From Oscillospiraceae bacterium (GTDB lineage Bacteria; Bacillota; Clostridia; Oscillospirales; Acutalibacteraceae), in the NCBI GenBank assembly GCA_015065445.1, contig SVQF01000004.1, forward strand, positions 1-56,440: a stretch of DNA of 56,440 bases. The letters are read 5' to 3'. Of the stretch, positions 1 to 56,440 are shown piece by piece; the first letter of the stretch is position 1, and every line of letters starts with the position of its first letter. Under the pieces are notes generated by a model that saw only the letters and a program-made list of their open reading frames with translations, ran no database searches and had not been told where the DNA came from. The translations under genes and the position numbers were made by a program.

Positions 1-124
1 GGTGGCGAAGCATTGCTTCGCATTGTAACACGGATTTATTTGTTTTGTTGTTTTGTTATTGATACTAACAACCTCACGATTTCCTCGCATTCTGAATAAA
101 GTGATTCCATGCTTTCATTTTTAA
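1..124 (-). repeat. partial duplicate of the 3' end of the four-helix-bundle gene
   Basis: Bases 1-124 repeat bases 152-275 with two substitutions that I can see. On the minus strand the unit encodes the last residues and stop codon of the downstream four-helix-bundle gene. Each unit contains the hairpin GCGAAGC-ATT-GCTTCGC (5-21 and 156-172) after the stop codon. Past position 124 the copies diverge into an AT-rich palindromic filler. The first copy is a gene fragment with no start codon, so this is a tandem partial duplication or the remnant of a second copy of the cassette. Confidence 0.85.
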
Positions 125-186
125 ATGAGGAATTCGGAATGCATAATTATTGGTGGCGAAGCATTGCTTCGCATTGTAACACGGAT

Positions 187-534
187 TTATTTGTTTTGTT
201 GTTTTGTTATTGATACTAACAACCTCACAATTTCCTCGCATTCTGAATAAAGCGATTCCATGCTTTCATTTTTAATAGTACCACTCTCTTGTAATAGTTC
301 TATCCAATACAACGATTCCTCTGCTTCTTTTAATGCGATATTCATTTTTGAATAAAAATCAGGTATGCTTTGTGCCCGTTGAGCTTCTCTGACATTTGCA
401 CCAATGCTTGTACCGCTTCTCATTAATTGTTTTGACATAATGAATTCTTTTTTGTTTTGGCTCAAATAATTATATGTTTTTATAATTTGTAACGCAAAAT
501 GTTTTGTTTTATCAACTATAACATTATTTTCCAT
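187..534 (-). CDS. four-helix-bundle protein (23S rRNA intervening-sequence / S23 family)
   Basis: A 115-residue, all-helical protein. The diagnostic block MRSGTSIGANVREAQ is seen near residues 38-52, followed by an acidic helix and a C-terminal helix rich in Glu and Leu. The length matches the family (about 115-125 residues). Family members are encoded in intervening sequences of some 23S rRNA genes and as stand-alone genes; the DGR accessory protein Avd has a related fold. The biochemical role is not settled. It is monocistronic on the minus strand, flanked by AT-rich filler with GAATTC/GCATTATT blocks, and a fragment of its own 3' end is duplicated just downstream. No rRNA or DGR reverse transcriptase is adjacent, so I read it as a solo cassette gene. 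Confidence 0.85.
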   Translation of the reverse strand: MENNVIVDKTKHFALQIIKTYNYLSQNKKEFIMSKQLMRSGTSIGANVREAQRAQSIPDFYSKMNIALKEAEESLYWIELLQESGTIKNESMESLYSECEEIVRLLVSITKQQNK

Positions 535-578
535 ATACTATTCCTCATTAATTTATTGTTCAAACGAAGTGAGTAACC

Positions 579-613
579 GATAATTCCGAACTTCGCATTT
601 CGAATTCCGCATT
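579..613. repeat. palindromic filler flanking the four-helix-bundle gene
   Basis: The short blocks AATTCCG, CTTCGCATTTCG and GAATTCCGCATTATT resemble the GAATTCGGAATGCAT filler at 130-151 on the other side of the gene. Similar short blocks on both sides suggest the gene lies in a repeated intergenic cassette. Evidence is by eye only. Confidence 0.35.
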
Positions 614-614
614 A

Positions 615-1832
615 TTAATTGAATTTCAGAATAAGTGTAAATCTTTCGCTTACTTCGGTACAAACTGACGCGTTCTGCTTTTTAGCAAGGTGTGCAAGGT
701 TTGCAAGTCCACCCTCAAAACGCACCTCGCCTGTCGGCAACATTCCGTCGTTTGTAAAACGGCAGATAAGTGCTTTCTCTGTATTTTCAAAGGATATTTC
801 CATCGTTTTTGCGTGTGCGTGTTTGGCGGCGTTGATAATTGCCTCCTGTGCCGCAAATAAGAACAATTCCTTTTTCTTTCCGTCAAGCTCTTTCGGTAAA
901 GCACTGTGCCAAATCAGGGTTATATTCAGTGCATTTGCAAGCGACTCGACGTAATCCGTCCGCCTTGCGTCTGCCTCCATACACAGCAGCAAGGCGTTCT
1001 TCTCCCAAAGAGAAAAAATGTTATCCAGTGCCTTCGCATCCCCGGTATCAGCAGCAACGGTTGAAAGCATAAGACGGTTCATTTCGTCATGAATATTTAT
1101 TTTTGCCTGCAAAATTTCCCGCCGCTTAACTGACTCGTCAATACTCAGATAGTATTCTTTCAATTCCTGATTTAATCTGGAAAGTTCCGCTCTGTCCTTT
1201 TTAAGTACTGCGGTTTTTGCATATTCATCTGTAATATCCGAAGCAATCATTTCATATAACTGCTCACCGCCGACGGTTATTTCTTTGCAAGCAAAGCGCC
1301 ATACACTATCGCCTACCGTAATAATTCTGTCCTCTAACGCATCACGGAACTGATTACCGTTAAGAAGAGAAGCGCCCGTGATTTCAGCACATAAGCGGTT
1401 CATACAGATGTTAGAAAACAGTACACGTCCGTTTTTACGCCAGCAGCAGATGCCGCACGGCATTTTATCAAGATAGACCTTGATTGTACCGGGGGTAATA
1501 TATGTTCTGTCGTATCTGATATTGAATATGAGCAGCAGGAGTGCCAAAACGGTAAGAATAACGAGTGCGGCATACCAGTAAAGCACGGGAAGATTGCAGA
1601 GAGTTGATGTAATGTCGGCAACTTTTTGCCCTTCTCCGAATAAAGAATAATCAAATATTACCTGCCACATAAAGTATACGGGTGCAAAAAGAAGCAGGGA
1701 AAAAGCCGTGTAGGCGTAACGCTTCCTTGCCGTGCCGAGCACGCCGTTTCCAATATTGATAACGCAGAGAAACAACGTCCACAATGCGAAAAGTGAGCGA
1801 ATAAACGCCGAAAGCATATCAAAAGTAATCAT
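615..1832 (-). CDS. membrane sensor histidine kinase with PAS-like region
   Basis: 405 residues. Three or four membrane segments lie within residues 9-105. A PAS-like stretch follows (about 115-200), then a coiled linker (205-245), then IHDEMNR with candidate phosphoacceptor His248. The C-terminal ATPase region shows an N-box-like stretch (AAQEAIINAAKHA, Asn334) and a G-box (EGGLANL, 373-379). The HDE-type H-box and short ATPase domain recall the HPK7/NarX-DegS group of kinases, which phosphorylate a response regulator. The start overlaps the upstream gene by ATGA, so the two are translationally coupled. No response regulator is present beside it. Confidence 0.8.
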   Translation of the reverse strand: MITFDMLSAFIRSLFALWTLFLCVINIGNGVLGTARKRYAYTAFSLLLFAPVYFMWQVIFDYSLFGEGQKVADITSTLCNLPVLYWYAALVILTVLALLLLIFNIRYDRTYITPGTIKVYLDKMPCGICCWRKNGRVLFSNICMNRLCAEITGASLLNGNQFRDALEDRIITVGDSVWRFACKEITVGGEQLYEMIASDITDEYAKTAVLKKDRAELSRLNQELKEYYLSIDESVKRREILQAKINIHDEMNRLMLSTVAADTGDAKALDNIFSLWEKNALLLCMEADARRTDYVESLANALNITLIWHSALPKELDGKKKELFLFAAQEAIINAAKHAHAKTMEISFENTEKALICRFTNDGMLPTGEVRFEGGLANLAHLAKKQNASVCTEVSERFTLILKFN

Positions 1833-3499
1833 CGTGCTTCGCCCCCTTTCGGCAAGGTGAAACTGATATAGGCTACATTATCCTCCTGCATTTCTTCTGC
1901 CTTGATATCAACTGATAAAAGTTGCTCTATCACCTCGTGCGGCAGAGTTTCTGCAGGATTTTCCAAAGTCAGTTTGAATACAACTGCTTCCTGCTGTTCG
2001 GAAAGATTAACAAAGGCTCCTTTTAGGTTTGAAAAATTCGTCTCAATCATTATTTCAAACGCCTCAAACACAGCAAGTACGGCGTCAGCGTTCACAACAC
2101 ACTGCGCATTTTCTACGAACTCACAAGGCACGCCGCAATAATTCAGATAACGCAGCACTTCCGAAACGGACAGCGCCAACTCGCCTGCTTCAACAACGCC
2201 GATTTCCTGCGACATAAGCATCAGATTTGCATAACGTTTAATATAAGCACCGAGGAAGGTGATTTTTCTGCGGCACATATCTTTAATCTCTGCATCGTTT
2301 GAGGCATAGGCGATTTTTGCAAGTTCCGATATTAATTGCGACTGCTTTTGCGTTCGTTTTGCAATTGTGTCGTATACAAGAGTGCGCTGTTCGGTTTTTG
2401 TCTGCTTTTCCTTTAACTCGTTACGAAGGCGGATTAACTCTGCCTCCTGTGACAGTTCCTCCTTTGCCTGAGCCAGCTCTTCATTTAGGCGGTCAAGCTC
2501 TGTCAAATCGTCCTGCCAAAACCCGAAACCGCCGGGGATTTCCATTTTGTGCAAAACTGTGTGCTCGCCGATTCGTGAGCCGCTTTTTACAGAGAACTGC
2601 TCTTTTGTTAAAGGAATAGCGGTGGAGGAAGAATATACCGGTTTTCCTTCTTTGTCGGTGATTTGTGCCGAAACGGAGAATTTCTGAAACAGTTTTCCGT
2701 AATCGGTATTAGTCGGAATTAAGCCGAGTTGTATGCAGCATTCAAGAACAATCGCCACGGTGAAGATAAGTGTCTCGGGAAATTCAATAATGTGAGCACC
2801 GTTGAGCATAGGCATCCGTTCTGTCAGCAAAAGCACGTTCATCAAAAGTCCGATTGCAAACGGAATCGTAATAATCCAAGCATTCTTTTTTGAACTGCTG
2901 ATGCGGCATTTGAATACTAAAATCCCGACAGCCGCAAAATACAGCGCATACTGCCATAAGGTTACGGCATAGAACAACCATCCGTGAGAATAAGTATTAT
3001 CCCAGTCCGAAAAATTCGGCTGAAAACGAAATACCTGCTGATGCAAGTCATTAGTAAGAACTGCAATAATAAATATAACAGTTATAATAATAGGTAAAAA
3101 CCAACCCTTTCGGATTTTCAATTTCTCTTTTGGCGAAACCAAAAGCGATATATAAAACATTAACAATGGTAAGAGAAGCATAGGCACATAGTAAAAATAC
3201 CATGTATGACGTGCGAGAATTCCGACTTCCGCAAGGGCACTGTATTTAATACCGCGCAGTAATATCAAAAGCAGCGACATCCACGACAGTGCTTTCATCA
3301 TCACCGAAAGTCCGCCTGCTTTTAACACACGGTGAGAATAGTACAAAACAAGGCAAACGCAAAGCGTAAGAAGATAAATAAAAGAAACATTACGGGTAGG
3401 AAAACTATCGGGAATAATACTTGCATTGGGGATAATATTAATCGCCATCAGAAAATAGTAAAACACCATATGCCTGAATGTTGTTTTTACTTCATTCAT
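1829..3499 (-). CDS. multipass membrane sensor, degenerate kinase-like C-terminus
   Basis: 556 residues from the ATG at 3499, chosen because AGGAGG stands just upstream; a longer in-frame start at 3547 lacks this. About eight hydrophobic segments fill the first half, a layout like the 7TM-type N-terminal sensor regions of histidine kinases. A short PAS-like region and a long coiled coil (ELAQAKEELSQEAELIRL) follow. The C-terminal 170 residues have helices resembling a dimerisation domain but no recognisable N- or G-box, so catalysis is unlikely. It is the first gene of a two-gene operon and overlaps the kinase gene by 4 bp. I infer that it supplies sensing to the kinase as a heteromeric partner. 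Confidence 0.65.
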   Translation of the reverse strand: MNEVKTTFRHMVFYYFLMAINIIPNASIIPDSFPTRNVSFIYLLTLCVCLVLYYSHRVLKAGGLSVMMKALSWMSLLLILLRGIKYSALAEVGILARHTWYFYYVPMLLLPLLMFYISLLVSPKEKLKIRKGWFLPIIITVIFIIAVLTNDLHQQVFRFQPNFSDWDNTYSHGWLFYAVTLWQYALYFAAVGILVFKCRISSSKKNAWIITIPFAIGLLMNVLLLTERMPMLNGAHIIEFPETLIFTVAIVLECCIQLGLIPTNTDYGKLFQKFSVSAQITDKEGKPVYSSSTAIPLTKEQFSVKSGSRIGEHTVLHKMEIPGGFGFWQDDLTELDRLNEELAQAKEELSQEAELIRLRNELKEKQTKTEQRTLVYDTIAKRTQKQSQLISELAKIAYASNDAEIKDMCRRKITFLGAYIKRYANLMLMSQEIGVVEAGELALSVSEVLRYLNYCGVPCEFVENAQCVVNADAVLAVFEAFEIMIETNFSNLKGAFVNLSEQQEAVVFKLTLENPAETLPHEVIEQLLSVDIKAEEMQEDNVAYISFTLPKGGEAR

Positions 3500-3535
3500 C
3501 CGATAACCTCCTTTGCTCCATTTGTATTCTATAAA

Positions 3536-3564
3536 ATCATACCACATTTATTCTCTCTTTTCAA
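3536..3564 (-). promoter_or_regulatory. promoter of the two-gene sensor operon
   Basis: On the minus strand TTGAAA (3559-3564), a 17-bp spacer and TATGAT (3536-3541) form a sigma-70 type promoter about 37 bp before the start at 3499. Confidence 0.65.
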
Positions 3565-3627
3565 TGTGTGCAGAACCTCCAACTGCTGTTTTATTGTAGC
3601 GTTACAATAGATGTACATAAAAAGTAA

Positions 3628-3656
3628 ATGACATTGATTTGAAGATGTGCTATAAT
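3628..3656 (+). promoter_or_regulatory. promoter of the clostripain leader
   Basis: ATGACA (3628-3633), a 17-bp spacer and TATAAT (3651-3656). Transcription would start near 3663, giving a leader of about 178 nt. Confidence 0.6.
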
Positions 3657-3672
3657 ATTTTTATATCCTTTT

Positions 3673-3801
3673 GGGCGTTTGGTGTGAAAAATCGCACTAA
3701 ACAATTATATTGCCCGCTCAGTCAGTCGCTATGCGACAACGAGCGATGGCTGTAATCACCGTTAACGCCTGTTTGGTCGACACAGGATTTGGGTGATTTT
3801 T
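3673..3801 (+). ncRNA. candidate structured 5' leader RNA
   Basis: Three consecutive helices can be drawn: GGGC/GCCC enclosing TTTGGTG/CACTAAA; GCTC/GAGC enclosing GTCGC-TAT-GCGAC; and AATCACC (3754-3760)/GGGTGATT (3791-3798) enclosing CCTGT/ACAGG. The last helix ends in a short U-run. The same AATCACC could instead pair with GGTGATT at 3831-3837, which contains the ribosome-binding site, so a switch between two folds is possible. I do not recognise a known riboswitch class. Confidence 0.5.
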
Positions 3802-3840
3802 AATGAATTATTTGTTGCCTGAAAGGCTATGGTGATTAAT

Positions 3841-5721
3841 ATGAAAAAGCTGATTTCAATTATATTAGCCTGCGTTTTGCTTGTTTCCGTATTCAGCGGG
3901 TGCGGCATAATCGGCGGTGCCAAAAAAACAGTATTTATCTATATGTGCGGCTCAAATCTGGAAACAAAGCAGGGGCTCGCCGGAAAAAACATAGATGAAA
4001 TTCTGTCTGCAAATATCGGAAATAATATGGATATCGTTATTGAAACAGGCGGCACGCAGACCTGGCGGTCTCATGATATTGATAACAGCGCCATTCAGCG
4101 TTATGCGGTCAGGGACGGAAAACTTGAGCTTATTGAAACAATTGAAAACGCCGATATGGGCGAGGCTCAAACGCTGACCGATTTTCTCACCTGGGGGCAG
4201 GAGCATTACTCAACGAGGGACAGTATGCTCGTTCTCTGGGACCACGGAGCAGGAGCAACCAAGGGTGTTTGCTATGACGAAAACTACTCCTATGATTCCC
4301 TGACGTTAAAGGAATTAAAGGAAGCACTTGAAAATGCAAACCTAAAAAACAAGTTTCAGATTATCGGTTTTGACGCCTGCCTTATGGCGTCTATTGAAAC
4401 GGCATATTATGTTTACGATTTTGCAAAATATATGATTGCGTCCGAAGAAATTGAGCCTGCGGGAGGCTGGGACTACAAAACGTTGTGCGAATCCTATTCT
4501 GAAAGCAGAGATTATGTTTCAGTCGGCAAGGCGATTTGTGACGCATATATGAAAAAATGCAAGGACAAGGGAAAGCTTTTTGCAACGCTTTCGCTGTTTG
4601 ATTTATCTAAGACGCCGCTTCTTATGAATCAGTGCTCCGCTGCGATTGAATATATTGAAAAATATACGGGCAAAGCCGATTATTTTTCCGAAGTCAGAAA
4701 TGCAATGAACACCTGTGAAAAATTCGGAGGCGATAATTCGTTCCAGGGTGCTTCCAATATGCTCGACTTTGTGGATTTTGTGAACAGCGTAACGGGCGAG
4801 GAATACAAAGACCTTATTGACACAAGTGATTTTGTTTTGTACTCCGTCAACAGCGGTCAGAGAACAAACGGCGGCGTTTCCTTCTATTATCCGATGGTTT
4901 ATAACGAGAAAGAGGTTAACGATTACTTAGAGCTTAAAGTGAACGATAATTTCAACAGCTTTTTAACAAAGCATTACTCCAATGTTCCCACAGAAGCGAT
5001 AACTTTTTCTGACAAGGGAAGTATTGCTTCAGACGGTGCTTTTACGGTTAAGCTGAATCCCGATTGTGCCGATTATTTCAGCCAGATTGATTTTCTGCTT
5101 ATGACCAAAGATGAAAGCGGCACGCAGCACGTTTTATATACGGATAACGATATTACAAAAGATTGGGAAAATATGCTCTTCAAGAGCAATTTCAGAGGCA
5201 TCAGCCTTGCCCTTGACGGACACAGGCTTTTCTACACCAGCGTTGCAAATAATCCGAATTATGCTTCGTTTATCGCACCCGTTAAGGTGAACGGGGAAAA
5301 GACAAATTTGCGATTCGTTTTTGTTTGGGATGACAGCGAGTTCAACGGCGGCTACTATCAGCTGGCAGGTTTATGGAACGGTTATGACGAAAACGGTCTA
5401 CCCGATAATGATATAACCCCGCTTAAAAAAGGAGACAAAGTTCAGGTCGTTACAGACACCGTTATTGAAAACGGCACGCCGAAGGAAAACTACAGTAAGG
5501 AGTTCACAATCGGAAACGACGGCGGCATTATTTCAGAGATTCCGCTTGACGGCAAGGAATATCAGTATGTATTTGTTGCAACGGATATTCTGGGTAACAC
5601 CTACACATCGGATATGGCAACCTTTGAAATGACGGTAAGCTACGACGAGCTGCTCAATAATCCTTTGCCCGATGAAACCTTTGCCGCAAAGGTTACGAAT
5701 ATAGAGCCGTACATACAGTAA
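3841..5721 (+). CDS. clostripain-family (C11) cysteine protease, lipoprotein
   Basis: 626 residues. Start ATG 3841 gives a normal lipoprotein signal with lipobox VFSGC (Cys21) and a GGTGA site 5 nt upstream; the ATG at 3829 has poor spacing. The peptidase C11 core covers about residues 28-390: His135 in LWDHGAGA and Cys180 in GFDACLMAS are the expected catalytic dyad. C11 enzymes cleave after basic residues. The C-terminal third looks like a beta-rich accessory domain. It is tethered outside the membrane and probably processes extracellular or surface proteins. It is followed after 23 nt by a small membrane protein and preceded by a structured leader. Confidence 0.9.
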   Translation: MKKLISIILACVLLVSVFSGCGIIGGAKKTVFIYMCGSNLETKQGLAGKNIDEILSANIGNNMDIVIETGGTQTWRSHDIDNSAIQRYAVRDGKLELIETIENADMGEAQTLTDFLTWGQEHYSTRDSMLVLWDHGAGATKGVCYDENYSYDSLTLKELKEALENANLKNKFQIIGFDACLMASIETAYYVYDFAKYMIASEEIEPAGGWDYKTLCESYSESRDYVSVGKAICDAYMKKCKDKGKLFATLSLFDLSKTPLLMNQCSAAIEYIEKYTGKADYFSEVRNAMNTCEKFGGDNSFQGASNMLDFVDFVNSVTGEEYKDLIDTSDFVLYSVNSGQRTNGGVSFYYPMVYNEKEVNDYLELKVNDNFNSFLTKHYSNVPTEAITFSDKGSIASDGAFTVKLNPDCADYFSQIDFLLMTKDESGTQHVLYTDNDITKDWENMLFKSNFRGISLALDGHRLFYTSVANNPNYASFIAPVKVNGEKTNLRFVFVWDDSEFNGGYYQLAGLWNGYDENGLPDNDITPLKKGDKVQVVTDTVIENGTPKENYSKEFTIGNDGGIISEIPLDGKEYQYVFVATDILGNTYTSDMATFEMTVSYDELLNNPLPDETFAAKVTNIEPYIQ

Positions 5722-5744
5722 TTTATTTACAGGAGACAGATACT

Positions 5745-6299
5745 ATGAAAAAAAGTAAAAGCACACTGCAGCGATTTATCGTTGTACTTTTGTCGCTTGC
5801 AGGAATCGCAGTCTGCGTTACTTCAATCTTTTGGAGAATAGATAATTATATATCATTTCGTTCGTTTATTGTTGTCGGTATCTATTATTGTCTGGTGTTT
5901 TATTATGGCATATACGGATACAAAATTCCGCACGGAAACCTTGTAAGGTACCTGATGCTGATTCTGGCGGCATATAATGTTTTTAACGTTGCCGTTTCCA
6001 TCTACCGATGGTATAAACTGCCCTGGGTTGTGCTTGTGGCAGGCAACCTCGCTGCAATGTTTATTGCCTATATGGCAGGAAGGCTTAACAAGTTTAAAAA
6101 AAATATTATCGTCGCCGTTTTTGTTACGGCGTTACTGCTTGTGGAGTGCTTTTGGTATGTTAAAATCCCGGGCGTTGAAATCAGCCTGCTTTACTACCTT
6201 GACCGCTCGTTGCCTGTCTTTATGTGGCTTACGATTATGAGCATTTACTTTTTCCGCTATAAAGAGCATACTGAAGCAGGTCTGACTGAAAAGCCTTAA
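5745..6299 (+). CDS. small multipass membrane protein of unknown function
   Basis: 184 residues with about six hydrophobic segments (roughly 10-30, 36-54, 64-82, 88-107, 115-134, 145-168) and basic termini. AGGAGA lies 9 nt before the start. It is cotranscribed with the clostripain gene. No conserved motif is recognised. A role in the envelope linked to the protease is only inferred from position. Confidence 0.75.
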   Translation: MKKSKSTLQRFIVVLLSLAGIAVCVTSIFWRIDNYISFRSFIVVGIYYCLVFYYGIYGYKIPHGNLVRYLMLILAAYNVFNVAVSIYRWYKLPWVVLVAGNLAAMFIAYMAGRLNKFKKNIIVAVFVTALLLVECFWYVKIPGVEISLLYYLDRSLPVFMWLTIMSIYFFRYKEHTEAGLTEKP

Positions 6300-6322
6300 T
6301 CCCTGTTAAAAAGTAAAGTTAA

Positions 6323-6346
6323 AGCCCACCGTTTTCACGGTGGGCT
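6323..6346. terminator. bidirectional terminator hairpin, copy A
   Basis: AGCCCACCG-TTTTCA-CGGTGGGCT, a 9-bp stem. On the minus strand it is followed by TTTAACTTTACTTTTT, the likely original 3' end of the lipoprotein gene at 6648. An identical 24-bp hairpin recurs at 6612-6635. Confidence 0.85.
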
Positions 6347-6611
6347 CAGACTGTCGACAAAGGGCAGAACCACGCCTGAAATTACAATATTAGCCTGTAG
6401 GGGCGGATAACATCCGCCCGCAAAGCAAATAACATCCTGAGTATTTGAAAAGCCTTGCAAACATCGAGTTTGCAAGGCTTTTAGCGTTTTTCGTTTTTTG
6501 CGAACAAGCGGTACCATCGTACAGCAAAGTTCGCAAGAAAACGAAATTCTGCATCTTTCTCAAAAGTCTGACAGCGTGTAGACCTTGTTAATTTGGTTTG
6601 TCTACACGCTG
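6347..6611. mobile_element. 265-bp repeat element (copy 1) between duplicated terminators
   Basis: Nearly identical to 48441-48706 in the opposite orientation. Its ends match as imperfect inverted repeats, CAGACTGTCGACAAA on the left and CAGCGTGTAGACAAA on the right strand. Inside lie GGGCGGAT/ATCCGCCC, the strong hairpin AAAAGCCTTGCAAAC/GTTTGCAAGGCTTTT, and at the right end the 12-bp stem CAGCGTGTAGAC/GTCTACACGCTG. It is flanked on both sides by the same 24-bp terminator hairpin. It encodes no transposase, so I read it as a MITE-like, non-autonomous element that inserted at a terminator. Confidence 0.75.
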
Positions 6612-6635
6612 AGCCCACCGTTTTCACGGTGGGCT
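6612..6635. terminator. terminator hairpin, copy B
   Basis: Exact 24-bp repeat of the hairpin at 6323-6346, now directly behind the stop codon of the lipoprotein gene (minus strand). It lacks the T-rich tail of copy A, consistent with duplication on insertion of the element between them. Confidence 0.75.
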
Positions 6636-6647
6636 AAAGTGTTTGTA

Positions 6648-9600
6648 TCAGTTAACAAGCTCAATATAGGTTACGTCCATATTTTTTGTTTTTGGCGTTT
6701 TGCCGTCATATTTGTAAGTATAGGATATGCCTAACTGAGCGTTGTTTTTGCTTGTTGCATTTGTTTTGATAATATCGCCGCTGTATCTGTAATACTTCCA
6801 TGTTTCATACTGATTACGGTAGCCGCTCTTATTTTCTTTGGAATAGGTGAGCAAAAGAGCATTGTTAATGTCCAAGCCTGCAGACTTGAATTCTTCTTTA
6901 AGTGAGCCTGTATGAATTCTTCTTACAAAGTCGTTGTACTCATTCTCCGTCCAGTTTCTGTAACCGGAGCCGTTTTTGATTGCTCCGCCGAAGCCGTCAT
7001 AGTTCGAGATAGACTTTGTATCCCTTAAAGTTATTCTTTTACCTAAAACATAGCTGTAAGGGAGGCAGTTTGATAAATCTTCATCATACGATGCTGTGCG
7101 GCAATGCATATGCAAAACAACTTCGCTCGTGGTACCAATATTTAAGTTGTATAAGTTTACACAATCTTCAGCATTATCATCAAAATAAATATCTGTAATC
7201 GCTTCGTTTGTTTTGCCTTCTTTCGAGAAGTGAATAAAGTTTCTGACTAATGGCGGTGGCGGTGTAGTGCTTCCGCAGTTAAGATTACCGTAATCATTTA
7301 TAAATGCTTCATCACCTACGCAATTACACATCATACATATTATGCCTTTATAGTTGCTTCTTCTAATCGGATTGAAAAAAAGATTCGGTGAATAAGGCTG
7401 AGTGGTAGTGGTAAGCGTTTTTATGGCTTCGCTTGGTTTGTGCGTCGTTTTGTAACCGAGTAATACGATAAAGCCGCCTGCACCTTCGTTCAGATTTGTG
7501 GGGATTGGAGTAAAGCCTTTATCCGTAAGGAGTTTTTTAACTTCTTCTATATCGTCAGTGTCCTTGCCTGCAACAAGTAAATCACTAATATATGTTTCCG
7601 TGTCTTCGCCGTTTAAAGCAGCTTCAATCTTTTTTGCCGAATAGCCCACGTCTGAAAGCTCGTCAATCATATTGACTGCTTCTCTGTAGTCAGTTGTCAT
7701 ATTGGCAAAGTTTTTATTGTCGGGGTTCTTGTTCGCATTATATCTTACTGCAAAAACTGCAAGTGCCTTTGTCAACTGAGCTTTTGCGTATTCCCTTTGT
7801 GCCAAGCGGAACTCATAGCACTGCGAATCAAAGTTATATGTTAATGCACAGCTTTCATCATATAGCCTTAGCGGATTGTCGTTAGATGTTCTTTTAAGCA
7901 TCGAAGTAACTCTTTCATACCGAAGCTTTAATTCCGCAAAGTCGGCAGCAAAATCGCCATATTTGTCATCAGAAACATCGTCTTCCCGTGCAGAGATAAA
8001 TTTCATTATTCTCTCGTTATAAACGGCAAGCTCCTCGTCAGTTAAATCTTCGACCGTAATATCTTTATATTCAGGATATTCCTCTTGGATATCTTCGGCA
8101 GCTTGAGAATAAACGGTGAGCACGTCTCTGAGCTTCTTGTCAAACGTGTCAAATTCACTTTGATAGTTCTGAAGCATAATTCTGTAGTCATTGTTCTTCA
8201 GTTCTGCCAAATCGTTGCGAATGCTGATAAGGTCACTGTGGATTCCGTCAAGCTTTGTGTTAATTGCAGCAAATTCTTCCATAATCTGCTGATGCTCAGA
8301 TTTGATAACTCCCGTTACTTCCAAAACACATTTACCGATGTTATATACCTTGCCTGCAACGCCGCCCCAATAGAAGATTTTACCGATAAAAGTGTTTTTA
8401 CCTCTGGTATACTTCTGGATTTCAAGAAGCGTATCTGTGTTCAAAGTAACCTCTCTGCCAAGAGTTTCGCCGTTATAATCACGGTTGTTTGAAACTTCTT
8501 TTGAATTTTTGTCGCCCCAACTGTTAACGAGTGCTCCTGCAGCAAGGGTTACCGTACCGCTGAGGTCCATTGTTTCAGTCGACTGTCCGCTTGCGGGGAC
8601 AGAGAGAACAAGTGTGGCAACCGTATCGCTGTCAACCTTAACGGATTCGGTCTTTGCGTCCTTGAAGTCGTCTGCGTAGCTGACAGCGTTCGCATCAAGT
8701 TTTTCGTCAAAGGTTCCGCAATTTGCATAGAGTTTAAGCGTGATTTTGAAATTGTCGCCGTCTTTTTCAACATAGTCAAATACGGGGTAGAAACTTGCCT
8801 GAGACACCGAAACAGTAGTTTCATGCTTGCCGAGAGTCATTTTTTCACCGCCGATAACGTCGGCAAAATCGTTTACACTCTTAACTCCGTCTGCCGAAAC
8901 GGTAAGTTTAACAGTGTTTTCATCCGTCTTTTCGGCAGATTCAACCGTTGCACTGTTGATTTTTATATTGTCCTTTGTAAGCGAATCAATATCAGCCACA
9001 CCGTAAATCTTAAGTTCTGCATTGATTACGCCATTTTCATATTTAAGCGTTTCGCTGTCAATGTACGCACTTGCAAGCTGAATATTAATTTTTGAAGTAA
9101 CGTCGGCATATCCGTCTTTAATACCGCTCGGCTTAACGTTGACAGAGCCCCACTGGTACGCACCTGCTTCATTTCTGACAGGCGAACCTTTTAATTGAAC
9201 GGTGAGGTTTTTATCGGATGAGGATACGCTCTCAATCTTCATATCCGAAAAAGCATTGTCAAGATAAATATCTTTTTCGCTTATACCTTCCTCAAAGGCA
9301 CTGCCGTCAATTGCTAAAGCTACCTTTGTTTCCTTTGCGTTTGAAACAACACTGTCTATATCCGGAGTAAGCTTGATTTCAGGGAACTCTACCGCTACGT
9401 CAGCTGTGTTGTTTTCGCCCTCAATGTTCTTGAACAGAACCGTATAGCCTCCGGTTGCGTATTCGGCTGCTTTCTCGTCTGTAAAGGTTATTTCGCAGCC
9501 TTTATCGCCGCTTGCTTTAACACTTTCTACCTTGGCGGAAAAAGAATATAATTTATCAAGGTCAGCGGTTTGCTCCTCTTTTGAAGACTCTGTCTTTGCA

Positions 9601-9872
9601 CCGGATGCTTCAGCAGAGTCAACGGATGCCTGTTCCAAAACAATGTCCGGGTCGGTACACCAGACCTCAACACTGTCTGCATCAATTCCCGAAAGGTCAA
9701 TCTTTTCAGAGCTTACCGTCGTGGTATACTTACCGCTTTTGGAGTATTTGACGGCGGTTGCCGTAATCAAAGGCTCCTCCGCCTTGTTTGACTTTCCGCA
9801 TCCTGCAAACGTGCTTACTACAAGCACTGCCGCAAGAATTAGCGAAATCACTCGTTTAACTGTTTTTGCCAT
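6648..9872 (-). CDS. large multidomain lipoprotein with possible C-terminal MABP-like beta-prism
   Basis: 1074 residues. GAGGA precedes the start. Lipobox TFAGC (Cys25) anchors it outside the membrane. Residues 30-480 are Asp/Ser/Val-rich and beta-like, in several repeats with the flavour of Ig-like domains. Residues about 500-525 are glycine-rich and hydrophobic, followed by a coiled coil (525-600) and a helical region to about 770. Residues 780-900 contain PTNLNEGAGG, LLGYKTT and two AI(K/T)(T/D) strands, a pattern typical of MABP beta-prism repeats. The C-terminal 170 residues carry several Cys and Tyr. A helical middle plus a beta-prism is reminiscent of pore-forming or membrane-binding proteins, but this is inference. 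The gene is divergent from a TetR regulator. Confidence 0.7.
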   Translation of the reverse strand: MAKTVKRVISLILAAVLVVSTFAGCGKSNKAEEPLITATAVKYSKSGKYTTTVSSEKIDLSGIDADSVEVWCTDPDIVLEQASVDSAEASGAKTESSKEEQTADLDKLYSFSAKVESVKASGDKGCEITFTDEKAAEYATGGYTVLFKNIEGENNTADVAVEFPEIKLTPDIDSVVSNAKETKVALAIDGSAFEEGISEKDIYLDNAFSDMKIESVSSSDKNLTVQLKGSPVRNEAGAYQWGSVNVKPSGIKDGYADVTSKINIQLASAYIDSETLKYENGVINAELKIYGVADIDSLTKDNIKINSATVESAEKTDENTVKLTVSADGVKSVNDFADVIGGEKMTLGKHETTVSVSQASFYPVFDYVEKDGDNFKITLKLYANCGTFDEKLDANAVSYADDFKDAKTESVKVDSDTVATLVLSVPASGQSTETMDLSGTVTLAAGALVNSWGDKNSKEVSNNRDYNGETLGREVTLNTDTLLEIQKYTRGKNTFIGKIFYWGGVAGKVYNIGKCVLEVTGVIKSEHQQIMEEFAAINTKLDGIHSDLISIRNDLAELKNNDYRIMLQNYQSEFDTFDKKLRDVLTVYSQAAEDIQEEYPEYKDITVEDLTDEELAVYNERIMKFISAREDDVSDDKYGDFAADFAELKLRYERVTSMLKRTSNDNPLRLYDESCALTYNFDSQCYEFRLAQREYAKAQLTKALAVFAVRYNANKNPDNKNFANMTTDYREAVNMIDELSDVGYSAKKIEAALNGEDTETYISDLLVAGKDTDDIEEVKKLLTDKGFTPIPTNLNEGAGGFIVLLGYKTTHKPSEAIKTLTTTTQPYSPNLFFNPIRRSNYKGIICMMCNCVGDEAFINDYGNLNCGSTTPPPPLVRNFIHFSKEGKTNEAITDIYFDDNAEDCVNLYNLNIGTTSEVVLHMHCRTASYDEDLSNCLPYSYVLGKRITLRDTKSISNYDGFGGAIKNGSGYRNWTENEYNDFVRRIHTGSLKEEFKSAGLDINNALLLTYSKENKSGYRNQYETWKYYRYSGDIIKTNATSKNNAQLGISYTYKYDGKTPKTKNMDVTYIELVN

Positions 9873-9952
9873 ATTGTTTCCTCGCTTTCTTTATGACAGG
9901 TAAAGTGTTATTTGTACATTTATCTTTGTGTTTTTTACAAATTCGTGTTATA

Positions 9953-9959
9953 CTACAAA
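9953..9959. promoter_or_regulatory. possible TetR half-site at the lipoprotein promoter
   Basis: CTACAAA matches one arm of the palindrome at 10037-10060 and lies beside TATAAC on the minus strand, a possible -10 for the lipoprotein gene. A single half-site is weak evidence. Confidence 0.25.
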
Positions 9960-10036
9960 TCAACAAAGCATGTATTCGTTGTTCATTAATATAATACTAA
10001 TTATGACTTATAAAAGTCAATATTCAATTTTATACA

Positions 10037-10060
10037 TTTTTGTAGCCTATGCTACAAAAA
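10037..10060. promoter_or_regulatory. operator-like perfect palindrome before the TetR gene
   Basis: TTTTTGTAGC-CTAT-GCTACAAAAA has perfect 10-bp arms and ends 40 bp before the regulator start. This size and placement fit an autoregulatory TetR operator. Confidence 0.6.
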
Positions 10061-10100
10061 CATCACCATTTGTAAACGAATTAAGAAACGGAGATACAGA

Positions 10101-10676
10101 ATGGATAAAAAGCCTGATAAAAGAGCGGTAAAAACGCAAAAGGCACTTCAAAATGCTCTTGCCGAATTATTAAACAAAAAGGTGCTTCGCAAAATCACCG
10201 TTGGGGAGGTTGCCGACCTTGCCGACGTAAACCGTGTAACCTTTTACAAGCATTACAAGGATATTTACGATTTGTATGAGCAAATGGAAAAAGAGATTCT
10301 CTCTGAGCTTGGAATGCTGATACTTGATTATCAAAACAAGACCAAGCCTGATTTTTGCTCTGCGTTAATTGATTATATCATTAATAATTCAATAATTTTT
10401 AAGATGATATTCAGCCCCTATAACACGGGCGAACTAAGAGATAAATTCTGTAAAATGGTTGAAGGCTTATTCCGCCTTATGCAGACGGAAAAGAATAAAA
10501 CGCAGTTCAGCGATGTAAAAATTGATTATTACACCACCTATCAGTCAAAAGCATTTATTGCCCTGCTTGAAAAATGGGTGCAGGAGGATTTTGCACAGTC
10601 ACGGGATTTTATAATCAAAACAGCCGCTGAATTTGATACGCACACGGAAGAATTAATAGCAAACCTTTATTCATAA
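10101..10676 (+). CDS. TetR/AcrR-family transcriptional regulator
   Basis: 191 residues. The N-terminal helix-turn-helix (residues 10-55) has the family pattern, with ITVGEVADLADVNRVTFYKHY covering the recognition helix. GGAGA is upstream. The helical C-terminal ligand domain is not diagnostic. It lies divergently from the large lipoprotein gene and convergently with the ABC permease operon, separated from the latter by a bidirectional terminator. The palindrome upstream is the likely operator. The target is probably its own promoter and perhaps the lipoprotein gene. Confidence 0.88.
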   Translation: MDKKPDKRAVKTQKALQNALAELLNKKVLRKITVGEVADLADVNRVTFYKHYKDIYDLYEQMEKEILSELGMLILDYQNKTKPDFCSALIDYIINNSIIFKMIFSPYNTGELRDKFCKMVEGLFRLMQTEKNKTQFSDVKIDYYTTYQSKAFIALLEKWVQEDFAQSRDFIIKTAAEFDTHTEELIANLYS

Positions 10677-10682
10677 ACACAA

Positions 10683-10720
10683 AAAAACTGACACCTTTGC
10701 TTAAAAGGCGTCAGTTTTTT
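10683..10720. terminator. bidirectional terminator
   Basis: AAAAACTGAC...GTCAGTTTTTT, with an inner CCTTT/AAAGG helix, between the convergent regulator and permease genes. Both strands have a T-run. Confidence 0.85.
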
Positions 10721-10721
10721 G

Positions 10722-13451
10722 TTATAGCGACTGGTTTTTGAGTGCCTCGCCCTTTGGCGTTTTCTTAATTTTAAGCATCAGCCCTGCGGCAACAACGCCG
10801 TAGCACACCATACCGAGAATTACCATTGTAACAAAGCAGGATTTGCTTACAATATAAGGAATATAACCCGTCATCTCGGTATACAAATACGAATGGAACG
10901 CCCACCGCAGCACAGCGTCAATCAACGGGATTGACAGCAGCAGCGAGACAAGCACCGCAAACGAGGTCATTATAAGATACAGCCTTCCGATTTCTATATT
11001 CGTAAAGCCGAGGATTTTTGCCATTGCGATTGATTTTGTGTTCTTTTCGATAATCTGCTTTGTGAGAATATACATCAGAAGCAGGAAAATCACAATGCCG
11101 AGTGCTTTAAACACCACCATAAAATCAAGCATTGACGATTCAAGCTGCGTTACCATTTTTATAAGGTCCGCTTCCGTTATGACGGCGGCAATTGAATCTT
11201 CACCGATGTCCGTCAGTTCCTCGTTGCTGAAATATCCTGTAAAATAGTCGTCGTCCTTATTGAACACTTTAAGATAATCGCTGCGGCTCATAAATACGGA
11301 AATTGCCGCATCATATCTGTATTCGCCCGCAATTGTGAAGGTGTATACCTTATTTCCGTACGGCTCTTTAAGGTTAATGGTGTCGCCGCTTTTAAGTCCG
11401 AATTTATCAAGCAGCCCGTTTGATGCAAGCACCTTGCCGCTTGGTATTTCGGCTTTTACATACTTACTGCCGCTGTTGATACCGTAAATCATCACATCGT
11501 CGGTCAGGTATTTGTTATACATAGTTTCAAGCGAGGTAACGCAGTATTTTTCAGCGTCCTTGTTTTCTGTTTCAGACTCGTCGCTGAGAATATACTGATA
11601 GTTTGCCAGCTTGGTTTCGTCAACAAGTGCGGTGTAATCCTGAACGAGCGGTTCAAACATTGTACCAAAAACAACCAGCATTCCCGCAAGAATAACGCCA
11701 ACAAACAGCGTAAGATAAGAAGGTATATTTTCAAAGAGTATTCTGAGCCTGAATTTTGAGAAAAACGGCAGCTTTTTCGGAAGCCTGATAACCGATTTTC
11801 TGCTCTTTTTCTTAAGTTCTCCACGCAGGAAATTCAGCGGACTGATTTTCAGTTTTCTGCTCAGCACAATAAAGTTAATAACGAACATCAGCACAAGAGG
11901 TACTACGGTTGTGCGGATAAAGGCGTCGCTGTTCCATAGCACCTTGTATTCTGTCAGCGAATAGTTGCCGTAGTAAACGCCTACAAACATCCGCTGGAAT
12001 ACCGTGTAGCCGAGAATATTGCCGACAAGTGCGGCAAGCAGTGTAACCGTTACGGGAAGGAACATATAATGACGTATAAGTTCTCCCCTCGAATAGCCCG
12101 AAGCACGCAGGGTGCCGATAACGTTTGCCTCTTTTGAAATGGTGTTGGATGTAGTAACGGCAAAAACAAAGGCGATGACGGCAATAATAATATACAGCAT
12201 CATCGTAGCGGAAGCCTTGTCAGAGGTGGAATCCTCCATCACAAAGGTAATAGCCTTATTCGTGTAGCGGGGATTGTAATCCTCGATAGTCAGAATACCG
12301 CTGTCGTCAATGTCAATATCCATCATCCTGTCGAGTTTGCCGAGGTTTTTGCGGATGGTCGAGCAGTCGTAAATACCTGTAGCCTCAACGGCGTCAACGA
12401 TGTTATAAACCGTGTTCATCGCCTCATCCAGTTTGCTGTCAAAGCCCGCTTCGCTTTCGTAATCATCAAGGCTTACCTTGGGTGCTTTGTCAAGGGAATC
12501 AAAGTCAAAATCTTCTTCCATTCCTTCCGCCTCTTCAAAAGCATTCATCATCGCATTGTACTTATCCTCGGTTGTGCCGAGTTCATTTGCAATGCCCGCA
12601 GTATTTAATGCACCCGCTTTTCGCATAGCGGCTCTGATTTTTGTTTCGAGTTCATCTGAAGCCGTTTCAAATTCCGATTCAAGCTCTTTTATCGTGCTTT
12701 TTGCCTCTTTGTAAACGCTGTTCACCTGTGCCTGAAGAAGAGGTTCGTCATATTTTTTAACAATATTCTCCAGCGAATCAATCAGTGCCTCTGAGCGTGT
12801 ATTGGCGTCCGTATCGTCAGCAATCGCTTTGTCGTACCTGAACGCATAATTATACGTAAGGTGTGCGTCAGGGAGCTTACTGAATCCATCGCCGCTTACT
12901 ACCGCAACACCAAAACTGAGTGCGTCAAACATCATATCCGAATTGCTTTCAAACAGGCAGGAATAATCGGGTACGGCAATCAGGGCGGAAACCGTGTAAT
13001 CGGTATCCCTAACGGTAATCACGCTGCCGACCTTCAACTCGTTGTTATCCGCATACATTCTGTCGAGTGCGATTTCGTTTGCCGCCTCGGGCATTTTACC
13101 GTCAAGCACACATTCGGTATTTACAGTGTCACGGTCTGCATAAATACGAAGCGTGTCGTCAAGATTTTTCACCTTTTCTTCCTTGTAGTACAGCGGAAAA
13201 AGTTTTAAGCCGTTTTGTGTTTCTATTTCGCTGATTACGGCTTTATCGGGCTTGATATTGAACGCAAGGTGTCCGTCCTCAATATTATATTTTATATGGC
13301 TTTCTTCATAGTTTGAAACAACGGAGTTATCTGCAACAAAAAAGCCCGACATAGCACCTATAAAGAAAACGAGAAACAGGAAAATAGCAATGTATTTTCC
13401 TGCGTCGCTTTTCAGTTCCTTTTTGTATCGTTTATTAAGTGGGTTTTTCAT
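10722..13451 (-). CDS. ABC transporter permease, FtsX/MacB type
   Basis: 909 residues from the ATG at 13451, 4 nt after the ATPase stop; a longer start at 13481 would overlap that gene. One N-terminal membrane segment (about 20-40) is followed by a large extracytoplasmic region with a coiled coil (about 235-320). Three membrane segments (about 415-535) carry an FtsX-type domain. A second extracytoplasmic region and three further segments (about 780-900) repeat the domain. This is the usual duplicated FtsX layout of permeases that export peptides or lipids or work as mechanotransmitters. It is the last gene of the metal-regulated flavodoxin operon, so a link to metal stress is inferred. Confidence 0.85.
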   Translation of the reverse strand: MKNPLNKRYKKELKSDAGKYIAIFLFLVFFIGAMSGFFVADNSVVSNYEESHIKYNIEDGHLAFNIKPDKAVISEIETQNGLKLFPLYYKEEKVKNLDDTLRIYADRDTVNTECVLDGKMPEAANEIALDRMYADNNELKVGSVITVRDTDYTVSALIAVPDYSCLFESNSDMMFDALSFGVAVVSGDGFSKLPDAHLTYNYAFRYDKAIADDTDANTRSEALIDSLENIVKKYDEPLLQAQVNSVYKEAKSTIKELESEFETASDELETKIRAAMRKAGALNTAGIANELGTTEDKYNAMMNAFEEAEGMEEDFDFDSLDKAPKVSLDDYESEAGFDSKLDEAMNTVYNIVDAVEATGIYDCSTIRKNLGKLDRMMDIDIDDSGILTIEDYNPRYTNKAITFVMEDSTSDKASATMMLYIIIAVIAFVFAVTTSNTISKEANVIGTLRASGYSRGELIRHYMFLPVTVTLLAALVGNILGYTVFQRMFVGVYYGNYSLTEYKVLWNSDAFIRTTVVPLVLMFVINFIVLSRKLKISPLNFLRGELKKKSRKSVIRLPKKLPFFSKFRLRILFENIPSYLTLFVGVILAGMLVVFGTMFEPLVQDYTALVDETKLANYQYILSDESETENKDAEKYCVTSLETMYNKYLTDDVMIYGINSGSKYVKAEIPSGKVLASNGLLDKFGLKSGDTINLKEPYGNKVYTFTIAGEYRYDAAISVFMSRSDYLKVFNKDDDYFTGYFSNEELTDIGEDSIAAVITEADLIKMVTQLESSMLDFMVVFKALGIVIFLLLMYILTKQIIEKNTKSIAMAKILGFTNIEIGRLYLIMTSFAVLVSLLLSIPLIDAVLRWAFHSYLYTEMTGYIPYIVSKSCFVTMVILGMVCYGVVAAGLMLKIKKTPKGEALKNQSL

Positions 13452-13455
13452 GCTT

Positions 13456-14157
13456 TTACCATTCCAGTTCTGCTGCTGCAATTTTGCTTTCGTTTTGATA
13501 ATTATCCGTAATTTTGCCGTCCTTGAGCGTGAACACTCTGTCCGCCATATTTTTTATAGCGTCATTGTGAGTTACCATTATAACGGTGTTTGAGTATTTT
13601 TGGTTGACCTCCTCAATCAGCTTGAGAATCTCTTTTGAGGTTTGATAGTCAAGAGCACCTGTTGGCTCGTCGCACAGCAAAATGTCGGGGTTTTTAACTA
13701 TGGCTCTTCCGATGGATGTTCTTTGCTGCTGGCCGCCCGAAAGCTGCGAAGGCAGCTTGTCCTTCTGTTCAAAAATTCCGAGGGTTTTCATCAGTTCATC
13801 CACATCAAGCGTATCGTTTCCGAGGTACTTTCCGACTTCAATATTTTCTCTGACGGTTAAATTAGGAATTAAGTTGTATGACTGAAAGACGTAGCCGAGA
13901 TGCTTTCTTCTGTACTGCGTAAGCCTTTTTTCGCTCATAAACTTAACTTTTTCGCCGTTTACGGTAATATCGCCGCTGTCCGCAGTTTCAATTCCGCCGA
14001 TAATATTCAGCAAGGTTGATTTTCCCGAACCTGACGGACCGAGCAGAACGCAAACCTCGCCCTTGTTTATTTCCATATCAACACCGCCGAGTGCCTGAAC
14101 AAAGCTGTCGCCCTCGCCGTAATGCTTCTTTAATTCCTTTATTTCTACAAAACTCAT
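13456..14157 (-). CDS. ABC transporter ATP-binding protein, MacB/LolD type
   Basis: 233 residues. Walker A GPSGSGKST (40-48), Q-loop Gln92, signature LSGGQQQR (139-146), Walker B ILLCDEPTG (159-167) and the switch His in VTHND are all intact. The length and the LSGGQQQR form are typical of the LolD/MacB group, whose partner is an FtsX-type permease. The permease gene follows after 4 nt. It would power that permease from the cytoplasmic side. Spacing to the upstream DUF3793 gene is 22 nt. Confidence 0.95.
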   Translation of the reverse strand: MSFVEIKELKKHYGEGDSFVQALGGVDMEINKGEVCVLLGPSGSGKSTLLNIIGGIETADSGDITVNGEKVKFMSEKRLTQYRRKHLGYVFQSYNLIPNLTVRENIEVGKYLGNDTLDVDELMKTLGIFEQKDKLPSQLSGGQQQRTSIGRAIVKNPDILLCDEPTGALDYQTSKEILKLIEEVNQKYSNTVIMVTHNDAIKNMADRVFTLKDGKITDNYQNESKIAAAELEW

Positions 14158-14179
14158 AATTTACCTCATTAGCTTGCGT

Positions 14180-14737
14180 CTATGCTTTTACTGTCAATTG
14201 CAAAATATCTCTTGAACCGTTTGCGTAAAGGCGTGAATACACCTCCCGGCATTTTTTGAATTTGCTGAAAGTCTTTTGTGCCTCGCACTCATTGCAGTAA
14301 ACCTTCCAGCAACCTGTGCAAAGGCAGTTTGCACCGCCCTGTTCGATAAATCCCTTTACGTCCTCAAGCGGATAGCTTAAAAATATTCCGATTTCGTGCG
14401 GAAAATCCTTTTGCGTCTTTAATCTGCGTTTAAGCATTCGGATAGCGTAATCCGTGTCGGTTGAGCGATAACCGTACACCGTCAGGAATTCCTTTACGCC
14501 ATCCTTGTTTAAGTCCGCCGTAAGCATATTCCTTCTGCAGACATAAATAAGTGCAAGACCGTTTTCTTTTTTCAGAATAATCAGTTCTACACCCTTATCT
14601 CTGAACAGTTCGTTCCAGGTATCAATCGCTGTTATGAGCGATTTTTCGCTTTCGAACCTGCACGAAAACATATTGGCAGTTTTCAGCGAAGCCAGAGTTG
14701 GAGAGCAATGCTCTACAAGATATTTTTCAAGTGACAT
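14180..14737 (-). CDS. DUF3793 family protein
   Basis: 185 residues. The opening block LVEHCSPTLASLKTANMF is the recognisable DUF3793 start, and the mid-region HEIGIFLSYPLEDVKGFIE is also typical. Near the C-terminus, cysteines cluster in the pattern C-x-C-x2-C-x5-C-x2-C, which could hold a metal or Fe-S centre. The function is unknown. In Clostridia these genes are often beside flavodoxin, as here (13 nt downstream). Placement under an iron-type operator suggests a role in low-iron electron transfer or haem/iron handling; that is inference. Confidence 0.8.
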   Translation of the reverse strand: MSLEKYLVEHCSPTLASLKTANMFSCRFESEKSLITAIDTWNELFRDKGVELIILKKENGLALIYVCRRNMLTADLNKDGVKEFLTVYGYRSTDTDYAIRMLKRRLKTQKDFPHEIGIFLSYPLEDVKGFIEQGGANCLCTGCWKVYCNECEAQKTFSKFKKCREVYSRLYANGSRDILQLTVKA

Positions 14738-14750
14738 ATTTAAACCTCAA

Positions 14751-15170
14751 TTATGCTAATAATTTACCGAGGCTGATGCAATTTTCTGTTGCTTCGTCGT
14801 CAGGCGTCTCATTTGCAATTACTCCGTCTGCTACGAGCGTAATGCCAAGTCCCTCGCAGTCAGCCTGCCAGTTACGCATCCATTCGCCGTCGCCCCAACC
14901 GTAAGAACCGAAAAGTGCAACTTTTTTGCCGGCAAGCGATTCTTTAATATCGTCAAACATCGGCTGGAATTCGCTGTCTTCAAGCTCTTCAACTCCCATT
15001 GAAGGACATCCGAGAGCGATACTGTCATAGTCGCCAAGCATTGCACTGCCGAATTCCGAAGCAGTGAAGAGCGAAACCTCAGCCCCTGCCTCTGCAGCAC
15101 CCGACGCAATGGCATTAGCCATTGCCTCTGTGTTACCTGTTGAACTCCAGTATACAACTGCTGTTTTCAT
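14751..15170 (-). CDS. flavodoxin (short chain)
   Basis: 139 residues from ATG 15170, with GGTGA 5 nt upstream. The FMN phosphate loop SSTGNT (9-14) is present, as are the acidic LGCPSMGVEELE loop and GSYGWGDGEW, which pack against the flavin. This is a typical clostridial flavodoxin, an electron carrier that replaces ferredoxin when iron is scarce. It is the first gene of a four-gene operon (DUF3793, ABC ATPase, permease) whose promoter is overlain by GTTAGC palindromes, which fits induction by metal limitation. Confidence 0.93.
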   Translation of the reverse strand: MKTAVVYWSSTGNTEAMANAIASGAAEAGAEVSLFTASEFGSAMLGDYDSIALGCPSMGVEELEDSEFQPMFDDIKESLAGKKVALFGSYGWGDGEWMRNWQADCEGLGITLVADGVIANETPDDEATENCISLGKLLA

Positions 15171-15183
15171 ATTAATCACCATT

Positions 15184-15201
15184 GGTTAGCCGACGCTAAC
15201 C
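15184..15201. promoter_or_regulatory. metal-type operator, site A
   Basis: GGTTAGC-CGAC-GCTAACC, perfect 7-bp arms, between the transcription start and the flavodoxin start codon. The same GTTAG-N6-CTAAC core recurs at the feo operon. Confidence 0.75.
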
Positions 15202-15213
15202 GCCTTTCCTTAA

Positions 15214-15239
15214 ATATAGTTAGCACTTGCTAACTATAT
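15214..15239. promoter_or_regulatory. metal-type operator, site B
   Basis: ATATAGTTAGC-ACTT-GCTAACTATAT, perfect 11-bp arms, covering the predicted transcription start. Its centre is 34 bp from site A. Confidence 0.85.
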
Positions 15240-15242
15240 GCT

Positions 15243-15271
15243 ATTATACTGCATATTTCATAAAAGGTCAA
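15243..15271 (-). promoter_or_regulatory. flavodoxin operon promoter
   Basis: On the minus strand TTGACC (15266-15271), 17-bp spacer, TATAAT (15243-15248). Site B lies directly downstream, so a bound repressor would block initiation. Confidence 0.88.
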
Positions 15272-15287
15272 CCCTATTTATCAACAA

Positions 15288-15303
15288 GTTAGCAAAGTCT
15301 AAC
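15288..15303. promoter_or_regulatory. metal-type operator, site C
   Basis: GTTAGCAAAGTCTAAC, one imperfect position, upstream of the -35 box. Its centre is 69 bp from site B, twice the A-B spacing. Confidence 0.6.
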
Positions 15304-15448
15304 CGCAATGATTTTAGTTATTTTTTACAAATGCACGGTGCCTAACCGAAAAAACAAAGAACGTTTTTCCCGATTCAAACATACGGCTTGCCGTTCTTAT
15401 AAATTGATTTCCATGCATAAAATCAGAAAATTTTTGTTAAAATTTAAC

Positions 15449-15477
15449 TTGAAAAGCGACTTTTAATCGTGTATAAT
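15449..15477 (+). promoter_or_regulatory. MATE gene promoter
   Basis: TTGAAA (15449-15454), 17-bp spacer, TATAAT (15472-15477). Confidence 0.8.
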
Positions 15478-15507
15478 ACGCATTGAAAAATAAATAAAAC
15501 AAATTTA

Positions 15508-15560
15508 AGTGTGTTGCCAAAGGCGTAAATCCGGCTTTTGACAGCACACTTTTTATTTTT
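15508..15560 (+). promoter_or_regulatory. terminator-like leader hairpin (attenuator candidate)
   Basis: AGTGTG/CACACT with an inner CAAAGGC/GCTTTTG helix, followed by TTTTTATTTTT and then the ribosome-binding site GAAAGGA. It lies inside the roughly 90-nt leader of the MATE gene, so it would stop transcription unless the stem is opened. No known ligand class is recognised. Confidence 0.55.
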
Positions 15561-15573
15561 GAAAGGAAACAAT

Positions 15574-16974
15574 ATGGAAAACAATCAACACTTAGCTAAC
15601 GAAAAAATCAGCGTACTAATGCGTAAATATGCCGTGCCGTGCATCATATCACTTCTTGTTGGTGCTTTGTACAACATTGTTGACCAGATATTTATTGCAA
15701 ATGCGTCCTATCTCGGTTCTTACGGCAATGCAGCAAACACAGTTGTGTTTCCGCTGACGGTAATTGCACTTGCCATTGCCGTAATGATTGGCGACGGCTG
15801 CTGTGCGTTTGTAAGCCTGAGCCTCGGCAGAAACGAAACAAAAAGTGCCAGAAAAAGCGTGGGTAATTCTATCGTAATGGTAATTATAAGCAGCCTGATA
15901 CTCAGTGCCGCTTATCTGATTTTCAGCAAGCAGATAATCTCACTGTTCGGCGGAACTGTAAATGCACAGACCTTTAAACATTCAAAGGAATATTTCTTTT
16001 ATATCACTCTGGGAATTCCGTTTTATATGTTCGGACAGGCACTGAACCCTATTATCAGAGCGGACGGTAGCCCCCGTTTTGCAATGGTGTCCACGCTTGC
16101 AGGTGCTGCCACCAACATAATTCTTGACCCTGTTTTTATATTCGTTTTTAAATGGGGTATGATGGGTGCCGCCGTAGCAACGGTAATAGGACAAATTGTT
16201 ACCGCTGTGCTTGCAGTCTGGTACATTGTTCATATGAAACTGATAAAACCCGCTTCGTCAGACTTTAAGCCCGACAAAACGGTTTGCAAAAAGACGCTTG
16301 AGTTGGGTGTTACAAGCTTTTTATCACAAATATCGCTTGTTGCGGCTATGGCGGCAATTAACAATATGATAAGGAAATACGGTGCACTTGATTCGGTTTT
16401 CGGTCAGGAACAATACGCACAAATACCCATGGCGGTTGTGGGAATTGTTATGAAATTCTTTCAGATTGTAATTTCAATAGTTGTCGGTATGGCGGCAGGA
16501 TGTATTCCGCTTGTAGGCTTTAATATGGGGGCTGAAAAGAAAAGCAGGGTCAGGGAATTGTTCAAAAAACTTCTGCTTTCCGAAGCAACGGTCGGTGCCG
16601 TTGCTCTCGTTATAGTAGAGTTGTTTCCGACGCAGCTTATACGTATATTCGGTGCGGCAAACGAAAGTCAGTATTATACCGATTTTGCAATTAAAGCATT
16701 TCGCATCTATCTTTGTATGATGATATTTGCCTGCATCAACAAAGCGTGCTTTATCTTTCTTCAGGCAATGGGTAAAGCTGTTTATTCAACCCTGCTTTCT
16801 ATGGTGCGTGAAATTTTGTTCGGCGTTGGGTTTGCACTTTTGCTTCCGCTTTTCTTCGGACTGGACGGCGTTTTATACTCTATGCCGCTTTCAGATATTC
16901 TTACCTTCATTATTTCGGCAATCATTATATTCAAGGTAAATAAAGAGTTAAATGAACACACCGCAACAGCATAA
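15574..16974 (+). CDS. MATE family efflux transporter
   Basis: 466 residues from ATG 15574, preceded by GAAAGGA. Twelve hydrophobic segments in two similar halves can be followed; VGALYNIVDQIFIAN in the first helix is the typical family opening, and GQALNPIIRADG marks helix 4. The length is standard. MATE proteins exchange Na+ or H+ for cationic drugs or metabolites across the cytoplasmic membrane; this one is closest in pattern to the MepA-like group. It is monocistronic, with a strong terminator, and is controlled by a leader hairpin. Confidence 0.93.
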   Translation: MENNQHLANEKISVLMRKYAVPCIISLLVGALYNIVDQIFIANASYLGSYGNAANTVVFPLTVIALAIAVMIGDGCCAFVSLSLGRNETKSARKSVGNSIVMVIISSLILSAAYLIFSKQIISLFGGTVNAQTFKHSKEYFFYITLGIPFYMFGQALNPIIRADGSPRFAMVSTLAGAATNIILDPVFIFVFKWGMMGAAVATVIGQIVTAVLAVWYIVHMKLIKPASSDFKPDKTVCKKTLELGVTSFLSQISLVAAMAAINNMIRKYGALDSVFGQEQYAQIPMAVVGIVMKFFQIVISIVVGMAAGCIPLVGFNMGAEKKSRVRELFKKLLLSEATVGAVALVIVELFPTQLIRIFGAANESQYYTDFAIKAFRIYLCMMIFACINKACFIFLQAMGKAVYSTLLSMVREILFGVGFALLLPLFFGLDGVLYSMPLSDILTFIISAIIIFKVNKELNEHTATA

Positions 16975-17004
16975 ATAACACTTTTAAAAAGTCGGCTCTA
17001 CACT

Positions 17005-17042
17005 AAAATCCCCTGTATACCCAAGTATACAGGGGATTTTTC
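17005..17042. terminator. strong bidirectional terminator after the MATE gene
   Basis: AAAATCCCCTGTATAC-CCAA-GTATACAGGGGATTTT, perfect 16-bp arms. Confidence 0.93.
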
Positions 17043-17170
17043 AGACTGCTTCGCTGAAGTTTGAGAGCGGTGCGTGCAACGGCTCGCTTACAAGTCCGCA
17101 AGCACTGCATTTTTTATAGCATAAACATAAGCCTGAAACAATCAGTGATATGCTGTTTTATTATTGATGA

Positions 17171-17641
17171 TTAAAAACTCTCTGCAAATGCTTTTAATTC
17201 ATCGGCTGAAAAAGCACCGTTAAGGATTTTGCCTTCTGTGATTTCTGCCGCAGGAGCACTTGGCTGCAGGTTTTGTACTGCCTTTCCGAATCCGCTGCCG
17301 CCCGACGTTGCAAAAAGAACTACCTTTTTGCCGCTAAAATCATACGCCTCAAGAAAGCTGTTGATAATCGTAGGTGCAACATACCACCAGATTGGGAAAC
17401 CGACAAAAATCACATCGTAACTTTCTATTGATGCGTCAGTGTCTGCAAGTGCCGGTTTGATGCCCTTTTTCATTTCTTTGCTGCTGCGTGAGAGCGGATT
17501 CATCCAGTTAAGGTCTGATTTTGTGTATGCCTTTTCGGGTTTGATTTCGTACAAATCCGCACCTGCTGCCTCGGCAAGAGCCTTTGCTTTTGCGGCTGTT
17601 GTGCCGCTTGCTGAAAAGTATGCTACCAATTGTTTGCTCAT
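17171..17641 (-). CDS. flavodoxin-fold protein
   Basis: 156 residues from ATG 17641, with AGGAG upstream. The N-terminal loop FSASGTTAAKAKALAEAAG binds FMN phosphate. GFPIWWYVAPTIINSFLE is the typical second flavin loop of the larger flavodoxin-like reductases, different from the short flavodoxin at 14751. Such proteins often act as NAD(P)H- or ferredoxin-linked reductases, sometimes in detoxification. The gene stands alone; its promoter carries two TGACAC/GTGTCA operators rather than the metal-type boxes, so it answers to another signal. Confidence 0.88.
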   Translation of the reverse strand: MSKQLVAYFSASGTTAAKAKALAEAAGADLYEIKPEKAYTKSDLNWMNPLSRSSKEMKKGIKPALADTDASIESYDVIFVGFPIWWYVAPTIINSFLEAYDFSGKKVVLFATSGGSGFGKAVQNLQPSAPAAEITEGKILNGAFSADELKAFAESF

Positions 17642-17734
17642 AGTTATTTCTCCTTTTGTATATTTTATTTTATCTAAAACATCAACTGTTTTTATACAGC
17701 TGCGTTTTGTTCTTACTGTAACGAGCCAATCCAT

Positions 17735-17850
17735 AACTTGAGTTCGGATTCCGTGCCGCCGGTTTTGCAGGCGGTCAGCGAAAAGATAAGAAATATCCGA
17801 TTGCGTGTTAACTGCTACGTAACACCTTCAATAAGATGACGAAAATATAA
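17735..17850. other. leader region of the second flavodoxin gene
   Basis: About 200 bp separate the promoter at 17873-17901 from the start codon at 17641. I see no gene in it and no clear hairpin beyond CCGCCGGTTTTGCAGGCGG near 17758. Confidence 0.4.
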
Positions 17851-17901
17851 TTGACACCATGTCAGTAAGTGTATTATACAACTATTCTGACACGGTGTCA
17901 A
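17851..17901 (-). promoter_or_regulatory. promoter flanked by two inverted operators
   Basis: On the minus strand TTGACA (17896-17901), 17-bp spacer, TATAAT (17873-17878). Two sites, CTGACACGGTGTCAA (17887-17901) and TTGACACCATGTCAG (17851-17865), are inverted copies of each other; the first is itself a perfect palindrome overlapping the -35, the second lies past the -10. This is a classical double-operator repression layout, TetR-like. Confidence 0.85.
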
Positions 17902-17975
17902 CACCTAAATCTGTGCTTTGTATTTTAATTTTATTCGTACTTTATGTCAAATATATTTAGCAACCGTTGCTGTGG

Positions 17976-18455
17976 CTAAGAAATTCTGACTAAAGTAAAA
18001 AGTGTGAGAAATAAAAGACGTATGTCTTCTATATCACATTGAGTATAACATCTGACCTTTAAGCCTGCTTTTTCTATACGGGCAGAGCCTGTGTATTCGC
18101 CGTCCTCGAATATTCTGAAAACAATACGGGAATCGCTGACCACTGTGATACGAAACGTTATTCCTTTGGCGTTAAGATATCTGTGGATATCGTGCCCGTC
18201 AAAAGTAAAAGTTTTTCTGCCGAGTTTTGATTCCGCAACCTGCCCTACCCTGTGCAGTTCTTTTTTACCTGTTTTACAGTTTTCAAACACAGCTTCGCAG
18301 CCGCCATCGTACAGCTTGCCTCTGTCGGCACGGAAAATTGTTTTATTCTTATAATTTCTCAGCGAGTAGTGACTGTTTTTGTCGCTGACATACAAATTGA
18401 GCTGAAAAATATTTTTTGGTCTTCGCTTTATGAACATATAATCGGTCTCCGCCAT
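17976..18455 (-). CDS. uncharacterised protein, possible LURP/Tubby-like beta-barrel
   Basis: 159 residues if started at the ATG at 18455; starts at 18497 and 18437 are also open. The protein has many basic and aromatic residues in alternating beta strands (FQLNLYVSD, SLRNYKNKTIFRAD, FTFDGHDIHRYL, ITFRITVVSD, RIVFRIFEDGEY), with one hydrophobic C-terminal stretch. The strand pattern is weakly reminiscent of the LURP-one/Tubby-C-like fold. No catalytic motif is visible. It is a single gene without clear operon partners. The function is unknown. Confidence 0.55.
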   Translation of the reverse strand: MAETDYMFIKRRPKNIFQLNLYVSDKNSHYSLRNYKNKTIFRADRGKLYDGGCEAVFENCKTGKKELHRVGQVAESKLGRKTFTFDGHDIHRYLNAKGITFRITVVSDSRIVFRIFEDGEYTGSARIEKAGLKVRCYTQCDIEDIRLLFLTLFTLVRIS

Positions 18456-18583
18456 TTTTGTATGTATATATGTATAATAGAATACGCTGTCCAACAAATG
18501 TCCAACAAAATGCTATCAATTTTACGGATTTGTATATATTTTACAGTATTAATCAAATAGTTTCAAAACACTTGTTGAATATG

Positions 18584-18612
18584 TTGACCGCTATGACAAT
18601 AATTGCTATAAT
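18584..18612 (+). promoter_or_regulatory. promoter of the feoAB-CDF operon
   Basis: TTGACC (18584-18589), 17-bp spacer, TATAAT (18607-18612). No GTTAG-N6-CTAAC box is present, unlike the other Feo operon. Confidence 0.85.
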
Positions 18613-18667
18613 ATGCATACTGATAATTATTTGGGAATAAGGATATAAAAAAACCAAGGGAAGAACA

Positions 18668-21013
18668 ATGAAATTAAGCGAACTGAATATAGGCGAAACG
18701 GCAGTTATTGAAACCGTTGGCGGCGAAGGTGCATTAAGGCAGCACTTTCTTGATATGGGCGTTATTCCGGGTGCGGAGATAACGCTTGTTAAGTACGCTC
18801 CCATGGGCGACCCGATTGAGTACAGAATTCACGGGTATGAACTTACGCTACGCCTTGCCGACTCGGAAAAAATTACAATTACAAAAACAACCGCACACAG
18901 CGGCAAAAAGGCTGTGACTTTACATTCTGACAAAGCCCATCCCGGACTCGGCGAAGGCGGAAAGTTCCACAGCAAAGCGGACGAACACCCTTTGCCTGAC
19001 TCAACTGTGCTGACCTTTGCCCTTGCAGGTAATCAGAACTGCGGCAAAACAACGCTGTTTAATCAGCTTACGGGTTCAAATCAGCACGTAGGCAACTTTC
19101 CCGGCGTTACCGTTGACAGAAAAAGCGGTGCCATTAAAGGCAATACTAACACCGAAGTTGTTGACCTTCCGGGTATTTATTCTCTGTCGCCGTATTCGAG
19201 CGAGGAGATTGTGTCACGTACATATATTCTGAGTGAAAAGCCGACGGGCATTATAAACATAGTTGACGCCACTGCGATTGAACGCAACCTATACCTGACT
19301 ATGCAGCTGATGGAACTTGAAATCCCGATGGTACTTGCACTCAATATGATGGACGAGATGCGAGGTAACGGCGGTTCGGTGCGTATTAACGAGATGGAGG
19401 AGGCGCTCGGAATTCCCGTTGTTGCTATTTCCGCATCTAAGAACGAGGGCATCGAAGAACTTATCAGCCACGCTCTGCATATTGCAAAGTATCAGGAAAA
19501 ACCGCTGAGAACCGACTTTTGCGACGTCAACGACCGTGGCGGTGCCGTACACAGATGTCTGCACGGCATTATGCATCTTATTGAGGACCACGCAAAAGCG
19601 GCGGACATACCCGTCCGCTTTGCCGCAACTAAACTTGTTGAGGGCGACAAAACCATAAAAGACGCACTTAAACTCGATAAAAACGAGGCGGAGTTTGTTG
19701 AGCATATTATTCTTCAGATGGAAGAAGAATGCGGGCTTGACCGTGCCGCTGCAATTGCGGATATGCGTTTTTCGTTTATTCAGAAACTGTCTGAGCAGTG
19801 CGTGATTCAGCCTAAAGAGAGCAAGGAGCGTACCCGCAGCAAAAAAATTGACAAAATCCTTACAGGCAAATTCACCGCAATTCCAACATTTGCAGGAATT
19901 ATGGCTTTGATTTTCTGGCTTACATTCGGTGTTATAGGCAAGTATCTTCAGGATTTGCTTGAGCAGGGCATAGACGGGCTTACAGGCGTTGTTGACCACG
20001 TTCTTACGCTGTGGAATACAAACGACGTTGTGCACTCGCTGATTATTGACGGTGTGTTCAACGGCGTCGGAAGCGTACTGAGCTTTTTGCCGATAATTGT
20101 AACGCTGTTTTTCTTTCTGTCGCTGCTTGAAGACACGGGATATATGGCACGGGTTGCGTTTGTAACGGATAAACTTCTAAGAAAAATCGGGCTCTCAGGT
20201 CGAAGCATCGTTCCTATGCTTATAGGCTTTGGATGTTCTGTACCCGGCGTTATGAGCTGCCGCACGCTGCCGAGTGAACGTGACAGAAAAATGACTATTA
20301 TGATGATTCCGTTTATGAGCTGCACGGCAAAACTGCCGATATACGCCTTGTTTTCGGCTGCGTTTTTCCCTGAGTACTCTGCACTCGTTATGATAGGGCT
20401 GTATCTGATGGGAATAATTATGGGAATCGTTACCGCCCTGATAATGAAAAACACATCGTTCAAAGGCGAAGCGGTACCGTTTGTAATGGAACTGCCTAAC
20501 TACCGTATGCCGAGCGGAAAGAACATACTTCACCTTATCTGGTCAAAGTCGAAAGACTTTATTACAAGGGCGTTTACGGTTATTTTTGTTGCAACAATTG
20601 TAATATGGTTTTTGACAACGTTTAACTTTCATCTTGAAATGGTGAAAAATTCAAAAGACAGTATTCTCGCCGTTGTTGCAGGATGGATATCGCCGATATT
20701 TGCTCCACTCGGCTTTGGCGACTGGCGAATGACAACCTCGCTTATAACGGGCTTTATGGCAAAAGAAAGCGTGGTTTCCACACTTTCAATTCTGTTTGGC
20801 GGTACGGCAAAGATTGCTGCGGCACTTACAGTACCGTCTGCAATATCCTTTCTTGTATTCTGTCTGCTGTACACCCCCTGCGTTGCCGCAGTTGCCTCTG
20901 TAAAAAGAGAGCTCGGCGGAAAATGGGCTGCGGGAATTGTGCTTATGCAGTGCCTTATCGCCTGGATTTGTTCGGGCACGGTTTATTTAATCGTATCCGT
21001 AATCGGTTTGTAA
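18668..21013 (+). CDS. feoB: FeoA-FeoB fusion, ferrous-type metal uptake GTPase/permease
   Basis: 781 residues. Residues 1-75 are a complete FeoA SH3-like domain. A linker (76-115) carries five His residues. FeoB follows: G1 GNQNCGKT (121-128), G3 DLPG (166-169), G4 NMMD (226-229), a helical GDI region, then about eight or more membrane segments with the conserved GFGCSVPGVMSCRT stretch and the Cys in the second gate motif (LLYTPCVAAV). Known FeoB proteins import Fe(II), occasionally Mn(II). The G1 loop has Gln-Asn-Cys where Pro-Asn-Ser is usual. It is followed after 15 nt by a CDF exporter gene, so uptake and export of a divalent metal are coupled in one operon. Confidence 0.95.
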   Translation: MKLSELNIGETAVIETVGGEGALRQHFLDMGVIPGAEITLVKYAPMGDPIEYRIHGYELTLRLADSEKITITKTTAHSGKKAVTLHSDKAHPGLGEGGKFHSKADEHPLPDSTVLTFALAGNQNCGKTTLFNQLTGSNQHVGNFPGVTVDRKSGAIKGNTNTEVVDLPGIYSLSPYSSEEIVSRTYILSEKPTGIINIVDATAIERNLYLTMQLMELEIPMVLALNMMDEMRGNGGSVRINEMEEALGIPVVAISASKNEGIEELISHALHIAKYQEKPLRTDFCDVNDRGGAVHRCLHGIMHLIEDHAKAADIPVRFAATKLVEGDKTIKDALKLDKNEAEFVEHIILQMEEECGLDRAAAIADMRFSFIQKLSEQCVIQPKESKERTRSKKIDKILTGKFTAIPTFAGIMALIFWLTFGVIGKYLQDLLEQGIDGLTGVVDHVLTLWNTNDVVHSLIIDGVFNGVGSVLSFLPIIVTLFFFLSLLEDTGYMARVAFVTDKLLRKIGLSGRSIVPMLIGFGCSVPGVMSCRTLPSERDRKMTIMMIPFMSCTAKLPIYALFSAAFFPEYSALVMIGLYLMGIIMGIVTALIMKNTSFKGEAVPFVMELPNYRMPSGKNILHLIWSKSKDFITRAFTVIFVATIVIWFLTTFNFHLEMVKNSKDSILAVVAGWISPIFAPLGFGDWRMTTSLITGFMAKESVVSTLSILFGGTAKIAAALTVPSAISFLVFCLLYTPCVAAVASVKRELGGKWAAGIVLMQCLIAWICSGTVYLIVSVIGL

Positions 21014-21028
21014 TCGGAAGTGATTTGA

Positions 21029-22186
21029 TTGAGTAAGTTACTTATTAATATCATAAAAAGGCGTGGCGGCAGACGTGAGGAGTACGGACTGCTCAGCGGC
21101 TACACAGGAATTGTATGTAACCTGCTGCTGTGCGTGGCAAAGTTTGTTGTGGGGTCGGTTACGGGTGCCATATCCGTCACAGCAGACGCTGTTAACAACC
21201 TTACTGACAGCGGCGTGAACATCGTCACAATTGCAGGCACAAAACTTGCAAACAAACCCGTTGACAAAGAGCATCCGTTCGGTCACGGGCGGGCGGAATA
21301 TATATCCGCACTAATAGTTGCGATGTCGATTTTTCTTATGTGCTTTGAACTTTTTAAAAGTTCGGTGCAAAAGATTATCCACCCTGAAGACGTGCGTTAC
21401 AGCCGCATTTATATACTAATCCTTGCACTTGCGGTGTGCGTAAAACTGTGGATGGCGTTTTTTAACAAAAAACTGTTTTCGCTTACAGATAACCTCAACC
21501 TTAAAGCCGTTATGAAAGACAGCCTTAACGACTGCGTTGCAACGGGTGCAACAATTGCAGTACTGGTGCTGTCGGGTGTGTACGGCATAAAGTGGGTTGA
21601 CGGTGTTACAGGCTGTGCGGTTGCGGTGTTTGTGCTTTTGTCGGGCGTGGAGGTAATAAAAGATATTCTTCCCGCACTGCTGGGTCAGCCGCCGTCAAAA
21701 GACGTAACCGACCGAATTGAAAGCATTATACTGAGCGACGAATTAATTTTAGGCGTTCACGATTTGATTCTGCACAACTACGGACCCGGCAGAACTATCG
21801 CCTCTGCTCACGCAGAAGTGCCGTCCGATACCGACCTTACCGCTGCACACGAAGCTATTGACCGTGCGGAGCAGAAAATAATGAAGGAACTGGGTATCAA
21901 CATCTGTATTCACACAGACCCTGTTGCAGTGAACGACAGCGAGTTTGAAAAATACAAAACGCTGACCGAAATATTAATCAGCGAATACAATGCGGACTTC
22001 ACCTTCCACGATTTCAGACTGACTGAAAGCGGCGGCAAAAAAGTGATTGCGTTTGATTTGGTAACGCCGTTTGAATACGAAAGTGCAAAGGAGCAGATTA
22101 AAAACGACATCACCCGAATTTATAGCGAAAAGCTCCCGAATACCGAACTCAGCATAAATATTGAACACTCGTTTACCGAACAATAG
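21029..22186 (+). CDS. cation diffusion facilitator, NDDD-type (Mn/Fe export predicted)
   Basis: 385 residues from a TTG start at 21029 with GGAAG 8 nt upstream; no nearby ATG fits. Six membrane segments, then a C-terminal cytoplasmic domain. The transport site reads Asn56-x3-Asp60 in TM2 (DAVNNLTD) and Asp164-x3-Asp168 in TM5 (KDSLND); HPFGHGR lies after TM2. Zinc CDFs carry His or Asp with His at these positions, whereas an N-D-D-D set is known from manganese exporters such as MntE. I therefore predict Mn(II) (or Fe(II)) efflux. The gene is cotranscribed with feoAB. Confidence 0.9.
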   Translation: MSKLLINIIKRRGGRREEYGLLSGYTGIVCNLLLCVAKFVVGSVTGAISVTADAVNNLTDSGVNIVTIAGTKLANKPVDKEHPFGHGRAEYISALIVAMSIFLMCFELFKSSVQKIIHPEDVRYSRIYILILALAVCVKLWMAFFNKKLFSLTDNLNLKAVMKDSLNDCVATGATIAVLVLSGVYGIKWVDGVTGCAVAVFVLLSGVEVIKDILPALLGQPPSKDVTDRIESIILSDELILGVHDLILHNYGPGRTIASAHAEVPSDTDLTAAHEAIDRAEQKIMKELGINICIHTDPVAVNDSEFEKYKTLTEILISEYNADFTFHDFRLTESGGKKVIAFDLVTPFEYESAKEQIKNDITRIYSEKLPNTELSINIEHSFTEQ

Positions 22187-22225
22187 AGGCACTCTTCAAA
22201 GAAGAGTGCCTTTATTGTTTTGCTC
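22187..22225. terminator. terminator of the feoAB-CDF operon
   Basis: AGGCACTCTTC-AAA-GAAGAGTGCCT followed by TTATTGTTTT, directly after the stop codon. Confidence 0.9.
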
Positions 22226-22309
22226 AAATTCTGCCTGTGTTACTGCCTATTGTTTGCTTTCAATCAATCCATAATTTGAGTGCAAAAGATAATTAGATGT
22301 TATTGTATA

Positions 22310-22338
22310 TTGTTTTTGGCAGCGATAAAGTGTATAAT
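22310..22338 (+). promoter_or_regulatory. promoter of the RNA / reverse transcriptase locus
   Basis: TTGTTT (22310-22315), 17-bp spacer, TATAAT (22333-22338). The transcript would begin near 22345. Confidence 0.75.
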
Positions 22339-22370
22339 AAACTCGGAATACATATATGATTTGCAAAAAT

Positions 22371-22520
22371 CAGAGCCGGAATGCACTGCGGCAAACCGCA
22401 GTGTGCCTGTGTGGGTTAAAGTACAAGGGATTATATCACTTTGCAGGCAGTGCCTTTGTGTGCAGACCCGTATCGCATAAATGCGATTTTAAATCGTTTC
22501 CGGCTCTGTTTTATTTTTAC
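22371..22520 (+). ncRNA. folded RNA upstream of the reverse transcriptase
   Basis: An 11-bp closing stem, CAGAGCCGGAA (22371-22381) with TTCCGGCTCTG (22498-22508), encloses three elements: CACTGCGG-CAAA-CCGCAGTG (22384-22403); a longer arm closed by GGGT (22413-22416)/ACCC (22466-22469) with inner ACAAGG/CCTTTGT; and ATCGCA-TAAA-TGCGAT (22472-22487). The closing stem is followed by TTTTATTTTT, so the RNA could end there by intrinsic termination. This resembles the layout of retron or DRT noncoding RNAs, which are closed by a long inverted repeat just before the RT gene. The family is not identified. Confidence 0.7.
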
Positions 22521-22521
22521 T

Positions 22522-23757
22522 ATGGACATACTTAACAGCACCCTCGATTACGGCGAATGGCTGCGTTTTTTTGATTACAAAAAAAGCGGCGGACACCTTC
22601 GCCGTGCCGAAGAACAAGAGTTAAAAGAGTTTATTGAAAACAAGCGTTATCTGCCTGTTGCCCAAAAGCTGTGCAGCGGCGGCTGTTTCGGTGTGCCTGC
22701 GGCATTGCAGGTAAACAAAAGCAGCACCAACAGAAAACGCACCGTTTTTACTTTTGCTGACGACGAAAAAAACGTTCAGAAATTTATTGCGTACAAGCTG
22801 CTGGAATACGACGGTATTTTTGCCGACAACCTGTATTCTTTCAGGCGGAATATGGGCGTAAAAAAGGCTGTAATACGGCTTTTTTATGCAAAAGGAATAC
22901 AAAATATGTATTCGTACAAGGTGGATATTTCGGACTACTTTAACTCCGTTTCGCCCGAAATTCTTTTGCCCGAACTCAAAAAGGTGCTGAGGGATGATTT
23001 GCCGCTGTACCGTGTTATTGAAGATATGCTGAACTGCCCGTTTGCCATATCCGACGGTACAAAGGCTGAGATGAAAAAAGGAATTCTTGCAGGGTCGCCG
23101 CTTTCGGGGTTTTTAGCAAATCTGTACCTTGAGGGGCTTGACCGCCATTTTGAAGAAAACGGCGTGCTTTACGCACGGTACTCGGACGACATCATTATAT
23201 TTGCAGAAAGCGAAGACGAAATCGAAAGGCACGCAGAATACCTGAACGACTTTTTAAAAAGCCGCAGGCTCGGTATCAACGAACGCAAGGTTTGCCGCAC
23301 GAATCCGCATGAAAAGTGGACTTTTCTCGGGTTCAGTTACAGCAACGGCGTTATTGATATTGCAGAGGTTTCAAAGGACAAACTCAAAAAGAAAATGCGT
23401 CGCAAGGCACGGGCTCTTGTGCGGTGGAAAAGACGCAAAGGTGCGTCTGCAGAGCGTGCTGCGGCAGCGTTTATAAGATATTTTAACAAAAAGCTTTACG
23501 AAAATGACGCTATGCACGAAATCACCTGGTGCAGGTGGTATTTTCCCGTAATTACAACGAGCTCCGGTCTGCGTGAAATTGATGAATACACGCAGCAGTG
23601 CATAAGATATATCGCAACAGAAAAGCAGAACAAAGGCAAGTTCCGATTTAAGTATGCAGATATGAAATCGCTCGGCTACACAACGCTTGTAAACAATTAT
23701 TATAAATTCAAAAGCACAGGAAAAACAGATTATGAAATCCGAGAAAAAACGAATTGA
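22522..23757 (+). CDS. reverse transcriptase, stand-alone (group II-like/unknown group)
   Basis: 411 residues. The ATG at 22522 directly follows the U-run of the upstream RNA and has no Shine-Dalgarno site; an upstream TTG at 22441 would start inside the RNA fold. RT motifs: SFRRNMGVKKAV (106-117), motif A KVDISDYFNS with Asp135, LAGSPLSGFLAN (189-200) in place of the QGxxxSP block, and the catalytic YSDD (220-223, where YADD is usual), then FLGFSY. A basic thumb (KLKKKMRRKARALVRWKRRK) and a C-terminal block ending LGYTTLVNNYYKF follow. No maturase/endonuclease domain, no retron NAxxH or VTG motif and no DGR motif is seen. It overlaps a membrane acyltransferase gene by 26 bp. Confidence 0.9.
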   Translation: MDILNSTLDYGEWLRFFDYKKSGGHLRRAEEQELKEFIENKRYLPVAQKLCSGGCFGVPAALQVNKSSTNRKRTVFTFADDEKNVQKFIAYKLLEYDGIFADNLYSFRRNMGVKKAVIRLFYAKGIQNMYSYKVDISDYFNSVSPEILLPELKKVLRDDLPLYRVIEDMLNCPFAISDGTKAEMKKGILAGSPLSGFLANLYLEGLDRHFEENGVLYARYSDDIIIFAESEDEIERHAEYLNDFLKSRRLGINERKVCRTNPHEKWTFLGFSYSNGVIDIAEVSKDKLKKKMRRKARALVRWKRRKGASAERAAAAFIRYFNKKLYENDAMHEITWCRWYFPVITTSSGLREIDEYTQQCIRYIATEKQNKGKFRFKYADMKSLGYTTLVNNYYKFKSTGKTDYEIREKTN

Positions 23758-24796
23758 AAGTATTGATATTGCAAAAGGAATAGGCATACTTCTTGTTATA
23801 GTCGGACACCTTGTAAACCCTAAAGAACAGGCTGAAAGCAGTATAATTTTTGCATTCCATATGCCGCTTTTCTTTATGCTGTCGGGCGTGTTTGCGGCAA
23901 GCAAAAAAAGTTTTGCCCAGAGCGTAAAAGGGCTGCTCAAAGCGGTGTACGTGCCTTACATCGCAGTGGTGATAGTTGACGCTGTTATCCATTATTTTAT
24001 TGACCGTGCGTCAGGCACACCCGATATTCACGAAATTGTGATTCACACGCTTGAATGTGCAGTCGGCGTACAGATTACATACGCTAATGTGGCAGTGTGG
24101 TTTTTGTTTGCACTGTTTGTAATAAAAGCCGTATTCATTCTGATTAACCTGATTAAAAACAAGGCAGTTGTCAACACGGTAGTGTTTGTTATTGCGGCAG
24201 GATGTATGGCGTTTGTGCTGACGCTGAAACAGGAGGAAATGCCTAAAAACATTATATATATCGCCGCCACTGCGGGATTTGTATTTTTCAGCCTTGGCTA
24301 CTTTGCACGGGACGTTATACGCTCGCTTGAGTCAACTGCCGAAAAAACAAAACTGCCGCTTGTTGCAGCCGTGCCGCTTGCGGCATTGCTTGTGTTTTCC
24401 GCACTCGAAAACGGGTACGTTGACACACGTGTTTACAACTTTGCAAACCCCGTTTTGTATTTTGCAAACGCCGTTATCGGCTGCTACGTTGTAACCGTTT
24501 TTTGTGCGTATATGGCAAACTGCAGGGGTGCAGTTTTAAGAGGCGTTAAAAAGGTGCTGACATTCTTTGGCGAAAACAGCATTGTAATTCTTATGGTACA
24601 CTACCCGATTGCACGCAAGCTCACAAAGGCACTGTATGAGCATTACGGTATTCAGGATTATCTGTTTTACCGTTCAAACGAACTTGTGCTGTTTATAGTA
24701 ATAACGCTGTTAATGGTTCCTGTAATATGGTTTTTCAACAGATTTTTGTATTTCATTATCGGCAGAAAAAAGCCGCAAAAAAATCCATCGGATTAA
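23732..24796 (+). CDS. membrane acyltransferase family 3 protein
   Basis: 354 residues. The start overlaps the RT gene by 26 bp; the opening KKRIESIDIAKGIGILLVI followed by GHL is the normal N-terminus of this family, so the overlap is real. His27 in that first segment is the conserved family histidine, and FHMPLFFMLSG is the second signature. About ten membrane segments follow. Such proteins transfer acetyl or other acyl groups to sugars or lipids of the cell surface. Overlap with the RT gene implies translational coupling, so it is the candidate effector or partner of the RT. Alternatively it is an unrelated envelope gene that shares the transcript. Confidence 0.88.
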   Translation: MKSEKKRIESIDIAKGIGILLVIVGHLVNPKEQAESSIIFAFHMPLFFMLSGVFAASKKSFAQSVKGLLKAVYVPYIAVVIVDAVIHYFIDRASGTPDIHEIVIHTLECAVGVQITYANVAVWFLFALFVIKAVFILINLIKNKAVVNTVVFVIAAGCMAFVLTLKQEEMPKNIIYIAATAGFVFFSLGYFARDVIRSLESTAEKTKLPLVAAVPLAALLVFSALENGYVDTRVYNFANPVLYFANAVIGCYVVTVFCAYMANCRGAVLRGVKKVLTFFGENSIVILMVHYPIARKLTKALYEHYGIQDYLFYRSNELVLFIVITLLMVPVIWFFNRFLYFIIGRKKPQKNPSD

Positions 24797-24812
24797 TTAT
24801 CCGATGGATTTT
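24777..24812. terminator. bidirectional terminator between convergent genes
   Basis: AAAATCCATCGGAT-TAATT-ATCCGATGGATTTT, overlapping the acyltransferase stop codon and serving the minus-strand gene at 24815 as well. Confidence 0.92.
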
Positions 24813-24814
24813 AA

Positions 24815-25933
24815 TTATTTTGTTTTAACCGATTTTACTTTTGACCACTTGCTGTAGTAGACGGTTTTGCCGACTTTTTTGTAGGTACGCACACGGACAA
24901 AGTATTTTTTCTTTGCTTTGAGCCTGCCGATTGTTTTGTATCGGCGTGAGTAACTCTTAATTGTTACGGTTTTAGTGTTCTTTTTAAAGTTTTTATCCGT
25001 GCTGTACTGGAGCTGATAACCGTTTGTGTCGGTAGTCTTTCTTTTCCAGTATGCAGCAAAGCTTTTTCTGCCCGAGTACAGATAAGTGAGCGAAGTGCCT
25101 ACGGGGTTGATTTTGAATTTGCGAACAACCTTTCCCGTATACTTGCCCTTAAACTTTATTGTTGCTTTTGCCGTGCCGATTTTTACGTTGCCCGAATACG
25201 AAATTGTGTAGTCGGTGCCCTGCTTTAATTTTTTGCCCTTGGTTGTGATTACGGTTGCTTTTGGTTTTTTTGCTTTGCCTGTGTAGGTAAACGCAGTGCC
25301 GTTGAGCTTTACGCTTTTGACTTTGTAATAGGTTGCAACACGCTTGTGGTACGAGCAGTTGTTGTTGGTACAGCAGTAATACTTTTCGCCGTTGTAGTTA
25401 TACTTAAAGCTCTCGGAGTCCACATACGACTTGTCGGTAACAAGTTTTGTTTTGTGGGTGTGCTTTTGCACTGTAACGTCAGACGTGTAACCGCCTGCAA
25501 CTGTTGTAAGAATGTAAAGCAGATAGGTTTTGCCCGCCGTCATTTTTGTTGCGACTGACGGGTTTTCGCTTACGCCGAGGAGTTCGGCATATTCCCTGTT
25601 TTTCTTGGTGATTTTTGTGCAAAGGGCAATGCTGAGCATATCGTCGCTGCCCGATTCGGTGATATAAACAATCATAGAATCGTCCACAGTGCCGTTAAAC
25701 TTCTGAGCAAAACTGAATTCATAAAACGCAGTCTGCTCGGGAGTGAACTTTGCAAAAATGCATCTGTTTTCAACGTCGTTCATATCTTCTGCCAAAACAG
25801 ATACTTCAAACGGCACGCCCTCGGTAACATCGGGGGCGTCGTCTTTGCTGTAAGCCGCTGCACTGAGCGGTGCAAAATTTATGCTGCAGATAAGCATAAT
25901 CACTGATAAAACAAGGGCTGATGCTTTTTTCAT
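24815..25933 (-). CDS. secreted protein with MBG-like and fibronectin III domains
   Basis: 372 residues from ATG 25933. A signal peptide (MKKASALVLSVIMLICS...) ends near the AAA at residue 27. Residues 35-150 are a beta-rich domain of unknown type. Four cysteines or histidines (KYYCCTNNNCSYH) form a small knot near 195. Residues about 210-280 match the MBG-like repeat (AFTYTGKAKKPKATV, GTDYTISYSGN, GTAKATIKFKGKYTG). The C-terminus is a fibronectin type III-like domain (GYQLQYSTDKNF, YFVRVRTYK). There is no sortase motif. It is probably surface associated or secreted. Confidence 0.8.
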   Translation of the reverse strand: MKKASALVLSVIMLICSINFAPLSAAAYSKDDAPDVTEGVPFEVSVLAEDMNDVENRCIFAKFTPEQTAFYEFSFAQKFNGTVDDSMIVYITESGSDDMLSIALCTKITKKNREYAELLGVSENPSVATKMTAGKTYLLYILTTVAGGYTSDVTVQKHTHKTKLVTDKSYVDSESFKYNYNGEKYYCCTNNNCSYHKRVATYYKVKSVKLNGTAFTYTGKAKKPKATVITTKGKKLKQGTDYTISYSGNVKIGTAKATIKFKGKYTGKVVRKFKINPVGTSLTYLYSGRKSFAAYWKRKTTDTNGYQLQYSTDKNFKKNTKTVTIKSYSRRYKTIGRLKAKKKYFVRVRTYKKVGKTVYYSKWSKVKSVKTK

Positions 25934-25969
25934 AATAATCACGCAACCTTTCGCTACATTCAGTTGTGC

Positions 25970-27115
25970 TTAAAAATTTTGTTCGTTGCCGCCGTCCTGT
26001 GACGGAGTATCCTCCGGCTGAGGAGTACCGATTTCGGGAGTCGGCTGCTGAGGATATTCGGGCGGTGAATAGGGTGCGTCCACCGCAGGAATGTCTGCTG
26101 TCTCCTGCGGTACAGGGTTGTAAACAGGCTGCTGAGGCATAGTATAAGTCGGTGCAGGCTGATAGTAATTATTCTGCGGCTGAGCATAATAATACGTCTG
26201 CTGCGGTGCTGCAAGCATTTTTTCGTCGTCGCTCATAAAGTCGTACTGCGTTACGGCATTTTCAAGAAACGCCCTTGCCTTGAAGTTTTCGTAGTACAGT
26301 GCCATTGTGGTGTTATATTACGGCACAACGTAGATGTTTATAAGTCCGAGAGTCGGAATCATAAGCAGATACCACGGAATAAAACTGAGGTCAAGCACAA
26401 AGAGTTCCCACTTGTGTCCTGCGGTCATTTTGCCCGAAATACGCATTGCGTCGCTGAATGAAAGTTCAGGCTTGTCGGCAAGGATATATTCTGTAAAACG
26501 CCATTTGTACGTGAATATCACACCGGGTATGATAAACAGCACAAACAGAATTGTAAGCAGAATTCCCTGAATAAGATTAAGCACGAATTTTGCCCAGTAG
26601 TTTTTGTCAAACGTCTTTTTGAATACGTACGACAATCCGTCGCCGAACGACAGATTGTTGCCGTGAATTAACTGAAGGAACACGCCTTTGAGCGTTATCT
26701 GAAGCGGCGACAAAAACAGTCCTGCAAGCGACGCAAACACGCCGAACAGTCCCATAATTCCCAGAAAAACCCACTTGAATCCCGACGGGATTTCCTGCTC
26801 CGCTTTGACCAACGTTACTCTTCCGTTGCCGTCAAAATCGTTAAAATAATCTCTGTCGAACTCCTCGTACGGATTTATATTTTTGTAGTCTGAACCTTTG
26901 TCGGACTCTTTGTCCGAGTCGTCGTCTGAGCGGCTGTCGCTCTGCGAAAACGGATTGGTGTCAAACACGCCGCCTGCACCCGAGCCCACGCCCGAAAACG
27001 ACATTCCGCCGCCTGTGACAATGCCGATTATCACTGTTATTATAAACAGTTTGAAGACGTTGTTTTTAATAAGAGCCTTCGCCTGCTGTTTTACAACACT
27101 TCTGTTAATTTCCAT
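25970..27115 (-). pseudogene. DUF975 family membrane protein interrupted by one stop codon
   Basis: Reading from ATG 27115, the frame is open for 265 codons, meets TAA at 26318-26320, then continues in the same frame to 25970 (111 residues after the next Met). The junction reads INIYVVP-stop-YNTTMALYYENF, and DUF975 proteins normally have PYYNATMALYY-type text there, so a Tyr codon (TAC or TAT) has become TAA. The N-terminus has two or more membrane segments with an acidic insertion (Asp/Ser/Lys, 60-100); residues 115-265 hold further segments and SFSDAMRISGKMTAGHKWEL, a family signature. The tail is Pro/Gln rich. It is either a real nonsense mutation or a sequencing error. Confidence 0.85.
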
Positions 27116-27129
27116 TTTTATACGTCCTT

Positions 27130-28512
27130 TTAAAACTCAAGTTTTTCTGCAATAAAGTTTTCAAGTTCTGCTATCGGGAGTCTTACCTGCTCCATAGTGT
27201 CACGGTCACGGACTGTTACGCAGCCGTCGTCAACCGATTCAAAATCGTATGTGATGCAGTAAGGTGTGCCGATTTCGTCCTGACGGCGATAACGCTTACC
27301 GATTGAGCCTGCGTCGTCGTAGTCAACATTGAATTTTTTAGAAAGTGATGCGAATACTTCTTCTGCCTGTTCGCTGAGTTTTTTGGAAAGGGGAAGAACC
27401 GCTGCCTTGAACGGCGCAAGTGCGGGGTGGAAGTGCATTACAACACGGGAGTCGTTCTTTTCTGCGTCAATAACTTCCTCGTCATAAGCCTCGCAAAGAA
27501 CGGCAAGAAACAGTCTTTCCACGCCGAGTGACGGCTCAATAACATAAGGAATGTACTTTTTGCCTGTTGCCTGGTCAAAGTATTCGAGGTTTTTGCCCGA
27601 TACGTTGATGTGCTGTGTGAGGTCGTAGTTTGTTCTGTCTGCGATGCCCCAGAGTTCGCCCCAGCCGAACGGGAACATATACTCAAAGTCGGTTGTTGCC
27701 TTTGAGTAGAACGAAAGTTCCTCGGGGTCGTGGTCACGGAGTCTGAGGTTTTCTTCGCTGATTCCGAGGGAGTAGAGCCAGTCACGGCAAAAACCTCTCC
27801 AGTAAGCAAACCACTCAAGGTCTGTGTCGGGTTCGCAGAAGAATTCAAGTTCCATCTGTTCAAACTCACGAACACGGAAGATGAACTTACCGGGGGTGAT
27901 TTCGTTACGGAATGACTTACCAATCTGTGCAACGCCGAACGGAATCTTTTTTCTTGTTGTACGCTGAATGTTGGCAAAGTTTACAAATATACCCTGTGCG
28001 GTTTCGGGACGGAGATAGATTTCGTCCTTAGTGTCCTCGGTAACGCCCTGGAAGGTCTTGAACATAAGGTTGAACTGACGGATGTCGGTAAAGTTTGTTT
28101 TGCCGCAGTTCGGACAAGGGATATTGTGCTCTTTGATATAAGCACTCATCTCTTCGTTTGACCAGCCCGCAACGTTTGTGCCGTCAAAATTTTCTATAAG
28201 GTCGTCGGCACGGTGACGGGTTTTACACTCGCAGCAGTCCATAAGCGGGTCGGAAAATCCGCCGAGATGTCCTGACGCAATCCAGGTCTGCGGGTTCATA
28301 AGAATGGCGGAGTCAAGTCCTACGTTATACTTGTTTTCCTGAATGAACTTGCGACGCCACGCTGATTTGATATTTGTTTTAAGCTCAACGCCGAGCGGAC
28401 CGTAGTCCCATGTGTTTGCAAGGCCGCCGTAAATCTCGCTGCCCGGATACACAAATCCTCTGCCTTTACAAAGGGCTACAATTTGCTCAAGCGATTTTTC
28501 TGTATTTTTCAT
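27130..28512 (-). CDS. glyQS: glycyl-tRNA synthetase, single-chain type
   Basis: 460 residues, complete. Class II core: the [14 protein letters not shown] opening, motif 2 region [28 protein letters not shown], and motif 3 [10 protein letters not shown]. The Cys set [12 protein letters not shown] and CPNCGKTNF marks the inserted zinc-binding part. The C-terminal anticodon domain ([12 protein letters not shown]...) is present. It charges tRNA-Gly with glycine in the cytoplasm. The leader is short, so no T-box regulation is seen. DUF975 follows after 14 nt in the same direction. Confidence 0.97.
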
Positions 28513-28542
28513 ATATGTTATACCTCCTATGCAATTAGAGTT

Positions 28543-28571
28543 ATTATACTATTATTAATAAAATAAGTCAA
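28543..28571 (-). promoter_or_regulatory. glyQS promoter
   Basis: On the minus strand TTGACT (28566-28571), 17-bp spacer, TATAAT (28543-28548), about 30 bp before the start codon. Confidence 0.85.
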
Positions 28572-28580
28572 TAATATTAT

Positions 28581-28620
28581 AACTGATTTGTCTCCCTTGC
28601 TAAAGGGAGACAAATCAGTT
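28581..28620. terminator. long hairpin between glyQS and the upstream gene
   Basis: AACTGATTTGTCTCCCTT-GCTA-AAGGGAGACAAATCAGTT, perfect 18-bp arms. It ends the transcript of the gene at 28624. There is no strong T-run, so it may also be a dispersed palindromic repeat. Confidence 0.65.
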
Positions 28621-28623
28621 AAG

Positions 28624-29223
28624 CTATAATATTTCTGCGTCAAAATAATCAAGTGCCTCGTTGACCTCAATAAGATTAAACACCTTGTGTTCTATACAGT
28701 AACGCACAACAAGGTCGGCGGTGTCGGACATAGAAAGGCAGTAACCTGCCGTTTCGAGCAGACGCTCCGCCTGTGCGATGTCGAGCGACAGTGCAAGGCA
28801 GAGTTTTACAGCGGTGCTTTTTGACGGGTGGTAGTCCACGTCCGCACGGATTTTGGAAAAAAGTCTGCGGTCGATGTCCGCCCTTTTATAAACGGTGCTG
28901 TCCTTAACGCCCATACTGTCAATTATCCTGAACAGGTTTTGCTGAAACGTCGGCTGCTTTTCGGGGATAACAATCGGTATTGCCTTCGATTTTTGCGAAG
29001 CATACATAGGTGCCGACTCACGTGCGGCAGTCGGTTTTGGGGTGCCCTCTGCAAATCCTCCTGCTGCATTGAACACCCTCGTTTCTTCGTAATGTTCTTC
29101 AATTGCTGAGAAGGCGTCCTCAACAACGGCGTTATGCTCGCTGCCGTGGAGTATTGTATATGTATTTATATAAGTCGACAGGTCGTCGAGAAAACTCTTT
29201 TTAAGTTTTTTAAAATGTCGCAT
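28624..29223 (-). CDS. helical XRE-like domain protein paired with a vWA protein
   Basis: 199 residues. The N-terminal half is low-complexity and basic. The C-terminal half (about 95-195) matches a domain I recognise from Firmicutes vWA and macrodomain proteins: RRLFSKIRADVDYHPSKST, ALSLDIAQAERLLETAGY, then VVRYCIEHKVFNLIEVNEAL. The first part looks like a helix-turn-helix. The function is not known. It is divergent from a vWA gene with about 95 bp between them, and a promoter for it lies in that gap. It may be a regulator or partner of the vWA protein. Confidence 0.7.
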   Translation of the reverse strand: MRHFKKLKKSFLDDLSTYINTYTILHGSEHNAVVEDAFSAIEEHYEETRVFNAAGGFAEGTPKPTAARESAPMYASQKSKAIPIVIPEKQPTFQQNLFRIIDSMGVKDSTVYKRADIDRRLFSKIRADVDYHPSKSTAVKLCLALSLDIAQAERLLETAGYCLSMSDTADLVVRYCIEHKVFNLIEVNEALDYFDAEIL

Positions 29224-29258
29224 TGAAGGAGACCATTCCTTTCGAATTTGCTGTTATT

Positions 29259-29287
29259 ATTGTATCAAACGAGGGGCAAAAAATCAA
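29259..29287 (-). promoter_or_regulatory. promoter of the helical-domain gene
   Basis: On the minus strand TTGATT (29282-29287), 17-bp spacer, TACAAT (29259-29264). The divergent vWA gene has no equally clear promoter. Confidence 0.65.
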
Positions 29288-29318
29288 CAATCCCTCAAAA
29301 AAGAAAGGATGTATTACA

Positions 29319-29930
29319 ATGAAAAAAGGTTTAACAGAAATTATTTATGTACTCGACAGGTCAGGCTCTATGGGACATCTTACGGGCGACACAATCGGTG
29401 CGTACAATGCGTATCTTGACGAGCAGAAGAAGTTTGACGGCGAAACAAAGATTACCACCGTGCTTTTTGACGACAAGTACGAACTGCTTTATAACGGCGA
29501 AAAGATTGAAAACGCATATCTTGACCACGAAAAATACTACGTAAGAGGTATGACGGCACTGTATGACGCAGTGGGCAAAACAATTCTTGACGTGGGACAC
29601 AGGCTGTCTGTAACTTCCGAAAACGAAAGACCCGAAAAAGTGATTTTCATTATCACAACCGACGGTTACGAAAACGCAAGCAAGGAGTTTACGCAAAAGA
29701 AGGTAAAAGAGATGATTGAACACCAAAGTAATAAGTACAGCTGGGAGTTTATGTTCTTCGGTGCAAACATCGACACCGCTGCGGTTGCGGACGAAATAGG
29801 CGTTAATCCCCGGATGGCATACGATTTTGAGGCGTCCGAAAAAGGCATTGGCAGAATGATGGAGTGCTGCTGTGCGGCAACGGCAAGAATCCGTGAAAAT
29901 AAGCCGAAAAAGAGTTTTTTTAAAAGATAA
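29319..29930 (+). CDS. von Willebrand factor A domain protein
   Basis: 203 residues from ATG 29319, chosen for GAAAGGA 8 nt upstream. The MIDAS metal site is intact: DRSGSMG (13-19), Thr in GMTALYDAVG, and Asp in ITTDGYENAS. The protein is only the vWA domain plus a short basic tail, similar to TerY-like cytoplasmic vWA proteins. It would bind a partner protein through a divalent metal. The divergent helical-domain gene is the obvious candidate partner. The gene ends in a strong terminator. Confidence 0.9.
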   Translation: MKKGLTEIIYVLDRSGSMGHLTGDTIGAYNAYLDEQKKFDGETKITTVLFDDKYELLYNGEKIENAYLDHEKYYVRGMTALYDAVGKTILDVGHRLSVTSENERPEKVIFIITTDGYENASKEFTQKKVKEMIEHQSNKYSWEFMFFGANIDTAAVADEIGVNPRMAYDFEASEKGIGRMMECCCAATARIRENKPKKSFFKR

Positions 29931-29941
29931 CAGGCACAACA

Positions 29942-29970
29942 AAAGCACTGAGGGTCAGCCTCAGTGCTTT
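29942..29970. terminator. bidirectional terminator
   Basis: AAAGCACTGAGG...CCTCAGTGCTTT with T-runs on both sides, between the vWA gene and the convergent VanW gene. Confidence 0.9.
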
Positions 29971-29976
29971 ACTTTT

Positions 29977-30855
29977 TTACGGCTTTTTAGTTGTTTGTGC
30001 CTTCTTGGTAGTGGTACTCTTTTTTGACTTTTTGGTTGTGGTTTCTTTCTTCTTTTTCTGCTCCTTATAAGTGCTTACGGTTTTGTAATTCTGCTTGCCG
30101 TTTACGGTACGGGTAAGCACGTAGGAGTTGCCGCTTTTTGAGATGTTTATATTAACGTCGCCAACATTTATATCATCTTTTGCATAGAGCGTGCAGGTAA
30201 GGCTTCCGCTCTCGCACTTCATCTTGATACGCAAATCGGTGCCGCTTGTGTTTTTCCACTGAAAGTCCTGAGTGTTCCACTGAACGGTTGCGTCGCCGCC
30301 GAGCGGTACGTAAGACACTTTGAGCGTGTGGGCATGGCGTACAACAATCTCTGCGTTTGCACGCAAAGCACATTCAAAAATAGTTGAACTTACCTGACAC
30401 ACGCCGCCGCCGAGACCGTCCACAAACTCTGCGTCACGCACAATTTTAGCCGTCTGGTAGCCTGCCGTTACGGTACGCTTACCGACGTTCTGATTAAAGC
30501 TGAACACCTGATTGTTGGGCACAACAAGATTGTTGAGCTTTTTAACCGCATTTTTGAGATTTGTTGTGCGAGTGGTGTTGCTTGAGTCGTAGTAGGTCGT
30601 GTACGTTGCTATCTTGTGCGGATAGCTGCCCTCTTCGTCTTTTGACAGTCCCTTATAAATAGTTTTTGTACTGGTTTCGGGGAACGTAGTATTAAGGTTT
30701 TCGGTTGTGGTGACCGTGGTAGGTTCGGTTGTAGTAGCCGCCGTTGTTTCGGTTGCAACGGTTGCGGGTTTTTCCTCATCCGGATGTGCAGTACACGAAA
30801 CGAGTGCACTCACAATTACCGCAACCGATAAAATTATACATATTCTTCTTTTCAT
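29977..30855 (-). CDS. VanW-family lipoprotein
   Basis: 292 residues. Lipobox LVSCT (Cys21). A Thr-rich spacer (30-65) follows, then the VanW domain (about 100-210): FSFNQNVGKRTVTAGY, GLGGGVCQVSSTIFECALR and WKNTS are the family signatures. A basic Lys/Thr tail closes the protein and could bind the cell wall. VanW proteins are found with vancomycin resistance genes and in many Clostridia, but their activity is unknown. The gene follows glmU by 13 nt, so it is tied to envelope synthesis. Confidence 0.9.
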   Translation of the reverse strand: MKRRICIILSVAVIVSALVSCTAHPDEEKPATVATETTAATTTEPTTVTTTENLNTTFPETSTKTIYKGLSKDEEGSYPHKIATYTTYYDSSNTTRTTNLKNAVKKLNNLVVPNNQVFSFNQNVGKRTVTAGYQTAKIVRDAEFVDGLGGGVCQVSSTIFECALRANAEIVVRHAHTLKVSYVPLGGDATVQWNTQDFQWKNTSGTDLRIKMKCESGSLTCTLYAKDDINVGDVNINISKSGNSYVLTRTVNGKQNYKTVSTYKEQKKKKETTTKKSKKSTTTKKAQTTKKP

Positions 30856-30868
30856 TAACGTCCTCTGT

Positions 30869-32254
30869 TTACTGATTTTTGTAAGGTTTCTTTTTTCTTA
30901 CCCAGCCCTCTTTGTTGACCTGCTTTGCACGTGCGATTGAAAGCGATTCGCCCGGAATATCGTCGGTGATGGTTGAGCCTGCTGCGATATACGCCTTTTC
31001 GCCGACTGTTACGGGAGCAATAAGATTTGTGTTACAGCCGATAAACGCACCGTCGCCGATTGTGCAGCGTGTTTTGTTTTTGCCGTCGTAGTTGCAGGTA
31101 ACCGTGCCGCAGCCGAAGTTTACGCCCGCACCTACGTCACTGTCGCCGATATAGGTAAGATGTGCCGACTTTGTGCCTTCGCCGACAACCGAGTTTTTAA
31201 TCTCGACAAAGTTGCCCACGTGAACGCCCTTTTTAAGCACAGAATTTGCACGCACCTTAACAAACGGTCCGCAGTCTGCGCCGTCCTCGACCGTTGAGTC
31301 AAGAATCTTGCAGTTGTCAAGAATAACGCCGTTGCCGATAGTTCCGTTGTCAATATAGGTGTTGGGTCCTATTACACAGTTTTCGCCGATTTCGGTATCG
31401 CCGATAATAATTGTATTAGGCAGAATCTGAGTAGAGTTGCCTATTTTTACATTCTTACCAATCATAACACCGTCGGTACACGGAATATCAATACCGCTGA
31501 GCATATGTGTGTTGTTGATGTTGCGACGCATAATGGTGTTGAGGTCGTTAAGCTGAACACGGTCGTTTGCACCGAGGATGACCTCGCTGTTTTCGGCGAT
31601 GTAGGCGCCCTTGTTTTCGCCCTTTCTGATAAGGATTTCGAGTGCGTCGGTAAGGTAGTATTCCTTTTGTGCGTTGGCGTTTGTAATGTTGTCAATCGCA
31701 TAAAGAAGGCTTGAGCCCTTGAACCAGTAGGTTCCCGAGTTGCACTCCTTGATTTTCTTTTCCTCGTCGTTTGCGTCCTTGTCTTCAACAATACACAGCA
31801 GCGTACCGTTTTTATCACGCTTGATGTGACCTATGCCGTGAGTGTCGTCAACAACGGCACTGATAAGCGTTATGCCGTTGTTGTTGCTTTTGTGGTAGTT
31901 ATACGCCTTGTTAACAGTGTAAGAATCCATAAGCGGACCGTCGCCGTTAAGAATAAGTATGTCGTCGTTCTGATGCTCGCTGATAAAGTCACGTGCCTGC
32001 ATTACTGCGTGACCCGTGCCGAGCTGCGGCGACTGCAGTGCAGTCTTGATATCACTGTCAACTCCCGCAAGATATTTTTCAACAACCTCGTGTTCGTAGC
32101 CCGTGATAACGCAGATATCCTTAACGCCCGCCTCTTTTACGGCGTCAATAACATATTTAATCATAGGAACAAAAAGCACTTCGCACATAACCTTTGGCTT
32201 TTCGCTCTTCATTCTTGTTCCCTTGCCGCCTGCAAGAATAATTGCACACTTCAT
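30869..32254 (-). CDS. glmU: bifunctional UDP-GlcNAc pyrophosphorylase / GlcN-1-P acetyltransferase
   Basis: 461 residues, the family length. The N-terminal nucleotidyltransferase shows LAGGKGTRM (7-15). The C-terminal left-handed beta-helix has hexad repeats and the KSAHLTYIGDSDVG stretch with the catalytic His. It makes UDP-N-acetylglucosamine, the precursor of peptidoglycan. It is the first gene of a pair with the VanW lipoprotein. Confidence 0.97.
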   Translation of the reverse strand: MKCAIILAGGKGTRMKSEKPKVMCEVLFVPMIKYVIDAVKEAGVKDICVITGYEHEVVEKYLAGVDSDIKTALQSPQLGTGHAVMQARDFISEHQNDDILILNGDGPLMDSYTVNKAYNYHKSNNNGITLISAVVDDTHGIGHIKRDKNGTLLCIVEDKDANDEEKKIKECNSGTYWFKGSSLLYAIDNITNANAQKEYYLTDALEILIRKGENKGAYIAENSEVILGANDRVQLNDLNTIMRRNINNTHMLSGIDIPCTDGVMIGKNVKIGNSTQILPNTIIIGDTEIGENCVIGPNTYIDNGTIGNGVILDNCKILDSTVEDGADCGPFVKVRANSVLKKGVHVGNFVEIKNSVVGEGTKSAHLTYIGDSDVGAGVNFGCGTVTCNYDGKNKTRCTIGDGAFIGCNTNLIAPVTVGEKAYIAAGSTITDDIPGESLSIARAKQVNKEGWVRKKKPYKNQ

Positions 32255-32440
32255 AGATAAACCCCCTGTAATTATGAATGATTACTTATGAATTGTAGAT
32301 ACTCGCTGCACTCGGACAATAAATAAAATGGGTGTGGGCGAAGCCCACCTAAAACTCATAATTTATAATTTATCATTCATCATTTATACTGATTTTATAT
32401 AATTATGCACCAAAAACAAAAATATTTCAACATATTTTAA
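32255..32440. other. intergenic region with AT-rich inverted repeats
   Basis: No gene. ATGAATGAT blocks occur in opposite orientation around 32273 and 32380, flanking a small hairpin TGGGC-GAA-GCCCA near 32340. A weak minus-strand promoter for glmU may be TTGTCC (32314-32319), 16 bp, TACAAT (32292-32297). The arrangement is typical of dispersed filler repeats. Confidence 0.4.
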
Positions 32441-32469
32441 TTAAGATTGCTAAAATTATCAAAAAATGT

Positions 32470-32498
32470 TTGTATTTTACAGCCTGCTGTGTTATATT
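32470..32498 (+). promoter_or_regulatory. ppdK promoter
   Basis: TTGTAT (32470-32475), 17-bp spacer, TATATT (32493-32498). The leader to the start at 32584 is about 80 nt and ends with GGGAGG. Confidence 0.65.
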
Positions 32499-32583
32499 AA
32501 TAATGCAAAATACTGTGGGTATGCCATATGCCCCAAAAGTATATGTAGCTAAATTAGTAAATTTTTTTAGGGAGGTTTTTCCA

Positions 32584-35211
32584 ATGGCTAAAAAATACTG
32601 TTACCTCTTCTCAGAAGGTAACGCAGACATGAGAGAGCTTCTTGGTGGTAAGGGTGCTAACCTTGCAGAGATGACCAACATCGGTCTTCCTGTACCGCAG
32701 GGCTTCACCATCACAACAGAGGCTTGTACTCAGTACTATGAGGACGGCAGACAGATTAATCCCGAAATCATGGCAGAAATTGAAGAGTACATCGTTAAAA
32801 TGGAAGAAATCAACGGCAAAAAGTTCGGCGACAAAGAGAATCCGCTTCTCGTTTCTGTTCGTTCAGGTGCACGTGCATCAATGCCCGGTATGATGGATAC
32901 AATCCTTAACCTTGGTCTTAACGAAGAGGTTGTTGAAGTTATGGCTGAAAAGTCAGGCAATCCACGTTGGGCTTACGACTGCTACAGAAGATTCATTCAG
33001 ATGTATTCTGACGTAGTTATGGAAGTTGGTAAGAAGTACTTTGAGCAGCTCATCGACGAGATGAAGGCTGACAGAGGCGTTACACAGGACGTTGACCTTA
33101 CTGCTGAAGACCTTAAAGAACTTGCAGAGCAGTTTAAGGCTGAATACAAAGAGAAAATCGGCGAGGACTTCCCGACTGATCCTAAGGAGCAGCTTATGGG
33201 TGCAGTTAAGGCTGTATTCCGTTCATGGGACAACCCACGTGCAAACGTATATCGCCGTGATAACGATATTCCTTATTCATGGGGTACTGCAGTAAACGTA
33301 CAGGCAATGGCATTCGGTAATATGGGTGACGATTGCGGTACAGGCGTTGCATTCACACGTGACCCTGCAACAGGTGCAAAAGGTCTGTTCGGCGAGTTCC
33401 TTACCAACGCACAGGGCGAGGACGTTGTAGCAGGTGTTCGTACTCCTATGCACATCAGCGAGATGGAGCAGAAGTTCCCGGAGGCTTTCGCTGAGTTCAC
33501 AAAGGTTTGCTCAATTCTTGAAAACCATTACAGAGATATGCAGGATATGGAATTTACTGTTGAACACGGTAAACTCTTTATGCTCCAGACCAGAAACGGT
33601 AAGAGAACTGCACAGGCTGCTCTTCAGATTGCCTGCGACCTCGTTGACGAAGGTATGAGAACTGAAGAAGAAGCCGTTGCAATGATTGACCCACGTAACC
33701 TCGACACACTTCTTCACCCGCAGTTTGACGCAGCTGCTCTTAAGGCTGCTACACCTATGGGTAAGGGCCTTGGTGCTTCTCCGGGTGCTGCTTGCGGTAA
33801 GATTGTATTCACAGCTGAAGACGCTGAAGAGTGGAACGCAAGAGGCGAAAAGGTTGTACTTGTTCGTCTTGAGACTTCACCTGAAGATATTACAGGTATG
33901 AAGGCATCACAGGGTATCCTCACAGTACGTGGCGGTATGACTTCTCACGCTGCCGTTGTTGCACGTGGTATGGGTACTTGCTGCGTATCGGGTTGCTCAG
34001 ATATCGTAATGGACGAGGACAACAAAGTATTTACTCTCGCAGGTAAAGAATTCCACGAGGGCGACTATATTTCAATCGACGGTTCAACAGGTAACATCTA
34101 CGACGGCATCATCGAAACAAAGGATGCTGAAATCGCAGGTACATTCGGCAGAATTATGGGCTGGGCTGACAAGTACAGAACACTCAAGGTTCGCACAAAC
34201 GCAGATACTCCTGCTGACGCTAAGAGAGCAAGAGAGCTCGGTGCAGAAGGTATCGGTCTTTGCCGTACAGAGCATATGTTCTTTGAAGAGGACAGAATTG
34301 CTGCATTCCGTGAAATGATTTGTTCAGACACTGTTGAAGAGAGAGAAGCTGCTCTTGAGAAGATTCTTCCTTATCAGCAGAACGACTTTGAGCAGCTTTA
34401 CGAAGCACTTGAAGGTTGCCCTGTAACAATCCGTTTCCTTGACCCGCCGCTTCACGAGTTTGTTCCTACTGAAGAAGCAGACATTAAGAAACTCGCTGAC
34501 GCACAGGGCAAGAGCGTTGAGGAAATCAAAGCAATTATCGCTTCACTTCACGAGTTCAACCCGATGATGGGTCACCGTGGTCTCCGTCTTGCAGTAACAT
34601 ATCCTGAAATTGCTAAGATGCAGACAAGAGCCGTTATCCGTGCCGCTATCAATGTTAAGAAGGCTCATCCTGACTGGGATATGGTTCCCGAGATTATGAT
34701 TCCTCTTTCATGCGACGCTAAGGAACTCAAGTATGTTAAGGACATCGTTGTTGCAACTGCTGACGAAGAAATCGCTGCAGCAGGTTCAGATATGAAGTAC
34801 GAAGTTGGTACTATGATTGAGATTCCTCGTGCTGCTCTTACAGCAGGCGAAATCGCTAAGGAAGCTGAGTTCTTCTGCTTCGGTACTAACGACCTTACTC
34901 AGATGACATTCGGTTTCAGCCGTGACGACGCAGGTAAGTTCCTTGACGCTTACTATGACGCTAAGATTTTTGAGAACGATCCGTTTGCTAAGCTTGACCA
35001 GACAGGTGTTGGCCAGCTTATGGAAATGGCAGTTAAAAACGGTAAGGCAACCCGTCCTTCACTCCACTGCGGTATCTGCGGTGAGCACGGCGGTGACCCA
35101 AGCTCAGTTGAGTTCTGCCACAAGATTGGTCTTGACTATGTATCTTGCTCACCGTTCAGAGTTCCGATTGCACGTCTTGCTGCTGCACAGGCTGCTATCG
35201 CATCTAAATAA
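32584..35211 (+). CDS. ppdK: pyruvate, phosphate dikinase
   Basis: 875 residues from ATG 32584, just after GGGAGG; length typical. The N-terminal ATP-grasp part (SVRSGARASMPGMMDTIL) is present. The phospho-carrier His is in GGMTSHAAVVARGMG. The C-terminal PEP/pyruvate barrel has GIGLCRTEHMFF and LHCGICGEHGGDP with its catalytic Cys. It interconverts pyruvate, ATP and Pi with PEP, AMP and PPi, and in many anaerobes serves glycolysis. Codons are strongly biased (GGT, CGT, CTT), as in highly expressed genes. It is monocistronic with a strong terminator. Confidence 0.98.
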   Translation: MAKKYCYLFSEGNADMRELLGGKGANLAEMTNIGLPVPQGFTITTEACTQYYEDGRQINPEIMAEIEEYIVKMEEINGKKFGDKENPLLVSVRSGARASMPGMMDTILNLGLNEEVVEVMAEKSGNPRWAYDCYRRFIQMYSDVVMEVGKKYFEQLIDEMKADRGVTQDVDLTAEDLKELAEQFKAEYKEKIGEDFPTDPKEQLMGAVKAVFRSWDNPRANVYRRDNDIPYSWGTAVNVQAMAFGNMGDDCGTGVAFTRDPATGAKGLFGEFLTNAQGEDVVAGVRTPMHISEMEQKFPEAFAEFTKVCSILENHYRDMQDMEFTVEHGKLFMLQTRNGKRTAQAALQIACDLVDEGMRTEEEAVAMIDPRNLDTLLHPQFDAAALKAATPMGKGLGASPGAACGKIVFTAEDAEEWNARGEKVVLVRLETSPEDITGMKASQGILTVRGGMTSHAAVVARGMGTCCVSGCSDIVMDEDNKVFTLAGKEFHEGDYISIDGSTGNIYDGIIETKDAEIAGTFGRIMGWADKYRTLKVRTNADTPADAKRARELGAEGIGLCRTEHMFFEEDRIAAFREMICSDTVEEREAALEKILPYQQNDFEQLYEALEGCPVTIRFLDPPLHEFVPTEEADIKKLADAQGKSVEEIKAIIASLHEFNPMMGHRGLRLAVTYPEIAKMQTRAVIRAAINVKKAHPDWDMVPEIMIPLSCDAKELKYVKDIVVATADEEIAAAGSDMKYEVGTMIEIPRAALTAGEIAKEAEFFCFGTNDLTQMTFGFSRDDAGKFLDAYYDAKIFENDPFAKLDQTGVGQLMEMAVKNGKATRPSLHCGICGEHGGDPSSVEFCHKIGLDYVSCSPFRVPIARLAAAQAAIASK

Positions 35212-35230
35212 GAGCAATACAAGTGTAACT

Positions 35231-35264
35231 AAAAAGAGGACAGCGTGAGCTGTCCTCTTTTTTA
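35231..35264 (+). terminator. ppdK terminator
   Basis: AAAAAGAGGACAGC-GTGA-GCTGTCCTCTTTTTT. Confidence 0.95.
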
Positions 35265-35293
35265 TAATGTTATAAATTATTTGTAAAAAAGTG

Positions 35294-35322
35294 TTGACAA
35301 AAATAAATAAATATTGTAATAT
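35294..35322 (+). promoter_or_regulatory. promoter of the second feo operon
   Basis: TTGACA (35294-35299), 17-bp spacer, TAATAT (35317-35322). Confidence 0.85.
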
Positions 35323-35327
35323 ATAGG

Positions 35328-35347
35328 CGGTTAGTTGAGGCTAACCG
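35328..35347. promoter_or_regulatory. metal-type operator 1 of the feo operon
   Basis: CGGTTAG-TTGAGG-CTAACCG, perfect 7-bp arms, over the predicted transcription start. Confidence 0.85.
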
Positions 35348-35363
35348 TCTTTTTAGGCGTGCA

Positions 35364-35381
35364 AGTTAGTTTTTGCTAACT
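35364..35381. promoter_or_regulatory. metal-type operator 2 of the feo operon
   Basis: AGTTAG-TTTTTG-CTAACT. Its centre is 35 bp from operator 1. Confidence 0.85.
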
Positions 35382-35397
35382 AAAATTTATACACGGC

Positions 35398-35415
35398 AGT
35401 TAGTTTTGGCTAACT
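35398..35415. promoter_or_regulatory. metal-type operator 3 of the feo operon
   Basis: AGTTAG-TTTTGG-CTAACT. Its centre is 34 bp from operator 2, close to the ribosome-binding site of the first feoA. Confidence 0.85.
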
Positions 35416-35435
35416 TTTGTTACGGAGGCGATATT

Positions 35436-35648
35436 ATGATTCCGCTCAGTGTTCTCGGGGACGGAAACGAAGGTATCATAAAAAAGGTCGGCGGCAAGCC
35501 CGAGGTAAAAAAGCACCTCGAAAATCTTGGCTTTGTGGTTGGCGACAACGTAATTGTTATTACCGAGCAAGACGGCAATATTATTGTAAAAGTTAAGGAA
35601 ACACGTGTTGCCATAAGCAAAGAAATGGCAATGAAAATATATGTTTAA
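35436..35648 (+). CDS. feoA: FeoA-domain protein (first)
   Basis: 70 residues from ATG 35436, with GGAGG upstream; the frame is open further upstream through the operators but without a site. The FeoA SH3-like pattern is seen: LSVLGDGNEGIIKKVGG, HLENLGFVVGDNVIVI, NIIVKVKETRVAISKEMAMKI. FeoA binds FeoB in the cytoplasm and supports transport. Having two FeoA genes before feoB is common in Clostridia; this copy is the more divergent one. Confidence 0.9.
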   Translation: MIPLSVLGDGNEGIIKKVGGKPEVKKHLENLGFVVGDNVIVITEQDGNIIVKVKETRVAISKEMAMKIYV

Positions 35649-35683
35649 AATTATTTTATATAAACTTGTGAAGGAGGATTACG

Positions 35684-35905
35684 ATGAACACTCTGAGAAA
35701 TGTTAAAATCGGAGACACCTGTAAGGTAAAGCGTATTCACGGCGAGGGAGCACTCAAACGCAGAATTATGGATATGGGCATTACCAAAGGTGTAGAGATT
35801 TACGTGCGTAAGGTTGCACCTCTCGGCGACCCGGTTGAAGTTACCGTAAGAGGTTACGAACTTTCAATCCGTAAAGGAGACGCCGAACTTATTGAAGTTG
35901 AATAA
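35684..35905 (+). CDS. feoA: FeoA-domain protein (second)
   Basis: 73 residues with GAAGGAGG upstream. Classical FeoA: KRIHGEGALKRRIMDMGITKG, then APLGDPVEVTVRGYELSIRK. It is close in sequence to the FeoA part of the fusion at 18668. It lies 35 nt after the first feoA and 60 nt before feoB, with a further metal-type box in between. Confidence 0.95.
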   Translation: MNTLRNVKIGDTCKVKRIHGEGALKRRIMDMGITKGVEIYVRKVAPLGDPVEVTVRGYELSIRKGDAELIEVE

Positions 35906-35920
35906 TTTTTTTACAAACAC

Positions 35921-35938
35921 GGTTAGCGTTAACTAACC
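35921..35938. promoter_or_regulatory. metal-type operator 4, upstream of feoB
   Basis: GGTTAG-CGTTAA-CTAACC, between the second feoA and feoB. No obvious promoter accompanies it, so it may mark an internal promoter or a roadblock site. Confidence 0.7.
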
Positions 35939-35965
35939 AATATTGATGAAAGGATACTAACAAAT

Positions 35966-38407
35966 ATGTCTATTCGCATAGCACTTGCAGGTAACCCGAA
36001 CAGCGGTAAGACAACACTGTTTAATGCTCTTACGGGCTCCAATCAGTTTGTCGGCAACTGGCCCGGCGTTACCGTAGAAAAGAAGGAAGGCAAGCTCAGA
36101 AAGAGCAGCGACGTAATTATTACTGACCTTCCGGGTATCTATTCGCTTTCGCCTTACACGATTGAAGAGGTTGTTGCGAGAGATTACCTTATTGACGAAA
36201 AGCCTGACGCAATTATTAATATTGTTGACGGTACAAACCTTGAAAGAAACCTCTATCTTACAACACAGCTCGTAGAACTCGGCATTCCCGTTGTGGTAGC
36301 CGTAAATATGATGGACGTTGTTAAAAAGAGAGGCGATAAGATTGACACCGCTGAGCTGTCACGCCAGCTTGCCTGCCCCGTTCTGGAGATTTCGGCTCTT
36401 AAAGGAACAGGTATTGACGAGGCTGCACAGGCTGCAGTGAAGGCTGCATCGGGCGAGCCGACAGTTCCGCAACACTCGTTCAGCGGCGTAGTTGAACACG
36501 CACTTGCTCACATTGAGGAAAGACTTCTTCACGATATGCCGTCTGAGCAGCAGAGATGGTACGCTATCAAACTTTTTGAAAGCGACGAAAAAGTTATTGA
36601 AAAGCTGAATATCAGCAAGGCTGACCTCGACCATATTGCCGAGGACATAAAAGCTGCTGAGGACGAGATGGATGACGACGCTGAGTCAATCATCACAAAT
36701 GAAAGATACATATACATTACAACAATCATTAAGTCCTGCTACAAAAAAGCAAGCAAGGACAAACTTTCAACCTCAGACAAGATTGATAAGGTTGTTACAA
36801 ACAGATTCCTCGGTCTGCCGATTTTCGCAGTAGTAATGTTCATCGTTTACTTTGTATCGGTTACAACAGTCGGTGCGTGGGTTACTGACTGGACAAACGA
36901 CGGACTCTTCGGCGACGGCTGGTTTGCAACGTCAAAATATCAGCAGGCGTACGACGACGATATGGACGCATATGCGGAGGAATACATCTTCTCAAATGCT
37001 GAATTCAAGACAAAACTTACCGCAGCCAAGGACGCTGAGGTTATAGGTGCAGAAGACGTTTACGAAGCTGCATACGGTGAAGAGGCAAGCTGGGGCGACT
37101 TTGACGAACAGTTCGGTTCGTACGGCGACTCGCTTGCAGAGGCAGGTTACGACCTCGGCGAATACGTTGACACCGCTATGGGCAACGAAGACGAAGAAAT
37201 TGAGCCCGCAGGAGAAGTTCCCGACCCGACTGAGTACAAGGGCTGGATTAACGGCGTTCCCGTACTCGTTGGCAATCTTCTTGAAAAGATGAACGCAGGC
37301 GAATTTGCGTCGGGACTCATCCTCGACGGTATTGTTGGCGGTGTTGGCGCCGTACTCGGTTTTGTACCGCAGATGTTCGTTCTGTTCCTCTTCCTTGCAT
37401 TCCTCGAAAGTTGCGGCTATATGGCTCGTGTAGCATTCATTATGGACAGAATTTTCAGAAAGTTCGGTCTTTCGGGTAAATCGTTCATCCCTGTTCTTAT
37501 CGGTACAGGATGCGGCGTTCCCGGTGTTATGGCGTCACGTACAATCGAAAACGAGCGTGACCGCCGTATGACGATTATGACAACAACGTTTATCCCCTGC
37601 GGTGCTAAACTGCCGATTATTGCAATGCTTGCAACAGCATTGTTTGGCGGTGCGGCTTGGGTTGCACCGAGTGCATACTTCATAGGTATTGCAGCAATCA
37701 TCTGCTCGGGTATTATCCTTAAAAAGACTAAGCCGTTCGCAGGCGACCCTGCTCCGTTCGTTATGGAACTTCCTTCATACCATATGCCTACAGTCGGCAC
37801 GGTTCTTCGCTCAATGTGGGAGCGTGGCTGGTCGTTCATCAAGAAGGCAGGTACAATCATCCTTCTTTCTTCAATCATCATCTGGCTTGGTTCGGTATTC
37901 GGCACAGGCGGATTCAACCCCGACAGAGAACTCGACACAAGCATACTCGGTATGCTCGGCAAGGCTGTTAAGTGGATATTTGCTCCTCTTGGCTTTGGTG
38001 CGGGTGAAGAAGGTATTACCGCTACAATCGCAACCGTTATGGGTCTTGTTGCAAAAGAAGAGGTTGTCGGCGTATTCGGCGTACTCGACTTCATCAGTAT
38101 GAGCAAACTCGCAGGTTACTCGTTCCTTGTTTTCAACCTCCTCTGTGCTCCTTGCTTCGCAGCAATCGGTGCTATCAAGAGAGAGATGAACTCAGCAAAG
38201 TGGACCTGGTTTGCAATCGGTTATCAGTGCCTGCTCGCTTACGCAGCATCATTTGTAATCTTCCAGATTGGTTCAATCTTCGCAGGCGGTGCAAATGTAG
38301 TAGGCGTAATATGTGCAGTGGCAGTAATCGTTTGCTTCGGCTATATGCTGTTCAGAAAGAACAAGTATGACGAAAACCACCTTACAGTATCAACAAAGAA
38401 AAAATAA
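35966..38407 (+). CDS. feoB: FeoB ferrous iron transporter with acidic insertion
   Basis: 813 residues. G1 GNPNSGKT (9-16), G3 DLPG (54-57) and G4 NMMD (114-117) are intact, followed by the GDI region and the membrane domain with GTGCGVPGVMASRT and the Cys of NLLCAPCFAAI. Between the first membrane segment (about 284-306) and the next, residues about 318-428 form an Asp/Glu-rich insertion, roughly a third acidic, that the FeoAB fusion in this window lacks. By topology it would lie outside the cell. The operon boxes suggest this is the low-iron uptake system. Confidence 0.97.
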   Translation: MSIRIALAGNPNSGKTTLFNALTGSNQFVGNWPGVTVEKKEGKLRKSSDVIITDLPGIYSLSPYTIEEVVARDYLIDEKPDAIINIVDGTNLERNLYLTTQLVELGIPVVVAVNMMDVVKKRGDKIDTAELSRQLACPVLEISALKGTGIDEAAQAAVKAASGEPTVPQHSFSGVVEHALAHIEERLLHDMPSEQQRWYAIKLFESDEKVIEKLNISKADLDHIAEDIKAAEDEMDDDAESIITNERYIYITTIIKSCYKKASKDKLSTSDKIDKVVTNRFLGLPIFAVVMFIVYFVSVTTVGAWVTDWTNDGLFGDGWFATSKYQQAYDDDMDAYAEEYIFSNAEFKTKLTAAKDAEVIGAEDVYEAAYGEEASWGDFDEQFGSYGDSLAEAGYDLGEYVDTAMGNEDEEIEPAGEVPDPTEYKGWINGVPVLVGNLLEKMNAGEFASGLILDGIVGGVGAVLGFVPQMFVLFLFLAFLESCGYMARVAFIMDRIFRKFGLSGKSFIPVLIGTGCGVPGVMASRTIENERDRRMTIMTTTFIPCGAKLPIIAMLATALFGGAAWVAPSAYFIGIAAIICSGIILKKTKPFAGDPAPFVMELPSYHMPTVGTVLRSMWERGWSFIKKAGTIILLSSIIIWLGSVFGTGGFNPDRELDTSILGMLGKAVKWIFAPLGFGAGEEGITATIATVMGLVAKEEVVGVFGVLDFISMSKLAGYSFLVFNLLCAPCFAAIGAIKREMNSAKWTWFAIGYQCLLAYAASFVIFQIGSIFAGGANVVGVICAVAVIVCFGYMLFRKNKYDENHLTVSTKKK

Positions 38408-38460
38408 TTGTTGATTAGTTATTGATAATAAGGTACAATACAATAAAAGGGGGCATTGAT

Positions 38461-38646
38461 ATGTTACAGTTTTTGCAGGCTAACTGGGGCACAATAGTTG
38501 CACTGCTTGCAGTGGCAGTCTTGGTGTTCCTTGCCATTTGGAGAATGGCAAAAGACAAAAAAGCAGGCATAGGTCCGTGCGGACAAAAATGTTCGCAGTG
38601 TGCAAACGCAGGACACTGCAGCAGCGACTGTGCCTCGTGCAAATAG
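38461..38646 (+). CDS. FeoB-associated Cys-rich membrane protein
   Basis: 61 residues from ATG 38461, after GGGGGC. One membrane helix (about 10-28) is followed by a basic stretch and a Cys-rich tail: CGQKC, CANAG, HCSSDC and ASCK, seven cysteines... six or more within 22 residues. This is the small protein family found next to feoB in Firmicutes; it is thought to assist FeoB, perhaps through metal binding, but its role is not proven. It is the last gene of the operon. Confidence 0.9.
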   Translation: MLQFLQANWGTIVALLAVAVLVFLAIWRMAKDKKAGIGPCGQKCSQCANAGHCSSDCASCK

Positions 38647-38653
38647 CAACTTT

Positions 38654-38684
38654 AAACGGGTGATTATCACCCGTTTATTTTTTT
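38654..38684 (+). terminator. terminator of the second feo operon
   Basis: AAACGGG-TGATTATCA-CCCGTTT followed by ATTTTTTT. Confidence 0.9.
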
Positions 38685-38685
38685 C

Positions 38686-38714
38686 TTGTAGTAAAGGCTT
38701 TTAAGTGATATAAT
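38686..38714 (+). promoter_or_regulatory. promoter of the membrane glycan-type cluster
   Basis: TTGTAG (38686-38691), 17-bp spacer, TATAAT (38709-38714), followed by ACGGAGG before the start at 38745. Confidence 0.75.
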
Positions 38715-38744
38715 CAAAATATATTATTTACGGAGGCAACCGAT

Positions 38745-40262
38745 ATGCCCGAAAGAAAGTTAGTTAATATCAACGATATGCCAAAGTGGTTTAAGGCGTT
38801 GTACATACTCGCACCCGTTCTGGGCGTGCTGCTTATTACAAATCAGCTTGACAACGACTTTTTCTTTATTTACAAAACGGGCGAATTCGTGACAAACAAC
38901 GGATTTCCGACCACCGACTTTTTGTCGATGCACGGCAGTATGCACATCATCGTACAGCAGTGGCTGAGTGCGGTAATATATTATTTTCTGTACTCAAAAC
39001 TCGGCGAGTTCGGTGCAATCGCTTTTGTATACGTGTGCTACGCCCTGTTTTGCGTACTTATGCACAAGCTGACAAGATTAATTACAGATAATCTTTTTGT
39101 GGCAAGTATGTTTTCGTTTGTGGCAGACGTACTTGCAGCAACAATGTTTGAAACAACACGTCCGCAGGCAATGACATTTCTTTTGATTTTGCTTGCAGTG
39201 TATATGCTTGAATGCTTTGTACAAAAAGGAAAAACCGTTTACCTTTGCGTGCTGCCGGTTATTTCGCTCGCACTGATTAACCTGCACGCTGCAATGTGGC
39301 TTATGCTGTTTGTGTTTGCCGCACCGTACGCAGCAGCCGCACTGCCGATAAAACTCGGCAAAATAAAGCTGGAGCCCTGCTGCAGTTTTATAAAGCTCTT
39401 GGTCTGCGGTGCCGCCTGCTTTGGCGTGGGATTTGTTAATCCGTACGGAATTGAGGCTATGAAGTACATCTTCACCTCGTTCGGCTATGACGAAATAAAT
39501 AAAAATATAAACGAAATGGCAAAAACGTCTGCCGCAAACTCATCGGGCACCGTATTCTTTATAGTGCTTGCGGCTTTTATGTGCCTTGCGATTTTTGCAA
39601 AGAAAAAGGCGTTTTCCACAAGATTTGTTCTGCTGTTTCTCGGCACAACGCTTATGGCGTTTATGAATCTTAAGTCCATCGCATACTTTATAGTCGGCGG
39701 TGTTCCTGCATTTTCGTATATGCTTAAAGATGCCGAGATTAAACTGCCCGTAGACGAGAAAAAGCCGAGCGATAAAAAGGACAGCAAAAAGTTGCGTATG
39801 CTCATTGTCGCTTTTGCCGCTATGATTGTTGTGCTTGTTGTTGCTCTTGTTACTCAGGCGGGCAACACGCAGGCTCCCGAAAACGAGGCGAAGTCCGAGT
39901 ACGCCGCACTTGACGAAATTGTTGCAATACTCGACAAAGAGGACAAAGACGACGTTGTGCTTTTTGCCGGATTCAATCAGGGACAGTATTTTGAATTCTA
40001 CGGCTACCACCCGTACATCGACGGCAGAGCCGAACTGTTTTTGGAAGACAACAACAAAGAATACAATTATCTTAAAGAATACTTTGACCTTGAAAAAGGA
40101 AAAATCTATTACAGGGACTTTGTTGACAAATACGATTTTAACTATCTTGTTGTGGACAATGCTATGCCTTACCTCAGCACGTCGCTTGAACACGACAGCG
40201 ACTTTGAACTTGTTTATACCTCTGACTACGCAAAACTGTTTAAACTCAAGGATAACGGATGA
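38745..40262 (+). CDS. multipass membrane protein, GT-C glycosyltransferase-like
   Basis: 505 residues. About ten membrane segments occupy residues 18-360. The first extracytoplasmic loop has DNDFFFIYKTGEFV, then FPTTDFLS and QWLSAVIYYF, a pattern of acidic residues and WLS seen in GT-C type glycosyltransferases that use lipid-linked sugars. The C-terminal 130 residues form a soluble extracytoplasmic domain (VVLFAGFNQGQYFEFYGYHPYIDGR). The stop overlaps the GtrA start by 4 bp. I infer a role in envelope glycan decoration. The exact substrate is unknown. Confidence 0.7.
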   Translation: MPERKLVNINDMPKWFKALYILAPVLGVLLITNQLDNDFFFIYKTGEFVTNNGFPTTDFLSMHGSMHIIVQQWLSAVIYYFLYSKLGEFGAIAFVYVCYALFCVLMHKLTRLITDNLFVASMFSFVADVLAATMFETTRPQAMTFLLILLAVYMLECFVQKGKTVYLCVLPVISLALINLHAAMWLMLFVFAAPYAAAALPIKLGKIKLEPCCSFIKLLVCGAACFGVGFVNPYGIEAMKYIFTSFGYDEINKNINEMAKTSAANSSGTVFFIVLAAFMCLAIFAKKKAFSTRFVLLFLGTTLMAFMNLKSIAYFIVGGVPAFSYMLKDAEIKLPVDEKKPSDKKDSKKLRMLIVAFAAMIVVLVVALVTQAGNTQAPENEAKSEYAALDEIVAILDKEDKDDVVLFAGFNQGQYFEFYGYHPYIDGRAELFLEDNNKEYNYLKEYFDLEKGKIYYRDFVDKYDFNYLVVDNAMPYLSTSLEHDSDFELVYTSDYAKLFKLKDNG

Positions 40263-40735
40263 AAAAGATTAAAGAACTTCTGATTAAATACAAAGAGATA
40301 ATTACATATGTGGTTTTCGGTGTGCTTACCACGCTTATGAACTGGGCGACCTATGCAATTACCACCCGTATTCTGCCGCCCGCTACGGCAGACGGACTGA
40401 GCGAATTTCAGCTCGGCGTGTGCCAGGCGATTGCGTGGATTGCGGGCGTGCTGTTTGCGTTTATCACAAACAAACTGTGGGTGTTTGAAAGCAAAAGTTT
40501 TGCACCTAAAGTGCTGGCAAGAGAGTTTGTTTCGTTTGTTGCGGCACGTGGCGTGACGGGACTGCTTGAAGTTTTCGGTCTGCCGCTGCTTGTAAAAATC
40601 GGCGTAAATCAAACAGTTTTCGGAATTGAAGGTATGCTTGCAAAGCTGCTTGTTTCCGTAATCGTAGTAATACTAAACTACGTGTTCAGCAAACTCATAG
40701 TATTCAGAAAAAAGACGAAAGATGAAAGCAAATAA
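40259..40735 (+). CDS. GtrA-family membrane protein
   Basis: 158 residues with four membrane segments. The opening ELLIKYKEIITYVVFGVLTTLMNW and mid-block AWIAGVLFAFITNKLWVFES... are the GtrA signature (first block reported here as two parts: ELLIKYKEIITY and VVFGVLTTLMNW). GtrA proteins are thought to flip or hold polyprenyl-linked sugars for surface glycosylation. It overlaps both neighbours (4 bp before, 14 bp after), so the three genes are coupled. Confidence 0.88.
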   Translation: MKKIKELLIKYKEIITYVVFGVLTTLMNWATYAITTRILPPATADGLSEFQLGVCQAIAWIAGVLFAFITNKLWVFESKSFAPKVLAREFVSFVAARGVTGLLEVFGLPLLVKIGVNQTVFGIEGMLAKLLVSVIVVILNYVFSKLIVFRKKTKDESK

Positions 40736-41915
40736 ACTAACATTCAAACATACAATTTATGCAAGCTACCTCGGTTATATTACTCAGGCGATTGTAAACA
40801 ATCTTGCACCGCTGCTGTTTTTGATTTTCAAAGACAGTTTCGGCATACCTCTCGGTAAAATCACACTGCTGATAACGGTTAACTTTTTTGTGCAGCTTGC
40901 CGTTGACTTTGCCGCCTCAAAGGCTGTGGACAAAGCTGGATACAAGCCGTCCGTAGTGACGGCTCATATTTTGTGTGCGGCAGGACTTATTATGCTTGCC
41001 GTAATGCCGCAAATATGCAAAAACTCATTTGCAGGGCTGCTTGCCGCAGTTGTTGTTTACGCCGTAGGCGGCGGACTGATTGAAGTGCTTATAAGCCCGA
41101 TAGTGGAGGCTTGCCCGTCGGACAACAAGGCGTCCGCAATGAGTCTGCTGCACTCGTTTTACTGCTGGGGCTGTGTTCTTGTTATAACGCTGTCCACACT
41201 TTTTCTGCACTTTGCAGGCAAGGACAGATGGCAGCTTCTCGCAGTGCTGTGGGCGTTGCTGCCGCTGTTTAACGCAGTGTTTTTTGCACTGGTGCCAATC
41301 AACACGCTGACCGGGGAAGGCAAAGGTATGTCCTACCGTGAACTGTTTTCGCACGGCGGATTTTTGCTGCTGATAATAATGATGGTCTGCTCGGGTGCAA
41401 GCGAACAGTCTATGAGTCAGTGGGCGTCGGCTCTTGCTGAAAGCGGACTCGGCGTGTCAAAGGTTGCGGGCGACCTTGCAGGACCCTGTATGTTTGCAGT
41501 TCTTATGGGCAGTGCAAGAGTAATCGGTGCAAAGCTTACGAACAGGGTTTCGCTTAGCCTTATGATGTGCGTAAGCGGCGTGATTTGCATTGCCTCGTAT
41601 CTGATAACATCGCTTTCGGTAAATCCCGTTGTGTCGCTTGCAGGCTGTGCGATTTGCGGCTTTTCGGTAGGAATTATGTGGCCCGCTACATTTTCTGTTG
41701 CAAGCGAAAAATTCACCCGTGGCGGCACTGCTATGTTTGCACTGCTCGCACTCGCAGGCGACCTCGGTTGTATGGGAGGACCTACAATTGTGGGCGAAAT
41801 ATCGGCAACTCTTTCCGACAATCTTAAATCGGGAATGCTTGTTGCCGCCGTGTTCCCCGCCGTTTTGGTTGTATGCGTACTGCTTGGCAGCAGCAAAAAA
41901 TTCAATCCTCGTTAA
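40722..41915 (+). CDS. major facilitator superfamily transporter
   Basis: 397 residues with twelve hydrophobic segments in two halves; the loop between TM2 and TM3 (DFAASKAVDKAGYKPSV) is the degenerate MFS motif A. The sequence resembles FucP-like/sugar-type MFS members. The start overlaps gtrA by 14 bp. The substrate is unknown; the context suggests a sugar or cell-surface precursor. Confidence 0.85.
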   Translation: MKANKLTFKHTIYASYLGYITQAIVNNLAPLLFLIFKDSFGIPLGKITLLITVNFFVQLAVDFAASKAVDKAGYKPSVVTAHILCAAGLIMLAVMPQICKNSFAGLLAAVVVYAVGGGLIEVLISPIVEACPSDNKASAMSLLHSFYCWGCVLVITLSTLFLHFAGKDRWQLLAVLWALLPLFNAVFFALVPINTLTGEGKGMSYRELFSHGGFLLLIIMMVCSGASEQSMSQWASALAESGLGVSKVAGDLAGPCMFAVLMGSARVIGAKLTNRVSLSLMMCVSGVICIASYLITSLSVNPVVSLAGCAICGFSVGIMWPATFSVASEKFTRGGTAMFALLALAGDLGCMGGPTIVGEISATLSDNLKSGMLVAAVFPAVLVVCVLLGSSKKFNPR

Positions 41916-41934
41916 AAAAATCACGAGGATTGAT
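41903..41934 (+). terminator. terminator overlapping the MFS stop codon
   Basis: TCAATCCTCGT...ACGAGGATTGA followed by TTAATATTTTG. Confidence 0.8.
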
Positions 41935-41972
41935 TAATATTTTGTATAAAGTGTAAAATTTACATTTTTTTC

Positions 41973-42001
41973 TTGATTATTACATTAAAACAGTATAAAA
42001 T
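41973..42001 (+). promoter_or_regulatory. gap promoter
   Basis: TTGATT (41973-41978), 17-bp spacer, TAAAAT (41996-42001); ACGGAGG precedes the start codon. Confidence 0.65.
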
Positions 42002-42046
42002 AAAAATGCAAAAATAAAAATTATTTATTTACGGAGGTAAATTCCA

Positions 42047-43075
42047 ATGGTAAAAGTTGCTATTAATGGTTTCGGCCGTATCGGTCGTCTCGCATTCCGT
42101 CAGATGTTCGACGCTGAGGGTTACGAAGTAGTTGCTATCAACGACCTTACTGATCCTAAGATGCTCGCTCACCTTCTCAAGTATGATACTGCTCAGAGAG
42201 GTTACGCAGGTGTTATCGGTGAAGGTAAGCACACTGTTGAGGCTACTGAAAACTCAATCGTTGTTGACGGCAAAGAAATCACAATCTATGCTAAACCAAA
42301 CGCTGCAGAGCTTCCTTGGGGCGAGCTCGATGTAGACGTTGTTCTTGAGTGCACAGGTTTCTACTGCTCAAAGGATAAGGCACAGGCTCACATCGACGCA
42401 GGTGCTAAGAAAGTTGTTATTTCTGCTCCTGCAGGTAACGACCTTCCTACAATCGTTTACAACGTAAACCACGAAACTCTTACAGCTGATGACAAAATCA
42501 TCTCTGCTGCATCATGCACAACAAACTGCCTTGCTCCTATGGCAAAGGCTCTCAACGACTTCGCTGAGATTCAGAGCGGTATTATGTGCACAATTCACGC
42601 TTACACAGGCGACCAGATGATTCTTGACGGTCCTCACAGAAAGGGCGACCTCAGAAGAGCAAGAGCAGGTGCAGCTAACATCGTACCTAACTCAACAGGT
42701 GCTGCAAAGGCTATCGGTCTTGTAATTCCTGAGCTTAACGGCAAACTCATCGGTGCTGCACAGAGAGTTCCTACACCAACAGGTTCTACAACAATCCTTA
42801 CAGCAGTTGTTAAGGGCGACAACGTAACAGTTGACGCTATCAACGACGCTATGAAGGCTGCATCAAACGAGAGCTTCGGCTACAACACTGACCCAATCGT
42901 ATCAATGGATATCGTTGGTATGAGATACGGCTCACTCTTCGATGCTACTCAGACAATGGTTCTTCCTATCGGCGACGGCAAGTACGAAGTACAGGTTGTT
43001 TCTTGGTATGATAACGAGAACAGCTACACCTCACAGATGGTTAGAACAATCAAGTACTTCGCAGAACTTGGTTAA
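42047..43075 (+). CDS. gap: glyceraldehyde-3-phosphate dehydrogenase, type I
   Basis: 342 residues. NAD-binding loop [13 protein letters not shown] (6-18) and Asp33, which favours NAD over NADP. Catalytic Cys157 in [12 protein letters not shown] and His in TIHAYTGDQ. It converts glyceraldehyde-3-phosphate to 1,3-bisphosphoglycerate. Codon use is strongly biased, as in ppdK. It is monocistronic. Confidence 0.98.
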
Positions 43076-43087
43076 ACCGTAAAAATC

Positions 43088-43118
43088 AAAAGCACTCCTT
43101 ACGGAGTGCTTTTTTTGT
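43088..43118 (+). terminator. gap terminator
   Basis: AAAGCACTCC-TTAC-GGAGTGCTTT followed by TTTTG. Confidence 0.95.
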
Positions 43119-43147
43119 TTTACTTTTATACTCAAATGCGGTGCGGC

Positions 43148-43176
43148 ATAATCAAAAAATTCTGCTTTTTGATTAT
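43148..43176 (-). terminator. terminator of the minus-strand acyltransferase gene
   Basis: ATAATCAAAAA...TTTTTGATTAT, overlapping the stop codon at 43173. The stem is AT-rich. Confidence 0.6.
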
Positions 43177-44255
43177 TCATCTATCATTTTGTTAAGGCGG
43201 GTTTTAAACAATTGCTTTTTTATCAGGTCGCCGACAAAAAGGCACAGAACCGACACCGCAAAATCTATTGCACATACCACTGCAAAGGTTTTAAAATGCG
43301 AGTGTATTTTAACGTACTCCTTGACAATTGATACAGCAAGCAGCTGATTAAGATACATCGGTAAGCTCATTCTGCCGAGGAACAGAACGAGGTTGTTCTG
43401 AAAGATTTTGTTTTGTATCGGAAAAACAAATGTAAGCAACGTTGCAATAAATATTACAAACACAATATATATTTCAAACTTTTTGGTGATTGTTGAAAGC
43501 ATATAAAGTGCCGTAACTGCAAAAAGTATGTATCTTACAAAAAACGCAGTTGTACGCTCTGCTTTTGAGTAATTGTACTTTTTTAGTTTTTGCGTACACT
43601 GGTAAGCAAATATACCGAGATTAATGCCTGCAACAGCACGCCATACACATCTGTATCCGATAGACGTCCAAGCGGACGAGTCCGAAATCGTTTTGAACTC
43701 CCGTATCAAATAGCCGTAAACCAGCACGGCAATCACCGGTGCAGCATATCTGAAATATACTTCCTTGTACTTGACGGCAAACGGAATTATAACCGCCATA
43801 GCAACAAGCATCGCCGAAATATACCATTCAACTCCGTTTACGTTATACGAGTTTATGCCCGTACGCTGAACAAGGAATAATCCGGGCAACACCCTGAGCA
43901 GTTTGTCAAAAGTGTAGTCGCCTTTAAGATGATTGTCAAGAACAAACAGCGGTACAAACGCAAGCAGGTGGTACGGGAAAACAGATATATACTTGTGCCA
44001 TATAATCTGAAAATATGTTTTGCCAAGCTTGCTTTTGGGAGTATTGTCATAGTTAATCTTTGCAAGCCTTACCGCAAGGAAGAATCCCGACAGAATAAAG
44101 AAAAACTCAACGCCTATATACCCGTGAGGTGCCCATGTATAATCAAATCTGTCCGGACTGAACTGCCTGAAAATCTTTTGATTGCAGTGAAACATAATTA
44201 CAAACAAGCAGAACACAAATCGTAAAAACTCAATTTCGCCCGTTCTTTTTTTCAT
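43173..44255 (-). CDS. membrane acyltransferase family 3 protein
   Basis: 360 residues from ATG 44255, with AGGAGGAG upstream; a longer frame to 44327 runs through the terminator hairpin and is rejected. The opening EIEFLRFVFCLFVIMFH with family His, the GVEFFFILSGFFLA signature and about ten membrane segments identify the family. It is predicted to acylate a surface glycan or lipid. It is preceded by a long-hairpin RNA and a terminator, so expression needs read-through or the RNA acts in cis. Confidence 0.9.
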   Translation of the reverse strand: MKKRTGEIEFLRFVFCLFVIMFHCNQKIFRQFSPDRFDYTWAPHGYIGVEFFFILSGFFLAVRLAKINYDNTPKSKLGKTYFQIIWHKYISVFPYHLLAFVPLFVLDNHLKGDYTFDKLLRVLPGLFLVQRTGINSYNVNGVEWYISAMLVAMAVIIPFAVKYKEVYFRYAAPVIAVLVYGYLIREFKTISDSSAWTSIGYRCVWRAVAGINLGIFAYQCTQKLKKYNYSKAERTTAFFVRYILFAVTALYMLSTITKKFEIYIVFVIFIATLLTFVFPIQNKIFQNNLVLFLGRMSLPMYLNQLLAVSIVKEYVKIHSHFKTFAVVCAIDFAVSVLCLFVGDLIKKQLFKTRLNKMIDE

Positions 44256-44272
44256 AAACTCTCCTCCTAAAT

Positions 44273-44299
44273 AAAAAAGCACACAGCAGAGCTGTGTGC
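44273..44299 (-). terminator. terminator between the hairpin RNA and the acyltransferase
   Basis: On the minus strand GCACACAGC-TCT-GCTGTGTGC followed by TTTTTT, immediately before the AGGAGGAG site of the gene. Confidence 0.92.
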
Positions 44300-44445
44300 C
44301 AAAAAACGCAAGCCCGACTGTCGCCAAACAAAATTCACAATACCCGAAAGAGCGTATGCAAATAAGAGCTATGCATTTTTATCAGGAGATAAAAATAACA
44401 TACGCCGTTATTTCGGGTTTATTCATTTGTGAATTTTATTTGGCA
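44300..44445 (-). ncRNA. long double-stranded hairpin RNA with own promoter (6S-like?)
   Basis: An 18-bp stem with one wobble closes it: 44427-44444 with 44323-44340 (core TTGTGAATTTT). Inside are CCCGAAA/TTTCGGG, GCGTATG/CATACGC and TTTTTATC-TCCT-GATAAAAA, separated by unpaired bulges. A promoter stands at its 5' end and a terminator at its 3' end, giving a transcript of about 170 nt. A long rod with an internal bubble is the shape of 6S RNA, but I cannot confirm the sequence; a leader for the downstream acyltransferase is the alternative. Confidence 0.6.
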
Positions 44446-44450
44446 ATATT

Positions 44451-44479
44451 ATTTTATCCCATTCAGGCGAATTAGTCAA
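44451..44479 (-). promoter_or_regulatory. promoter of the hairpin RNA
   Basis: On the minus strand TTGACT (44474-44479), 17-bp spacer, TAAAAT (44451-44456). The start would fall at the base of the closing stem. Confidence 0.8.
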
Positions 44480-44480
44480 T

Positions 44481-44508
44481 AAAAAAGTGCAGCCTGATTG
44501 CTGCACTT
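44481..44508 (-). terminator. terminator of the exonuclease operon
   Basis: AAGTGCAGC...GCTGCACTT with a T-run on the minus strand. The 107 bp from 44509 to 44615 hold nothing I recognise. Confidence 0.85.
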
Positions 44509-44615
44509 ATAAATCTGTATTTTATTCAGCTGTTATATACGGTCCCTCGTTCAATTCTGCTTTTTCCTAATGGACATTTTAATGTAGTTATGGCGGAAAA
44601 GATGCGATTTTTGGA

Positions 44616-45257
44616 CTAACCTTCGTTATCGCACCTCGCCTTTTGCGGGAAGAGGTTTATGAATGCGTTAAGGTCGCCGTGCTGTATCTCGGCTTCGGTT
44701 TTGAATTCCTTAAAGCACCCGTACGTTGCCTCAACGTCTGAAAGAGCACGGTGGGCGGACTTGTTTATTATGCCGAATTTTGCCGTCATATCGCCAAGGC
44801 GGTGATGCGGCATATCAGGGTACAGCTTTTTCGCCATACGCAGTATGTCAATATAATCGTTAGTCATATACTCGCCGAGATGTTCGTAAATTGCGTCATA
44901 AAGGAAATTTACGTCGAAATTCACATTGTAGCCCACTATTATGCTGTCGCCGAGGAAGTCGAAAAACTCGGCAAGCACATCTTCGGCAGGCGGTGCGGAG
45001 TCGAGCATCTCGTTTGTGATACCCGTAAGCTGCGTTATAAACGGCGAAACATAGTCGCCCATCGCATTAACTTTGGGCTGCAGCAGTGAAGAAAAAGTAT
45101 CGGCTTCCCTGCCGTTTTCGTACATAATCGCACCGATTTCTATTATGCCGTCGTCCGACGGGCGAAGTCCCGTTGTTTCTATATCAACAACACAGAAGTC
45201 CTGCGGGAACCCCACAAGACTTCTGCCTTTAAATTCTCTTGAATTACTGTTAATCAT
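44616..45257 (-). CDS. DEDDh 3'-5' exonuclease (DnaQ-like)
   Basis: 213 residues. ExoI DIETTG (25-30), ExoII NVNFDVNFLYD and ExoIII HRALSDVEAT give the DEDDh catalytic set. It resembles the exonuclease part of PolC or a stand-alone DNA polymerase III epsilon-like protein. It would remove nucleotides from DNA or RNA 3' ends. Its start overlaps the stop of the DAHP synthase gene by 4 bp, an odd functional pair probably held only by transcription. Confidence 0.93.
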   Translation of the reverse strand: MINSNSREFKGRSLVGFPQDFCVVDIETTGLRPSDDGIIEIGAIMYENGREADTFSSLLQPKVNAMGDYVSPFITQLTGITNEMLDSAPPAEDVLAEFFDFLGDSIIVGYNVNFDVNFLYDAIYEHLGEYMTNDYIDILRMAKKLYPDMPHHRLGDMTAKFGIINKSAHRALSDVEATYGCFKEFKTEAEIQHGDLNAFINLFPQKARCDNEG

Positions 45258-46297
45258 ACTACCTGTTCCGCTATGATATAAATAAGCTCTTTAGTCTTTT
45301 CCCAGCCGAGACACGGGTCGGTGATTGACTTGCCGTAAACGCCGTCCTCTACTTTCTGGCAGCCGTCCTCTATATACGACTCTATCATAAAGCCCTTAAC
45401 CATATTTTTAATATCGTCGCTGTGGCGTCTTGAGTGCATAACCTCGTTTGCAATTCGGACTTGCTCAAGATAGCGTTTGCCCGAATTTGAGTGGTTGGTG
45501 TCAACAATTACCGCAGGGTTTTTGTAACCGCCCGTGCAGTACATATCGTGAAGGATACGCAAGTCCTCGTAGTGATAGTTCTGATGATTGATACCGTGCT
45601 TGTCCACGCTGCCACGAAGAATGGCGTGAGCCATATCGTTACCGCTCGACTCAACCTCCCAGCCTCTGTAAAGGAAGGTGTGACCGCTCTGTGCAGCCTT
45701 GATGGCGTTGAGCATAATCGAAAAGTCGCCGCTTGTGGGATTTTTCATACCAACGGGGATGGTAAGCGAACTTGAAACAAGGCGGTGTTCCTGATTTTCT
45801 ACCGAGCGGGCTCCGACTGCGACATAAGAAATAATGTCGGACAGATACCTGTGGTTTTCGGGATAGAGCATCTCGTCTGCACAGGTAAGACCCGTCTGCT
45901 CAATAGCGTCTGCGTGCAGATGGCGGATTGCCACAATGCCCTCGAGCATATCGGGTTTTTTGTCGGGGTCGGGCTGGTGGAGCATACCCTTGTAGCCTGC
46001 ACCCGTTGTACGTGGTTTACCCGTGTAGATACGGGGGATAATCATAATTTTGTCACGTACTTCTTTTTCAACCTCTGCAAGACGGTGAATATAATCAAGC
46101 ACGCTGTCCGCTCTGTCGGCAGAACACGGACCGATTACGAGTACGAACTTGTCGCTTTCGCCACGGAAAATGCGGGCGAGTTCTTCATCACGCTGTTCCT
46201 TAGCCGCAACTGCTTTTTCGGACAGCGGATACTGCTCCTTGATGTCCTTTGGAACGGGGAGCTTACGCTTGAATTGTGCCTTTGGCATATTGTCCAT
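45254..46297 (-). CDS. aroF: 3-deoxy-7-phosphoheptulonate (DAHP) synthase, type I
   Basis: 347 residues. The class I AroF/G/H signature is clear: VIGPCSADRAD, IPRIYTGKPRTTGAGYKG, GARSVENQEHR, and VDTNHSNSGK near the C-terminus. It condenses PEP with erythrose-4-phosphate, the first step of aromatic amino acid synthesis. The paralogue letter cannot be fixed from sequence alone. A promoter stands upstream; the exonuclease gene is cotranscribed. Confidence 0.93.
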   Translation of the reverse strand: MDNMPKAQFKRKLPVPKDIKEQYPLSEKAVAAKEQRDEELARIFRGESDKFVLVIGPCSADRADSVLDYIHRLAEVEKEVRDKIMIIPRIYTGKPRTTGAGYKGMLHQPDPDKKPDMLEGIVAIRHLHADAIEQTGLTCADEMLYPENHRYLSDIISYVAVGARSVENQEHRLVSSSLTIPVGMKNPTSGDFSIMLNAIKAAQSGHTFLYRGWEVESSGNDMAHAILRGSVDKHGINHQNYHYEDLRILHDMYCTGGYKNPAVIVDTNHSNSGKRYLEQVRIANEVMHSRRHSDDIKNMVKGFMIESYIEDGCQKVEDGVYGKSITDPCLGWEKTKELIYIIAEQVV

Positions 46298-46333
46298 AGT
46301 TTTATACCTCTTTATAGTTTGTTACAAATTAGT

Positions 46334-46362
46334 ATATTACCACTATTTTGGGCAATAGTCAA
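46334..46362 (-). promoter_or_regulatory. promoter of the DAHP synthase-exonuclease operon
   Basis: On the minus strand TTGACT (46357-46362), 17-bp spacer, TAATAT (46334-46339). Confidence 0.8.
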
Positions 46363-46370
46363 ATGTATTC

Positions 46371-47195
46371 TCAGCCTTTGTGCTCTTTTACGTAATCCGT
46401 AATCTCCTGCGACTCAAATACAAGGTTACCGTCCCCGTCCCACGAACAGTCCGCAGGATTAAAGTACAGTTCGCCGTTTTTGTCCTCATAGATAAAATAG
46501 GCACAGTCGCTGTCGTCATATTCTTCAATTACTATTTCTTCCATCTTGCCGGCGTCTTTATCGACCATATATCCGCCCTCATTAATAAAAGCACGGTCCT
46601 GCTCAATTCTGACTTTCCCGTCTGCACTTACATAGCGACAATAATCTTTTGTAAAGTCACGGTTTTCGACCTCGCCGCTGTAATCTTCAAGTTCAAGTGC
46701 CTTATTATCGGGGGTGTAGTACGGAATCCAGTCACAGTCGTCGACGCTGTAAGTTTTGCCGATTTTGTCGTAGCAGATATAGTGCGTGCCGTCTGCGTTA
46801 AGATATGCCATTCTGCCCGCAGAGTCAAACTCTTCCTGCAATACCGACTGCTTGAATTCGTGCACATAAACAGGCGTTAACGCTGCTGCAACAACAAGCA
46901 CCGTGCAGATGTAGATAATTGCATTTCGCTGGCGGTTCTTCAGTTTTTTGTTTTCGTTTTCCGTGCCGAGACCGATGTTGAGTAAAAAGTACAGCAGTGC
47001 AATCGGCACGCCCAAAAAGAACGAAAACACCGCCCACAGCGTACCGCCGTCACGCTGTTTTGCTTTTGCATTTGTGCTTACGAGTACCGCAAGCGAAATG
47101 TGAATAATCAGCATTGCCGTATACAAAGTAAAAAAAGTAACAGGCATACCGTCAAAGAAAAAATATAATAACAGAATAATAATAACAAAAATCAT
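46371..47195 (-). CDS. membrane protein of unknown function
   Basis: 274 residues. Three membrane segments lie in the first 80 residues and one near 90-105, followed by an acidic soluble domain with short Asp/Tyr-rich repeats (GTHYICYDKIGKTYSV, DSDCAYFIYEDKNGELYF). No known motif. It overlaps the upstream gene by 4 bp and is the last of a PadR-led operon. Confidence 0.7.
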   Translation of the reverse strand: MIFVIIILLLYFFFDGMPVTFFTLYTAMLIIHISLAVLVSTNAKAKQRDGGTLWAVFSFFLGVPIALLYFLLNIGLGTENENKKLKNRQRNAIIYICTVLVVAAALTPVYVHEFKQSVLQEEFDSAGRMAYLNADGTHYICYDKIGKTYSVDDCDWIPYYTPDNKALELEDYSGEVENRDFTKDYCRYVSADGKVRIEQDRAFINEGGYMVDKDAGKMEEIVIEEYDDSDCAYFIYEDKNGELYFNPADCSWDGDGNLVFESQEITDYVKEHKG

Positions 47196-48013
47196 TTTGC
47201 ATTCACCAAAAACAGAACCGTATTATAAACCGTAACCGCAAAGGTTAAAAGTTTAAAAACCAGTAGCGTGACGTTAATAATGTTTAAATATCCGTATCTT
47301 TTAATAATATTTGTTTTTGCCGTTCCTGTGATAACCGACTTTATCTGATTTGAGTAAAGCAAACCGATTATCGGCATTATCACACAGTAGACAAACGTGA
47401 ATATGTTGTACGTCATAAATACATAATACATCCAGTTCGGTGTACCCGCTGACTCAAATGTAAACGCTTGCACTCCTGACACAACGTAGTAAGTGGTTTC
47501 GGTAAGAGAAGCAAGTCCCGTATAAGACAGGTCAACCGGCAGCCATAGCGGTATACCAACTGTGGTAATAAGACAGCACAGAGAAATCAAACGCAAAACC
47601 CTGTAATTTCTGTGCTTTGCTGCAAGCCAGAATGTAAGTGCAAAAACGACAACACACAGATGATATACGTACCCGTAAGAAAGTATTTCTGCATACGCCG
47701 TATACGACGCTGTTTCGTCAAGTACCAAAGCCGCAAACGCAGCACTCAGCAGGATATAAACTGCTGCCAGAATGCGAATAAAAACGTTAACCCGGTTAGT
47801 GTCATACAGATTGTTCATCTGAGCTCCGACGGTGTAAGTATCTCCCATTCTGCCGATGGCTTTGTCAAGGGCGTAGTCGTAATCGTAGCCTGCGTCTGTA
47901 TAAAACGCTATGCGGTCGTCAAGATGAGCCTCTATTTCACGCCTGAACTCCGCCTTCGCCGCCTTGTCATCAATCTGAGAAACGATGCTTTCAATATACT
48001 CTTCTTTTGTCAT
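47192..48013 (-). CDS. membrane protein with HAAS/permease-prefix N-terminus
   Basis: 273 residues from ATG 48013, which overlaps the PadR stop by ATGA. The first 65 residues (MTKEEYIESIVSQIDDKAAK, EIEAHLDDRI, ALDKAIGRMGD) match the HAAS/DUF1700-type domain that is regularly encoded next to PadR regulators. Six or so membrane segments follow. The family is linked to envelope stress or signalling, with no fixed activity. Confidence 0.82.
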   Translation of the reverse strand: MTKEEYIESIVSQIDDKAAKAEFRREIEAHLDDRIAFYTDAGYDYDYALDKAIGRMGDTYTVGAQMNNLYDTNRVNVFIRILAAVYILLSAAFAALVLDETASYTAYAEILSYGYVYHLCVVVFALTFWLAAKHRNYRVLRLISLCCLITTVGIPLWLPVDLSYTGLASLTETTYYVVSGVQAFTFESAGTPNWMYYVFMTYNIFTFVYCVIMPIIGLLYSNQIKSVITGTAKTNIIKRYGYLNIINVTLLVFKLLTFAVTVYNTVLFLVNAK

Positions 48014-48336
48014 ACAAAATTCAGCACCTTTGTAACGCTTGTTGAAAAGGAGTTCCACTCCTCTTTTTTCGCCCCGAGTTCTGCTCTTCCCTTTTTGGTA
48101 ATGTGGTAGTACTTACGGTTTCTGCCGTCCACCTCTTTCCAGTAACTTTCAAGCAGTTTTTCTTTTTCGAGTGCGTGCAGTATGGGGTACAGCGTACCCT
48201 CGCTCATTTCAAACGAGTTTTCGCTGCGGATTTCGAGTTCACGGATAATACGGTAGCCATACAAATCCGCATTTTCAAGCACACTGAGTACAAGCGTACC
48301 CGTGCTGCCCTTTAAAAGTTCCTTGCTGTATTTCAT
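48010..48336 (-). CDS. PadR-family transcriptional regulator
   Basis: 108 residues. Winged helix: GSTGTLVLSVLENADLYGY, SEGTLYPILHALEKEKLL and GRNRKYYHITKKGRAEL are classical PadR stretches. AGGTGATTTT precedes the start. It lies first in a three-gene operon and is expected to repress its own promoter through the 42-bp dyad upstream. Confidence 0.95.
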   Translation of the reverse strand: MKYSKELLKGSTGTLVLSVLENADLYGYRIIRELEIRSENSFEMSEGTLYPILHALEKEKLLESYWKEVDGRNRKYYHITKKGRAELGAKKEEWNSFSTSVTKVLNFV

Positions 48337-48355
48337 AAAATCACCTCAAAAAACA

Positions 48356-48409
48356 ATACCTTGTATTACTATGTATATACATTGTAACACGAGGTATGCT
48401 TTTTGTCAA
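48356..48409 (-). promoter_or_regulatory. PadR promoter and 42-bp dyad operator
   Basis: Promoter on the minus strand: TTGACA (48404-48409), 17-bp spacer, TACAAT (48381-48386). The dyad spans 48356-48397; its centre is ATGTAT-ATACAT, and each 21-bp arm matches the other with about four mismatches. It covers the -10 box, the expected place for PadR autorepression. Confidence 0.85.
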
Positions 48410-48418
48410 AAAAAAAAT

Positions 48419-48440
48419 AAACTCCTCTTACGAGGAGTTT
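48419..48440. terminator. terminator hairpin, distal copy
   Basis: AAACTCCTC-TTAC-GAGGAGTTT, with TATTTTTTTTTT following on the minus strand. It is the original 3' end of the G5/3D gene transcript, now separated from it by the repeat element. Confidence 0.85.
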
Positions 48441-48706
48441 CAGCGTGTAGACAAACCAAATTAACAAGGTCTACACGCTGTCAGACTTTTGAGAAAGGTG
48501 CAGAATTTCGTTTTATTGCGAACTTTGCTGTACGATGGTACCGCTTGTTCGCAAAAAACGAAAAACGCTAAAAGCCTTGCAAACTCGATGTTTGCAAGGC
48601 TTTTCAAATATTCAGGATATTGTTTGCTTTGCGGGCGGATGTTATCCGCCCCTACAGGCTGATACTATAATTTCAAGCGTGGTTATGCCCTTTGTAGACA
48701 GTCTGG
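48441..48706. mobile_element. repeat element (copy 2) between duplicated terminators
   Basis: Same element as 6347-6611, inverted: CAGCGTGTAGACAAACC at the left, GTAGACAGTCTGG at the right, with the same internal hairpins and near-identical sequence. The flanking hairpins share the stem AACTCCTC/GAGGAGTT but have different loops (TTAC and AAAA). The orientation relative to the terminated gene is opposite to copy 1, so insertion is not orientation specific. Confidence 0.75.
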
Positions 48707-48727
48707 AACTCCTCAAAAGAGGAGTTT
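48707..48727. terminator. terminator hairpin, proximal copy
   Basis: AACTCCTC-AAAA-GAGGAGTT, 12 bp downstream of the stop codon of the G5/3D gene (minus strand). Its stem equals that of the distal copy. Confidence 0.75.
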
Positions 48728-48739
48728 AAAATCATATTG

Positions 48740-49969
48740 TTACCAGCCGAGCCTTACAATCTGAATTGAGCACGAGCCTGTGCCGAGACGGTAGCACGCT
48801 GCGTGACCTTCGGGAGTAAAGATGTCGATTCTACCCGTTGTTGAAAGTCCGCTGCCGCCACGGTCAACTACCGTGTAGTTAACGCCGTCAACCTTGATAA
48901 CCGAACCCATCGGGAGCCAGTTGCAGGCGATGTAGTGCGGGTCTGACATACCGTTATAAATTCTTCTGCCGCTTGAGGTTGTGCCGCTGCCCGAACCGTT
49001 GCAGGTTGCACACGCACAGTAGTGAGTGTATCTGCCCGTAATCTTTTGTCCGAGTGTAAAGCCGTTTCTTGACTGAACGCCGTTTGGCTTAACGCTTGAG
49101 TCGGTAAACTTGGTGCCGACCTTTACAACCTTGTTTGTTGCGGTTTTGTTGATGATTTCTTCAACAACAGTTCTTTCGGCAACCTTGCCGTTAACTGTTT
49201 TGATGTTGTAAGTTACGGTTTTGCTGCCGTTTTCGCCCTTTACGGCAACCTTGGTCTTGCCCTGAGCAAGCTTTTTGTCCTTCTTTTTAACGGTCTTGAA
49301 CTTGATTACCTCGTCAGCGGTAACAGTGCTGTACGAAACTCTGTAAAGCTCAACCTTGAGATTTGACTTGAGTGCTGCGTTAAGCGACGGCTTTGTGTAG
49401 TCGTCTTCACCGAGTTCGATTCCTGCAACTTCAAGAAGGTCGGCAACAGTGCCTTCGGTTTTTGCGTACTTAACGGTTTTGCCGTCTGCTTTGAGAGTTA
49501 CAAACGGTGCGTTTTTAATCTCGATTACCATACCGTCCTGCACGTAATCGCTTAAAGAGTAGTTAACGTTTTTTTCGTCGGTTACGGTGAGTCCGATTTC
49601 GGCAAGAGCCTCGCCGACTGTTGCTGCGTATACCTCGTAGGTGTTGACGCTGCCGCCGAAGCTGACGTTTACTGCATTGTGCCTGCTGATGACGATTGTG
49701 CCGCCTTCGCCCTGCTCAAATGCAGATATGTCCATTTTATCATCGGAATCAAGTGTGATTCCTGCTGTGTTCAATACATTGATAGGTTCTTTCGCTGCTG
49801 TTGCAATTGTGGTTTTTTCAGCACCGTCAACAATTGTTACATCGTATTTGTTGAACGAGTCGGCAAATACCGTTGATGAAACTACTGTGAGAAGAAGTAC
49901 TGTTGCAATTGCTGTTGCAAAAAGTTTGCTGAATGCCGAATTTTCTGCAACAAAAACTGGCTTTTTCAT
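48740..49969 (-). CDS. DUF348/G5/3D-domain cell-wall protein (YabE/Rpf-like)
   Basis: 409 residues from ATG 49969, with AGGAGA upstream; a longer frame reaches into the promoter. A membrane anchor or signal (15-38) is followed by three DUF348 units (about 42-190), a G5 domain (about 195-285) and a C-terminal 3D domain (about 320-409) with DRGGSG and GRIDIF carrying the Asp residues of the lytic-transglycosylase-like fold. Such proteins (B. subtilis YabE, Rpf-like) remodel peptidoglycan, often at outgrowth. Confidence 0.93.
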   Translation of the reverse strand: MKKPVFVAENSAFSKLFATAIATVLLLTVVSSTVFADSFNKYDVTIVDGAEKTTIATAAKEPINVLNTAGITLDSDDKMDISAFEQGEGGTIVISRHNAVNVSFGGSVNTYEVYAATVGEALAEIGLTVTDEKNVNYSLSDYVQDGMVIEIKNAPFVTLKADGKTVKYAKTEGTVADLLEVAGIELGEDDYTKPSLNAALKSNLKVELYRVSYSTVTADEVIKFKTVKKKDKKLAQGKTKVAVKGENGSKTVTYNIKTVNGKVAERTVVEEIINKTATNKVVKVGTKFTDSSVKPNGVQSRNGFTLGQKITGRYTHYCACATCNGSGSGTTSSGRRIYNGMSDPHYIACNWLPMGSVIKVDGVNYTVVDRGGSGLSTTGRIDIFTPEGHAACYRLGTGSCSIQIVRLGW

Positions 49970-50026
49970 CTCTATCTCCTTTTCTGTTGGGCAAATGATA
50001 TTCCGCAAATCACCCAAAGCGCCGTC

Positions 50027-50054
50027 ATTATAGCACAAATAACTAAGATGTCAA
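50027..50054 (-). promoter_or_regulatory. promoter of the G5/3D gene
   Basis: On the minus strand TTGACA (50049-50054), 16-bp spacer, TATAAT (50027-50032). Confidence 0.82.
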
Positions 50055-50058
50055 TTTT

Positions 50059-50097
50059 CGGGCAAGTTGTATTTTGTGCAATATGTACATTTGCCCG
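50059..50097. repeat. inverted repeat upstream of the G5/3D promoter
   Basis: CGGGCAA (50059-50065) and TTGCCCG (50091-50097), 25 bp apart. ATTTTGTGCAAT occurs inside and again just upstream. It could be a regulator site; nothing identifies the regulator. Confidence 0.4.
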
Positions 50098-50410
50098 ACT
50101 CGGATTTTGTGCAATCAGCCAATGACAGTCCAAATGTTGTGGTTTTGTGATTTACCGTGATAAAGTGTAAAAGCAAAATTTTGTAAAAAGGATAAAAATC
50201 GCCGCTCAGAAACTTACAGATTGTAACTTTTTAAGCAAAAAATATTTCAAAAGTACAACATATTGTTAATGCTTTTTGACATATCGCTGATGATTTCAAG
50301 ATATAGAACGGCAAAATTAACATTTTCAAATATGACAAACTGCCGGATTTGTAAACCAAAAAATCACTTCTCCTCTATAGTATATGTTATAATTTATATA
50401 TTATAATATA
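50098..50410. other. AT-rich intergenic region without a recognised feature
   Basis: No ORF with a plausible start and site, no strong hairpin and no convincing promoter was found here on either strand. Confidence 0.5.
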
Positions 50411-50438
50411 AAAAAACACACCGTAAGGGGTGTGTTTT
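50411..50438 (-). terminator. second terminator behind the tRNA region
   Basis: On the minus strand AAACACACC...GGTGTGTTTTTTT. It probably was the original tRNA terminator before the duplication described next. Confidence 0.85.
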
Positions 50439-50597
50439 GGCGTCCCAGAAGGGATTCTCTTCTCAACTATCGAACAGTCCACCGGACTGTTCTCCCGATT
50501 TCGTGCGGTCTGAGCCCTGCGAAATCGGAGTTCGTTTCTCATCCCTTCTGAGCCGAGAAAAGCACAAAACCACCCCCAGGGGTGGTTTTGGATTTTC
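50438..50597. mobile_element. insert with duplicated tRNA-Arg 3' end and three-way RNA fold
   Basis: The 20-bp tRNA 3' end TGGCGTCCCAGAAGGGATTC occurs in the tRNA (50598-50617) and again at 50438-50457, 160 bp away. Between them is a foldable unit: outer stem CAGAAGGGAT (50446-50455)/ATCCCTTCTG (50541-50550), with GAACAGTCC/GGACTGTTC (50472-50492) and CCGATTTCG/CGAAATCGG (50495-50529) inside. Direct repeats of a tRNA 3' end are the usual mark of integration, so this may be a remnant of an integrated element. There is no integrase. Confidence 0.6.
50566..50589 (-). terminator. terminator just behind tRNA-Arg
   Basis: AAAACCACCCC-CA-GGGGTGGTTTT. Confidence 0.9.
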
Positions 50598-50674
50598 TGG
50601 CGTCCCAGAAGGGATTCGAACCCCCGGCCTTTCGCTTAGGAGGCGAACGCTCTATCCTACTGAGCTACTGAGAC
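50598..50674 (-). tRNA. tRNA-Arg (anticodon CCU)
   Basis: 77 nt with encoded CCA. Acceptor GTCTCAG/CTGGGAC, D-arm AGCTCAGTAGGATAGAGC, anticodon stem TTCGC/GCGAA with loop CTCCTAA (anticodon CCT), T-arm GGGGGTTCGAATCCC. It reads AGG codons. It has its own promoter and terminator. Confidence 0.97.
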
Positions 50675-50685
50675 ATCGCTAACAT

Positions 50686-50714
50686 ATTATATATATTTTT
50701 GTTCTGTTTGTCAA
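50686..50714 (-). promoter_or_regulatory. tRNA-Arg promoter
   Basis: On the minus strand TTGACA (50709-50714), 17-bp spacer, TATAAT (50686-50691); a consensus promoter. Confidence 0.92.
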
Positions 50715-50781
50715 ACAATAATGAATAAATACGTTTATCACTCACACAATATTACTACTATATTATAAAGGTGGTAAAATT

Positions 50782-51231
50782 ATGCAGGAATATGTTGGCA
50801 GAGACGGCGACACAGTTAAGCTGCTGCGTGAGTGTGACGCAGGTATTAAGATGGGGATTTCGTCTATTGACGACGTTGTTGACGACGTGCAGGACCTCAA
50901 CTTTAAAAAACTGCTTTGCGACTGCAAACTGCAGCACGAAAAACTCGGTATGGAAGTGGGCGAACTGCTCGACTTACACTCTGACGAGGGCAAGGACCCC
51001 AACATTATGGCAAAGAGTATGAGCTGGATTAAGACCGAGGCAAAAATGATGGCTGACCGCAGCGACGCAACAATTGCCGACCTTATGACAGACGGGTGCA
51101 ACATGGGCGTTAAGTCGCTTTCACGCTACTTTAACCAGTACAGCAGTGCTGACGAAAAGTCACGTGACATCTGCGAACGACTTGTGGAAGTTGAACTCGG
51201 TCTCACAAACGACATCAGAAAATATCTTTAA
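50782..51231 (+). CDS. DUF2383-like ferritin-fold protein
   Basis: 149 residues, all helical, with AAGGTGG upstream. Helices carry LLRECDAGIKMGISSIDDVV, LLCDCKLQHEKLG and a basic C-terminal pair, a four-helix pattern like DUF2383/PA2169 proteins. Candidate metal ligands (Glu, His in KLQHEKLGMEVGE) are present, but the set of a di-iron site is not complete by eye. The function is unknown. It is monocistronic. Confidence 0.65.
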   Translation: MQEYVGRDGDTVKLLRECDAGIKMGISSIDDVVDDVQDLNFKKLLCDCKLQHEKLGMEVGELLDLHSDEGKDPNIMAKSMSWIKTEAKMMADRSDATIADLMTDGCNMGVKSLSRYFNQYSSADEKSRDICERLVEVELGLTNDIRKYL

Positions 51232-51234
51232 CAG

Positions 51235-51261
51235 AGTAAGGGCAGCCGCCCTTACTTTTTT
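51235..51261 (+). terminator. terminator
   Basis: AGTAAGGGC-AGCC-GCCCTTACT followed by TTTTT. Confidence 0.93.
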
Positions 51262-51271
51262 AATATTTTTA

Positions 51272-51300
51272 TTGAAAAAATTTATTACATTATATATAAT
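51272..51300 (+). promoter_or_regulatory. ddh promoter
   Basis: TTGAAA (51272-51277), 17-bp spacer, TATAAT (51295-51300), then AAGGAGG before the start. Confidence 0.85.
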
Positions 51301-51333
51301 AGTAGTGTTAATGATTTTAAGGAGGACAAAACT

Positions 51334-52311
51334 ATGAGCATTAAAATCGGAATTTTAGGCTACGGCAACCTCGGCAGAGGCGTTGAGGCTGCCATTAAAA
51401 AGAACGCCGACATGGAGCTTGTTGCAGTTTACACAAGAAGAGCTCCCGAGTCGGTTAAGGTTGCAAGCGGTGCGGCTGTAAAAAGCGTTAGCGACCTTGA
51501 GAGCGGAAACGAGCCGATTGACGTACTTATCATCTGCGGCGGCAGTGCTACTGACCTTCCTGAGATGACGCCTAAATTTGCGGCAATGTACAACGTAATT
51601 GATTCGTTTGACACACACGCAAACATTCCCGTTCACTTTGCAAACGTTGACAAGGCTGCCAAAGAGGCTGGCAAAATCGGAATTATCTCGTGCGGTTGGG
51701 ACCCGGGTATGTTTTCAATTAACAGACTCTACTCCACCTGCGTTCTGCCCGACGGCAAGGACTACACGTTCTGGGGCAAGGGCGTAAGCCAGGGACACAG
51801 CGACGCTGTAAGAAGAATTGACGGCGTTGTTGACTGCAGGCAGTACACAATCCCCGTTCCCGAGGCTCTTGACAAAGTCAGAAGCGGTGCTGACCCGACT
51901 CTTACTACCCGTGAAAAGCACACACGTGAATGTTTTGTTGTTGCTGAAGAGGGTGCGGACCTTGCACGTATTGAAAATGACATCAAAACTATGCCCAACT
52001 ACTTTGCAGATTATGACACGACCGTTCACTTTATCACTGCCGAGGAAATGGCACGTGACCACAGCGGACTTCCGCACGGCGGCTCTGTAATCTATTCGGG
52101 TACAACAAGCGACGGCACAAAGCACGTTATCGAATACAGCCTTAAACTCGACTCTAATCCGGAGTTTACAGGTTCGGTAATCGTTGCATACGCACGTGCT
52201 GCATACAAGCTCAACGCTGAGGGTCAGAGCGGTGCAAAAACTGTGTTTGACATCGCACCTGCTTACCTTTCGGCAAAATCGGGCGACGAACTCAGAGCAC
52301 ATTATCTGTAA
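51334..52311 (+). CDS. ddh: meso-diaminopimelate D-dehydrogenase
   Basis: 325 residues, the family length. Rossmann loop GILGYGNLGRGVE (7-19) binds NADP(H). The substrate part shows IDSFDTHANIP, GWDPGMFSINR, and KGVSQGHSDAVRRIDGV, all typical of Ddh. It forms meso-DAP in one step from tetrahydrodipicolinate, giving lysine and the peptidoglycan cross-linking residue. It is monocistronic with biased codons. Confidence 0.97.
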   Translation: MSIKIGILGYGNLGRGVEAAIKKNADMELVAVYTRRAPESVKVASGAAVKSVSDLESGNEPIDVLIICGGSATDLPEMTPKFAAMYNVIDSFDTHANIPVHFANVDKAAKEAGKIGIISCGWDPGMFSINRLYSTCVLPDGKDYTFWGKGVSQGHSDAVRRIDGVVDCRQYTIPVPEALDKVRSGADPTLTTREKHTRECFVVAEEGADLARIENDIKTMPNYFADYDTTVHFITAEEMARDHSGLPHGGSVIYSGTTSDGTKHVIEYSLKLDSNPEFTGSVIVAYARAAYKLNAEGQSGAKTVFDIAPAYLSAKSGDELRAHYL

Positions 52312-52327
52312 ACGCTAAAAAACAAAC

Positions 52328-52359
52328 CGCTTCCCGACGGCGTGTCCGTCATAAAGAAG
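52328..52359 (+). repeat. 32-bp repeat, left arm around the HIT/HAD genes
   Basis: CGCTTCCCGACGG followed by GTCCGTCATAAAGAAG. Its inverted copy at 53814-53845 matches 29 of 32 bases. Each copy lies directly behind a housekeeping gene (ddh, secA) and reads in the same sense as that gene. Confidence 0.8.
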
Positions 52360-52385
52360 GTTAGGTTTTAAACAGATATTTATAA

Positions 52386-52412
52386 GGCGAGGGTATACCC
52401 CTCGTCTTTTTT
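52386..52412 (+). terminator. terminator after ddh
   Basis: GCGAGGG-TATAC-CCCTCGT followed by CTTTTTT. Confidence 0.8.
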
Positions 52413-52554
52413 GCCATCTTTGATAGAAATCTTTGAACGGGGAAATGTATGAAAATGAAAACTGAACGGCTGACTCGCATATTTCCCAAGCGTAGACCAA
52501 TACTTTTTGCTGAAAAACGCCTTATAAATCGCAGAACGATTTTTTCTATGAAAT
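52413..52554. other. intergenic region before the HIT gene
   Basis: AT-rich, no gene and no strong hairpin seen. Confidence 0.5.
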
Positions 52555-52583
52555 TTGCATTATGTGATTGTATATGGTAAAAT
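52555..52583 (+). promoter_or_regulatory. promoter of the HIT-HAD pair
   Basis: TTGCAT (52555-52560), 17-bp spacer, TAAAAT (52578-52583). Confidence 0.6.
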
Positions 52584-52635
52584 TATGTCATAAATATCTA
52601 CGGTGAAAATTGTAAGATTTATAGGCGGTTATAAA

Positions 52636-53100
52636 ATGAATAATAATTGTATATGGTGTAACATAACAGAAAGCGAGAAGAAATATCTTCTTGTTAATAG
52701 CAGATATTGGAATGTGTTCTTGGCTGACAAGCAGGATTATATTGGAAGATGTATTTTTGTATTGAAAAGACATTGTGAATCACTGGCACATCTTAATGGC
52801 GAAGAATGGGCAGAATTGAAGTCGCTGGTTGAAAAGCTCGAAGCTGTAATAACTAAATCACTTGGGGCAAATATGTTTAATTGGAGTTGTTTAATGAACG
52901 ATTTTTACAAGTCAGAAACTCCGAATCCACATTTACATATTCATGTCAGACCAAGATATAATTCACCAATCACTATAAACGGAAAGACATATAACGATGA
53001 GGAATATGCTCATCACTATGATAATCATAAGCAGAACAAATTGACAGAATCAGAAAAGGAAACAGTATATAATCTTATTAAGGAAGCATTAGATGGATAA
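52636..53100 (+). CDS. HIT-family nucleotide hydrolase/transferase
   Basis: 154 residues from ATG 52636 (AGGCGG 7 nt before). CIWC at the start recalls the zinc pair of some HIT proteins. The catalytic HIT motif is PHLHIHVRPR (HxHxH). HIT proteins cleave or transfer nucleoside monophosphates from dinucleotides or aminoacyl-AMP. Codons are AT-rich compared with ddh and secA, which suggests acquisition. The stop overlaps the next gene by 8 bp. Confidence 0.88.
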   Translation: MNNNCIWCNITESEKKYLLVNSRYWNVFLADKQDYIGRCIFVLKRHCESLAHLNGEEWAELKSLVEKLEAVITKSLGANMFNWSCLMNDFYKSETPNPHLHIHVRPRYNSPITINGKTYNDEEYAHHYDNHKQNKLTESEKETVYNLIKEALDG

Positions 53101-53698
53101 CATAAAATGGATATTCTTTGATATCGGCTCTACGCTTGTGGACGAGAGCGAATGCTATGAAATTCGTTACAAAGAAACAACGGATAACACGGATGTTACC
53201 TATCAGGAATTCAAAAACAAAGTAATAGAGTTCGCAGCAACATCTGATAATCCTTATAAAGAGGCTTTACAATTCTTCAGTTTGCCAAAAACAAAATGGT
53301 ACACAGAATATGAAAAGCCGTATCCGTTTGCGGAAAAAGTTTTAGAGGAACTATCCAAAAGGTACAAGCTGGGCATTATCGCAAATCAGTACGCAGGCAG
53401 TGAACAGCGATTAACGGATTGGGGTATCGGCAAATACTTTGATTTGGTAATTGCTTCCGCTGAGGAAGGCGTCGAAAAACCGAATCTGGAAATATTCAGG
53501 ATTGCTCTTGAACGAGCAAACTGTCTGCCTGATAACGCTGTAATGGTTGGCGACAGAATAGACAATGATATTCTTCCTGCCAAAAAACTCGGATTGAAAA
53601 CGGTTTGGGTAAAGCAGGGCTTTGCAAAGTACCAACCAAAATCAGATGTGCCGGATTATACGATACAGACGCTTGAGGAAATATTAGAACAATTATAA
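53093..53698 (+). CDS. HAD-superfamily hydrolase
   Basis: 201 residues. Motif I is FFDIGSTLVDE: the nucleophile Asp is present but the second Asp of DxD is Gly, a variant seen in some HAD proteins. The Ser/Thr and Lys positions (IIANQ, VEKPN) and motif IV VGDRIDNDILPAKKLG follow in order. It is likely a small-molecule phosphatase. It overlaps the HIT gene by 8 bp, and the pair shares the same AT-rich codon use. Confidence 0.9.
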   Translation: MDNIKWIFFDIGSTLVDESECYEIRYKETTDNTDVTYQEFKNKVIEFAATSDNPYKEALQFFSLPKTKWYTEYEKPYPFAEKVLEELSKRYKLGIIANQYAGSEQRLTDWGIGKYFDLVIASAEEGVEKPNLEIFRIALERANCLPDNAVMVGDRIDNDILPAKKLGLKTVWVKQGFAKYQPKSDVPDYTIQTLEEILEQL

Positions 53699-53706
53699 AA
53701 CAAATG

Positions 53707-53740
53707 CAGCCTTCGGATTAACCGAAGGCTGTTGTTATTT
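53707..53740 (+). terminator. terminator of the HIT-HAD pair
   Basis: CAGCCTTCGG-ATTAA-CCGAAGGCTG followed by TTGTTATTT. Confidence 0.88.
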
Positions 53741-53770
53741 CTTACTCGTTATTCTTGACAAGAGTTACAG

Positions 53771-53808
53771 AAAAACAGACCGAAAGAGAATAATACTCTT
53801 TCGGTCTG
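53771..53808 (-). terminator. secA terminator
   Basis: CAGACCGAAAGAG...CTCTTTCGGTCTG with TTTTT on the minus strand. Confidence 0.92.
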
Positions 53809-53813
53809 TAAAA

Positions 53814-53845
53814 CTTCTTTATGACGGACGCCCCGACGGGAAGCG
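53814..53845 (-). repeat. 32-bp repeat, right arm around the HIT/HAD genes
   Basis: Inverted partner of 52328-52359 (29 of 32 identical). It lies between the secA stop codon and its terminator. Confidence 0.8.
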
Positions 53846-53853
53846 TTTTTATG

Positions 53854-56440
53854 TTAGTCTTCAATAGGCTGGTCAAGCGGTGTTGTGCAGCCGGGAGCGC
53901 CGTGGCACTTCTTGTACTTTTTGCCGCTGCCGCACGGACATGGGTCGTTAGGACCGACTTTCTTTTCCTTGCGGACTGTAACCTGCTTAGCGTTTGAATC
54001 GGTTTCGCTTGATGATGTTGAAGTAACTCTTGCAACTGCTCTTCTCTGAACGTCTGCCTTATGGCGAGGCATAAGAGTGAGCATCATCTTTGCTGTATCC
54101 TCACGAATCATAGCGGTCATTTCTTCAAACATATCGTATGATTCCATACGGTAAGCAACTACCGGGTCACGCTGAGCATAAGAACGAAGGTGAATACCTC
54201 TCTTGAGGTCTTCCATAGCGTCGATGTGGTCCATCCAGTAGGTATCAACGTTACGCAAAAGAATCATTCTCTCGAATTCGCCGAACATATCGTCGCCGAG
54301 AATTCTCTGCTTTTCTTCAAGTCTTTCTCTGCCACGGCTCTGAAGAAGTTCGATAGCGTCAACAGGGTTGAGGTCCTCAACATCTGTGAAGTCGTCGTCT
54401 GTGCAGATAAGCCATGACTTGTACTTTTCACGAAGTCCGTCAACGTTCCAGTCGTCCTTGCTTTCGCCCGAAAGATAGTTGTTGACGTTCTCTTCAATGT
54501 TCTGGTCGAGCATCTTGAGGATGGTTTCTGTAAGGTCAAGTCCGTCAAGAACCTGGTCACGCTGAGTATAGATAAGCTCACGCATACGGTTCATAACGTC
54601 GTCGTACTGAAGGGTGTTCTTACGGATACCGAAGTTTCTGCCCTCAACCTTCTTCTGTGAAGATTCAACGGTCTTTGTGATGAACTTTGATTCAATCGGC
54701 ATGTTCTCGTCGTTTGTGAGTTTTGCCATCATAAGCTGCATTCTGTCGCCGCCGAAAAGACGCATAAGGTCGTCTTCGCAAGAGAGATAGAACTGGCTTG
54801 CACCCGGGTCGCCCTGACGTCCCGAACGTCCACGGAGCTGGTTATCAATACGGCGTGCGTCGTGACGCTCTGTACCAAGGATGAACAGGCCGCCTGCCTC
54901 ACGGACTTTCTCTGCCTCTTCTTTAATCTCTTCTTTAAACTGAGCCTCAAGTTCGATGAACTTCTTTCTTGCTCTGAGGATATCTTCGTCGTCAGTCTCG
55001 GCAAAACCTGTTGCCTCGTCAATCTGCTCGTTTGTGAAAGACATCTTCTTCATCTCGGCTTTTGCAAGGAACTCTGCATTACCGCCGAGCATAATATCGG
55101 TACCACGGCCAGCCATATTTGTTGCGATTGTTACCGCACCGAACTTACCTGCCTGTGCGATAATAGCAGCCTCACGCTCGTGGTTCTTAGCATTAAGTAC
55201 GTTGTGAGCGATGCCTTCCTTTTTAAGAAGTTTTGAAAGGTGTTCACTCTTTTCGATGCTGATTGTACCAACAAGAACGGGCTGTCCTTTTTCGTGGCAT
55301 TCTTTAATCTGCTTGATAACGTTGTTGTACTTGCCTCTTTCAGTCTGGAAGATAACGTCCGGTTTATCATCACGGATGAGCGGCTTGTTGGTTGGGATTT
55401 CAACAACGTCGAGTTTGTAGATTTCGTCAAATTCGGGAGCCTCGGTAGCAGCAGTACCTGTCATACCCGAAAGCTTTTTGTAAAGGCGGAAGTAGTTCTG
55501 GAATGTGATGGTTGCAAGAGTCTTGCTCTCGTGTTCAACCTTAACGCCTTCCTTAGCTTCAAGAGCCTGGTGCAGACCTTCGTTATAACGTCTGCCTTCC
55601 ATAATACGGCCTGTGAACTCGTCAACGATTTTAACCTGACCGTCTTTAACAACGTAGTCAATATCACGTGTCATAACGCCGTGAGCCTTGATTGCCTGGT
55701 CGATGTGGTGACGGAGAGTCGTGTTTTCGATATCCATAAGGTCATCAACGGCAAAGAACTTTTCTGCCTTTTCAACACCGCTCTTAAGAAGAGTAGCAGT
55801 CTTAGCCTTTTCGTCAACGATGTAGTCGCCTTCGTAATTATCTTCAATATCCTCTTTGTCGTCGGTCTTTGCAACCTTAATCATCTTAAGGCTCTTTGCA
55901 AATACGTTTGCCTGACGGTAGAGGTCTGTTGAAGCGTCGCCCTTACCGCTGATGATAAGAGGAGTACGAGCCTCATCTATAAGGATTGAGTCAACCTCAT
56001 CGACGATTGCGAAGATGTGGCCTCTCTGTACTTTCTGTTCTTTATACTGAACCATATTGTCACGAAGATAGTCAAAGCCCATCTCGTTATTTGTTCCGTA
56101 AGTGATGTCGCAGTTATATGCCTCCTGACGCTGAGCGTTGTTCTTTTCGTGAACGATAAGACCAACCGTCAAGCCGAGAAAACGGTAAACCTTACCCATC
56201 CACTCGGAGTCACGCTTTGCAAGGTAGTCGTTAACCGTTACGATGTGAACGCCTTCGCCTGTGAGTGCGTTAAGATAAGCAGGAAGGGTTGCAACAAGAG
56301 TTTTACCTTCACCTGTTTTCATCTCGGCAATTCTGCCCTGATGAAGAACGATACCGCCGACAAGCTGAACGTCAAAATGACGCAGTCCGATAACACGGTC
56401 CGCAGCCTCACGGCATACAGCAAACGCATCGGGGAGAATG
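53854..56440 (-). CDS. secA: preprotein translocase ATPase SecA (5' end outside the window)
   Basis: About 861 residues are in the window; the frame is open to the right edge, so the N-terminus is missing. Walker A is MKTGEGKTL (near 56322), the DEAD-like box is [15 protein letters not shown], and NMAGRGTDI and [15 protein letters not shown] belong to the second motor domain. The scaffold and wing domains follow. The C-terminus has a zinc SEC-C motif ([16 protein letters not shown]) that binds SecB or ribosomes. SecA drives protein export through SecYEG. Codon use is that of a highly expressed gene. Confidence 0.98.

Follow-up and report, generated by a model that had tools for sequence, protein, structure and literature searches.

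A structured RNA of 138 nt and, just downstream of it, a reverse transcriptase (RT) of the UG26 group form a conserved genetic unit in the DNA analysed here, a stretch of 56,440 nt (the window) that is a contig of a 1.98-Mb draft genome. We think that the conserved core is probably a two-part ribonucleoprotein (RNP), composed of the pseudoknotted RNA of about 138 nt and the UG26 RT, in which the RNA is copied into repetitive cDNA. Judged from gene neighbourhoods, the acyltransferase gene that follows the RT is a resident neighbour, outside the conserved unit.

Since the RNA matches Rfam RT-5 (RF03026) and the RT matches the PADLOC profile RT_UG26 (PDLC03764, listed as DRT), both belong to catalogued families, and the unit is not an RT system of unknown type, as an earlier note on this DNA had proposed. 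The RNA-RT unit is real, and its two families are known but apparently unstudied; literature searches found no experimental study of UG26. The RT match is full-length (E 1.7e-159, 529 bits, residues 1-398 on positions 1-397 of the 398 of the profile), while the next-best PADLOC profile reaches 115 bits and the best other UG profile, UG17, 101 bits. The RT also matches Pfam PF00078, and nothing was found that sets it apart from UG26. Its catalytic residues are intact, and the YSDD and LAGSPLS motifs read in the earlier note are both there. The features of the locus are the following.

22310..22338, + strand: possible sigma-70 promoter (TTGTTT at 22310-22315, 17 nt, TATAAT at 22333-22338)
22355..22360, + strand: alternative -10 TATGAT, 10 nt before the closing stem, from the family pattern
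22371..22508, + strand: RT-5 / UG26 noncoding RNA, proposed full extent, 138 nt (Rfam RF03026, fold, covariation)
22371..22381, + strand: closing stem P1, 5' strand, CAGAGCCGGAA; 11 bp with 22498-22508
22383..22404, + strand: hairpin P2, 9 bp in the window, two pairs in the family model
22405..22411, + strand: pseudoknot strand GCCUGUG, pairs with 22442-22448, two wobbles
22442..22448, + strand: pseudoknot strand UGCAGGC, in the P4 loop, pairs with 22405-22411
22472..22487, + strand: hairpin P5 (AUCGCA-UAAA-UGCGAU), from the fold and the family alignment
22488..22497, + strand: single-stranded P5-P1 joint UUUAAAUCGU, candidate template loop by its position relative to DRT10
22498..22508, + strand: closing stem P1, 3' strand, TTCCGGCTCTG; pairs with 22371-22381
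22522..23757, + strand: reverse transcriptase, UG26 group, YSDD, 411 aa (PADLOC RT_UG26, PF00078)
23732..24796, + strand: acyltransferase-3 membrane protein, bystander (PF01757, E 2.7e-33)

RNA architecture in the window and across the family

An Rfam scan of the entire window at the curators' cut-offs returned two matches, one tRNA and one RT-5 RNA. The RT-5 covariance-model match lies at 22401-22501, its score of 66 bits exceeding the cut-off of 45.7. The earlier note had described a folded RNA of about 140 nt with an 11-bp closing repeat and a U-run after it, and this description holds. The RNA at 22371-22508 folds at -58.3 kcal/mol, compared with -38.8 +/- 3.8 for 300 dinucleotide shuffles (z -5.2), none of which is as low in energy, and a T-rich run (22509-22518) lies directly 3' of it. 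P1, P2 and P5 are present in the minimum-energy fold, from which the conserved P3 and P4 are absent. The Rfam model has the same core helices as the window RNA; however, its 104 positions do not reach the 11-bp closing stem, and no pseudoknot is marked in the structure line printed with it.

Homologues were collected in a set of 100 loci, made up of the window, 19 whole-genome stretches and the best 80 of at least 391 genome-scan relatives. Clostridia predominate among these 80, Bacteroidales and Prevotella also occur, and rumen or gut origin is frequent; the set holds at least two probable duplicate pairs with identical scores (L035/L082 and L023/L113), each apparently one locus present in two collections. 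A family RNA model, built from 22 relatives with the closing stem included, matches 95 of the 100 RT loci. Among the five loci left (L038, L040, L115, L122 and L144), two have too little sequence 5' of the RT for an RNA match (L122, L144), L038 has an 11-bp closing stem visible by eye, L040 carries a distant RT (29% identity), and for L115 no reason was found. The RNA is on the strand of the RT in 94 of the 95 matches, and it ends at most 181 nt from the RT start in 89 of them and 583 to 7,286 nt away in five.

The upstream RNA is thus conserved, being found at 95 of 100 loci, and it covaries. In the 93 distinct rows used for these counts, 95.3% of the cells in family RNA pairs are paired and 40 of 43 pairs show changes on both sides, with a covariation of 0.576 against 0.214 +/- 0.006 for shuffled and 0.080-0.118 for slid partners; the modelled helices are favoured in the pair counts, because the alignment was fitted to them. 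The closing stem P1 falls outside the Rfam RT-5 model and yet covaries, with both-side changes in all 11 of its 11 pairs and 96.6% of cells paired (93 rows). The 7-bp pseudoknot, whose family form is 5' GCCUGCR with YGCAGGC in the P4 loop, has 98.4% of cells paired and both-side changes in 6 of 7 pairs. As the pseudoknot is absent from the covariance model, the alignment was not fitted to it. Since P2 is long in the window, the 5' end of the window row is misplaced in the alignment (start 22386), and the closing stem of the window was therefore checked by folding. The full RNA, with its closing stem, its pseudoknot and one conserved loop, is a family-level addition to RT-5.

Some loci show departures from this arrangement. 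The distance between RNA and RT is 583 nt to 7.3 kb in L147, L027, L029, L075 and L078, and the RNA lies on the opposite strand in L110. L096, L118, L123, L130 and L133 have a longer internal loop ahead of P4, in some of them with an apparent extra hairpin (by eye). In a genome of the same genus (L025, G007), an RT-5 RNA at 9181-9304 on the minus strand is accompanied by RT similarity over the first 26 residues only, a remnant.

Proposed template and product of the reverse transcriptase

A cis-encoded ncRNA beside the RT, a feature of the characterised class 2 DRTs (DRT2, DRT3a, DRT9 and DRT10), is found in the window. DRT10 is among the closest known systems: the available text of PMC12632851 describes it as UG17, ncRNA and SLATT, with a 137-nt ncRNA formed by a large stem-loop with four smaller ones. 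The UG26 loci resemble it, as far as that text goes, in RNA size and layout, in the RT and in the presence of a small partner gene. We propose that a promoter immediately 5' of the RNA probably drives its transcription, or that in many relatives it is transcribed along with the small partner gene, and that the RT encoded next door, perhaps in the same transcript, would bind it. The RT would then copy a short stretch of the RNA that is single-stranded, most likely the UUUAA joint that links the last hairpin to P1. Copying would be repeated over and over to give repetitive cDNA, in the manner of DRT3a, DRT9 and DRT10, and priming could perhaps be done by the protein itself, as with DRT9 and DRT10. 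Where it is present, an upstream protein of about 170 aa may bind the cDNA or the RNP.

The P5-P1 joint is the most likely template loop on the analogy with DRT10, because it is short, single-stranded and has a conserved UUUAA core (the family core U-U-A-A is kept in 87, 72, 92 and 90 of 95 rows, respectively). An A-B-A' repeat template, which is a feature of DRT10 in the available part of its description, gave no such signal in UG26. Over 92 rows, with the window row and duplicates left out, a match of at least 3 at the P5-P1 joint was found in 46 of 92 against 42.9 expected (p 0.17), a comparison that is weak at the joint end since the U's there overlap the inner A-U pairs of P1. In the internal loop P3-P4 the count was also 46 of 92, against 47.4 expected (p 0.70). 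A repeat template of the DRT10 type is hence not supported, there being no excess over shuffled pairings.

This result bears on another reading, in which the RNA is a scaffold or an on/off switch and the DNA made by the RT is untemplated or copied from other RNAs. It would agree with the lack of a repeat-template signature in the family RNA and with a candidate loop of only about 8-10 nt, in which UUUAA might serve for protein binding; untemplated DNA is the product of class 1 DRTs, according to the part of PMC13174585 at hand. However, the ncRNA-bearing systems DRT2, DRT3a, DRT9 and DRT10 copy their own RNA in the excerpts available for them, and we regard the scaffold or switch as unlikely. 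We keep the copied RNA as our preferred reading, with some differences from its models. The partner of DRT10 is SLATT and its RNA lies upstream of the SLATT gene, as described in the available text, whereas in UG26 the partner gene precedes the RNA and its product is predicted to fold differently. DRT9 (UG28) has a U-tract where UG26 has the UUUAA core, as far as the accessible text of PMC12483538 describes it, and the profile of DRT9/UG28 is 488 positions long, that of UG26 398.

Placement of the reverse transcriptase

In a tree of 47 RTs, the 17 UG26 rows form a single clade (100/99), apart from the three profile-identified retron RTs, which make a separate clade, and from the other RTs sampled. 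Ten of the non-UG26 RTs were typed by profile. Eight rows were left out (duplicates, fragments, the window RT fetched again, or sequences with no YxDD), and L176, L185 and L188, which gave no row, Abi RTs and named DGR RTs are absent from the tree. A DRT9 fragment is the sister of UG26 (94/75) on a long branch and is the sole other UG or class 2 row in the tree, so that the placement of UG26 beside DRT9 is weak; it is a 322-aa piece of the DRT9 reference L159 (E 3e-206), which has an internal stop. Searches with the UG17 and DRT9 profiles mostly returned presumed group II intron RTs, often in many copies per genome. The solved structure nearest in fold to the AF2 model of the window RT (pLDDT 90.9) is that of a group II intron RT and not of a DRT. 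A second, divergent RT gene is present in the genome of the window (G000:C75:1256-1804, L196), with a match to the generic PADLOC RT profile only.

Retrons have a structured RNA with a long closing stem upstream of their RT. The UG26 locus shares this layout, and a retron-like mechanism can be drawn for it, with the closing stem acting like a1/a2 and cDNA starting from the 2'-OH of an internal guanosine near the end of P1; the first modelled P2 base, just after P1, is indeed G in 86 of 95 rows. This mechanism seems to us improbable. The retron motifs NAxxH and VTG, already noted as missing, are absent from the window RT and occur in 3 and 2 of 96 family RTs, no NCBIfam retron model reaches its cut-off, and the retron RTs branch elsewhere in the tree.

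A decayed or mobile group II intron RT can be dismissed as barely credible, given that no group II intron RNA family reaches the Rfam cut-offs in the window, that the RT is present in a single copy in each of the 16 genomes of the class with a match, and that a well-supported UG26 clade comes with a covarying RT-5 RNA instead. The window RT is, as the earlier note had it, a stand-alone RT with its cognate structured RNA just upstream.

Neighbouring genes and occurrence of the unit

The acyltransferase gene overlaps the RT gene by 26 bp, as had been reported, and it had been proposed as the effector or the modified target of an RNA-templated RT. Together with a terminator-like hairpin at 24780-24812, the overlap makes co-transcription plausible in this strain. 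However, the overlap corresponds to the unconserved tail of the RT, after residue ~399, and no relative of the acyltransferase at E<=1e-3 was found in the 99 other RT loci, which include the best 80 of at least 391 relatives. Acyltransferase relatives are present in 20 of 60 genomes of the genus. In G468, a genome of the same genus, an acyltransferase that is 44% identical stands in the same glyS neighbourhood, with neither RT nor RNA within the 13 kb examined around it. There it adjoins homologues of the 265- and 111-aa genes of the window (one 384-aa ORF in G468), glyS is 97% identical to that of the window, and the 375-aa gene of the window is missing. On the other side of the unit, the feoB-efflux pair is present without the RT in L065, L068 and L072, while in L066 only 119 nt of contig remain beyond the pair. 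From these comparisons, the RT and the RNA sit between two blocks that are found without them. The test put forward in the earlier note, that the RNA and the acyltransferase should both be conserved beside homologous RTs, thus divides: the RNA is conserved and the acyltransferase is not. Judging by these loci, the acyltransferase is very unlikely to be the effector, and we rejected it as a partner.

Besides the RT, clustering of the neighbours gave one widely recurrent family, a protein of about 170 aa encoded 5' of the RNA at 51 loci. Its profile matches 67 of the 100 loci (for instance L131:5323-5832 and L136:2595-3143), the RNA being present at every one of the 67; upstream sequence of 700 nt or more is available for 97 of the 100. 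The window locus lacks this gene, and the profile gave no match in the genome of the window, in a search without positive control. In an alignment of 45 members, the protein begins with a short stretch resembling MGLFSKLFG, followed by a linker that varies and a C-terminal part that is conserved, with a predicted secondary structure H-EEE-H-E-H. The protein has no Pfam name. Endonucleases make up several of the best rows in structural comparison, with middling Z values (at most 6.7), and the fold is possibly a degenerate PD-(D/E)XK. The catalytic D ... E-x-K is not conserved among the 45 aligned members: the second strand carries no acidic residue that is conserved, and E123 is kept in 31 of 45 with no conserved K two residues on.

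The partner search over 391 genomes of the class gave five matches, all within the 16 RT-bearing genomes and none in the 375 without an RT match; since the query alignment already contains the five loci, the counts are no independent association test. In two genomes of the same genus with a syntenic RT locus, L023 has the partner and L024 a gap about 507 nt shorter, which indicates that the partner gene comes or goes as a unit. Where present, this protein is the best candidate for binding the cDNA or the RNP. By eye, partner-like C-termini missed by the profile are seen in L139 and L151, and partner-like domains behind Cys-rich, zinc-ribbon-like N-termini in L077, L086, L103 (second copy at +1776) and L151; L087 has two copies of the domain in one frame. 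In L110 and L147 the partner gene still adjoins the RNA, though the RT is separated.

Of the 28 loci that lack the partner gene, 17 have a -10-like hexamer, with at least 5 of 6 positions matching, at 4-13 nt before the RNA, and the four bins further upstream have 9, 5, 5 and 2 of the 28; with the partner gene, such a hexamer occurs at 4-13 nt in 11 of 67 loci. This family pattern makes a promoter directly before the RNA credible, as read from the sequences. For the sigma-70 promoter claimed earlier in the window, the -10 stands, TATAAT being perfect, but TTGTTT matches the -35 at 3 of 6 positions and the pair is not among the sites listed by a consensus scan. That scan gave a weaker overlapping site at 22316-22343, and 3 sites in the region against 5.2 expected by chance. 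Directly upstream of the ATG of the window RT there is no Shine-Dalgarno-like motif, in agreement with the earlier note; in the family, such a motif occurs no more than 20 nt before the RT start in 42 of 94 cases.

The RT match is found in 16 of 391 genomes of the class and RT-5 RNA in 5 of 60 relatives, a patchy occurrence that fits an accessory, horizontally spread cassette. Searches with the RT gave no match at 1e-30 among 72,556 plasmid records, nor did they at 1e-20 among 50,697 phage records. In viral contigs, none of four pattern matches to a single-protein query was confirmed, and an alignment query gave one weak relative, 27% identical. The absence of UG26 from viruses is not general, since UG26 RTs are reported in viruses in the available part of a cold-seep virus study (PMC10504277).

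UG26, listed as DRT in PADLOC, is a candidate defence group. We took the nearest neighbour of 150-900 aa on each side of 80 genome loci (142 proteins), of which 113 were carried over by hand (mostly long ones were dropped, and a few shorter ones) and 110 passed a length and stop filter. One of the 110, a methyltransferase, matches PADLOC at 1e-20, a count taken without a control set, and linkage to defence islands was set aside for want of a signal. The neighbours fall into 123 Pfam families, none in more than three proteins, and the first 25 listed are mostly ordinary metabolism and transport. The low PADLOC count and the lack of a recurrent neighbour family speak against a plain defence reading, and differ from UG17, reported in defence islands in the accessible text of PMC12632851.

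Tentatively, and with more doubt than confidence, RT-5/UG26 might be a separate RNA-guided DNA-writing machine of gut and rumen bacteria, consisting of a degenerate-nuclease partner, RNA and RT in a lone chromosomal cassette outside defence islands. The repetitive cDNA would act on the partner, the role may be cellular and not purely anti-phage, and the window would hold a pared-down form with RNA and RT.

In summary, no known product of UG26, a catalogued RT group, was found in literature searches, and the useful part of our results lies in the family-level additions, that is, the closing stem, the pseudoknot and the partner. Dropping the acyltransferase from the model averts a false lead, and the partner gene becomes a candidate effector for the UG26 family. 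With the RNA described in full, including closing stem, pseudoknot and one conserved loop, the search for the template can be directed to a precise site.
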